A DNA stretch of 41,452 nt from Nitrospirota bacterium (GTDB lineage Bacteria; Nitrospirota; Nitrospiria; 2-01-FULL-66-17): NCBI GenBank assembly GCA_016201825.1, contig JACQCD010000059.1, positions 1 to 41,452 of the forward strand, read 5' to 3'. The notes beneath the pieces are model-generated. The model was not told where the DNA came from and did not search any database. It was given only the letters and a program-made list of their open reading frames with translations. The translations under genes were made by a program, and so were the position numbers. Shown piece after piece: positions 1-41,452 of this stretch. Position 1 is the first letter of the stretch, and every line of letters begins with the position of its first letter.

Positions 1-172
1 TCCCTTTCTCCACGCGGCCCTGGTAGATCTTCCGCACCGTCGCAAGCCCGCGCTCAACCGACTCGGGCTTGACGTCTTTGAGGATCACCGGCAACCCCGA
101 ATACGAAATGGCCTGGGCGATTTGCGCCCCCATGGTCCCCGCGCCGATTACCGCCGCTTTATAAATGTACAT
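1..172 (-). CDS. 3-hydroxyacyl-CoA dehydrogenase, N-terminal part only
   Basis: The reading frame starts at an ATG at 172 with a strong ribosome site (GGAGGGGG) just before it and runs off the left edge of the window after about 57 codons. The visible residues contain the Rossmann dinucleotide motif GAGTMGAQIA near residue 10, which is typical of the NAD-binding domain of 3-hydroxyacyl-CoA and 3-hydroxybutyryl-CoA dehydrogenases. The enzyme would oxidise 3-hydroxyacyl-CoA to 3-ketoacyl-CoA with NAD+. It follows a thiolase and an acyl-CoA ligase on the same strand, so it is probably the third gene of a beta-oxidation operon. Whether it is a short (about 290 aa) or a long, hydratase-fused form cannot be seen. 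Confidence 0.88.
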   Translation of the reverse strand, partial: MYIYKAAVIGAGTMGAQIAQAISYSGLPVILKDVKPESVERGLATVRKIYQGRVEKG

Positions 173-261
173 AGCCCCCTCCGTGTTAACTCACAGTTCT
201 CAGCCACCAGCTCGTCAAACAAAACCGCAGGATTCCACGTTCCCTGTGAGCTGTGAGGTGG

Positions 262-1452
262 TTACTTTCTTTCCAACACCATCGCCGCGCCGATCCCCCC
301 TCCGACGCACATACTGGCCACGCCGAGGCTAAGATTGCGGCGTTTCATTTCACGCAGAATCGTCACCGCCAGGCGCGTCCCGGTCATGCCCACCGGATGA
401 CCCAGGGCGATCGCGCCACCGTTCACGTTCACGATCTCGCGATTGAGCCCCAGTTTCTGCTCCACGGCGAGATACTGTGCCGCGAAAGCCTCGTTGATCT
501 CGAACAGTTGAATGTCCGCGAGCGTGACTCCGCCCTTCTTGAGGGCAAGGGGAATGGCTTCCGCGGGACCGATGCCCATGCGCTCCGGCTCGACCCCCAC
601 GAAGGCGTACGAGCGGATGGAACCGAGCGGCTCGTACCCCAGCGACCGCGCGCGCTCGGCGGACATCACCAGCGCCGCCATTGCGCCATCGTTCAGCGAA
701 CACGAGTTGCCCGGTGTGACCGACCCACCCTCCTTGAAGACCGCCGGGTACAACGCCAGTTGCTGCTCGGTGAGCGCGGCGTTCGGCCCTTCGTCCTGCG
801 CGAAGGGTTCCGGCGTGACGGCTTTCCCGGCCATTTTCTTCGGGATCATCATCGTGAGAATTTCGTCCTTGAACTTGCCCTCTCGAACCGCCCGGAACGC
901 GCGTTTATGAGACAGCACCGCGAACTTGTCTTGCTCGTCACGGCCGATTTTGAATTCCTCCGCGAGAGTCTCCGCCGTGCAGCCCATGATCTGACCACAA
1001 AATCCGTCGGTCAGTCCCTCCCAGACGCTGTCGATGAACTGGCTATGCTTGAGTCGCTTGCCCCACCGCATGTCACGGTTGACGTAGGGGGCTTGGCTCA
1101 TGCTCTCGGTCCCTCCCACGATCTGCACATCGGCGTCGCCGGCTTGAATATTCTGTGAGGCGTTCACCAGCGACTGGAGACCTGACGAGCAATTGCGTTG
1201 AACGGTATAGGCCGGCACGCGGATCGGCAAGCCGGCATACAGCGCGATGTTGCGGGCCATGTTCGTCGCGTCGGAATGCTGGCCGACGCAACCGAAAATG
1301 ACCTCATCGATCGCATTCGGATCGAGTCTCGTGCGAGCTATCAACTCCTTGACCACCGCCGCACCCATCGCGTGGGCGGTCAGATCCTTGAGCGCGCCGC
1401 CGAAATTGCCGATCGGCGTCCGCACGCCGTCTACGATCACCACATCCTTCAT
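262..1452 (-). CDS. Acetyl-CoA C-acyltransferase (thiolase)
   Basis: This 396-residue protein has the full thiolase signature. The nucleophilic cysteine is C88 in QRNCSSGLQS, the NEAFA loop is at 320-324, the catalytic histidine is H352 in GGAIALGHPVG and the second catalytic cysteine is C382 in CVGGGIG. Length matches the family (390-400 aa). It either cleaves 3-ketoacyl-CoA in beta-oxidation or condenses two acetyl-CoA. Its place 18 bp after an acyl-CoA ligase and before a 3-hydroxyacyl-CoA dehydrogenase favours the degradative role. A ribosome site GAAAGGGG precedes the ATG. Substrate chain length cannot be told from the sequence. Confidence 0.95.
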   Translation of the reverse strand: MKDVVIVDGVRTPIGNFGGALKDLTAHAMGAAVVKELIARTRLDPNAIDEVIFGCVGQHSDATNMARNIALYAGLPIRVPAYTVQRNCSSGLQSLVNASQNIQAGDADVQIVGGTESMSQAPYVNRDMRWGKRLKHSQFIDSVWEGLTDGFCGQIMGCTAETLAEEFKIGRDEQDKFAVLSHKRAFRAVREGKFKDEILTMMIPKKMAGKAVTPEPFAQDEGPNAALTEQQLALYPAVFKEGGSVTPGNSCSLNDGAMAALVMSAERARSLGYEPLGSIRSYAFVGVEPERMGIGPAEAIPLALKKGGVTLADIQLFEINEAFAAQYLAVEQKLGLNREIVNVNGGAIALGHPVGMTGTRLAVTILREMKRRNLSLGVASMCVGGGIGAAMVLERK

Positions 1453-1470
1453 CGCACCCCTTTCACGACG

Positions 1471-3147
1471 TCACGCCACCGCATGCTTCTTCCTCTCCTC
1501 TTCCAGCAAGACACGGCGCAACACCTTGCCGACGATCGTCTTGGGCAAATCGGGCCGGAACTCCACCGTCTTCGGCACCTTAAATTTCGCGAGCTCTCGG
1601 ACGCAGAAATCAAGGATCTCCTCCTCGGTCGCCGTCTCACCGTCCTTCAACACGATGTACGCTTTGATCACTTCCCCGCTAAAGGCTTCGGGGATCCCGA
1701 CCACCACGGCGTCCTTCACTTTGGGATGGCGATACAGCGCTTCCTCCACCTCGCGCGGGTACACGTTCTCCCCCTTCGTCTTGATCATGTCCTTCTTGCG
1801 ATCCACAATCGCGAAATACCCGTCCGCATCCATCGTCGCAACGTCGCCGGTGCGCAACCACCCGTCATTGAGCACGGCCGCGGTTTCCTCGGGGCGCTTC
1901 CAATAGCCCTTCATGACCTGCGGTCCCTTCACCATCAACTCGCCTGGCTGGCCGATCGGAACCTCGCGTTCCGCCGTTTCGAGGTCAATAAGTTTCGCAT
2001 CGGTATCGGGAAGGGGCAAGCCGATCGTTCCCTTTTTCCGCGCGCCGAAGATCGGATTCACGTGCGTCACGGGAGACGCCTCGCTCAGTCCGAACCCTTC
2101 GACGACCTTGCCGCCGGTCAACGCCTCGAACCGTTCCTGGACCTCGGCGTGAAGCGGCCCGGCACCGCTGATGCAAATTCGGATGGACGAGAGGTCGTAC
2201 CGTCCCACATCCTGAAAATTATTGATCGCCACGTACATCGCTTGCACGCCCATGAAGATGGTGACCCGATGGGACACGATCGCCTTCAACACGTCCTTGG
2301 TGGCAAACCGCGGGAGGAGCACGATCGTTCCTCCGGTCGCAATGGACAGATTCATGCATGCCGTCATCCCATAGACGTGAAAAAACGGAATGGCCCCCAT
2401 GAAGACTTCGGCCCCATCCCGAAGGGACGGCATCCAATGCCGGCATTGGAGCGTGTTCGCCACGAGGTTCTGGTGCGTGAGCATCACGCCTTTGGGAACG
2501 CCGGTCGTTCCTCCCGTATATTGGAGCAGCGCCAGGTCGCGGGGCTCAACCGTGACGTTCGGTGCCGCGTCGCTCGACGCGCCCAACAACGAACAGAAGT
2601 CGTACAGCGGCGGAGCCTTCCGGACCCGTACCCACGTGCCTTCCCGTTTGGCCTTCAACGGATAGACGAGTTTCAAATACCACGGCAGAAAATCCCCCAC
2701 ATTGGTCAGGATGATGCGTTCAAGGGCGGTCTTTGAACGGATCGGGGCGATACGCGGGTAAAAGAGATCCAGAGCCACGATCGCGCGGGCTTCCGCATCG
2801 TTCACCTGCTGTTCGATCTCCCGATCGACGTAGAGGGGATTGACTTGGACGACGACGGCGCCCAGCTTCAGCGCCCCGTAATAGGCGATGACGCTTTGCG
2901 GCAAATTGGGCAGCATGATCGCCACCCGATCGCCCTTGCGGATTCCAAATCCCGATAGGGTGTTGGCGAACCGGTTCGTCGCCACATCAAGGTCTCGGTA
3001 GGTCACCCGCCGGCCATAGAAGACCAGCGCGGGACGCGACGGATACCGGCGGGCCGATGCCTCCAGAAAACTCTGGAGCGGGGTCGGCGGATAGATCAGC
3101 GTGGGTGGGACTCCCCGTTCATAAGCCTGCACCCACCGCCGCTCCAT
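1471..3147 (-). CDS. fadD: Long-chain acyl-CoA ligase (AMP-forming)
   Basis: An adenylate-forming enzyme that activates fatty acids with ATP and CoA. The ATP/AMP signature YTGGTTGVPKG lies at about residues 210-220, followed by the fatty-acyl-CoA-synthetase region (DGWLRTGDVATMDADGYF) and the C-terminal lysine region (PKTIVGKVLRR). I chose the ATG at 3147 (558 aa) because GGAGGCGGGGAGAA lies directly before it; a TTG ten codons upstream (3177) is possible but less likely. It heads a tight operon with thiolase and 3-hydroxyacyl-CoA dehydrogenase. A sigma70-type promoter and a palindrome lie upstream. Other adenylate-forming ligases (for example 4-coumarate type) have similar motifs, so substrate is inferred from context. 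Confidence 0.92.
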   Translation of the reverse strand: MERRWVQAYERGVPPTLIYPPTPLQSFLEASARRYPSRPALVFYGRRVTYRDLDVATNRFANTLSGFGIRKGDRVAIMLPNLPQSVIAYYGALKLGAVVVQVNPLYVDREIEQQVNDAEARAIVALDLFYPRIAPIRSKTALERIILTNVGDFLPWYLKLVYPLKAKREGTWVRVRKAPPLYDFCSLLGASSDAAPNVTVEPRDLALLQYTGGTTGVPKGVMLTHQNLVANTLQCRHWMPSLRDGAEVFMGAIPFFHVYGMTACMNLSIATGGTIVLLPRFATKDVLKAIVSHRVTIFMGVQAMYVAINNFQDVGRYDLSSIRICISGAGPLHAEVQERFEALTGGKVVEGFGLSEASPVTHVNPIFGARKKGTIGLPLPDTDAKLIDLETAEREVPIGQPGELMVKGPQVMKGYWKRPEETAAVLNDGWLRTGDVATMDADGYFAIVDRKKDMIKTKGENVYPREVEEALYRHPKVKDAVVVGIPEAFSGEVIKAYIVLKDGETATEEEILDFCVRELAKFKVPKTVEFRPDLPKTIVGKVLRRVLLEEERKKHAVA

Positions 3148-3189
3148 TTCTCCCCGCCTCCCGATCGCACTCCGCAAGGCGAATATACT

Positions 3190-3207
3190 TAGTAACTATA
3201 TTTACTA
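3190..3207. promoter_or_regulatory. Palindrome in the fadD leader, candidate operator
   Basis: An inverted repeat TAGTAA-N6-TTACTA lies in an AT-rich island inside otherwise GC-rich DNA, about 13-30 bp downstream of the predicted fadD start of transcription. A second perfect palindrome, ACTATAGT, overlaps it at 3204-3211. A fatty-acid-responsive repressor acting as a roadblock is one possible reading. No regulator gene is adjacent. Confidence 0.4.
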
Positions 3208-3226
3208 TAGTCAGACGACAAACGTG

Positions 3227-3255
3227 ACTCTAGCCCAGGGGTAGGCCTTTGTCAA
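3227..3255 (-). promoter_or_regulatory. Putative sigma70 promoter for the fadD operon
   Basis: On the minus strand there is a perfect -35 hexamer TTGACA (3255-3250), a 17-nt spacer and the -10 hexamer TAGAGT (3232-3227). It points to fadD, whose ATG is about 75 bp downstream of the expected start of transcription. Confidence 0.6.
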
Positions 3256-3345
3256 GGTAACGGCGGGTTCGTCATACGGTCTTCGGCGCGGAGGAGAGAT
3301 CGAGTCCAACTGGACTTTCCGCGCGGCCGGTTATAGGATCGTCAC

Positions 3346-3903
3346 ATGGATGTCGTGGCCGCGAAAGGAACCTTTCTCATCGCCAGTCCGGCGTTGTACG
3401 ATCCAAACTTTCGTCAGGCCGTGGTCTTGCTGTGCGAACACGGTCCTCAAGGCAGCATGGGGCTCGTCATCAATCGGCCGACCGAGCTGGTTCTGACCGA
3501 AGCCCTCCATCATCTCTCGATGGCTGAGCGGGATGATGTCATTTACTCGGGAGGCCCGGTGCAAGAGGACCACCTCCTCATCCTGATCCGGGCGGATCGT
3601 CCGCCCACGTCGTCACATCACGTCTTCGGAGGCGTCTACCTCGGCACGGATCTTCCCACGCTCCAGTCGTTGGTGTCCCAAAGCGTGCCGGACGAGGCAT
3701 TCCGCGGGTACGCGGGGTACGCGGGGTGGGGAGCCGGCCAGCTCGACTCGGAACTGGCATCGGACTCGTGGATCACGACGCCGGCGGATTCGAAATGGAT
3801 CTTCGATTGCGACCCGAAGGTCGTCTGGCCGGAACTGATTCGATCACTCGGACCGCGCTACGCCTTCTACGCCACGATGCCCCGCGATCCGAATCTGAAC
3901 TAA
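3346..3903 (+). CDS. YqgE/AlgH family protein (DUF179)
   Basis: A 185-residue protein with the family's N-terminal signature: KGTFLIASPAL near residue 6 and GSMGLVINRP near residue 35, then YSGGPV and the C-terminal GYAGWGAGQLDSEL region. Length is typical (about 185 aa). The family is widespread in Gram-negative bacteria, folds as a small cytoplasmic alpha/beta protein and has no settled biochemical role; in Pseudomonas AlgH affects alginate and other regulation. It is transcribed away from fadD and its stop overlaps the stop of the convergent di-haem gene by three bases, so no terminator separates them. Confidence 0.93.
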   Translation: MDVVAAKGTFLIASPALYDPNFRQAVVLLCEHGPQGSMGLVINRPTELVLTEALHHLSMAERDDVIYSGGPVQEDHLLILIRADRPPTSSHHVFGGVYLGTDLPTLQSLVSQSVPDEAFRGYAGYAGWGAGQLDSELASDSWITTPADSKWIFDCDPKVVWPELIRSLGPRYAFYATMPRDPNLN

Positions 3904-6866
3904 GGGGCGACCTGAGCAGCGGCATCCTTCCAATGCATACCCCCGTCGAGACTGCGATAAATCGCACCGCCGAAGCGGCCGGCATACACCGTTTCAGAAT
4001 TCCATGGATCCACCACGAGCGAGACGATCGCGCCGTCCAGTGATGCGGGGGAGCCGCCCGTCCAGCGGCGTCCGCCGTCGAGGCTCTTAGCCACGCCGTC
4101 CGGCGTGCCGACGTAGAGGATTCCGGAACCGGCCGGGTCGATCGCCAGCGAAAGGGCCGCGGCGTCCGGCGCGCCGCCGAGACGTTCCCAGTGTGTGCCG
4201 CGATCCGCGCTCTTATACACGCCGCCGGCCGTCCCGGCATACAACGTCTCCGGCACGCGCGGATCGCGAACCAGGGTATAGACGGTCCGCTCGGCGAGGG
4301 TAACGAGTGGAGTCCATGTCCCTCCTCCGTCCAGGCTGCGGAACGTACCGCCGCCGCTCGTGGCCGCGTACAACGCCGGGGATTGGTGATCGAGCGCCGG
4401 AACACTCGAATCGCCCGGATCCGCCAGCAGCGCCGTGACCCGGTACACGGGGAGGCCGACTCGTCGCTCGGACCAGTGCTCGCCCCGATCAACGCTGATG
4501 GAGACGCGCCCGCCGAAGCCCCCCGCATACACCGTCCCGGGGGATCGCGCACTCACCGCCAGCGCGAAGACCCGTACGTCGCTCAGGCCATCGTTGCGCG
4601 GGAGCCACGTCGTTCCTTCGTCGGGGCTTCGAAACACGCCCCGTGCCGTCGCGGCATACAGCGTGAGGGGATTCACCGGATCGACCACGACGGCGTTCAC
4701 GTGGAGCGATCCCAAACCGGTGTTGATCGGCCTCCAGCTTCTCCCGCCGTCGCGGCTTTTGCGGATCCCTCCGCCGTCGGTCGCCGCCGCATACACGACG
4801 CTCGGATGCTGGGGATCGATCGCCAACGAGACACCGCTTCCCTGGAGTGACGCGGTCTCGGCGAACGCCTGAGGCATACCCTCCTTGCGGACGGGACACC
4901 CGGTCTGATAGTCGGTTTCGTCGGGGCATGGATCGGTCGCATCCGGGAAACCGTCCTGGTCGGTATCGCGCAGAAAGGCGAGCGATTCTCCGTAGGCTTC
5001 CACCACGTTGACGCAGGCGAGCGAGGTGAGGTGCGTGCCGTCCGGCGCGCGCACCGGTCCCTCGATCTTGCACGGCGTCCGAAACAGCCACTCGGGGTTG
5101 AACCGTTCTTCGCCCGTATCGCGGCCGGCCACGATAAAATGGGGGGCGATGACACCATCGCCATCGAGATCCGTCGGCAGATTATCGTTCTGATACAGCA
5201 CGAGGCTGTTGAGAAACGCCAACAGCGCTTCGCGGTCGCGCGGCGACGCGCGGCGATACGCCGCCGCCGACTCCGCGGCCTCGCCACCGTGCCGGCGAAT
5301 CACGTCGTCCAACGTCAGGCTCCTCCCGTCGTGGCCGTAGGGCGCGGAGGTGCCGACGCCCCACAAGGGCGCGGTTCGAAACTTCGTGAGCCGCGCTCCG
5401 TTAAAGAGCGTTTCGGCAAACGACTCACCCATGTCGTGGTGCTTGAGGTCGGAGAACAGCCCCTTGACCACCGCCGCGCCGCGCCGTGGCACGGTCAGCC
5501 CCTGCCTGGTCTCGGCGAGCGGCACCAGCTTGCCCTCCAGTCTCCCGGTCGTCTCCCGATAGGCCACGGCGAGATCGAAGAACCGTCGATCCCCGTCGTA
5601 TCGCCGGTACGGATCGGCCTGATCAGGAGCGGCGGCTTCGATCAACCAGTCGGGCGTATGACAGGCCGTGCAGCGCCATTGCGCCAGCAATACCCTCCCG
5701 CGCCGCGTCTGCGACGTTTGGCGGCCGACGCCGGGCGCCGGAGCATTAAGCATGTACCATTCGGCCAGGTCGACGTCGCCTTCCGAAATTTCGTTTATAA
5801 ACCCGTCTCCGTCCGGATCGTCGAGGCTGAGTCCGGACGCCGTCAACCGGGTTCCCCGGTCGGCCGGCGCATGGATCGTGAATTGGCGAGCCCCCGCGTT
5901 GGAGACCCGGGCTAATCCATCGTTCGCCCCTTCGTCGCCGTGGGCGCCGTCGTCGATCTGGATCGTGGGGTCGTAGGCCTGCATCCCCGAGTGGATGTCG
6001 ATGGGATCGTTGAAAAACACGCGGAGCGTCGGCGCCATGGCGCCTTCAGTCTCGCCCCACCCGAAGACCATCATTTCGAGGTTGTACCCCGCCACTGTTC
6101 CGTCGCGCAGATCGATCACTCCGTCGCCGTTTTCGTCTTCCGTCACGCGGCGACCTTCCTCGTCGACATACCAAACTCGGAAGATCTTATTGAGGTCCGG
6201 TCGGCCGTCGCCGTCGCGATCCCCGCACCACCCATAGTCGATCGGCGGTTCCCCTGGCATCGGCCGGACGAGAATCGCCGCCGTAGGGGCGTCCCGTTTG
6301 GCAACGAATCCCCGTCGAGCGGGATCGCAGACCGCCAACACCTTCAATCGAGTTTGGAGGCCGAGCATCTCGATCAGGCCGCCGCCGAAAAAGTGCGGCG
6401 TGTTACGCCCTTCTCCGCCGCCCTTGGGAAATGTGACACCGGCCCCCGCGTCACGATAGGGAATGTTATGGCACATCCCGCACGAACTGACGTGGTCGCG
6501 ACCGAGCCGCGGCGTCATCCGGTCGCCGAGCAGTTTCGGTTCAAAAAAGAATCCCGTGCGCCCGAACACGCCGTCGCGCGCGCGGAATTCACGCTGGGTG
6601 AGGTTCTTGCCCCGCTGATAAGCCAGCCACGGATCGTAGTCCTGCAAGAAACGCGACGTCCCCTCCTTCGATGGGTCGTCGCTGTGCACGACGCGGACCC
6701 GCGGGTCTTTGATCGATTTGCCGCTGAGGTCTTTCGGACCGAGCGACGTGTCGGTCGACGTGCCGGGGCGCTCGGACAATTGCGCCGACGCGGCAGATGC
6801 CCCCATGACAGTCGCCACGAAAGCTCCCAGCCATACGGTTGCCCACATCCTCCGACGCGTCATCAT
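3900..6866 (-). CDS. Secreted di-haem oxidoreductase (DUF1111-like) fused to a BNR/sortilin-type propeller
   Basis: I place the start at ATG 6866 (988 aa), overlapping the upstream stop in an ATGATGA junction. Residues 1-30 form a signal peptide ending ASAASA. The first half resembles di-haem 'thiol oxidoreductase'/peroxidase-like proteins, with haem c sites CGMCH (about 129-133) and CTACH (about 399-403) and the C-terminal motif PLWGVGTSAPYGHDGRS. Four acidic DxDGDG loops within it look like calcium sites. A thrombospondin type-3-like stretch (DTDQDGFPDATDPCPDE) joins it to about 300 residues holding seven repeats of the pattern YAxxxxGGxxxSxDGGxxW, as in BNR/Asp-box propellers. It is probably periplasmic or surface-bound. 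The redox substrate is unknown. Confidence 0.85.
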   Translation of the reverse strand: MMTRRRMWATVWLGAFVATVMGASAASAQLSERPGTSTDTSLGPKDLSGKSIKDPRVRVVHSDDPSKEGTSRFLQDYDPWLAYQRGKNLTQREFRARDGVFGRTGFFFEPKLLGDRMTPRLGRDHVSSCGMCHNIPYRDAGAGVTFPKGGGEGRNTPHFFGGGLIEMLGLQTRLKVLAVCDPARRGFVAKRDAPTAAILVRPMPGEPPIDYGWCGDRDGDGRPDLNKIFRVWYVDEEGRRVTEDENGDGVIDLRDGTVAGYNLEMMVFGWGETEGAMAPTLRVFFNDPIDIHSGMQAYDPTIQIDDGAHGDEGANDGLARVSNAGARQFTIHAPADRGTRLTASGLSLDDPDGDGFINEISEGDVDLAEWYMLNAPAPGVGRQTSQTRRGRVLLAQWRCTACHTPDWLIEAAAPDQADPYRRYDGDRRFFDLAVAYRETTGRLEGKLVPLAETRQGLTVPRRGAAVVKGLFSDLKHHDMGESFAETLFNGARLTKFRTAPLWGVGTSAPYGHDGRSLTLDDVIRRHGGEAAESAAAYRRASPRDREALLAFLNSLVLYQNDNLPTDLDGDGVIAPHFIVAGRDTGEERFNPEWLFRTPCKIEGPVRAPDGTHLTSLACVNVVEAYGESLAFLRDTDQDGFPDATDPCPDETDYQTGCPVRKEGMPQAFAETASLQGSGVSLAIDPQHPSVVYAAATDGGGIRKSRDGGRSWRPINTGLGSLHVNAVVVDPVNPLTLYAATARGVFRSPDEGTTWLPRNDGLSDVRVFALAVSARSPGTVYAGGFGGRVSISVDRGEHWSERRVGLPVYRVTALLADPGDSSVPALDHQSPALYAATSGGGTFRSLDGGGTWTPLVTLAERTVYTLVRDPRVPETLYAGTAGGVYKSADRGTHWERLGGAPDAAALSLAIDPAGSGILYVGTPDGVAKSLDGGRRWTGGSPASLDGAIVSLVVDPWNSETVYAGRFGGAIYRSLDGGMHWKDAAAQVAP

Positions 6867-8260
6867 CCCGCGTTGCCCGTAGCTGGAGGGGCCCCCGCCA
6901 GGCCCCACGCGCGGCCCAGCACCATCACCGTCCCCAGAGCCGCGAGCGGAGCCACATGAAGGATCAGTCGTGTTAGCACAGAGCCCCCAACGACGTACTG
7001 GAACAGGTCAGTTCGCACACAGAGCACGGCGACAATGCCGAGGTAGCCCACGACCGGCCAGACGAGAAATACTGACTCTCTCGTCAACGTCAGCCGACTG
7101 TACCAAAGAACGGCCACGATAAAAAGGGTCCATAGGATCAACCAGTTTCCATACAAGAACAGCGCCAACACAAAGGCTATGGCAACATCTATAACTCTGG
7201 AAACGAGATCCACCGCCCCCGTATACCCCATGAGATTTGACGAGACGCCAAAATGAAGTTTAACAAGCGACCATATGCTCCACACTGCGGTAGGCAGTAC
7301 GGCGTATAAACCGAGGGCAGTCCATGTCGATCGCGCCTGGGGTCCCCCTTCTCGCAGTTCTACGGCCAACAACAATATCCCGTTCACAACGGCGACAATC
7401 GCGCCGTCCTCCCGTGTCCACACCATCCCCGCCGCGCATAGCCCCCCGGCAACTAACCAGCTTGGGAACCGCAACATCGCGTAATAGCTCATCAACACAG
7501 ACCCGGCCAACACGAAATAGGCTAAGGGAAGATCCGTGTACCCCTCTTGCGCGTGCTGGAACATCAGAGGGAGACCCGCCACAAACGCTGTCCCCCACAT
7601 GGCGGTTCGAGCCGACCAACGCTTGCACAAGAAGCCGTAGACTAGGAACATCAAAGCCAGGAGATAACTCGGGAAGAGCACCTTGATTGCCCAGTCATCC
7701 CAAGCACCTACCAACCATCCAATCCACACTTCCTGCAACGGGACTGCCAGTGGATAGTTTGCCGGTTCGACGGTTTGGAAGAAAGACGCTGAAAGCAAGC
7801 GCTCCGAAAAGAGAATTTTTCCCTTAAAAGCATACGTCGACAAGGCGTCCGAGACATGAACCGGAGCGACCGCAGCGCGTACCGCGACGATCAACCACAA
7901 AATCATGAGACACGCGAGCAGCGTCCACCACCACGCATCCCGTCCAGCAAGGCGGCTCACCACTTGACTCGCCATCTCATCCTGAGATACGGGATCAATT
8001 GGTCCAATTCGAACCGGCCGCAACCTTCGTAGCAACTCCCATCCGAGGGGGAACCCAATGATCATTGGCATGGCGACTACGGGTGACACAGGGAGACCCG
8101 TCCAGGCTAACACACCCATAACGAGTGAAATCCACATGATCCCAAACCCGTACGCCAGCCCGAGGCGCTCGAGCATACTGATGTGGCGCAACGACGCAAG
8201 CCAGATCCATCCCACACCCCACGCCAGGAACACTCCACACACAGCCCAGGCAGCTGTCAC
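6863..8260 (-). CDS. Multi-pass membrane protein, GT-C glycosyltransferase-like
   Basis: The 465-residue protein starts at GTG 8260, overlapping the preceding gene's stop (GTGA), and ends overlapping the start of the di-haem gene. It has about ten or more hydrophobic segments. The pattern of a long periplasmic loop after the second or third segment with HVSDALSTYAFKG, then QEGYTDLPLAYFVLAG and the membrane-embedded MVWTREDGAIVAVVNG is like ArnT/PMT-type GT-C transferases that use polyprenyl-phosphate sugars, but the expected early DE/DD motif is not clear. The gene and its upstream neighbour are visibly AT-richer than the flanking DNA, which hints at separate ancestry. Confidence 0.6.
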   Translation of the reverse strand: MTAAWAVCGVFLAWGVGWIWLASLRHISMLERLGLAYGFGIMWISLVMGVLAWTGLPVSPVVAMPMIIGFPLGWELLRRLRPVRIGPIDPVSQDEMASQVVSRLAGRDAWWWTLLACLMILWLIVAVRAAVAPVHVSDALSTYAFKGKILFSERLLSASFFQTVEPANYPLAVPLQEVWIGWLVGAWDDWAIKVLFPSYLLALMFLVYGFLCKRWSARTAMWGTAFVAGLPLMFQHAQEGYTDLPLAYFVLAGSVLMSYYAMLRFPSWLVAGGLCAAGMVWTREDGAIVAVVNGILLLAVELREGGPQARSTWTALGLYAVLPTAVWSIWSLVKLHFGVSSNLMGYTGAVDLVSRVIDVAIAFVLALFLYGNWLILWTLFIVAVLWYSRLTLTRESVFLVWPVVGYLGIVAVLCVRTDLFQYVVGGSVLTRLILHVAPLAALGTVMVLGRAWGLAGAPPATGNAG

Positions 8261-9402
8261 TGTGGCACCCGAAAGAGGCAGAACCGCTCGGCTTCAGAAA
8301 TGACCGCCGCGTCCGGCATCACTTCATGACACGCACGCCGGTCGGAGGCGAAGTAATGGAACCTAAAGCTCGCGCCAGACTCCACTCGGGGATACAGATA
8401 ATAACGCGACCTCGCCTTCAGGATCATACCCGAAAAACCACCTTGATCGGTGCTGAAGGTCACCCCTGAACCTGGAGGAAGACGGCTGACAGCGTCGGCC
8501 AAATCCGAGTACAGGGGGGCTCCGTCAACCGCCGCATACGCGACAGAGCGGTCCCATCCCCGGAACCGAACGAGATCCGTTTTCAGGGCCACGGCCTGGT
8601 AATAGAGCAGAAAGGCAAATCCGATTACCCACACGCCAACGATCGACATCCAGGCAATGCGACCGGCCACGGGGGCCCACTCCGTGCTCATATCAGGGAC
8701 CAGCGAAACAATCGCAGCCATCACGAACACCATGGGGATCAATACTGCCCAGATCGACCGGCCCTTTATCGACGGGGGAGACACGGTGTTGATCGTAACA
8801 GCGCGTTCGGCCAGAACCACGCCGGGAAAAGATGAGACAAGATCCTGCAGAGCCGCGAGCATCAACCCGTTGGCGGGCTCCAGCTCCACATCGCTAACCA
8901 TCACAGCCTGCGGCACAAGAGACGGGGTGAAGATTATTTCTTTAATTCTCTCGCCAGACGCCCACCCCCACGTGAGGTCACCACGAATCTCTTCAAACGT
9001 GTCGCCGCCGGCTGCGGAGACCTGCTGAGCCACCCATCGGGCACCTTCTACGGACCACAACCGAAACCGGAGGACCCCATCCGCAGGGCTGCGGACCTGG
9101 AACCGAAGCCGGATGTTCCGATAGTCACGGATGTCCAGATCAATCGGACCGCTCGAGACCGCCGCCGGCTCCCGCCCAGGAATCAGCAGAAGCCCCCCAC
9201 CGGAACGGAACATGCGGGTTTGAGTCAAGGGCTGCCAGTCCGGCGTCGACGGATTTCCGAACTCCCACTGAGTCCTTGGCAAAGAAATCCCATCAGGGAG
9301 GCGAACCAAACCAATTTTCCCGATCTGGATGGCACCCCCTACAACCACGGTGACCAAGCCAACTCTCCCGATCAGCATCCAGACTCGACCGACATCAAAC
9401 AT
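8257..9402 (-). CDS. Membrane protein of unknown function
   Basis: A 381-residue protein that I do not recognise. It begins with a hydrophobic segment (about residues 8-27, IGRVGLVTVVVGGAIQIG), followed by a predicted extracytoplasmic beta-rich stretch of about 180 residues (about 40-220) containing DYRNIRLRFQVRSPADG, like a jelly-roll or sugar-binding fold. Two further hydrophobic segments sit near residues 222-240 and 255-275, and a C-terminal region of about 100 residues follows. It overlaps the GT-C-like gene by four bases, so the two are almost certainly translated together and may act in the same surface-glycan step. Base composition is AT-richer than the neighbourhood. Confidence 0.55.
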   Translation of the reverse strand: MFDVGRVWMLIGRVGLVTVVVGGAIQIGKIGLVRLPDGISLPRTQWEFGNPSTPDWQPLTQTRMFRSGGGLLLIPGREPAAVSSGPIDLDIRDYRNIRLRFQVRSPADGVLRFRLWSVEGARWVAQQVSAAGGDTFEEIRGDLTWGWASGERIKEIIFTPSLVPQAVMVSDVELEPANGLMLAALQDLVSSFPGVVLAERAVTINTVSPPSIKGRSIWAVLIPMVFVMAAIVSLVPDMSTEWAPVAGRIAWMSIVGVWVIGFAFLLYYQAVALKTDLVRFRGWDRSVAYAAVDGAPLYSDLADAVSRLPPGSGVTFSTDQGGFSGMILKARSRYYLYPRVESGASFRFHYFASDRRACHEVMPDAAVISEAERFCLFRVPQ

Positions 9403-9471
9403 CTCTCCTCCGTTATCTATCTCATCTTGCCTTCTTCAATGACGCGGGTGACCCGCACCTGCCAGAAACGT

Positions 9472-11127
9472 TCACGGGTACGCCCCCTCGGTAATCGTCA
9501 TCCGTTGATCGGCGCGTGCTCCGACGAGCCGATCGACCACGCCGCTCGGCCAGCGGACGACCACCGTCTCAGCCGATGTCGCCGGGCCCAGGCCGAAGAG
9601 CGGCGGGCGCTCGCTCTGGGAGAGATAACTCGAACCGGTCCTGACCATCCGCGTCTGGACCCGACCGCTTGCCGCGACCGTCACGACCGCGCCGATTCCG
9701 TCGCGATTACTGGTCACACCCTTGAGCCGCACGCGCAACCAGTGCCCCGCCGAGAGCCGGTTGCGATAGAGACGGGCCGGGCCGTTGTTCTCGGTGAAGA
9801 TGAGGTCGGGAGCGCCGTCGAGATCCAGATCAGCCGTGGCCAGACCGCGGCCCACGAAGAGGGAAGTCAATCCCACCTGCGCCGCGGCTTCGGCGTACGT
9901 CCCATCCCCGAGGTTGCGAAAGAAGAGCGGCCGCTCCCGGTCGGTGACGCCTCCTTCCAGCGTTCGGACCAACTCGGCGTCCACGTGGCCGTTGGCCGCG
10001 ACGAGATCAGGCCAGCCGTCGAGATCGGCGTCGATGAACACTGCGCCGAACGTCAAAAAGGGCAGACTCGGCTCGAAGAGCCCGGCGGGACGGGCCCGAT
10101 CCCTCCATCGACCGTCGGCGTCTCGCTGATATAGGCCGAGGCCCTCGCCCATGAAATGGCCGATCACAATGCCGCCCGCCGAGGAATCATCGACATCGAC
10201 CCCCATCCCGGCGCGCGCCATCCCGAATCGGCCAGGGGTCGCCGCCAGACGAGCGCTCCAATCCTCGAACGTGCCGTCTCCCCGATTCCGAAACAGCGAG
10301 TTGGGGACCTGGTCGTTGGCGACGAACAGATCCACGCGGCCGTCGCCGTCGACGTCCAGCAGCGCAGCCCCGAGCGCCTTCGCGGGCTTGGCCAACCCCG
10401 CGGCTTCGGTCGCGTCCTCGAACGTGCCGTCGCCGCGGTTGTGGAAGAACCGCGAGGTCGAGGGGGGGTAGGGATCCGGACCGCAGAAGACCTTCGTGTT
10501 CGCGTCGAGCCGGCAGGCGAGATCGGTCTCAGGAGACCACTGCACGTACCGGCACACAAACAAGTCGAGGAGGCCGTCGGCATCGGCGTCGAACCACACC
10601 GCGCACGTGCTCCACCCGGTCACGGCGACGCCCGCCGTCGCGGTGACCTCTTCAAAGCGTCCGCCGCCGACGTTTCGAAACAACGCCGTCGCGCCGTAGC
10701 CCGTCAAGAGAAGATCGTCGCGGCCGTCGTTATCGTAGTCAGCCGCCGCGCACCCCATGCCGTATGAGGCGAATCTCAGACGGGACAAGGCCGTGATATC
10801 GGCGAACGTCCCGTCACCCCGATTGCGATACAGCGCGACCCCCTCGCGATCCGCGCTACCCTCCCACGGCCGTCCGGTGACGAAGAGCAAATCGGGGCGG
10901 TCATCCCCATCCACATCGGTGACGCACACCCCCGATCCGAACGTCTCGGGGTACCATTTCCTCCCCGTCGCCCCACTGGTGTGCACGGCTCGAACACCAG
11001 CCGCGTCCGTCACATCCTCAAAACCGCCGGTCCGCTCCGGGATGTGGACGGGACGGGCGCAGGCCGCGGCGACGAGTATTGCCGACACCGCCAGCCGCCA
11101 CACCGCCCTCCGACGCGCGCCGTCCAT
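9472..11127 (-). CDS. FG-GAP/VCBS repeat lipoprotein with ASPIC/UnbV domain
   Basis: A 551-residue exported lipoprotein: the signal peptide ends in a lipobox (ILVAAAC, cysteine near residue 23). The body has repeated FG-GAP/VCBS blades marked by calcium-type loops such as DVDGDDRPDLL, DYDNDGRDDLL, DADADGLLDLF, DVDGDGRVDLF and DLDLDGAPDLI, each followed by LFRNRGDGTFEDxT. The last 80 residues carry the ASPIC/UnbV domain (NRDGIGAVVTV, then VVVRWPSGVVD). Such proteins form propellers on the cell surface or in the periplasm; their ligands are mostly unknown. It starts 8 bp after the RAM-domain gene, so it is probably the distal part of the moeA operon. Confidence 0.88.
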   Translation of the reverse strand: MDGARRRAVWRLAVSAILVAAACARPVHIPERTGGFEDVTDAAGVRAVHTSGATGRKWYPETFGSGVCVTDVDGDDRPDLLFVTGRPWEGSADREGVALYRNRGDGTFADITALSRLRFASYGMGCAAADYDNDGRDDLLLTGYGATALFRNVGGGRFEEVTATAGVAVTGWSTCAVWFDADADGLLDLFVCRYVQWSPETDLACRLDANTKVFCGPDPYPPSTSRFFHNRGDGTFEDATEAAGLAKPAKALGAALLDVDGDGRVDLFVANDQVPNSLFRNRGDGTFEDWSARLAATPGRFGMARAGMGVDVDDSSAGGIVIGHFMGEGLGLYQRDADGRWRDRARPAGLFEPSLPFLTFGAVFIDADLDGWPDLVAANGHVDAELVRTLEGGVTDRERPLFFRNLGDGTYAEAAAQVGLTSLFVGRGLATADLDLDGAPDLIFTENNGPARLYRNRLSAGHWLRVRLKGVTSNRDGIGAVVTVAASGRVQTRMVRTGSSYLSQSERPPLFGLGPATSAETVVVRWPSGVVDRLVGARADQRMTITEGAYP

Positions 11128-11135
11128 GCGGCGGA

Positions 11136-11387
11136 TCAGCCGTGCGCCACTGGAGGGGACAAGACCAGGCAGGTCATCGTCTGCTTGACCCCATCGATCG
11201 ATCGAATATTGGAGAGGATGATGTCGCCCAGTTGGTTCATGTCCTGGGCGGCGATGTGGACGATCAGGTCGTACACGCCCGTCACCATGAACGCGGCTTT
11301 GACGCCTTCCATACGGGTGATGGTCTTATACGCGCTCTTGGTATGATCGCCGGTCACGTTGATGAGAATGAAGGCTTCAAACGCCAT
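11136..11387 (-). CDS. Stand-alone RAM (Lrp/AsnC ligand-binding) domain protein
   Basis: I chose the ATG at 11387 (83 aa) because GGGGGGA lies about five bases upstream; an earlier in-frame start at 11405 has no such site. The protein is just the alpha/beta effector domain of Lrp/AsnC regulators (FEAFILINV, VTGVYDLIVHI, IDGVKQTMTCLVL) without a DNA-binding domain. Such single RAM proteins form oligomers that bind amino acids or other small ligands. It sits 14 bp after moeA and 8 bp before the UnbV lipoprotein in a tight run; no functional link to molybdenum cofactor synthesis is evident. Confidence 0.88.
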   Translation of the reverse strand: MAFEAFILINVTGDHTKSAYKTITRMEGVKAAFMVTGVYDLIVHIAAQDMNQLGDIILSNIRSIDGVKQTMTCLVLSPPVAHG

Positions 11388-11401
11388 GTGGTCCCCCCCG
11401 T

Positions 11402-12649
11402 TCAATCCCTCGCGTCGCCCTGGAGCAGACGCACCTCGACCTGTCGCCCGCGCTCCACGCCTTCCACGTCCTGAGCCAGGACGATGAGCCCGTCCGCTCT
11501 CACCATCGACGTCAAGATCCCCGAGTCCTGCGACCCGGTCGGGGTCACGAGGGTGTGTTCTCCCTCGCGAGCGAGTCGGCCGCGCACGAAGTGGGTCTTA
11601 CCGCGCGCCTTGTGAATCGACTCGGTCAGTTCGGCGGTGGCGACCGGCCGGCCGAGTTCGGTCGCCCCGGCCATCCGCAGGAGCGCGGGCCGCACAAAGA
11701 CTTCGAACGTCACCATCGAAGACACCGGGTTGCCCGGCAGGCCGAATACCGGACGCTCACGGATCGAACCGAAGGCCATGGGACTCCCGGGTTTCATCGC
11801 GACCCGCCAGAAGTCCATCGTCATCCCCAAGTCGGTCAGGACGTCTTTGACGAAATCGAACTTCCCCACCGACACGCCCCCGCAGACGATCAACACATCC
11901 AGCCCGTCGAGCCGGCGCAGGTGGTCGCGGAGGTCGTCCGGCCGGTCGCGCGCGATGCCAAGGAGCTGCGCAGTTCCCCCGGCCTCGGCAACCTGCGCCG
12001 CGATCGCGTAGCTGTTCACGTTGAAGATCCGATCCGGCCGCTCGGCCTCGCCGAGATCGGCCAACTCGTCTCCCGTCGCGAGAATCCCGACTCGGGGTCT
12101 TCGTCCCACCGCCACGGCCGCGCAGCCGAGCGACGCCAGCATCCCGATCTCGGCCGCCCGAGCCCGCCGCCCCGCCGGGATCACGACCGCGCCCGCCCGA
12201 ACATCCTGGCCTCGCGCGCGCACCGCTTCGTCGCGCTCGACCGAAGTGCGGATCAACACGCGATCGCCTTCTGGGGTCGTGTCCTCCACCATCACCACGG
12301 CATCCGCGCCAACCGGCATCGGCGCGCCGGTCATGATCCGGGCGGCCGTGCCCGGGGCTACCTTGTGCTCCGGCATCCGGCCCGCTGCAATCTCTTCCCC
12401 CACCGTCAAGGCGACCGGACGCTCCGACGTCGCGCCGCCCAGGTCGGCGGCCACCACCGCGTACCCGTCGACCGACGAGTTGTCCCAGGGAGGGAGGTCC
12501 CGGGTGGCGATCACGTCGCGCGCGATGATCCGTCCGAGCGCGTCGGTAATCGCCACCCGCTCGATTCCCAGCGGGCGCACGGCCCGCAGGACGGTTTCGA
12601 GCGCGGCCGCGACCGGCACCAACCGCGTCCCTGCGCTACCCACGGGCAT
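11402..12649 (-). CDS. moeA: Molybdopterin molybdenumtransferase MoeA
   Basis: A 415-residue enzyme that inserts molybdate into adenylated molybdopterin in the last step of molybdenum cofactor synthesis. Visible motifs are DNSSVDGYAV near residue 55, TGAPMPVGADAVVMVEDT in domain III, ATGDEL, the cofactor-binding CGGVSVGKFDFVKDVL and GLPGNPVSSMVTFEVFVRP. Length agrees with the family (about 400-420). I chose ATG 12649 because GAGGA lies eight to nine bases before it; it overlaps the end of the methyltransferase gene by 14 bp, which suggests coupling. No other moa/moe genes are in the window. Confidence 0.95.
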   Translation of the reverse strand: MPVGSAGTRLVPVAAALETVLRAVRPLGIERVAITDALGRIIARDVIATRDLPPWDNSSVDGYAVVAADLGGATSERPVALTVGEEIAAGRMPEHKVAPGTAARIMTGAPMPVGADAVVMVEDTTPEGDRVLIRTSVERDEAVRARGQDVRAGAVVIPAGRRARAAEIGMLASLGCAAVAVGRRPRVGILATGDELADLGEAERPDRIFNVNSYAIAAQVAEAGGTAQLLGIARDRPDDLRDHLRRLDGLDVLIVCGGVSVGKFDFVKDVLTDLGMTMDFWRVAMKPGSPMAFGSIRERPVFGLPGNPVSSMVTFEVFVRPALLRMAGATELGRPVATAELTESIHKARGKTHFVRGRLAREGEHTLVTPTGSQDSGILTSMVRADGLIVLAQDVEGVERGRQVEVRLLQGDARD

Positions 12650-13172
12650 CGTCCGGCTTCCTCGCCACGAGGCTGGCCACGTATTGCCCCCGCACGAGCC
12701 CCTCCCGGGCATCGATGATCGAGAATTCCGGAAACAGCGCGGTCAATTCGTTCGGCTGCAGGCAGAATTCGGTTCGCCGCGGCGTCCCGAATCGTCGCTG
12801 GTTTTCGATGGTAAAGGTCTCGTAGACGATCACGCCGCCGGGTTTGAGGGTCGCGCGCAGTTGGGGGATCAGCGCGCGGTCGAGATAGTAGAAGCAGGTG
12901 ACGAGGTCGTAGGTCGCGACGGACAGGCGCGCGGTCTCGAGGTCGGCCTGTTGGAGGCGAATTTCGAGTCCCCGGCGCCCCGCTTCCTCACGACACGCCG
13001 CGATCGCCTCGTGATCGCGCTCGATCCCGTCCACCTCCCATCCCGCGGCGGCCAGATACAGCGCGTGTCGCCCATAGCCCATCGCCACGTCGAGCGCCTT
13101 CCCCTTGGGCAGACGATCCCGGTATTCAACCAGGATCTCGGCGGGGGCTTTCCCGTCGTGGCGTTCACCCAT
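12636..13172 (-). CDS. SAM-dependent methyltransferase (TehB/class I type)
   Basis: A 178-residue class I methyltransferase. Motif I is KALDVAMGYGRHALYLAAAG, the acidic end of strand 2 is VDGIERD, and later strands read YDLVTCFYYLDRALIPQL and LKPGGVIVYETFT. The start ATG shares one base with the stop of the zinc-ribbon gene (TGATG), so the two are coupled. The overall size and the phrase GGVIVYETFT resemble small TehB-like proteins; the substrate cannot be predicted. It overlaps moeA at its 3' end. Confidence 0.85.
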   Translation of the reverse strand: MGERHDGKAPAEILVEYRDRLPKGKALDVAMGYGRHALYLAAAGWEVDGIERDHEAIAACREEAGRRGLEIRLQQADLETARLSVATYDLVTCFYYLDRALIPQLRATLKPGGVIVYETFTIENQRRFGTPRRTEFCLQPNELTALFPEFSIIDAREGLVRGQYVASLVARKPDDARG

Positions 13173-13360
13173 CAGTCGCCGACCTCGATCGCGCGTCCCT
13201 CGCAGATGGGACATTGCACGATGGGCAAATCGTCCAGAATGCTCCGATAGCCGAACTCGTGGCCGCACACCCGACAGGTCAATCGCTTCCGATCGCATGC
13301 ATCGCAGAGGCGCGACGCTCCGTTCTCCACGACCGCCGCGCACGCGCTACACTGTGACAT
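13172..13360 (-). CDS. Small double zinc-ribbon protein
   Basis: A 62-residue protein built from four CxxC knuckles (CSAC, CDAC, CRVC, CPIC), enough to bind two zinc ions as tandem rubredoxin-like ribbons. There is no catalytic domain. Such proteins often act as adapters. It is coupled to the methyltransferase through a shared base at stop and start and lies 39 bp after the M48 protease gene. Confidence 0.8.
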   Translation of the reverse strand: MSQCSACAAVVENGASRLCDACDRKRLTCRVCGHEFGYRSILDDLPIVQCPICEGRAIEVGD

Positions 13361-13399
13361 CCGGTCTCCCCCCGCGCCATTCCGCCGTTTCTCGCGTGT

Positions 13400-14515
13400 T
13401 CATTCCGTTCCAACCGACGCCTTCACGTCCGTCCAGGCGTAGGGAAAGGGCTCCGTCGGCCACGCGCCCGAGTTCTCGACCTCCGCCCGGAGCCGCGCAG
13501 CGCGCTCGGTGCTCACCGGATGGGTCGAGAGGAACGCGACCCGGCCGTGTTCCTCCTTCGCCAGCGTGTCAAAAAACGCGATCATGCCCCGCGGATCGAT
13601 CCGAGCCCGACGCAGCAACGCCAGGCCTCCCAAATCGGCCGCAGTTTCTTGATCGCGGCTAAACTTCAAACTCCCCAAACGGGACGCCAATTCGCCCACC
13701 CCCGCCAGAGATCCCGTGTTGCCGAAGAGAATGGAAAGAGCCGCCCGCCACCCCATAGTACGCACCAACCCTCGCAAGCTGTGGCGGAGCACCACGTGCT
13801 GGATCTCGTGCGCCAACACGCCGGCCAGCTCGTCGCCGGACTCCGCCGCCCGGATCAAACCGGTAAACACCACGACGTGTCCACCCGGCACGGCAAACGC
13901 GTTGACCTGCGCATCGTCGACCACGTGCCAGCGAAAGGTGTAGGGCGACTCGACCGACGCGGTCAGCCGCGCCCCGATTCCTTCGACCGCCTCGACCGCG
14001 GGCCCCGTCGTCAGCACGGTCGCTCCCGCCGCGACCTGGCTGAACGCGGATTCCCCTAAACGCTCTTCCCACGACACCGGGATGCGGCCGACCGCCGCAT
14101 CGACGATCCGATCGGCCTGCCACCATAACACGCCCAGCGCCACCACGGGCACGAGCACGACGGCCGCCACGAGCGACCATCCGAGGCCGCTCATCACCCG
14201 CCCGCGCGCAAAGCGGGCGCCGAGTCGCTCGACCTCGCCGCGCAATCCGTCCGGCGGATGGGTTCGGACCGCCTTCGCCAGGCGCTCATCATCCAAGACG
14301 AGCGCCCACGCCACGCCGTCCTCGGCCCACCTCAACTGAATGTGGCGGCGGTCAAACCCTCCCGGATCGAGGTGGATCGCCTGGTACGGGACCCCATGCT
14401 CGCGAGATGACTTCGGCCACAGGACGAGGCGCTCCGAACCCACCTCGAACGGGACCCGCTCCCCTTGCGAGGCGAGCCCGGCGCCGAAACACAGTCCCGC
14501 GCCGGCGACGCCCAC
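13400..14515 (-). CDS. Membrane-anchored M48 family metalloprotease
   Basis: Zinc endopeptidase of the M48 (Ste24/HtpX/BepA-like) clan. With a GTG start at 14515 the protein is 371 aa; an alternative TTG at 14533 would overlap the stop of the upstream gene. Residues 1-85 are a small beta-rich N-terminal domain often seen before this protease type, a membrane helix lies at about 112-131 (SLVAAVVLVPVVALGVL), and the catalytic motif HEIQH is at 236-240 with the third zinc ligand in ETAAD near 290-294. The protease domain is expected on the periplasmic side, for envelope protein quality control. It follows the AIM24-family gene with only a short gap. Confidence 0.9.
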   Translation of the reverse strand: MGVAGAGLCFGAGLASQGERVPFEVGSERLVLWPKSSREHGVPYQAIHLDPGGFDRRHIQLRWAEDGVAWALVLDDERLAKAVRTHPPDGLRGEVERLGARFARGRVMSGLGWSLVAAVVLVPVVALGVLWWQADRIVDAAVGRIPVSWEERLGESAFSQVAAGATVLTTGPAVEAVEGIGARLTASVESPYTFRWHVVDDAQVNAFAVPGGHVVVFTGLIRAAESGDELAGVLAHEIQHVVLRHSLRGLVRTMGWRAALSILFGNTGSLAGVGELASRLGSLKFSRDQETAADLGGLALLRRARIDPRGMIAFFDTLAKEEHGRVAFLSTHPVSTERAARLRAEVENSGAWPTEPFPYAWTDVKASVGTE

Positions 14516-14529
14516 GGCGTCCGTCCCGA

Positions 14530-15324
14530 TCAACGATCCCCGTCCAGCAAACCTCCGAGTCCGCCCAAGATCGATCCTTCTTCCCGACGTCCCCCCGTCT
14601 GGGGCGCCGCCGCGTAGATTCGGTTCGCCAAGCGGCTCAGCGGCAGTGACTGCAGCCAGATACGACCCGGCCCGCGCAGCGTCGCAAAAAACAGCCCTTC
14701 CCCGCCGAACAGCGCCGACTTGATCTTCCCCACGTACTCGATGTCGTATTGCACCGAACTCTGCATGGCGACGATGCACCCGGTATCCACCCGCAGCATC
14801 TCCCCCGGGGCCAGCGTTCGTTCCGCGAGGGTCCCGCCGGCGTGAATGAAAGCCAAACCGTCCCCCTCCAACTTTTCCATGATGAACCCTTCGCCGCCGA
14901 AGAGCCCCACCCCCAAGCGTTTCTGAAACGCGATCCCGATCGAGACGCCCTTGGCCGCGCAGAGAAACGCGTCCTTCTGGCAGATCAGTCGTCCCCCCAA
15001 CTCGCCCAACATCATCGGCACGATCTTCCCCGGATACGGCGCCGCGAACGCCACCCGCCTTTTCTCGCGCGACTTGTTGACGAAAACGGTCATGAACAGC
15101 GATTCCCCGGTCAGGAGCCGTTTGCCCGCCCCGACCAGCGCCCCGAACAAACCCGGCCGCGACCCCGAGCCGTCGCCGAAGATCGTCTCCATCTCGATGC
15201 CATCGGTCATATACATCATGCCCCCCGCCTCGGCCACCGCGGCCTCCTCGGGGTCCAATTCGATCTCGACGTACTGCATTTCCGAGCCAAAAATTTCGTA
15301 ATCGATCACGTGCATCTGCGGCAT
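14530..15324 (-). CDS. AIM24/TIGR00266 family protein
   Basis: A 264-residue protein of the AIM24 family, glycine-rich beta proteins thought to form a trimeric shell. Typical phrases are [22 protein letters not shown] near the N-terminus, [24 protein letters not shown] and the C-terminal [23 protein letters not shown] chose ATG 15324 because GGGAGG lies about eight bases upstream; an earlier in-frame start at 15339 is less likely. The family's cellular role is not known. It is the first gene of the long minus-strand run and directly precedes the M48 protease, suggesting a joint envelope role. Confidence 0.9.
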
Positions 15325-15491
15325 TGACGAACCTCCCATCCCACGATCCGAACACCGCCCTGCGCACCATCCGTACGCTTCGTCTCATCCTCGCGCGGAG
15401 CCCGTAGGGACGCCATAATAGGACCGCCGGGGCTGAAAATCAACTGGCGAAGCCCACGCCGACGGCGTCATCCGCGACGCCGCGCGCCATC

Positions 15492-15692
15492 CTACGGCGC
15501 GCCACGCATTAACCAGCCGGCCCACATCCCAAACGCAAACGCCGACCCCGCAACCACGGCCGCTCCGACATAGACCACGACCGCCATCCCATGTCGCTCG
15601 CTCACGTGGTTGTGATCCTGCATTCGCCGGATCGATTGTCGTCGTTCCTGCTGTCGTCGCTCAACAAAGTGAATCTCTGCCGTCCTATCCAT
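15492..15692 (-). CDS. Small single-span membrane protein
   Basis: A 66-residue protein that I do not recognise. GGAGGGG lies seven bases before ATG 15692, which supports the start. The first 35 residues are hydrophilic and rich in arginine and glutamine (VERRQQERRQ), with several histidines, and the last 30 form one hydrophobic helix (VVYVGAAVVAGSAFAFGMWAG). The charge pattern predicts an N-terminus in the cytoplasm. It lies between the AIM24 gene and hrpB, separated from both by about 170-190 bp. Confidence 0.6.
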   Translation of the reverse strand: MDRTAEIHFVERRQQERRQSIRRMQDHNHVSERHGMAVVVYVGAAVVAGSAFAFGMWAGWLMRGAP

Positions 15693-15880
15693 GACGTGTC
15701 CCCTCCGTGGGTTGGTTGGCGGCATTTCAAAATCGCCTTTCGACGGACCAGAAGATTTCCGGCATCCCCCAGGTCGCGGCGTGAAAAGGTTAGCGCCAGC
15801 ATAGACCGCGGAAGGGTGCGAGGTCAAGAAGCCGGCTCGGCGTGGGGACGGCCGTCGAGTTTCTCGACCGCAAACTCGTG

Positions 15881-18403
15881 TCAGCTCGAATTCGAGGGGC
15901 GCGTGCGCGCGGTGGGTACGGCCTTCCATGGATCGTCGGGCCAGGGATGCTTGGGGTACCGCCCTTTCAATTCCCTTTTGACCTCGGCGTAGGTGCGCTC
16001 CCAAAATCCGCGCAGGTCCTGCGTCACCTGGATAGGACGGCCCGCGGGAGACAGGAGGTGCACGGTCACCGGCACCCGTCCCCAGGCCACGCGCGGCGTG
16101 TCGGCCAGTCCGAACATTTCCTGGAGTTTCACGGCCAAGACCGGAGATTCGCCGGGCCGGTACTCGAGCCGCAGGCGCGATCCGCTCGGAACCACGAGAT
16201 GCGTCGGCGCGCCCTCGTCCAGGCGCTGTCGCTGCTTCCAATCCAGCCGCGCGTGAAGGGCGGCGAGCAGATCGAGGCAATCGACCTGTTCCCGGCGGGT
16301 AACTTCGCCGAGAAACGGCCCCAGCCACTCGTCGATCGTCTCCTGCAACGCCGCATCGGCCAAGTCCGGCCAGTGCTCATTCGGAAACCAATGGCGCACC
16401 GACAGCACCCGCGCCTGGAATTCGCGCGCGTCGCGCGTCCACGGAAGCGCCGCCACGCCGAGCGCGCGGACGCCATCGAGCATGGCGGCGCGGAGGCGCT
16501 CCGGATCGGGATCCGCGAGCGGGGCGCTGTCGATGAGCAGCTCCCCCAGCCGTGCTTCACGCCGCGCGACGACACGTTGGAGACCGGAATTCCAACGGAC
16601 GATGTCTTCCGTACGGATCTGCGAAGCCATCTCGCGCCGCAACCCGTCGGGGTCCACGCCCGCAGCCAGATAGATCGTGCCCTCCGTCTCGCCCGCGTCA
16701 AGACTGGCCGCGACCAACCACGGCGGCCGCAGGCGGTGCTCGTACGCCGCCAGGCGCGCACCGCGGCCCGAGGCGAGCAGATACCGGATGTCTCCAGGCG
16801 CCCGCTGGCGCGCGACCCGATCCGGGTACGCGCACGCCAGCAGGATCCCGATCGTGTCCGCGTCGCCCGCACCGTCGGTCGGCCGGCTTCGAAACCATCG
16901 CTGATACTGCCGCGCCGCCTGGTCAACGCGCCGACACGCCGACGGGTCCGCCCCCACGGCCCGCGCGCCTTCCAGCCCTCGGGCCCGGAACGCTCGCAAG
17001 GCCTCCACGCGCTCGAACACGTCGCACGAACGCCTGGACTCACCCACGAAGACGTCTCGTTCCGACAACAGAGCCGCGAGATCGCAGGCCAGACCGCCCA
17101 GCCCCTGCGTGTCCGCCCGGTTCATCATGTGAGCCAATCGCGGGTGAAGCGGCAACGCGGCCATCGTTCGCCCCGACGCCGTGATCACGCCGTCTTGATC
17201 CAGCGCCCCGAGCTGCCTCAGCAGGCCGCGCGCCTGGGCAAGCGCACCGGGCGGAGGGGGATCCAGCCACGACAGGGTGCCGGCATCGCGTACGCCCCAC
17301 TGCGCCAGTTCCAATGCCAACGGCGCCAGATCGGCGGCGCGAATCTCCGGGATCGGCCGCGCCGTCAGCCCGCGCTGCGTCGCGTCGCTCCACAAGCGGT
17401 AACACACGCCGGGACCGAGTCGGCCCGCGCGGCCCGCGCGCTGCTCGGCCGATGCGCGCGAGATCCGCAGGGTGGTGAGGCGCGTCAATCCGGTGCGCGG
17501 ATCGAACTCGGGAACCCGCACGAGGCCCGAATCGACCACGACGCCGACGCCTTCGATCGTCAGGCTGGTTTCCGCGATGGGCGTGGCCAGCACCACCTTG
17601 CGCCACCGGCCGTCGGCCGGTCGAATGGCCCGATCCTGCGCCTCCCAGGGAAGGTCGCCGTACAGCGGGTAGACATCGACCGCGCGACGTCCCGCCTCCG
17701 GCTCCAGCAGGTGCTGCGTCCGCCGGATTTCCCATCCGCCCGGCAGAAAGACGAGCACGTCTCCCGTGTCGTGCTCCAACGCGTGTAAGACCGCCTGCTT
17801 CACGGTCTCCGGCAACCGATCCTCGACATCCGTCGCCGCGTACCGCACGTCCACCGGGAAGCGGCGTCCGTGGGCCGTCAACACCGGCACCCCGCCGAGG
17901 ACCGTCGCGACCGCGTCGCCATCCAACGTCGCGGACATCACCACCAGCTTGAGATCCTCGCGCAACGCACGTTGGCTATCGAGGCACAACGCCAGCGCCA
18001 AATCCGCGTGCAGGTGCCGCTCATGAAACTCATCGAAGATGACGAGCCCCACGCCCTCCAGCCAGGGGTCGGACTGCAGGCGACGCGTGAGGATGCCTTC
18101 CGTCACCACCTCAACTCGCGTCTGCTTCGAGACTTGGGCGTCAAAGCGAATCCGGTAGCCGACCGTTTCCCCCACGGACTCGCCCAGCAGCTCGGCCATA
18201 CGCGCGGCGGCGGCCCGTGCGGCCAATCGCCGGGGCTCCAACATCACGATCGTCCGCCCCTTCAGCCACGGTTCATCCAACAGGGCCAGCGGAACGCGCG
18301 TGGTCTTGCCGGCGCCGGGCGGCGCCTGCAAAACCACCGCCGCATGCACGCGAAGCGCGTCTTTCAGCGCGGGGAGAATCTCTTGGATGGGCAGAGCGTT
18401 CAT
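15881..18403 (-). CDS. hrpB: ATP-dependent helicase HrpB
   Basis: A DEAH-box (DExH) helicase. The ATG at 18403 gives 840 aa, matching the family length of about 820; upstream in-frame extension lacks homology-like content. Walker A is APPGAGKTT (residues 27-35), motif II is DEFH (124-127), motif III is SAT (157-159) and motif VI is QRAGRAGR. The helicase-associated C-terminal domain ends with the HrpB-type tail (VHLLSPAGRPIQVTQDL, then YPKHPWPDDP). HrpB's RNA or DNA substrate is unsettled. It is divergent from the GGDEF-EAL gene, with a 230-bp spacer. Confidence 0.95.
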   Translation of the reverse strand: MNALPIQEILPALKDALRVHAAVVLQAPPGAGKTTRVPLALLDEPWLKGRTIVMLEPRRLAARAAAARMAELLGESVGETVGYRIRFDAQVSKQTRVEVVTEGILTRRLQSDPWLEGVGLVIFDEFHERHLHADLALALCLDSQRALREDLKLVVMSATLDGDAVATVLGGVPVLTAHGRRFPVDVRYAATDVEDRLPETVKQAVLHALEHDTGDVLVFLPGGWEIRRTQHLLEPEAGRRAVDVYPLYGDLPWEAQDRAIRPADGRWRKVVLATPIAETSLTIEGVGVVVDSGLVRVPEFDPRTGLTRLTTLRISRASAEQRAGRAGRLGPGVCYRLWSDATQRGLTARPIPEIRAADLAPLALELAQWGVRDAGTLSWLDPPPPGALAQARGLLRQLGALDQDGVITASGRTMAALPLHPRLAHMMNRADTQGLGGLACDLAALLSERDVFVGESRRSCDVFERVEALRAFRARGLEGARAVGADPSACRRVDQAARQYQRWFRSRPTDGAGDADTIGILLACAYPDRVARQRAPGDIRYLLASGRGARLAAYEHRLRPPWLVAASLDAGETEGTIYLAAGVDPDGLRREMASQIRTEDIVRWNSGLQRVVARREARLGELLIDSAPLADPDPERLRAAMLDGVRALGVAALPWTRDAREFQARVLSVRHWFPNEHWPDLADAALQETIDEWLGPFLGEVTRREQVDCLDLLAALHARLDWKQRQRLDEGAPTHLVVPSGSRLRLEYRPGESPVLAVKLQEMFGLADTPRVAWGRVPVTVHLLSPAGRPIQVTQDLRGFWERTYAEVKRELKGRYPKHPWPDDPWKAVPTARTRPSNSS

Positions 18404-18635
18404 GGCGTGGTCGGAGGGCCCAGACGATGGGATCAGATACGAGACCTTGGTCTGTACTATACCGCCATCTGCCCCAGAGAGAACAGCAGATGATGCCAAA
18501 TGGCCAAAATCATCTAGACTATGCCGAGACATAATGAACAGGCTGTGCGCGCGGGTCGTGCTGGCGGACCGAGGAGGCGGAAGATCTCTCCTGGTATCTC
18601 TGTCGCCCCTGACATCCCGGCGCTGATCATGCCCC

Positions 18636-21600
18636 ATGGACATCAAACAGAAGAATAACCTGACGCTGATCGCTCTGACCGCGTTTGTCGCGATTTTTGC
18701 GTACGGCAACTACGGGCTCGGGTTCGAGCAATGGAAAATCCACTGGTGGGCGGACATGGCGTGGACCATGGCCTCCCTGTTCACCGGCTGGAAATGCCTG
18801 CAGACTGCCGAGCACCAGCACGGCCAATATAGAAAGGCCTGGCGCTTTTTCGGGGCTGCGTGCCTGGCCTGGTTTCTGGGAATGGTGTACTGGGACTATC
18901 AGGAACTCATACAGCACCAGGTCACGCCCTTCCCCGCATTTTCCGACGTCGGCTTTCTCCTCTTTGCACCGCTATTCATGGTTGGCATCCTGTCGTATCG
19001 CGCCGAAGCGCCGACGGTCCCGGTTACCCTCAAGCAACTCTGTAACCTCGGGATCATTCTGTCCGCGATCTCCATCGCCGTTCCGGTCATTTTAATCGGA
19101 TCGATAAAAGCCTCCACCGAATCACACCTGTACCTGGCGGCGGCCCTGGCGTACCCCGTCCTGTATCTGGCGGCCCTGTTGTTCGGTTTGACCTCTCTCT
19201 GGCTCTACGTCTGGGGAGTTCACCGCAAAGTCTTCTTGCTGATCCTGGCGGGGGTCGCCACGCACACGGTGACGGATACGCTGTACGCCGCGTCCTTATT
19301 GGGCCATGCATACGAAGCAGGCAATTATCTTGACGTCTATTGGATCGTCGGATTCGCGTTGATCTACGCGGCGGCCGCCAAACAGGGGGAACTGGGCACC
19401 GATCACCCTCCGGCCTCGGCGTGGGATAGGGATGCTCACCGATCCCGAGAACTGGAGAACGTGGTCTCCGCCGCCACGCTCATCATGGTCACAACCGTTC
19501 TCTACCTGTTTGCGGACAACCTCCGGGGCGCCATCGTCACTTTCCTGTTCCTCATATGCGTCATCGGTATCGGCCTGATCGGGATCAAAGAATGGTGGAG
19601 TTATCGGGTCGAGCGGACATTGCAAGGCGAACTCCTGTCCTCGTTAAAAGCCCTGGAGCAAAATAAAGCCCGATTGGCGGGCATCCTGGAGATCGCTCCC
19701 GAAGGGATCATCTCCGTGGACGCCGCGCAGAGGATTGTCTTGTTCAATAAAGGGGCCGAAAGCATCTTCGGCTATTCCGAACGCGAGGCGCTCGGCCAAT
19801 CCCTCGACATGTTGATTCCCTCCAGGTTCCATGCGGCGCATCACGGCCATCTGGACGACTTTACGGCCTCTCACACAAGCTCTCGCCGCATGGATGAACG
19901 ACAAGAGATCTACGGCCGCAGAAAGGACGGGACGGAGTTCCCGGCTGAAGCCTCCTTGTCCAAGCTGGCACTGGGCAACGACACGTTTTTCACCGTGGTG
20001 CTCCGGGACGTCACCGAACGCAGGCGGGCGGCGGAAGCGTTACATCATCGACTCGAACTGGAACGGATGGTGTCGTCGATCTCGGCCAACTTCGTCAACC
20101 TTCAGGCGGAGCGGGTGAATGACGGCGTCAAAGAGGCCCTTCAGAAGATCGGCGCATTCTCGGGGGTCGATCGGAGCTGCGTGGTGCTGTTTTCCGAGGA
20201 TCGCGCGAAGGCCAGCACTACGTACGACTGGTCCGCAGAAGGAATCGCCCCCCAGATCGAACGGCTCACCGATGTGCCGATGGCAATGTTCCCCTGGTTC
20301 ATGAACACCATCAGCCGGGGCGACATCATTCACATCCCATGCATCTCCGACCTCCCGCCCGAGGCCGCGGCGGAGGAGGCGGCATTTCAACGGGCCGGGG
20401 TTCGATCGGTGCTGTGCGTCCCGATGGTGTATGCGCAATCGGTCATTGGCTTTCTCGGCTTCGACTCGGTTCGACAAACCAAGACATGGGAAGACGAGGA
20501 TATGAGCCTGCTCAAAGTCGTGGGCGAGATGTTGACGAATGTCTTCATGCGAAGACAGGCGGAGCAGACCCTGGAGGAGCAAGCCATTCGGGATCCGCTC
20601 ACCAATCTGTACAATCGCCGATATTTTAATCTCCGGATCCAAGAGGAGATCGTCCGGGCGGAACAGAAGGGACATTGCCTGGCGGTCCTCGTGTGTGACC
20701 TGGACCACTTCAAAGATCTGAACGACACACAGGGTCATCAAGCGGGCGATCAGATCCTCAAGGAGGTGGCCAAAAGCATCAACGAGTCCATCCGAGGAGC
20801 CGATAGTGCGTTCCGGTGGGGCGGCGACGAAATCACCGTCCTGCTGTCAAACACCAGCAAAGAGGGGGTCCTGATCGCGGCGCAACGTATCAGGGAGGGC
20901 GTGGGCAGGCTGAAGGGAGTACCCGATAGTCAACTCGATATCAGCATCGGCATCGCCTTGTACCCCGAACATGGACGGTCTGCGGACGAGCTGATCCGGC
21001 TTGCGGACCGGGCCCTGTATATCGCCAAGAAAGGAGGCGATAAAATCCATATCGGGGAGGAGGAATATCACCTCCGGAACGATACCATTAAGGTCGTCTT
21101 CCAACCGGTGATGGATCTGCGCCTCAATAAGGCCGTGGGCTTCGAAGCCCTGAGCCGCGACGCGCAAGGGAAGCTCGGCATTCTCGACTTGTTCAAAAAG
21201 TACCAGGCCATCGGCTTGTTGGATGACCTCAAATACCTCTGTTTCACGACCCAGATCAGAACCGCGCAAACGATCGGCATCAACAAGGTCTTCATCAACG
21301 TTGATTTCAAACTGCTCGGGAAACTCCAACCATCGTCCGTGCCGACAGGCTTGGATATCATCTTAGAGATCTCCGAGGGAGAAGCGGTCCACGACGTTGA
21401 AAATCATCTGGCCATTGCCAAACGGTGGAGAGAATACGGCTACAAGTTTGCCATCGATGATTTCGGGGCAGGCTTCATTTCCCTACCGTTTATCGCCAGG
21501 TTGATCCCCGAACACATCAAGCTGGACCGATCCACAATTCTCCAAGCGGTCGAGTCTAGCCGGTTCAGGAGAATTCTGAAAGATTTACTGCTGGGACTGC

Positions 21601-21737
21601 GTAACTGCTCGACCGACGGAATTATCGCCGAAGGCATCGAGTTGCCCCAAGAGCTGGAGGTCGTGAAGGAATTGGGAATCTACTTAGTCCAGGGCTATCT
21701 GCTGGGGAAACCGGAAGAAATCCGACCGCCTAACTGA
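18636..21737 (+). CDS. Membrane PAS-GAF-GGDEF-EAL cyclic-di-GMP signalling protein
   Basis: A 1033-residue protein. The first 340 residues hold about ten hydrophobic helices, a membrane sensor. A PAS domain follows (about 345-460, APEGIISVDAAQRIVLFNKGA), then a GAF domain (about 470-635), a diguanylate cyclase domain (about 650-805) and an EAL domain (about 815-1033). The cyclase loop reads GGDEI rather than GGDEF (about 729-733); the metal aspartate (DLDHFKDLND) is present and RGAD, five residues before the loop, is a canonical product-inhibition site. The EAL domain keeps EAL, the N of FINVD, LEIS, DDFGAG, IKLD, AEGIE and QGY, so it looks catalytically complete. Net activity cannot be predicted. 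Confidence 0.95.
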   Translation: MDIKQKNNLTLIALTAFVAIFAYGNYGLGFEQWKIHWWADMAWTMASLFTGWKCLQTAEHQHGQYRKAWRFFGAACLAWFLGMVYWDYQELIQHQVTPFPAFSDVGFLLFAPLFMVGILSYRAEAPTVPVTLKQLCNLGIILSAISIAVPVILIGSIKASTESHLYLAAALAYPVLYLAALLFGLTSLWLYVWGVHRKVFLLILAGVATHTVTDTLYAASLLGHAYEAGNYLDVYWIVGFALIYAAAAKQGELGTDHPPASAWDRDAHRSRELENVVSAATLIMVTTVLYLFADNLRGAIVTFLFLICVIGIGLIGIKEWWSYRVERTLQGELLSSLKALEQNKARLAGILEIAPEGIISVDAAQRIVLFNKGAESIFGYSEREALGQSLDMLIPSRFHAAHHGHLDDFTASHTSSRRMDERQEIYGRRKDGTEFPAEASLSKLALGNDTFFTVVLRDVTERRRAAEALHHRLELERMVSSISANFVNLQAERVNDGVKEALQKIGAFSGVDRSCVVLFSEDRAKASTTYDWSAEGIAPQIERLTDVPMAMFPWFMNTISRGDIIHIPCISDLPPEAAAEEAAFQRAGVRSVLCVPMVYAQSVIGFLGFDSVRQTKTWEDEDMSLLKVVGEMLTNVFMRRQAEQTLEEQAIRDPLTNLYNRRYFNLRIQEEIVRAEQKGHCLAVLVCDLDHFKDLNDTQGHQAGDQILKEVAKSINESIRGADSAFRWGGDEITVLLSNTSKEGVLIAAQRIREGVGRLKGVPDSQLDISIGIALYPEHGRSADELIRLADRALYIAKKGGDKIHIGEEEYHLRNDTIKVVFQPVMDLRLNKAVGFEALSRDAQGKLGILDLFKKYQAIGLLDDLKYLCFTTQIRTAQTIGINKVFINVDFKLLGKLQPSSVPTGLDIILEISEGEAVHDVENHLAIAKRWREYGYKFAIDDFGAGFISLPFIARLIPEHIKLDRSTILQAVESSRFRRILKDLLLGLRNCSTDGIIAEGIELPQELEVVKELGIYLVQGYLLGKPEEIRPPN

Positions 21738-21834
21738 CTACGCTTCGTTTCATCTGCTCCGCGCGTGACCCCATAATCGGGCTATGCTAGGACGAAATTT
21801 GGGCTCGTACTCCGGGGCCGTTCGTCTCGGGGAA

Positions 21835-21846
21835 ACCCCATGGGGT
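21835..21846. repeat. 12-bp perfect palindrome between convergent genes
   Basis: ACCCCATGGGGT lies in the 146-bp spacer between the convergent GGDEF-EAL and aldehyde dehydrogenase genes, inside a longer imperfect dyad. No T-tract follows on either strand, so an intrinsic terminator is not well supported. Confidence 0.4.
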
Positions 21847-21883
21847 CGGGACCTGCCATCACACATCCCTCTCTTCTGGTTCA

Positions 21884-23374
21884 TTACTCCTGGATCTGCG
21901 CCTTCTGCAGCTTGCCAGAATAGTCCCGGTAGATGACCTTCCACTTGGTGTACAGGTCCAGCGCCCCGCCTCTCCCGCCCGCTTCACGCGGGCCGAGACC
22001 GGTCCTCTTCGTGCCGCCGAACGGGAGTTGAATCTCGGCGCCGATCGTCGAGGCGTTGATGTAGACGATGCCGGTGTCGAGGTCGCGTTCGGCGACCGCC
22101 GTCTTGTTCACGTCGCGGCTGTAGATCGCCGCGGAAAGGCCGTAGGCCACGCCGTTCGCGATCTCGATGGCGTGGGCGAGATCGCGGGCTTTGATCACGG
22201 ACACGACCGGGCCGAAGATCTCTTCTTGCGCGATCCGCATCGTGGACGCCACGTCGCCGAAGACCGTGGGCGCGATGAAGTGGCCGTTCGCGAGCTTCCC
22301 GGCAGTCGCGGCGCGCCCGCCGCAGAGGAGCTTCGCCCCTTCCTTCTTGCCGATCTCGATATAGTCCAGCACTTTCTGTTTCTGCGCGGCGTTGATCACC
22401 GGGCCGACGTCCGTCGCGGGTTCCAGGCCGGGCCCCACTCGCAGCTTCTTCGCGGCCTCGACGAAGCGCGCGGTGAACGCGTCGTACACCGCGTGGTGGA
22501 CGATCACGCGGCTCGCGGCCGTGCACCGCTGGCCGCTCGTGCCGAACCCGCCCCAGAGCGCGCCTTCGATCGCGAGATCCAGATCCGCGTCATCCATCAC
22601 GATCAGGGGATTCTTCCCTCCGGTCTCGGTGCAGACCGCCCGGTGCAAGCGCCCGCAGAGCGCTTCGATCCGCTCCCCGACCGCCGACGATCCGGTGAAC
22701 GAGACCACGGCCACGCCCGCATGACTCACCAGCGCCTCGCCGATTTCTTCCCCGTGACCGTGCACCAGGTTGAGCACTCCGGGAGGCAGCCCCGCCTCGT
22801 GCAGGATCTGGACGAACCGCGTCGCGCACAGCGGCGTGACGGCCGATGGTTTGAGCACGACCGTGTTCCCGGCGATCAACGCGGGCACGATCTTCCACGA
22901 CGGGATCGCCACCGGGAAATTCCACGGCGTGATCTGCGCGCAGACCCCGAGCGGGACGCGGACGGACTTCGCGTCCTTGTCGGGTAACTCGGAGGGCACG
23001 GTCTCGCCGGACAACCGGCGCCCCTCGCCCGCCATGTAATAGGTCATGTCGATCGCTTCTTGAACATCGCCGCGCGCTTCCGGCAAGACCTTGCCCATCT
23101 CGCGGGTGACGACCACGGCCAGCGATTCCTTTTCACGAGCCAAGCGTTCGGCGGCGCGAAACAAGATCTCGCCCCGCTTCGGAGCGGGTGTCGCCCGCCA
23201 CGCCAGCCATGCCGCGCGCGCGGCCGCGACCGCCTCATCCACGTCTTTTGCCGATGAACTCGGCGCGGTGGCCACGGACTCGTCGATGTCGGCCGGGTTC
23301 ATGCTGGTCAACGTTTCGCCGGAGGCGGCGCGCTTCCACACTCCGTTAATCAGGTTGAGGGCCTGCTCGGCCAT
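21884..23374 (-). CDS. NAD(P)-dependent aldehyde dehydrogenase
   Basis: A member of the ALDH superfamily with 496 residues from ATG 23374 (ATG 23386 is an alternative). The cofactor region reads ITPWNFPVAIPSWKIVPALI and VVLKPSAVTP, the NAD-loop is FTGSSAVGERI, the general-base glutamate is in CTETGGKNP and the catalytic cysteine in GFGTSGQRCTAASR. The C-terminus has EEIFGPVVSVI and PFGGTKRTGLG. The pattern is closest to alpha-ketoglutarate-semialdehyde or similar broad dehydrogenases, but the substrate is not certain. It stands alone and is divergent from the DUF2203 gene; a long inverted repeat lies in the intergenic region. Confidence 0.92.
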   Translation of the reverse strand: MAEQALNLINGVWKRAASGETLTSMNPADIDESVATAPSSSAKDVDEAVAAARAAWLAWRATPAPKRGEILFRAAERLAREKESLAVVVTREMGKVLPEARGDVQEAIDMTYYMAGEGRRLSGETVPSELPDKDAKSVRVPLGVCAQITPWNFPVAIPSWKIVPALIAGNTVVLKPSAVTPLCATRFVQILHEAGLPPGVLNLVHGHGEEIGEALVSHAGVAVVSFTGSSAVGERIEALCGRLHRAVCTETGGKNPLIVMDDADLDLAIEGALWGGFGTSGQRCTAASRVIVHHAVYDAFTARFVEAAKKLRVGPGLEPATDVGPVINAAQKQKVLDYIEIGKKEGAKLLCGGRAATAGKLANGHFIAPTVFGDVASTMRIAQEEIFGPVVSVIKARDLAHAIEIANGVAYGLSAAIYSRDVNKTAVAERDLDTGIVYINASTIGAEIQLPFGGTKRTGLGPREAGGRGGALDLYTKWKVIYRDYSGKLQKAQIQE

Positions 23375-23503
23375 GAGCGGTTCCATCCTTTCTAGCCGGC
23401 GGGAACGCGTTGCATCCCCGATAGGAGAGGTCCCACTGAATATTCCACTGCACGGTATCAAAACGAATTTGAGGACGCAAGGCCGGCGGGCCGACCGGTC
23501 ATG

Positions 23504-23542
23504 GGCCGAGTTCAACGCGCGTTTCACGCGTTGAACTCGGCC
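23504..23542. repeat. Perfect 16-bp inverted repeat with 7-nt loop
   Basis: The arms at 23504-23519 and 23527-23542 are exact reverse complements (GGCCGAGTTCAACGCG and its complement), separated by seven bases. It lies between the divergent aldehyde dehydrogenase and DUF2203 genes. The right arm contains the -35 hexamer of the putative DUF2203 promoter. There is no T-tract. An operator or transcript hairpin is possible. Confidence 0.75.
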
Positions 23543-23559
23543 GTCGCCTGTGCTAGGGT
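23531..23559 (+). promoter_or_regulatory. Putative promoter of the DUF2203 gene
   Basis: TTGAAC at 23531-23536 and TAGGGT at 23554-23559 are separated by 17 nt and lie about 55 bp before the start codon of the DUF2203 gene. The -35 is inside the right arm of the perfect inverted repeat. Confidence 0.4.
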
Positions 23560-23613
23560 GAAACAGTTAGGTCACAAGTCTGAGGTTGACCACCGCATAC
23601 GCTTAGGAGAAGG

Positions 23614-23979
23614 GTGCTCACCCCCATGCAGTCCGAACAACCCGCGCCACAGATTTTTACCCTTGAGGAAGCCCTCAGGGTCTTTCCTCAGGTCAAAGTA
23701 CTGACCGAACGAGCCGTAAGCGCCACCACCGTGGTGGAAGCGCAGCTCTTAGCTCTGCGGGACTCCGGTACGCGCCGCAGCGAATTGGAGACCGAGTACG
23801 CCGACCTGGTGCGACAGTGAGCCCAGGAGGTGGTGCAATTGGGCTGCGAGGTCAAAGGACTCTGGCTGGTCGATTTTGACAACGGGGAAGGCTATTATTG
23901 TTGGAAGTATCCCGAGGATGAACTCGAATACTTTCACGAGTACACCTCGGGGTTTTCGGGCCGCACCAAAATCATCTGA
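23614..23979 (+). pseudogene. DUF2203 family gene interrupted by an in-frame TGA
   Basis: The frame begins at GTG 23614 (AGGAG a few bases upstream; ATG 23626 is the next choice) and would encode 121 residues, the normal DUF2203 length. The N-terminal part reads QIFTLEEALRVFPQVKVLTERA. A TGA at 23818-23820 (codon 69) stops it, but the same frame continues without further stops and contains the expected C-terminal part: GCEVKGLWLVDFDN, YYCWKYPEDELEYFHEYTSGFSGR. This is either a nonsense mutation or a sequence error. GTG codons shortly after the stop could allow re-initiation. The family's function is unknown; it is a small, mostly helical protein. Confidence 0.8.
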
Positions 23980-23994
23980 CGCCACCCGACCGCG

Positions 23995-24139
23995 TTATCC
24001 AGCCACCGGGGCAGGCAGGTTCAAGAACGTCCGCATTTCGCTGGTCAACCGTTCGCGACTCGACGCATCGCGGAGATTCAGCCGGGACCGTGATCTCGTC
24101 GCCACGCTGCCAGCACTTCACGCAATTGATCTGACCCAT
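23995..24139 (-). pseudogene. Relic of an Fe(2+)-trafficking (YggX-like) gene, internally deleted and frameshifted
   Basis: ATG 24139 follows a good ribosome site (AAAGGAG) and opens with MGQINCVKCWQRGDEITV, the start expected of iron-trafficking proteins of the CxxC-bearing type. Within about 18 codons the frame changes; the second frame reads SRLNLRDASSRERLTSEM then RTFLNLPAPVAG and stops at TAA 23995, which matches the normal C-terminus (EYRxNLxDxxxRxxLxxxMxxFL). The roughly 40 central residues, including the second half of the metal-site region, are gone. The intact family is about 85-90 aa; only 145 bp remain here. The raw frame from ATG 24139 runs 55 codons to a TGA at 23972. It lies 32 bp after the cytochrome gene, on the same strand. 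Confidence 0.6.
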
Positions 24140-24171
24140 TCAGGCTCCTTTCGTCCGGCTCACACCCGGCC

Positions 24172-25455
24172 TTATCCCATCCCATCCTGGTGCGCCTGCT
24201 CCGGTGCACACCGCGGCGACGTCGGCCGCGCGGCGGCTTGGCGCTGCACCGTCCCCTCCCGCAACGGAACCTGCTCCTCGTAGAGCGTGAACACGTGAGG
24301 CACTTCGACGGTCAGGCCGTACTTTTTCTGCAGGCGCTGATACGCCCCCTCGGTCACAATGTGATACGACACTCTGACGCGCAGCGTCAGCCCCTCGTCT
24401 CGGCGCGGCACAGGGTATGAAAAAGTCACATCACGGCTTTGGAACGGCGGGATCCTCGTATCGTCGTATTCGTAGATCACCGGCCACCAGAGAATCCATC
24501 GCTTGACGGTCATGCTGCGGGAAGACAGGACGCGCCCGGCCGCGTCGACGACTTCGAACTCCGCCTGCAGGTAGCGATCGGGGTCGCCGGTCGGCAACAT
24601 GTGGCCGGCCCCGCTGTTGGTCAACGTCAGCGTCCACGTCGCCCTCTTGCCGGCCGCGAGCGTCGCTTGATCGGCGGCCAACGCAACGGTCAATGCGCGT
24701 TTGATCTGCTCGGGGTCGTGCCCGCCGCGCCAGAGGTGACTCCGTCCCTTGCGAATCGGGCCGCCCTCCGCGATGGGGCGCTCGACTTCCGGCATGTGGC
24801 AGGTCTGACAAATATATCCCTTCGCTTTATAGGGGCCGGCTTCGAACTCCAGGAAGGTCGCGCATGGGCCGCCATTATAGAATTGAAGTTTGGCCGCCGG
24901 GACGGCGTGGCAGGTGTAGCAAATCGCGGTGCTTCGAAACTTGGGATCGTACACGGTGGGGTGCGGGGCCACCGCGTCGTCAAAGGGACCATGGATCACC
25001 CCGTCGCGGACGTGGCAGACCGCGCAGGTCACCCCTTCTTGTTGTAACGCCTCGTCAAAATGAAGATTGGGTTCGGTCAGGGGGCGATCGACGCGGTCAC
25101 CGCGCAGGCCGCTGACCACCGTCGGTTGCTGGTTTTGCAGCGGAGTATGGCAATTCAGACACACCCAAATGTGCTTGTCCTTCCGCCAATAGGCCTGGAA
25201 GAAGGGATCCGTAAACGTCTGGGAATGGATCGAGGTCTTCCACTCCTCGTAGATAGCGCGGTGACACGTGCCACATGTTTCGGCGCTCAGGCTGTCCACT
25301 CCCTTCGGAACGGGTTGATAGGCAATGGCCTGCTTGATGTCTTCTCGAAGGCCGAAGATCACGGGAGATTTGACGGCGGACAACCACGCGTACAGGCCGA
25401 GGATAGCGCTCAGGATCAGAACGACGAGCGCCGTCTTGGATTTGATCCACGGCAT
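24172..25455 (-). CDS. Membrane-anchored pentahaem c-type cytochrome
   Basis: A 427-residue protein with an N-terminal membrane anchor or uncleaved signal (residues 8-27) and five haem c sites: CGTCH (61-65), CLNCH (99-103), CAVCH (144-148), CYTCH (179-183) and CQTCH (216-220). This spacing resembles the cytochrome c554/multihaem electron-carrier group. The C-terminal 200 residues are haem-free and look like an immunoglobulin-type beta domain (ATWTLTLTNSGAGHMLPTGDPDRYL) seen in other membrane-linked multihaem proteins. It probably moves electrons in the periplasm; donor and acceptor are not known. It follows ispH by 22 bp. Confidence 0.9.
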   Translation of the reverse strand: MPWIKSKTALVVLILSAILGLYAWLSAVKSPVIFGLREDIKQAIAYQPVPKGVDSLSAETCGTCHRAIYEEWKTSIHSQTFTDPFFQAYWRKDKHIWVCLNCHTPLQNQQPTVVSGLRGDRVDRPLTEPNLHFDEALQQEGVTCAVCHVRDGVIHGPFDDAVAPHPTVYDPKFRSTAICYTCHAVPAAKLQFYNGGPCATFLEFEAGPYKAKGYICQTCHMPEVERPIAEGGPIRKGRSHLWRGGHDPEQIKRALTVALAADQATLAAGKRATWTLTLTNSGAGHMLPTGDPDRYLQAEFEVVDAAGRVLSSRSMTVKRWILWWPVIYEYDDTRIPPFQSRDVTFSYPVPRRDEGLTLRVRVSYHIVTEGAYQRLQKKYGLTVEVPHVFTLYEEQVPLREGTVQRQAAARPTSPRCAPEQAHQDGMG

Positions 25456-25477
25456 AGGACCGGAGGGGTCGGAACGG

Positions 25478-26323
25478 TTAGATCGCCTCGATGGCCGAGA
25501 CGACGTCGTCGACCACCCACTGCGGGGTGGAGGCGCCCGCGGTCACGCCGACCTTGTGGGCGCCAGAAAACCAGGCCACATTCAGCTCCACCGCGGTTTC
25601 GATGTGATGGGAGGGAGCGTGCTCCGCGCACAACTCCACCAATCGCCGGGTGTTTCCGCTGTTCTTCCCACCGATGACGACCATCACGTCCACGCGGCGG
25701 GCCAATTCGTCCGCGGCATATTGATTGCTCTTCGTCGCGCCACAGATCGTGTTCTTGATCTTCCAGGGCAATTTGTTCGCGCGGATGTGGCGCTCCAGAT
25801 GCTTGTACTTCCCGTATTCGTGAGTGGTCTGAAAGACGATCCCCGCCCGCTCCGGTCGTGCGTCGATGATGTCTTCCACCGATTCAACGACGTGAATCTC
25901 CGCGTCGGGGTGCTCGCGCCGCGCGTGCCCCACGATCCCGATGACCTCCGGATGCGTCGGCTCGCCGACGAGGTAGAGCGGATACCCCTTCCGACAGAAC
26001 TCGATCGCGGCGCGCTGGACGTCGGTCACGAATCGGCACGTGGCGTCGACCACGGTCAGCCGCTGGGCCGCCGCCCGATCGAACTCCTCCGGCGGCACGC
26101 CGTGCGCGCGGATGACGACGTTGGCATCGGTCAACCCATCCAGCGAATCGACGCGCTCAATGCCATGGTCGCGGCTCAAGCGGTCGATCTCCTGGGGATT
26201 ATGGATCAGCGGACCAAACGTCACGGTGCGTCTGTCCGCGCCGTCGGCTGTTTCGGTGGCGAGTTTAATGGCCTCCTTGACGCCGTAACAGAAGCCGGAA
26301 TGGTGAGCTACTTCGACGTCCAT
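25478..26323 (-). CDS. ispH: 4-hydroxy-3-methylbut-2-enyl diphosphate reductase
   Basis: The last enzyme of the MEP isoprenoid pathway, an iron-sulfur reductase making IPP and DMAPP. ATG 26323 gives 281 aa, with GGAGA about ten bases upstream. The three cluster cysteines are visible in HHSGFCYGVKEA (C12), VDATCRFV and NTICGATKSNQ; the conserved HGVPPEEF and GEPTHPEVIGI motifs are also present. Length fits the family (280-320). It is the only isoprenoid gene in the window. Confidence 0.96.
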   Translation of the reverse strand: MDVEVAHHSGFCYGVKEAIKLATETADGADRRTVTFGPLIHNPQEIDRLSRDHGIERVDSLDGLTDANVVIRAHGVPPEEFDRAAAQRLTVVDATCRFVTDVQRAAIEFCRKGYPLYLVGEPTHPEVIGIVGHARREHPDAEIHVVESVEDIIDARPERAGIVFQTTHEYGKYKHLERHIRANKLPWKIKNTICGATKSNQYAADELARRVDVMVVIGGKNSGNTRRLVELCAEHAPSHHIETAVELNVAWFSGAHKVGVTAGASTPQWVVDDVVSAIEAI

Positions 26324-26455
26324 ATTTCGTCGTTCTCCGCTCGCGCCGGTCACTTCAGCACCGGACGAGTATACCGACGCCTACCACCCATTGCAAGCCG
26401 GAGGCCCCTCGGGGTCGCGCCATCCGCCGTGAGTGCCTTCGGCCTCCCGGAGTGC

Positions 26456-27433
26456 TTAGGGGATCAACACCGTGGACCCCGTCGTCTTCCGCGCCTCGAG
26501 GTCGGCATGGGCTCGCGCGGCTTCGCGAAGCGGATACGTTTGCCGAATCTCGACCTTGACGGATCCGGATCGCACCACGCCGAACAGCGCCGCTGCGCTC
26601 GCCAGCAAGTCCCCGCGGCTCGCGGTGTACGTCATCAGCGTCGGCCTGGTCAGATACAGCGATCCCTTTGCGGAAAGAATGGAGATGTCCAGCGGAGGCA
26701 CGCTCCCCGATGATTGCCCGAAGCTCACCAGCATCCCGCGGGGTTTGAGGCAGTCCAACGAGCGCAACAACGTGTCCTTCCCGACCGAGTCGTAGACAAC
26801 CGGAACGCCTTCACCCTTGGTGATCTCCCAAACCCGCTCGGCGAAATCCTCCTTCGACGTCACAATCACGTGATCGCATCCATGGGCGGCCGCGAGCGCG
26901 GCCTTCTCGGGCGTACCCACCGTCCCGATCACGCGCGCGCCAAGCGCCTTCGCCCATTGACAGGCGACGCTCCCCACGCCTCCGGCCGCCGCGTGGAAGA
27001 GGATCGTATCACCGGCCTTGACGGCGAATGTTCGGCGGAGCAGATATTCAGCCGTCATGCCTTTCAGCATCATGGCCGCGGCCAGCCGATCGTCGATCGT
27101 GTCGGGCAACGTCACCAGGCGATGCGCGGAAATCGTGCGTGCCTCACAGTACGCGCCGGTCGGCCCCCCCGCGTATGCCACGCGATCGCCGACCGACACC
27201 TCGGTCACCCCGGATCCGACCGCCTCGACGCGGCCGGCCGCTTCCAGGCCGATCACGGCCGGCAACGATGGCAGGGAGTACAGCCCCCGGCGATGATAGA
27301 CGTCGATGAAATTGAGGCCAATCGCGGTGTGCCGGACCAGCGCCTCACCGGGCTCCGGCGCGCCGACCGGGACATCTCGCCATTCGAGCACGTCGGGTCC
27401 GCCCGTTCGCTCAATCACCAGCGCTTTGGGCAT
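26456..27433 (-). CDS. NADPH:quinone reductase (zinc-independent MDR family)
   Basis: A 325-residue medium-chain reductase like QorA. It starts at ATG 27433 behind GGAGGG. The N-terminal segment reads RHTAIGLNFIDVYHRRGLY, the NADPH-binding loop is HAAAGGVGSVACQWAKALGA and the C-terminus is RKTTGSTVLIP, all typical of quinone oxidoreductases. The zinc-ligand cysteines of alcohol dehydrogenases are absent. It would reduce quinones or other electrophilic carbonyls with NADPH. It follows the SDR/zinc-ribbon gene by about 50 bp, so it is probably under the same TetR control. Confidence 0.93.
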   Translation of the reverse strand: MPKALVIERTGGPDVLEWRDVPVGAPEPGEALVRHTAIGLNFIDVYHRRGLYSLPSLPAVIGLEAAGRVEAVGSGVTEVSVGDRVAYAGGPTGAYCEARTISAHRLVTLPDTIDDRLAAAMMLKGMTAEYLLRRTFAVKAGDTILFHAAAGGVGSVACQWAKALGARVIGTVGTPEKAALAAAHGCDHVIVTSKEDFAERVWEITKGEGVPVVYDSVGKDTLLRSLDCLKPRGMLVSFGQSSGSVPPLDISILSAKGSLYLTRPTLMTYTASRGDLLASAAALFGVVRSGSVKVEIRQTYPLREAARAHADLEARKTTGSTVLIP

Positions 27434-27484
27434 CGAGAGTTCCCTCCGGTCTTGGACCACAACCCCCGGCGCTCGCCGCCCCGT

Positions 27485-27679
27485 TTACGCGGCAACGGCC
27501 CGCTTCCGGGCCGGCTTTTGCGGCCGGGGCGGGCTGTGCCGATTCGCCATGATGACCGGATCGGAAATGTTCCCGCACACGAGACACCGCCAACCGGCGA
27601 ACATGAGCTGGCCGCTATCGTCCGCCAGATCGGCAAACTGATCGACGACCATCAAACCATTGCATCGCACACACTGCAT
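27485..27679 (-). CDS. Small zinc-ribbon protein, nested in-frame at the 3' end of the SDR gene
   Basis: An internal ATG at 27679 would give a 64-residue protein starting MQCVRCNGLMV, with CxxC pairs (CVRC and CLVC) and the phrase MFAGWRCLVCGNISDPVI, then a basic tail. A near-perfect Shine-Dalgarno, AAGGAGGTGA (27685-27694), lies at ideal spacing (about seven bases). It is in the same frame as the dehydrogenase. This is best read as an originally separate small gene that lost the stop codon of its upstream neighbour. Confidence 0.55.
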   Translation of the reverse strand: MQCVRCNGLMVVDQFADLADDSGQLMFAGWRCLVCGNISDPVIMANRHSPPRPQKPARKRAVAA

Positions 27680-28408
27680 GTCCATCACCTCCTTACCCCG
27701 CAAAGCGGGCTGCGCAACGAAATACACCGCGGCATGAGCGATTTCGTCGGGCGTTCCCATCCGGCCAATTGGATGCATCGCATCGAATCCCGCCCGCATC
27801 GTGGGGTCGGCCGTCAGGGCCGCCACACCCGGCGTATCAACGCCCGCGGGGCAGATCGCGTTGCAGCGGATGCCTTGCCTGGCGTATTGGATGGCCACCG
27901 TCTTGGTCAGCATGTTCACTCCCGCCTTGGCGGCGGCATAGGCGTGGGCTGGAAAGCCCGGTATCGCTTTGATCCCCGCCACCGTCGAGATATTGATGAT
28001 GGAGCCCCCGCCCTGTTTGATCATCTGGGGAATCACCGCACGCGTGAATCGAAACACTCCCTTGAGAAACAGATCCATGGTCTCGTCCCACACCTGGTCC
28101 GACGTTTCGTGCAGCGGTCCGGCATGGAAGAGATTCCCCGCGTTGTTGATGAGCACATCGATCCGCCCGAACGCCCTCACCGTCGCCTCAACCGCCCGCC
28201 GAACGTCGGCCTCGATCGTCACACTTCCGGGCGCAGACGATGCGCGACCTCCGGTCCGCTCGATGGCGGCAACCACATGGTCCAGTGCGTCTTTCCGGCG
28301 TCCGGTGACAGTCACGCTCGCACCCTCCCTCGCGAACGCCTTGGCGATTGCCTCGCCGATCCCCGATCCTCCGCCCGTGACCAGGGCCACCCTGTTCTGC
28401 AGTCTCAT
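27485..28408 (-). CDS. Short-chain dehydrogenase with a C-terminal zinc-ribbon extension
   Basis: A 307-residue protein. Residues 1-232 are a classical SDR: TGGGSGIG (11-18), NNAG (88-91), serine in INISTVAG (about 141) and the catalytic YAAAK (157-161). The usual last 20-25 residues (the VTG...VDGG strand) are missing. Instead the frame runs through a spacer into about 60 residues with two zinc knuckles, CVRC and CLVC. ATG 28408 has GGAGG seven bases upstream. The fused part has its own Shine-Dalgarno, so it is probably also made separately. Substrate is unknown; regulation by the nearby TetR protein is likely. Confidence 0.85.
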   Translation of the reverse strand: MRLQNRVALVTGGGSGIGEAIAKAFAREGASVTVTGRRKDALDHVVAAIERTGGRASSAPGSVTIEADVRRAVEATVRAFGRIDVLINNAGNLFHAGPLHETSDQVWDETMDLFLKGVFRFTRAVIPQMIKQGGGSIINISTVAGIKAIPGFPAHAYAAAKAGVNMLTKTVAIQYARQGIRCNAICPAGVDTPGVAALTADPTMRAGFDAMHPIGRMGTPDEIAHAAVYFVAQPALRGKEVMDMQCVRCNGLMVVDQFADLADDSGQLMFAGWRCLVCGNISDPVIMANRHSPPRPQKPARKRAVAA

Positions 28409-28428
28409 CAGCGCGCCTCCTCGCTATT

Positions 28429-28444
28429 AACCGACCGGTTGGTC
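28429..28444 (-). promoter_or_regulatory. TetR-type operator before the SDR gene
   Basis: A near-palindromic 16-mer, on the minus strand GACCAACCGGTCGGTT, sits about 20 bp upstream of the SDR start codon and next to a TTAATA that could be the -10. It matches the site before tetR at 29071-29086 in 10 of 16 positions, and all six differences are transitions. Confidence 0.6.
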
Positions 28445-28464
28445 GAGAAGTTCCCAAAAAAAAT

Positions 28465-29052
28465 CTAAGCCCGAAACCCTTCCAACACCAACTCGACCAT
28501 CTCTGCACAATTCTTCAGGGCGCGAACGTCCCGCTTCACCTTCGACAACAAGATCCCGCCCTCGAGCGTGGCCACGATGAACCGCGCGGCCGCCTTGGGC
28601 TGAAGCGTCGCCCGCAAGAGGCCCCGTCGCTGACCCGACTCCAGAACCCCTTCGACCCGCGCCTCCCAGGTTGAAAACGCGTGGTCGAGTTTGCGCCGCA
28701 ACTGGTCATGCATGTCGGACACCTCCAACGCGAGGTTACCGAGCAGGCAGCCCCCTTTACACTGTCCCCCCGCCATTTTCTTTTCCGCACGACGGAACAT
28801 GGCAAGAATCTCACGAACCGGATCGCGCTCCCCGTCGATCTGCTCCGTTCCGAACTGTTCGGCGATCGTCTCATCGAGCACCGCGCTCCCCAGTTCCTCC
28901 TTGCTCGAAAAATAATAGTACAGGTTCCCTTTCGTCACGCCCGCCACCCGAACGATGTCGTCCATGCTGGTCTTGGTAAACCCCGTGGACCCGAACAGCG
29001 TGCGGGCCGACCGGATAATCCGGCATCGAGTCTTTTCTCCCTTTTCACCCAT
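28465..29052 (-). CDS. TetR family transcriptional regulator
   Basis: A 195-residue repressor. The N-terminal helix-turn-helix reads ARTLFGSTGFTKTSMDDIV then RVAGVTKGNLYYYFSSKEEL (residues about 15-60). The C-terminal helical ligand domain contains ILAMFRRAEKK and GCLLGNLALEVSD, which is the TetR_C subgroup common in AcrR/YxaF-type regulators. I chose ATG 29052 because GAGGG lies six bases upstream; a TTG four codons earlier is possible. It controls, by inference, itself and the SDR-quinone reductase genes. The ligand is unknown, perhaps an electrophile or quinone. Confidence 0.93.
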   Translation of the reverse strand: MGEKGEKTRCRIIRSARTLFGSTGFTKTSMDDIVRVAGVTKGNLYYYFSSKEELGSAVLDETIAEQFGTEQIDGERDPVREILAMFRRAEKKMAGGQCKGGCLLGNLALEVSDMHDQLRRKLDHAFSTWEARVEGVLESGQRRGLLRATLQPKAAARFIVATLEGGILLSKVKRDVRALKNCAEMVELVLEGFRA

Positions 29053-29070
29053 AGCAGCCCTCAAGAAACA

Positions 29071-29086
29071 AACTGACTGACCAGTC
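29071..29086 (-). promoter_or_regulatory. TetR-type operator at the tetR promoter
   Basis: The minus-strand sequence GACTGGTCAGTCAGTT overlaps the predicted transcription start of tetR. Its core GACTG-N2-CAGTC is a 12-bp dyad at 29075-29086. The resemblance to the SDR operator supports autoregulation. Confidence 0.55.
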
Positions 29087-29115
29087 TAATATCATATTGA
29101 AGGGCCCGGTGTCAA
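29086..29115 (-). promoter_or_regulatory. Putative sigma70 promoter of tetR
   Basis: On the minus strand TTGACA (29115-29110) and TATTAG (29091-29086) are separated by 18 nt, immediately before the operator-like repeat. Confidence 0.55.
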
Positions 29116-29251
29116 GCAACCGACCGAGACCCGCTGACGAACAACGTGCTTCGGCCGATAGCGGTCCAGCCGCGCCCTCGTGGCGCCATTGCCAGCGCGC
29201 GCGCAGACCTGATAGGATGGGGCGTCCTTCCCTCGTTGCCCGAGACGATAC

Positions 29252-30430
29252 ATGCTCAAAGCTGGAGTCGGAGCCTCAACCGATAAGGCCACGCTCTCTG
29301 CGGCAACGGCAGCCGCGCGGCAAGCCATGGACCACGCCGGCATTGCCCAGGCCGACTTCGCGCTCGTGTTCGCGACCATTCCCCACGCCTCGCTGTACAC
29401 CCGTATGTTGGAGCGCATCGCCGACACGACGAGAACGCGCCACATCGTGGGCTGCAGCGCCATGGGCATTTTCACATCCGAGGGCGAAGTCGAGGATGAA
29501 CCCGCCATCGCCGTGTTGGTCCTGGCGTCCGACAGCCTGGTCGCAACGCCGTTTTTGGTGCGATCGCTCCGCCAGCAGGGAGGACTCGCGGCTCGACGGT
29601 TGGCTCGGATGCTGCCGTCCCCGCGATCGTCCCAGGATTTTCTCATGTTGTTCCCCGACACCCTCACCCTCCAAGCCGGACCGTTTTTGGACGGCCTGTG
29701 CCTCTCGTGGCCGGGGGTGCCGGTCGTCGGCGGCGGAGCGTCGGAAAACGGAAGCCAGATGCACACCTACCAATGGTGCGGAACCGAGGTGGCCTCCGAT
29801 GCGGTGTGCGGCGCGCTGTTTTCGGGAAGCTTGAGCCGAGCCATCGGCCATACCGTTGCGTGTCATCCGATCGGCGACCCCCTGCTCGTCACTCGAGCGG
29901 AAGGCAACGTGATCTTCGAACTCGGGGGACGGCCGGCGTATGAACTCTTCACCGGCCTGGTTCAGGAATGGGCGCTTCCCGACCTGCGGACCGCCGCGAA
30001 CCTGTTTTTCCTCGGCTTCCCCTTCGACCCGACGCACACCCAACTGGTTCCCGGTGAGTACTACGTCCGCAACATCCACGGCGTCGACCCCCAGGAGGGC
30101 TCGCTCTTGGCCGGGTCCCCGGTTCGAGAAGGCCAAGTGATCTCGTTCACCGTTCGCGATCCGCAGCGCGCCCGGGAAGACATGGACGGGATGGTCGGGG
30201 ACCTCGCCAAGGTCTGCGCCGGGCGGCCACCACGGTTTGGGGTGTATTTCAACTGTTGCGGGCGCGGGACATCACTGTACGGGCGTCCGAATGTCGACCT
30301 CGATATCATTCGCAGACATTTTCCGGACCTCCCCATCATCGGGTTCTTTACCTACGCCGAGATCGGACCGACCCCCGACGGGCAGTGCCTTCATAACTAT
30401 ACCGGCGTGCTGACCCTCGTTGGTGATTAG
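29252..30430 (+). CDS. FIST domain sensory protein (FIST_N and FIST_C)
   Basis: A 392-residue protein consisting only of the FIST module. The N-terminal half has the typical phrases FALVFATIPHASLY, HIVGCSAMGIFTSEGEVED and VPVVGGGASENGS; the C-terminal half ends FNCCGRGTSLYGRP, DLPIIGFFTYAEIGP and LHNYTGVLTLVGD. FIST domains are thought to bind small ligands such as amino acids. In many bacteria they are fused to kinases or cyclases; here it stands alone. It has no signal peptide, so it is cytoplasmic. It is divergent from tetR and convergent with lptD. Confidence 0.92.
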   Translation: MLKAGVGASTDKATLSAATAAARQAMDHAGIAQADFALVFATIPHASLYTRMLERIADTTRTRHIVGCSAMGIFTSEGEVEDEPAIAVLVLASDSLVATPFLVRSLRQQGGLAARRLARMLPSPRSSQDFLMLFPDTLTLQAGPFLDGLCLSWPGVPVVGGGASENGSQMHTYQWCGTEVASDAVCGALFSGSLSRAIGHTVACHPIGDPLLVTRAEGNVIFELGGRPAYELFTGLVQEWALPDLRTAANLFFLGFPFDPTHTQLVPGEYYVRNIHGVDPQEGSLLAGSPVREGQVISFTVRDPQRAREDMDGMVGDLAKVCAGRPPRFGVYFNCCGRGTSLYGRPNVDLDIIRRHFPDLPIIGFFTYAEIGPTPDGQCLHNYTGVLTLVGD

Positions 30431-30469
30431 CGGACACCGCGTCCGATGATCCGAGTTCCGAAGAGACGA

Positions 30470-32725
30470 TCAGTTCGGAGGCTTGCTCGGCGACTCGAAC
30501 AAGCCCGACACCATCCGGGAATCGACGCTGATTGCGCCGACCAGCGTGAGCATCACGCTCAATTCGTTCTTCTCGGGAAGATCCTGGTAGGTGAAGGTCA
30601 CGCTCCAACACTGCCCGTTGTACTGCAGGCCGTAGTCTATTTCGGTATAGGCGTTCGTCTGCCGATTGCGATAGGCCTTGTTGGCCAGGGTGATTCCCAT
30701 CGGGAGGTACAGGTGCGTGCCGACGATGTAATAGTCGATCGCGTCCCGCTGGACGGCGTCGAGACCGCCGAGGGACAGCGGATCGAGCAGGTCGCCGCGA
30801 CGAGTGAGCGCGCGTGGCGGCACCGCGCCGGGGTCCGCGTCGCTGGTCGAACGATGGCCCAGCGTCAGGTCCCAATACGGCTTCCATGCCAGTTGCGCGT
30901 CGACATCCACGGTGGTGAACGTCCGCCGTGTGTGGTCGTAGCTCGCGTCCACGTCAAAGAGGAGGGCGGTGTCTGGTCGCCACGTGGCTTCTCCGCGTAC
31001 GGCCGACCATGTCGGAGGGACCATGCCGGAGACCGGGTCTACGCGACGGCGGACCCGATAACTCTCGGTCAGCCTCACCCACAGCACTTCAAGGCCGGGG
31101 ACCGGCGTCCCGCCCTCCCCCTGTCGAGGGGCCTCGGTGATCAACCGGTTGATCACGGAGGCCGTGATCAGATGCTGCTCCGAGATATCGTCGACCTCGT
31201 CGAATCGTGGAAGGTTCTCGTCCCCCCGCTCCCCGACGTAGGTATAAAGTACCGCGGGCTCGATGGCATGAATCAGGAGCCCTCCATTCGACCGGCTCCA
31301 TTCCCGCCGCGCGGGGTCCGCGATGCCCAGGCCGGCGACACCCAGTTCGCGCCTGGCCGGATCGCCGCCGAGCGCGTCTTTGGAGTACGCGGTTTCACGA
31401 ACCCCCACGCGCGGCGTGAAGATCAAACCGAGCGGCGCTTCCTGGCGCCAGACCAGGATCGGGAACAGATCCGCGCGCTGGGTCGAAAACCCCGTCCGTC
31501 TCCAGAAGTTGGTGGCCGAACCTTGTAGGGACACGAACAGCGGCGCGTTCCACGCCCGCGCGTCAACCAGTCGATATTCCAGCGAAGGCAGCAGGTGGGT
31601 ATCCGTATCGACCGCGACGTCGAGGTCTTGGGTGTAGCGGGCCAGAAGCGTCATCGTCTGATAGGGATCGTGGTACGTCAAGAACAGATTGGACTCAACC
31701 GTCCGCTTCGTGCGGTCGGTAATCGACGACTGCAGGTCGCGTAGGACGGCGTCGTCACTCACGTACTCTCCCTGCACCCGCAACTGCAACCGATCGCTGA
31801 AATCGACGGCCTGCGCGGTGCTGACCCGCCGCCGGCTGCCGCCCGTGATCCGATCGTGGAAGAGCTCCACATCGATCTGTCCCTGCGAACGGCGGCTCAA
31901 GCGGTACCGGTATTCCATCGTTCCTCCGGTGCCTCGCTCGGCCCGGTGGTCGAGCGTGAGCGTGGCGTCTTGGCTCGGTCCCAGAGTGAGATAGAGGGGC
32001 TGCCGGATCTTCCAGCCCTCCGAGGTGCTGTATCCCAAATGCGGCTGTAAGAGACCGGTCTGACGCTCGGTCTTCACCGGCCAGATCAGATACGGCAGGT
32101 AGGCAACGGGCACGTTCTTGATATCGAAGACCACGCCGCGCGCGATGAGGTAGTGTTCGGGCTGAATCGTCAGCCGGCGAGCCCTGACCCGCCACGCCGG
32201 CCGCTCTCCTTTACTCTCGTCGCACTCGCAGGTGGTGATCGTCGCGCGCTCAAGTCGGTAGTGGTCGTCGGGTAACCGCTCGATCCGCTCACCCGTCAGG
32301 CGGTAGCGGTCTCGAGGCAAGAACAGCCGCCCCCGCGTCAGCACACCGCTTCGGGTGTTCAAATCGAGGTCGAGCGTCTCGCCTTCGAGCTGGTCCGTTC
32401 CGTTGTTGGCCTTGATCCCCCCGGTCGCCGTCAGGTGCCCGCTCGCGCGATGAAGAAGCGCCTGATCCGCCTGGAGCGTCAGCGTCCCCTGGGTCAATCG
32501 CACGTGGCCGTTGGCGGCCAGCTCATCGCGCTCCCGCGAGTAGGCCATCTCGTCGGCCGAGATATCGGCGGGAACCTTGAGGTCGGTGAAGGATCGTTCG
32601 ACGCGACTCAGGCCGGTCGGGGGACCCTGCGCAGACAACACCCGAGGCCAACCCAATGCCAACACGAGACCCAGCGCCACCCCGATGCACACCGGATGGG
32701 CGTATGGGCGTCCGCTCGGTCTCAC
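30470..32725 (-). CDS. lptD: LPS-assembly protein LptD
   Basis: An outer-membrane beta-barrel that places lipopolysaccharide on the cell surface. I place the start at GTG 32725, which overlaps the folC stop (GTGA); this gives 751 aa with a signal peptide at 1-33 (GVALGLVLALG, ending LSAQ). An OstA/LptA-like N-terminal domain follows (about 45-190, DISADEMAYSRERDELAANG, CECDESKGERPAWRVRARR), then IKNVPVAYLPYLIWP and the long barrel ending NELSVMLTLVGAISV. Its presence indicates a two-membrane cell with LPS. It ends just beyond the convergent FIST gene. Confidence 0.93.
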   Translation of the reverse strand: MRPSGRPYAHPVCIGVALGLVLALGWPRVLSAQGPPTGLSRVERSFTDLKVPADISADEMAYSRERDELAANGHVRLTQGTLTLQADQALLHRASGHLTATGGIKANNGTDQLEGETLDLDLNTRSGVLTRGRLFLPRDRYRLTGERIERLPDDHYRLERATITTCECDESKGERPAWRVRARRLTIQPEHYLIARGVVFDIKNVPVAYLPYLIWPVKTERQTGLLQPHLGYSTSEGWKIRQPLYLTLGPSQDATLTLDHRAERGTGGTMEYRYRLSRRSQGQIDVELFHDRITGGSRRRVSTAQAVDFSDRLQLRVQGEYVSDDAVLRDLQSSITDRTKRTVESNLFLTYHDPYQTMTLLARYTQDLDVAVDTDTHLLPSLEYRLVDARAWNAPLFVSLQGSATNFWRRTGFSTQRADLFPILVWRQEAPLGLIFTPRVGVRETAYSKDALGGDPARRELGVAGLGIADPARREWSRSNGGLLIHAIEPAVLYTYVGERGDENLPRFDEVDDISEQHLITASVINRLITEAPRQGEGGTPVPGLEVLWVRLTESYRVRRRVDPVSGMVPPTWSAVRGEATWRPDTALLFDVDASYDHTRRTFTTVDVDAQLAWKPYWDLTLGHRSTSDADPGAVPPRALTRRGDLLDPLSLGGLDAVQRDAIDYYIVGTHLYLPMGITLANKAYRNRQTNAYTEIDYGLQYNGQCWSVTFTYQDLPEKNELSVMLTLVGAISVDSRMVSGLFESPSKPPN

Positions 32726-34020
32726 CCGCGGAGGATAGAGAGCTGTCGTGTTCCCTGGTACACCGCCTTCACCTCGCCGACGGTGTACAGCGATCCGGTC
32801 ACCACACACCAATCGTTGTCCGCGAGGCGCGCCTCGGTCTCATCGAGCGCCTGGGACAAGGTCGGAACGACCCTGACGGGCACGGAGAGCGAGGACGCCG
32901 CGGCCCGGAGGGCTTCCACCGAGGCCGCGCGGTGATAGGAGGGCTCGGTCAGCACCACCTCATCGGCGAGCGTCCCGACCGGTTCGATGATCCCCTTGAG
33001 GTCTTTGTCGGCGAGAATTCCAAAGACGATGACCAAGCGTGCCCCCGGACGGCGTGCGCGTTCCTCGCGCACAAAGTCCGCCAGTACCTCGGCCCCCGCG
33101 GGGTTGTGCGCCCCGTCGACGAAGATACTCGGCCGCGCCTTGACCACTTCCAGGCGGCCCTCCCACTGCACCCGGGCGAGACCGCGGCGCACGGCGTGCG
33201 CGTCGACCGCCAGGCCACGCCCGCGCGCCACGTCGATCGCCGCGAGTGCCGTGGCCGCATTGGTCAGTTGATGACGGCCCCGCAAGGGACACGAGAGATT
33301 CGGCACGCTCAGCGCGGACCCGTGGTACGCGAAACTCGACGGCGATGTCCCCTCGGCGCGCACGTCTTTCCCCACCACCGTGAGCCGCGATCCCAACCGA
33401 TCGGCCCGCTCGACCAACACGGCCAGCGCGTCGGAACGGGTCGCCGCGGTCACCAGCGGGACGCCCGGTTTGATGATCCCGGCCTTTTCGCGCGCGATCT
33501 CGGCAATCGTCTCCCCCAGGTAACGTTGGTGGTCGGCCTCGACGTTGGTGATGACGGAGACCAGCGGGTGCACCAGATTGGTGGCGTCCAGACGTCCGCC
33601 CATTCCCACCTCGACAACCGCGACGTCGACCCTGGCACGCGCAAAGGCGAGGAAGGCGAGCACGGTCGTGAACTCGAAAAAGGTCGGTTCCGCGTCGGAC
33701 GGAAGCGCGGCACGCAGCTCCTCGGTCAACGCCACGACCTCATCCTGGCCGACCGGCCGACCGTTGATGCGGATGCGTTCCGTAAAGTCGATCAAGTGCG
33801 GCGAGGTGTAGAGCCCGACCGAGTAGCCGGCCTCGCGGAGCATGGAAGCCAGCATGGCCGCGGTCGAGCCCTTCCCGTTCGTTCCCCCCACGTGGAGCAC
33901 ATGATACGCCCGGTGGGGCCGGCCTGCGGCCGCCAGAAACATCTCGGTCGGTTCGAGATCGAACCGCATCCCGTGCCATTGAAGTCGATACAGAAATTCG
34001 ATCGTTCGTTCGTATCGCAT
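32722..34020 (-). CDS. folC: Bifunctional dihydrofolate synthase/folylpolyglutamate synthase
   Basis: A 432-residue ATP-dependent ligase adding glutamate to dihydropteroate and folates. The P-loop is HVGGTNGKGSTAAML (about 43-57), the folate loop region is YTSPHLIDFTERI, the Mur-ligase-type core has FFEFTTVLAFLAF, EVGMGGRLDATN, NVEADHQRYLGET and EKAGIIKPGVP, and the C-terminal domain has WEGRLEV and FVDGAHNPAGA. Length is normal. It lies 5 bp after accD and overlaps lptD by four bases. Confidence 0.96.
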   Translation of the reverse strand: MRYERTIEFLYRLQWHGMRFDLEPTEMFLAAAGRPHRAYHVLHVGGTNGKGSTAAMLASMLREAGYSVGLYTSPHLIDFTERIRINGRPVGQDEVVALTEELRAALPSDAEPTFFEFTTVLAFLAFARARVDVAVVEVGMGGRLDATNLVHPLVSVITNVEADHQRYLGETIAEIAREKAGIIKPGVPLVTAATRSDALAVLVERADRLGSRLTVVGKDVRAEGTSPSSFAYHGSALSVPNLSCPLRGRHQLTNAATALAAIDVARGRGLAVDAHAVRRGLARVQWEGRLEVVKARPSIFVDGAHNPAGAEVLADFVREERARRPGARLVIVFGILADKDLKGIIEPVGTLADEVVLTEPSYHRAASVEALRAAASSLSVPVRVVPTLSQALDETEARLADNDWCVVTGSLYTVGEVKAVYQGTRQLSILRG

Positions 34021-34025
34021 GGGAC

Positions 34026-34865
34026 CTACAAGCAGGCCAGGAGGGTGGCAAGCACCTGCTTCATTTTCTTCCTCTCGACGATCCGATCGATCATCCCGTG
34101 TTCGAGGAGGAACTCGGCCCGTTGGAAACCGGGAGGCAGTTGTTGTTTGATCGTCTGTTCGATCACACGCGGGCCTGCGAACCCGATCAGCGCCTTGGGC
34201 TCGGCCAGAATGACATCGCCCAACGTCGCCACGCTGGCGGTCACCCCCCCATACGTCGGATCGGTCAGGATCGACACGTAAGGAACGCGGGCTTGCTGCA
34301 GCCGGCCCACCGCGGCGGCGGTCTTCGCCATCTGCATGAGGGACAGAATCCCTTCCTGCATGCGCGCGCCGCCAGACGCCGTGACCACGATCAGCGGGAT
34401 CCGCGAGCCGGCGGCTCGTTCCGCCGCCCGGAAGATCCGCTCGCCCACCACGGATCCCATGCTGCCCCCCATGAACCCATAGTGGAACACGGCCAGGGCC
34501 ACCGCCCTTCCCTCGATCATCCCGGTCCCGCTGAGCAAGGCGTCACGGCGGCCGGTCTGTTCCTGCGCGTTCTTCAACCGGTCACGATACTTTTGTACGT
34601 CACGAAACCCCAAGGGGTCGATCGGAGACAGGTCCGCGTCCCACTCTTTAAAACTGCCCTCGTCCAGCAACAACCCGATTCGTTCCTCGACCGTGATCGG
34701 GAAATGGTAATCACACTTCGGGCAGACGCGGAGATTGCGATTGAGTTCCTTCCGGTAAATGATCTCGCGGCAATGATTGCACTTGACCCAGAGTCCTTCG
34801 GCCGACTTCGGCCGTTTGTCCAGGTCTTCATCCGCCGTCGTTTTATCTTTCTGAAACCACGCCAT
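34026..34865 (-). CDS. accD: Acetyl-CoA carboxylase carboxyltransferase subunit beta
   Basis: A 279-residue subunit of the carboxyltransferase that makes malonyl-CoA. I chose ATG 34865, behind a long G-run. The N-terminal zinc finger is [20 protein letters not shown] then PKC, followed by the crotonase-like core with [36 protein letters not shown] and [16 protein letters not shown]. It heads the accD-folC-lptD operon. Its partner, accA, is about 5 kb away and is interrupted here. Confidence 0.96.
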
Positions 34866-34946
34866 GCCCGGCCCCCCCCCCGTGGGACGCCCCACGGTAG
34901 CACAACGCTTTGCCGAGCGGCAAGTGAGAAGGGAAGGGACGGTACG

Positions 34947-35423
34947 CTACGCGCGAGTTACCGAGTTCTGCTCGCGCGCCACCCACTCCAGGATCAGCGC
35001 CTCGTGGGATCTCGTCACGCCGGGCAGGCTCCTGAGCAGATGGGAGGCGGCCAAGGCGCGGAGTTCATCGAGGGCGTTGCGCCGCCGATACGCATCGACG
35101 AGGAGCGCCAAATCGGGAGAGAGCCCGCCTTGGATAAGGGCCTGCACCTCTGGGTCAGCCTGCCGGACCAAGAGCTCGTAGGCGGCGAACGTGCCGCCCT
35201 CCAACACCTCGGCAATTTTCGACGCCAGATCCTCACCGATCCCGGCCAGCAATTCGAGGCGCCCCTGCGCTGCGAGGTGTTCGATCGGCTCGCGGCACGA
35301 GGACACCGACTTGGCCCCGCGACGGTACGCGCGAGCCCGGTACGGGTTCTCGCCGCGACCTTCGAGAAGCTGGGCCATCCGGATAAACGCCTGCGCGACC
35401 CTGCGATTGGTATCACACGTCAT
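34947..35423 (-). CDS. Stand-alone PolX-type N-terminal helix-hairpin-helix protein
   Basis: A 158-residue protein beginning TNRRVAQAFIRMAQLLEGRG then NPYRARAYRRGAKSV, with ELLAGIGEDLASKIAEVLEGG and a second helix-hairpin-helix (LRSLPGVTRSHEALIL). This matches the 8-kDa domain and helix-hairpin-helix pair at the N-terminus of bacterial X-family DNA polymerases, but no polymerase palm or PHP domain follows. GGGGA precedes the ATG by seven bases. It may bind DNA gaps or act with another enzyme. It is not obviously a truncation, because the stop is clean and no PolX residues appear downstream. Confidence 0.75.
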   Translation of the reverse strand: MTCDTNRRVAQAFIRMAQLLEGRGENPYRARAYRRGAKSVSSCREPIEHLAAQGRLELLAGIGEDLASKIAEVLEGGTFAAYELLVRQADPEVQALIQGGLSPDLALLVDAYRRRNALDELRALAASHLLRSLPGVTRSHEALILEWVAREQNSVTRA

Positions 35424-35912
35424 GCAACAGTCCCCATCCCCTCAGAATCGGCACGCCTTGCGGTATCGGCTTAGAGCGCGCTTCGCGCGTGACAATAATA
35501 TTGACGGACTGCACGGTATCACAGCGGAAACGGCGGGTAAAGAGGCGAAAAAACCTCTCCCCGGTGTGGTCGTCCAATGGGTTGAGAGGCCCTCCAGCCC
35601 TCCCCACATCGGGCGACCACCCGGGGAAAACTACAGACAAGAGCCGGGCGGAAAATCTCGATCACCGTTCAGGTGGGATCGTTAGAATGCAACCGTCATA
35701 CCACCTAGCTCGAAATGGCTTCCCAACTGGGTTTCCCCGTGGTGACGCCTTCTGAGGCCACCGTGGCAGCCATGGTCCGTCTCCTTCAGAACTCGGATAC
35801 GGAAAATCGCGATGGCCCGGCATTTTTGAGTAGTTTTTTCCACTTTTCAGCCCCTCCATAAGGATAGAAACTGCCCCATCCGAAATGGCGGCCCGCGGCA
35901 TCACTTTTCATT

Positions 35913-35929
35913 CCGCGCCTTTGGCGCGG
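35913..35929. repeat. GC hairpin repeat, copy 1
   Basis: CCGCGCC-TTT-GGCGCGG, a perfect 7-bp stem preceded by CATT. A second copy lies at 35980-35996. Confidence 0.75.
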
Positions 35930-35979
35930 AGCGGGTTGCTTCGCCACCTGCATAGTTGGCTACGCCAGCATTTTACATT

Positions 35980-35996
35980 CCGCGCCCTTGGCGCGG
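35980..35996. repeat. GC hairpin repeat, copy 2
   Basis: CCGCGCC-CTT-GGCGCGG, also preceded by CATT, seven bases before the dnaE -35 element. The two copies differ only in one loop base. Confidence 0.75.
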
Positions 35997-36002
35997 CTCA
36001 GG

Positions 36003-36031
36003 TTGACCTCAGATGGGGGAACCGATAGAAT
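36003..36031 (+). promoter_or_regulatory. Putative sigma70 promoter of dnaE
   Basis: TTGACC at 36003-36008, a 17-nt spacer and TAGAAT at 36026-36031. Transcription would start near 36038, after an in-frame ATG at 36013, which supports the GTG at 36061 as the true dnaE start. Confidence 0.55.
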
Positions 36032-36060
36032 ACGTCGCGAAATCCCTTACAGAGGACCGC

Positions 36061-39000
36061 GTGCCCCGCCCCGAATTCGTCCACCTTCACGTTCATACTC
36101 AATACAGCCTCCTGGATGGGGCCAATCAAATCGACCGGCTCGTGCGCCAAGCCCGGGCGTTCGAGATGCCGGCGATCGCGATGACCGATCATGGCAACAT
36201 GTTCGGGGCCATCGACTTCTACCTCCAAGCCAAAAAGGCCGAAATCAAACCCATCATCGGCTGTGAGATGTATCTCGCGCCCCAGAGCCGCTTTACCAAG
36301 GACGGCGGGGGCGATCAGGACGATTCGTTCGACGCCTCCAGCAAGGGCGAGAAGACGCCGTATTACCATCTCATCGTCTTGGCCGCGGATGAGATCGGGT
36401 ACAAAAATCTCATGAAATTGGTCAGCCGGGCACATCTCGAGGGCTTTTATTACAAGCCCCGGGTCGATAAGGAATTGCTCGCCCAACACAGCAAGGGCCT
36501 CCTGGCCACCAGCGGGTGCCTCCGCGGGGAAATCCCCTTTTTGTTGAATCAAGGGTTGCGAGAGGAGGCGGATCGAGCGGCGGGCACCTATCAGGACATC
36601 TTCGGCCGGGACAATTTTTTCATCGAGATCCAGGAAAACGGGCTGGAACAGCAAACGCGCGTCAACCGCGACTTGGTGGATATGAGCCGCAAACTCGACA
36701 TCCCGCTGGTTGCGACCAACGACTGCCACTACCTTGAACGCCACGACGCCAAGGCCCACGACGTGCTCCTCTGCCTGCAGACCGGCAAAACGCTCAAGGA
36801 TCCGCAGCGCATGCGGTTCTCCACCGAGGAGCTGTACGTCAAATCCGCGGAGGACATGGCGCGACTCTTCGGCGAGCTGCCGGCGGCGGTGCTCCAGTCC
36901 GTCAAAATCGCCGAGCGGTGCAACCTGAAACTCGATTTCGACACGTTCCACTTGCCGCACTACGCGGTGCCCGAGGGCACGACCCGCGAAGATCACCTGC
37001 AGCGGCTCGCGGTCACGGGCTTGAAGGAGCGGTTCGCCAGCTTGAGCGTCGCCCCTCCGATGGTCGCCCTGTACGAGCAGCGCCTGCGGGATGAGCTCAC
37101 GATGATCAATGCGATGGGGTACGCCGGGTACTTCCTCATCGTGTGGGACATCATCAACTACGCCCGCACCCACGGCATTCCGGTGGGCCCGGGGCGGGGC
37201 TCCGCGGCGGGCAGCCTCGTGGCCTACGCGTTGAAGATCACCGACATCGATCCCATCCGCTATGGATTGATCTTCGAGCGTTTTTTAAACCCCGAACGCG
37301 TGAGCCTCCCCGACATCGACATGGACTTCTGCATGGATCGGCGCGGGGAAGTGATCAACTACGTCACCGAAAAATACGGCGCCGACCACGTGGCGCAGAT
37401 CATCACGTTCGGTACGATGGCGGCCAAGGCGGCCATCCGCGACGTCGGCCGGGTGCTCGACATCCCCTACGCCGAAGTCGACAAGGTGGCGAAGCTCGTT
37501 CCGACGACGCTGAACATTACCCTGGACGAGGCCCTCGCCCAGGAACCACGGCTCAAGGAACTGACCGAAACCGATCCGCGGATCGCCGAACTCGTCACCC
37601 TGGCCAAATCGCTCGAAGGCCTCGCGCGGCACGCGTCGACCCACGCGGCCGGCGTCGTGATTTCCAAGGAGCCGCTCACCGAGCACGTCCCGTTGTACCG
37701 CGGGGTCAACGGCGAAACGGTCACGCAGTTCGCCATGAGCGAGATTGAGAAGATCGGCCTCGTAAAGTTCGACTTCTTGGGTCTGAAGACCCTGACCGTC
37801 ATCGATCGCGCCGTCAAGATGATCAATACACGCCGGGGCCCCGACGCGGAGGGCCTCTCGATCTCGGCCGTCCCCCTGGACGACCCGGCGACCTACGAGC
37901 TCATCAGCTCGGGGCGAACCGCGGCGCTCTTCCAACTGGAGAGCGGCGGGATGCGCGATCTCGTCGTCAACCTGCGCCCTGACCGATTCGAGGACATCAT
38001 CGCGATTGTGGCCCTCTACCGGCCGGGGCCGATGGATCTGATTCCCGACTTCATCAAAGGCAAACACGGCAAGAGCCGCGTCGCGTATGAGATCCCCGAA
38101 CTGGAGACCATCCTCAAAGAGACGTACGGCGTCATCGTCTACCAAGAACAGGTCATGGCGATCGCCCACCAGGTCGCCGAGTTCTCCTTGGGTCAGGCCG
38201 ACATCCTCCGGCGGGCGATGGGCAAGAAAAAGCCCGAAGAAATGGCGGCCCAACGCAACAAATTTATCGGGGGTGCGGCGCGGCGCGGGGTGCCGAAGAA
38301 GACGGCCGAACGGCTGTTCGATCTCATCCAGAAGTTCGCGGGATACGGGTTCAACAAATCCCACGCGGCGGCGTACGCCTTACTCACGTACCAGACCGCC
38401 TACCTGAAAACACACTATCCGCTGGAGTTCATGGCCGCCTTGTTGACCTGCGAGATGGGCAACGAGGACAAGATCGTCCAATACATTGCGGAGTGCCGCG
38501 CGATGGGGATCGCGATCCTCCCCCCCGACGTCAACGAGAGCAACGAGGGCTTCACGATCGTTGAGAACGCCATCCGGTTCGGCCTCGTGGCCATCAAGAA
38601 CGTGGGCGCCGGGGCGATCGAGTCGGTGCTCGACGCGAGGCAACGATCTAGCGTCACGCTAGACGCTAGGCAACTATCCGGCGTCACACTAGACGCCCCG
38701 CAGGCGCACGGCCGCTTCCGATCGCTCGCGCACTTCTGCCACGAAGTCGACCTTCGAAAGGTCAACCGGCGGGTCATCGAAAGCCTGATTAAATGCGGGG
38801 CCTTCGCGTCCACCGGCGCGCGGCGCGCGCAACTGATGGAAACCCTGGACCGCGCCATGGAGGCGGGCGCGGCCTCGCAGGAGGAGCGCCGCCTCGGGCA
38901 GGCGACGTTGTTCGCCGGACCCACCGGAGAGTCACACCTCGAAGACGCGCCCCTGCCTGACATCCAAGAGTGGGATGAGCCGTCCCTCGCCCGGTGCGAG

Positions 39001-39630
39001 AAAGAGACGCTGGGATTCTACATCACCAGCCATCCCCTCACCCCCTATGCACCCGATCGCGAGCGCTTGGGCGTCACGTCCGCCGACCGACTCGGCGACC
39101 GGGAAGACGGCGCGGAGGTGAAAATCTGGGGTGTCGTCGCGTCCAAGAAAGTGACGACCACCAAGAAGGGCGATAAGATGGCCTATCTCCGCATCGAAGA
39201 TTTGAGCGGCAGCGTGGAGACCATCGTGTTCCCCGACCTCTACGCCGCCTCCGGAACCGTCTTGGCCTCCGATCAGCCCCTGCTGATCGACGGGACCGTG
39301 GACAAGGGCGACAAAGGCACGAAGCTCAAGGCCACCAAAATCACCCCCCTCGACAAAGCGAGGGACCGACTGGAAGGCTACCTCGAGGTCGTGCTCGACG
39401 GCGTCGCCGGCGAGGCGTTTCGTCGCCTCAAGACCACGTTGGAACGCCACAAGGGGGCGTATCCGGTGCGCTTGCGCCTGCTGCTCCGCGAGCACAAGAG
39501 CGAGTCGATGATCGTGACGGATGAGGCCTTGCGGGTCAACCCGACCCAAGCGCTCATCGACGAGATCGAGGCGGGCTTCGGCAAGGGCGTCGCCTCCGTC
39601 CGAAGCGACGCGTACGCCAAACCGCAGTGA
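36061..39630 (+). CDS. dnaE: DNA polymerase III subunit alpha
   Basis: The replicative polymerase, 1189 aa from GTG 36061 (GAGGA five bases before it; the ATG at 36013 lies upstream of the predicted transcript). The PHP domain starts at once with [15 protein letters not shown]. Catalytic aspartates are D418 and D420 in LPDIDMDF and D571 in [11 protein letters not shown]; the fingers contain YQEQVMAIA and [10 protein letters not shown]; an OB domain follows near 1020 ([18 protein letters not shown]). Residues 857-881 are a repeat insertion ([25 protein letters not shown]) in the region just before the helix-hairpin-helix-type segment [17 protein letters not shown]. It is translationally coupled to accA (GTGA overlap). 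Confidence 0.96.
38629..38703 (+). repeat. In-frame 30-bp tandem repeat inside dnaE
   Basis: Two 30-bp units (38629-38658, 38659-38688; 24 of 30 bases identical) and a 15-bp partial third. Each unit encodes ten residues of the form LDARQxSxVT. The repeat includes an 8-bp perfect dyad, CTAGCGTC/GACGCTAG, at about 38648-38669. The reading frame is kept. Confidence 0.85.
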
Positions 39631-40577
39631 CCGACTACCTCGAATTCGAAAAGCCCCTGATGGAGCTCGAGAGCAAGATCGAGCGGATCAGGGCCTTGTC
39701 CAAAGACCAGCCCAAAGCGCAAGAGGAGATCCAAAAACTCCAAAAGCGCTCGCACCAAATTCAGCGCGAGATCTACTCCCGGCTCACCCCGATCCAAACC
39801 CTCCAGATCGCGCGACACGCGAACCGGCCGACCACCCTCGATTACCTCGGCTTTCTGATCCCCGACTTCCTGGAACTCCACGGCGACCGCGCGTTCGCCG
39901 ACGACCCCGCGATCGTAGGCGGGATCGGTCGGCTGGACGGATCACCGGTGGTGGTCATCGGCCACCAAAAGGGGCGGACGGTCAAAGAACGGGTCAAACG
40001 CAATTTCGGGATGCCGCATCCCGAAGGCTACCGGAAGGCCCAGCGCCTCATGCAGCTCGCGGAACGCATGGGGCGGCCGATCATCACGTTCATCGACACG
40101 CCGGGCGCCTACCCCGGCATCGAGGCCTAAGAGCGCGGGCAGTCCGAGGCCATCGCCAGCAGCCTCCGCCTGATGGCTCGGCTGGCCACGCCGATCCTCG
40201 CGATCGTCATCGGAGAAGGCGGCAGCGGCGGCGCGCTCGCCCTGGGCATGGGAGACCGCGTCCTCATGCTCGAGCACTCCGTCTACTCCGTCATCAGCCC
40301 CGAAGGCTGCGCCGCGATTTTGTGGAAGAACGCCGAAAAAGCCCCCGACGCCGCCGACGCGCTGAAAATGACCGCCAAGGATCTTTTCGCCCTGAAAGTA
40401 ATCGACGAGATCGTCTCGGAACCGCTGGGCTGTGCCCACCGCGACCACGCCGCCATGGCCGCCACGCTCAAGAAAACAATCACCCAGCACCTTGCGAAGC
40501 TGGCCGAGCTGCAGCCGGATGAGTTGGTCGCTGCGCGGTACGAGAAATTTCGGAAGATGGGGGTGTATCAGGGGTAG
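39627..40577 (+). pseudogene. accA: Acetyl-CoA carboxylase carboxyltransferase subunit alpha, interrupted by in-frame TAA
   Basis: The frame starts at GTG 39627, overlapping the dnaE stop, and would encode 316 residues, the normal AccA length. The N-terminal part ([47 protein letters not shown]) ends at a TAA at 40128-40130 (codon 168). The same frame then continues ERGQSEAIASSLRLM, VIGEGGSGGALALGMGDRV and SVISPEGCAAILWK to a TAG at 40577. In intact AccA this position is a glutamate (AEERGQSEA), so one G-to-T change would create the stop. Since the enzyme is normally essential, a sequence error or mixed population is more likely than real loss. Confidence 0.9.
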
Positions 40578-40636
40578 GAAGAATTGAGGGTTCGCGAAAA
40601 TAGGGAACCCACCGAAAACAGATCAGACCCCTCTCG

Positions 40637-40885
40637 TCACCGATTGACGATCCGCACCGCGTCGAGCGAATCGTGGGCGATGACGGCGTGCGCGTAGGTC
40701 AGGCAGGCTCTGATGTCATCAGGCTCCATGTCGGGATAATCGGCAAGAATCGATTCGACCGTTTCACCTTGGGCGAGCAGGCTCAGGATCAGTTCGACCG
40801 AGATGCGCATGCCGCGAATAATCGGCTTGCCGCCAAAGATTTCGGGATTCGCTGTGATACGCTGAAGCACCTCCTGATCGGCCAT
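40637..40885 (-). CDS. DUF433 family protein (antitoxin-like), copy 2
   Basis: An 82-residue protein with the DUF433 signature PEIFGGKPIIRGMRISVELILSL, then ILADYPDMEPDDIRACLTYA. Its ATG at 40885 shares one base with the stop of the preceding DUF433 gene (TGATG), and GAGGGGGAGC lies just upstream. DUF433 proteins are winged-helix-like and are often the antitoxin partner of DUF5615 PIN-like proteins. No such partner follows; the next gene is accA on the opposite strand. Confidence 0.9.
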   Translation of the reverse strand: MADQEVLQRITANPEIFGGKPIIRGMRISVELILSLLAQGETVESILADYPDMEPDDIRACLTYAHAVIAHDSLDAVRIVNR

Positions 40886-41085
40886 CACGCTCCCCCTCTC
40901 TCCCGCCGAATCGCTGCGTCAATCGCTTCTCGGGTCAGCCGCGGGTAGCCATCGAGCAGGTCCGCTTCCGACGCACCCTCGGCGAGCTTTCGCAAAATCA
41001 GTTCCACCGGAATGCGGGTTCCGCGGATGACCGGCTTCCCCATCATGACTTTGGGATTGATTTCGATATGATCGGTGATCGTCAT
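40885..41085 (-). CDS. DUF433 family protein (antitoxin-like), copy 1
   Basis: A 66-residue protein with INPKVMMGKPVIRGTRIPVE then LILRKLAEG and LLDGYPRLTREAIDAAIR. ATG 41085 has GAGGT six bases upstream; a longer in-frame reading through the intron end has no support. It is shorter than the downstream copy and about 45% like it by eye, so the pair arose by an old duplication. The gene lies about 240 bp after the 3' end of a group II intron on the same strand. Confidence 0.88.
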   Translation of the reverse strand: MTITDHIEINPKVMMGKPVIRGTRIPVELILRKLAEGASEADLLDGYPRLTREAIDAAIRRERGGA

Positions 41086-41175
41086 GGTCGACCTCGCGCG
41101 TTGTGTGCTGACTATGCTAACACGACATTGCCGTGCGCCGCGAGCGTTCCCTCCAGTGGAATTCATTGGGGGGCA

Positions 41176-41324
41176 AATCTTTAGCGCGGCCAGCCGCTGG
41201 CCGTGAATTCGAGTCCCCGCATGCCGAAGCCTTGGCGCGCTTATATCACAGTCCGGGATCAGCGGTAAAGCAGTGGCACTGTGCGCCTCGCGGGCACGCC
41301 TCAAGCGGGCCAAAACTAAAGATT
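41176..41324. repeat. 9-bp inverted repeat flanking the 3' exon of the intron
   Basis: AATCTTTAG at 41176-41184 and its complement CTAAAGATT at 41316-41324 bound a 131-bp stretch; the right copy abuts the predicted intron end. Inside there is a hairpin CGGCCAG-CCG-CTGGCCG near 41186-41202. No gene is evident in 41086-41324. Confidence 0.4.
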
Positions 41325-41452
41325 GTCGGGTAGACCCGGGTGTTGCCACCCGGGTCCCCCACAGATCCGGACGTGCGCAATTCGCGCATCCGGCTCTTCG
41401 GCTCACGGATTCGCTGCGTGACGATAGATCGAATGGACGACCCTTGGTGGTG
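41325..41452 (-). mobile_element. Group II intron, 3' end (domains V and VI)
   Basis: On the minus strand, domain V lies at about 41396-41364: GAGCCGGA, then TGCGC-loop-GCGCA, a two-base CG bulge and TCCGGATC, including the catalytic AGC triad. Domain VI follows at 41356-41333 as a perfect 10-bp stem (GACCCGGGTG/CACCCGGGTC) with a GCAA tetraloop, then TACCCGAC, which would end the intron at 41325 with the usual A-pyrimidine. The layout resembles bacterial introns that carry a reverse transcriptase/maturase just before domain V. That gene would lie beyond 41452; a frame ending in a TGA at about 41405 may be its last codons. Confidence 0.8.

Follow-up and report, generated by a model that had tools for sequence, protein, structure and literature searches.

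The window, by which we mean the whole 41,452-nt stretch of Nitrospirota DNA that was analysed, encodes on its reverse strand a dehydrogenase of the SDR type that continues without a stop into a small zinc ribbon. The features at the locus, with the basis on which each was assigned, are as follows.

27485..28408, (-): fused open reading frame, SDR plus zinc ribbon, 307 aa, ATG start (ORF translation, Pfam)
27719..28408, (-): SDR body, native residues 1-230, its own sequence up to F230 (comparison with sister genome and relatives)
27696..27718, (-): remnant of a dispersed repeat, 23 nt, now coding VAQPALRG, residues 231-238 (identical to L038 4821-4843)
27697..27709, (-): CCCGC-TTT-GCGGG hairpin within the 23-nt remnant (sequence)
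27685..27694, (-): internal Shine-Dalgarno AAGGAGGTGA (sole match in the window)
27485..27679, (-): zinc-ribbon reading frame, 64 aa, with its own ATG at 27679-27677 (translation, relatives)
28465..29064, (-): TetR-family regulator, upstream of the fused frame (Pfam; order matches the sister genome)
26456..27460, (-): zinc-binding dehydrogenase / quinone-oxidoreductase-like gene, downstream of the fused frame (Pfam)

An earlier note on this DNA had described an SDR that lacks its usual C-terminal strand and runs in frame, through a leader, into a two-knuckle zinc ribbon with its own well-spaced start, and this is what the 307-aa frame encodes. The Pfam family adh_short_C2 covers residues 15-231 of the fused frame and reaches position 217 of the 236 in the profile, so the end of the SDR is missing; residues 231-252 of its relatives are absent. 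The ribbon has two CxxC knuckles and the conserved start. The open frame around the fusion is 312 aa, and the ribbon frame is open into the SDR, hence not free-standing. The joint between the two parts lies at 27718/27719.

A deletion joined two neighboring genes

Only one other genome of the genus (G001) was among those searched. Its sister locus, L038, on the same 12,124-base contig as L009, encodes a TetR regulator, a 252-aa SDR with a stop and, after a 99 nt spacer, a 64-aa zinc ribbon; a small membrane protein and the dehydrogenase known from the window follow. The window is without L038 4691-4820, a stretch of 130 nt holding SDR codons 231-252 (22 codons), the stop and 61 nt of spacer. 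The earlier note had proposed a recent deletion that joined two genes and a comparison with relatives for the separate genes. L038 bears this out: SDR and ribbon are separate there, the predicted leader lies between them, and the 130 nt between the two halves of the window's joint are in place. As to "recent", the fusion arose after the window's lineage and that of the sister genome had parted; this bounds the age and dates it no more closely. The 23-nt stretch left beside the joint is the sole fully identical one among 1916 gap-free 23-column segments compared between the two loci, an identity beyond chance. An in-frame joint is not beyond chance, at about 1 in 3.

In G002, which belongs to the same family but a different genus, TetR is followed by zinc ribbon, membrane protein, dehydrogenase and LytB (names assigned by likeness to the window's genes), with no SDR between them; the SDR of G002 is encoded at a separate place, L010. 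Together with the sister locus, this order indicates that the ribbon is an independent gene of the neighborhood and that the fusion is younger than the genus. An old, stable fusion common to relatives was rejected, with nothing found in its favor: the separate genes at the sister locus refute it, the next genus is arranged differently, and none is fused among the matches listed elsewhere.

In G001 and G002 the small membrane-protein gene separates the ribbon from the dehydrogenase. The window's locus lacks it (27431-27485), and more than one rearrangement has therefore affected this stretch. A homologue with 72% identity over residues 1-83 is encoded elsewhere in the window's genome (G000) at a contig edge, behind a permease-like gene (L267, contig C55).

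The fusion is known from one genome, a draft metagenome assembly in 147 contigs with 89% completeness, and an assembly error or a minority strain might have produced the 130-nt gap, the more so as the joint falls inside a repeat family and the membrane-protein gene is missing too. Against such an artefact, gene order on both sides is as in relatives, the frame is open across the joint, and the repeat remnant runs unbroken to the ribbon. We regard it as very unlikely.

SDR and ribbon are separate proteins in relatives

Matches to the SDR were found in 57/58 genomes of the class and matches to the zinc ribbon in 58/58, with several ribbon paralogues per genome. We examined 40 SDR loci, of which two were skipped, one because its frame is broken and one because it runs off its contig, and two more start at a contig edge. 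The 36 complete SDRs are 250-255 aa long and have the full tail in every case; 15 of them, at 65-77% identity, are exactly 252 aa. The ribbons are just as uniform, with 37/37 distinct sequences free-standing, 59-71 aa long and starting at the same residue (ATG in 35, GTG in 2). Among the ribbon matches listed for the 58 genomes, no other frame exceeds 188 aa, and among the SDR matches listed none other enters a ribbon without a stop. The earlier note had held that orthologues of the same fused length and without a conserved internal start would argue for an old, stable fusion; the fusion is absent from every other genome and locus among the matches listed.

Long SDR matches were considered as further fusions and rejected. 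Five of those listed reach query residue 250-251 free of stops, but their frames, at 245-264 aa, have ordinary SDR length. Matches that extend beyond this point in G021, G034, G056, G005 and G050 are all interrupted by a stop; the example looked at, L023, consists of an SDR, its stop and a further gene. A scan of viral contigs for the joint gave 0 matches, and the small Nitrospirota ribbon matches no Pfam or NCBIfam family above the cut-off. As an event at the level of genes the fusion is ordinary, and it represents no known SDR-zinc ribbon family.

In five Nitrospirota loci (L039, L042, L043, L048 and L064) a zinc-ribbon gene lies directly upstream of an SDR gene, the opposite order to that in the window. 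This adjacency hints that the two proteins may be functionally linked.

State of the SDR body

The lost tail contained seven residues, S232, W237, T239, G240, D246, G247 and G248, that are invariant in 25 relatives. A structure model of the sister SDR has a strand at E242-245, with a mean pLDDT of 87.9 but 63 in residues 241-250. A model of the fusion keeps the SDR core and has no strand at 233-250, with pLDDT <50 in 235-272 and 274-307; its alignment held no ribbon rows, leaving the tail under-informed. The joint as a substitute strand was rejected on this model, with the same reservation about its alignment. Because the edge strand and the seven invariant residues are lost, the long product is presumably a poor SDR.

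The remaining body is well kept. T11-G18 (TGxxxGIG), N88-G91 (NNAG), S141, Y157 and K161 (YxxxK), the cofactor and active-site or catalytic motifs of an SDR, are invariant in alignment A9, the window included. Of 16 close SDRs, the window differs at 4 of the 104 columns that are invariant in the remaining 15, and the sister, counted in the same way, also at 4 of 104. The dN values of window and sister are likewise close, at 0.176 and 0.170 to L010 and 0.191 and 0.196 to L045. Neither invariant-column changes nor dN to these outgroups gives a signal of SDR decay by substitution, with synonymous sites near saturation. The sequence fits a recent event as well as an SDR body that may still work.

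In an alternative reading, the fusion was kept as a working two-domain protein. The joint GKEVMDM, or the ribbon, would replace the lost SDR strand, or tethering two co-acting proteins would be useful in itself. The hydrophobic pattern of GKEVMDM resembles that of the lost strand GSILSVD, the body with its NNAG, S141, Y157 and K161 is not decaying, and SDR and ribbon are neighbors in the five opposite-order loci. Set against this are the fusion model, with no strand at 233-250 and low pLDDT (weak evidence, given its missing ribbon rows), and the fact that no second fusion is among the matches listed for 58 class genomes. On balance we think a working two-domain protein unlikely, though it is the strongest of the alternatives.

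The ribbon retains its own start

Two ATGs follow AAGGAGGTGA. The first overlaps the Shine-Dalgarno; the second (27679-27677), 8 nt past GGAGG, is the ribbon start and corresponds to the residue at which all 37 ribbon relatives begin. AAGGAGGTGA occurs once in the window where shuffles predict 0.01, which is beyond chance. The fused frame therefore contains a Shine-Dalgarno and a start at proper spacing inside a longer frame. In an 81-nt fold most of the Shine-Dalgarno core is open, but the internal AUG pairs with the end of the SDR, at a stability no greater than that of shuffles; local folding energy around the internal start is not unusual against shuffles either (z -0.34 and 0.53). A hairpin blocking the Shine-Dalgarno was rejected because folding is no different from that of shuffled sequence. 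Compared with the sister ribbon, the ribbon has a dN of 0.139 and a dS of 0.77, indicating that it is under selection. The preserved Shine-Dalgarno and start, together with the free-standing relatives, suggest that the small protein still seems to be made alone, and two products from one frame are likely.

Starting from the observed deletion and its extent, the start signals retained in the window and the separate genes in relatives, we consider it probable that, after the split from the sister, the 130-nt deletion fused SDR and ribbon into one frame with two starts and two products. On the simplest reading, an illegitimate deletion would have run from within the SDR into the repeat and spared the Shine-Dalgarno and ATG of the ribbon; we infer ordinary illegitimate recombination as the source of the joint. 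The deletion would have taken the last 22 SDR codons, the stop and most of the structured repeat in the spacer, and so placed the ribbon gene in frame behind the SDR, on one mRNA with one long frame and two starts. Ribosomes starting at 28408 would make the 307-aa SDR-zinc ribbon polypeptide, and those starting at the retained Shine-Dalgarno and ATG (27679) the normal 64-aa zinc ribbon; both are presumably made. The locus thus offers a clear before-and-after case of one deletion fusing two genes with the start signals of the second intact, so it can serve as a test of whether such fusions, early on, go on making both products.

The leader is the end of a dispersed structured repeat

The earlier note had read the stretch between SDR and ribbon as an old intergenic leader with a hairpin. 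The leader is real and present in L038, but it is also something else: its hairpin belongs to the last 23 nt, the 3' end, of a structured repeat of about 75 nt dispersed in the genome. CCCGCTTTGCGGG has 10 exact copies in the window's genome, and the reversed control has 0. Full copies consist of TCTCGCAGCCTCGG, a variable stem, CCTRCGTTGCG and then one of several 3' variants. The remnant in the window is a weak covariance-model match (27689-27755(-), 9.2 bits, E 0.87).

The search pattern fixed GCAGCCTCG and GTTGCG, so that the invariant outer stem in alignment A2 is partly selected, and evidence from covariation comes from the inner stem only. Before this alignment was made, we removed chance matches to the loose pattern, namely those from eight further genomes of the class (L167-L174) and one from G001 (L193). 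Across 33 aligned copies, 99.7% of inner-stem cells pair, and 26 cells are changed on both sides, against a shuffled mean of 9.8 (0/500 shuffles reach 26). The number of inner-stem pairs with two-sided change, 2, is not above shuffles (498/500 reach it).

At E<=0.01 the covariance model has 58, 29 and 32 matches in G000, G001 and G002; example loci across these genomes are L148, L150, L155, L156, L165 and L199. Elsewhere, 4/55 other genomes have one borderline match each (E 6e-4 to 9e-3), and a sample of the phylum yielded matches at E<=1e-5 in 2/245 genomes, both from this bacterium's family. Among the genomes searched, the repeat is restricted to that family. The leader as a known RNA was rejected: eleven loci compared with Rfam at E<=1 gave tRNAs, antisense look-alikes and sub-threshold matches, none on the repeat. 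The portions of the literature reached by a limited search hold no description of it.

A second subtype, GAAGCCTCG...TTCGCGGCCCGC, occurs in three copies per genome (L151, L153 and L157 in G000; L158, L160 and L162 in G001), and its outer stem, judged by eye, differs from that of the main type yet keeps pairing. At L250 1354-1491 and L199 118-255 the model match spans 138 nt instead of 75, with the expansion inside the stem-loop.

Copies lie at gene starts and tRNA ends

We examined the position of 52 of the 58 copies in G000 (57 matches in 40 loci, minus three duplicates, one cut and one weak). By a start criterion devised for this analysis, 17/52 have their end no more than a few bases from a protein start; 14/52 lie at a tRNA end and 21/52 at neither. 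Random placements in the same loci fall at a protein start in 3.5% of cases and at a tRNA end in 0.5%. A Pfam family at E<=1e-5 is found in 16/17 of the frames that follow copies, which include FtsA, Lon, Cpn60, ribosomal L7/L12 and L19, RuvC, CheW, FliL and cytochrome b. A tRNA-Glu, a tRNA-Tyr and a tRNA-Gly/Thr pair (L149 1357-1568; L246 1556-1774 and 1790-2190) each sit between two copies of opposite orientation whose 3' ends face the tRNA. The transcript of such a bracketed tRNA could form a long stem around it.

One copy is itself read in frame and encodes the linker of a conserved zinc-ribbon/PCP_red protein (L198 1543-1617(-) and L178 1485-1559(+)). Matches to this protein occur in 15 genomes, of which 12 were aligned (L272 has a different long linker); the copy is present in G000 and G001 and absent in the 10 other orthologues (G002 and nine others). 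Between G000 and G001 it is identical at 73/74 nt, while the coding flanks are identical at 197/240 and 247/331. Presence in two genomes, absence in the other orthologues and this near identity argue that the copy was inserted, is translatable and is held more tightly than the surrounding coding sequence. The 23-nt remnant in the window behaves in the same way, being fully identical to the sister.

Tentatively, and with less confidence than we place in the deletion, we propose that the repeat is a functional element of RNA or DNA, specific to this family, with a role in marking gene boundaries, directly before the RBS of housekeeping genes (FtsA, Lon, Cpn60, ribosomal L7/L12 and L19, RuvC) and at tRNA ends. 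Its subtype would be kept at orthologous places and its nucleotides held even when translated, and through its partial loss an operon would have become, at this locus, a gene with one frame and two starts. If so, this locus shows the consequence of cutting the boundary element away. The repeat is the more interesting part of the locus than the fusion, and what keeps it at gene starts and tRNA ends is a testable question.

Comparison with known systems

The repeat resembles REP elements in kind. REP and REP-like palindromic repeats, as described in PMC3733652, are likewise short, palindromic and dispersed, single or clustered, and occasionally inside genes; the repeat is palindromic with many dispersed copies (58, 29 and 32 matches; stem covariation). 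That source reports REPs mainly downstream of coding regions, whereas the repeat here, at about 75 nt, is enriched at protein starts and tRNA ends instead. REP elements carry a GTAG or CGTC tag at one end. Many copies of the repeat have CGTC or CATC before TCGCAG, with stem and loop lengths unlike those of the CGTC families in PMC3733652. REP elements are also associated with a Y1/RAYT transposase flanked by copies; 7 of the 12 Y1_Tnp places in the three genomes were tested and carry no copy of the repeat (best match 9.3 bits, E 0.47).

With classical SDRs (PF00106/PF13561; nearest solved chains 7djs and 1rwb, glucose 1-dehydrogenase) the fused protein shares the Rossmann body, TGxxxGIG, NNAG and the S/Y/K residues. 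It differs in that the SDR stops at residue 230, with the C-terminal strand and DGG, a defining feature whose complete form is absent here, replaced by leader-encoded residues and the zinc ribbon. The ribbon has in common with stand-alone zinc-ribbon proteins of Nitrospirota the CxxC...CxxC pattern, the start residue, its own Shine-Dalgarno and multiple paralogues per genome; unlike them, it is open in frame to the upstream gene.

Some genes, among them those for CheA and IF2, have an internal start and give a full-length and a short product. As in these, a Shine-Dalgarno and an ATG lie inside a longer frame in the window. Here, in contrast, the internal site is an inherited gene start rather than one that evolved internally, and the second product is predicted.
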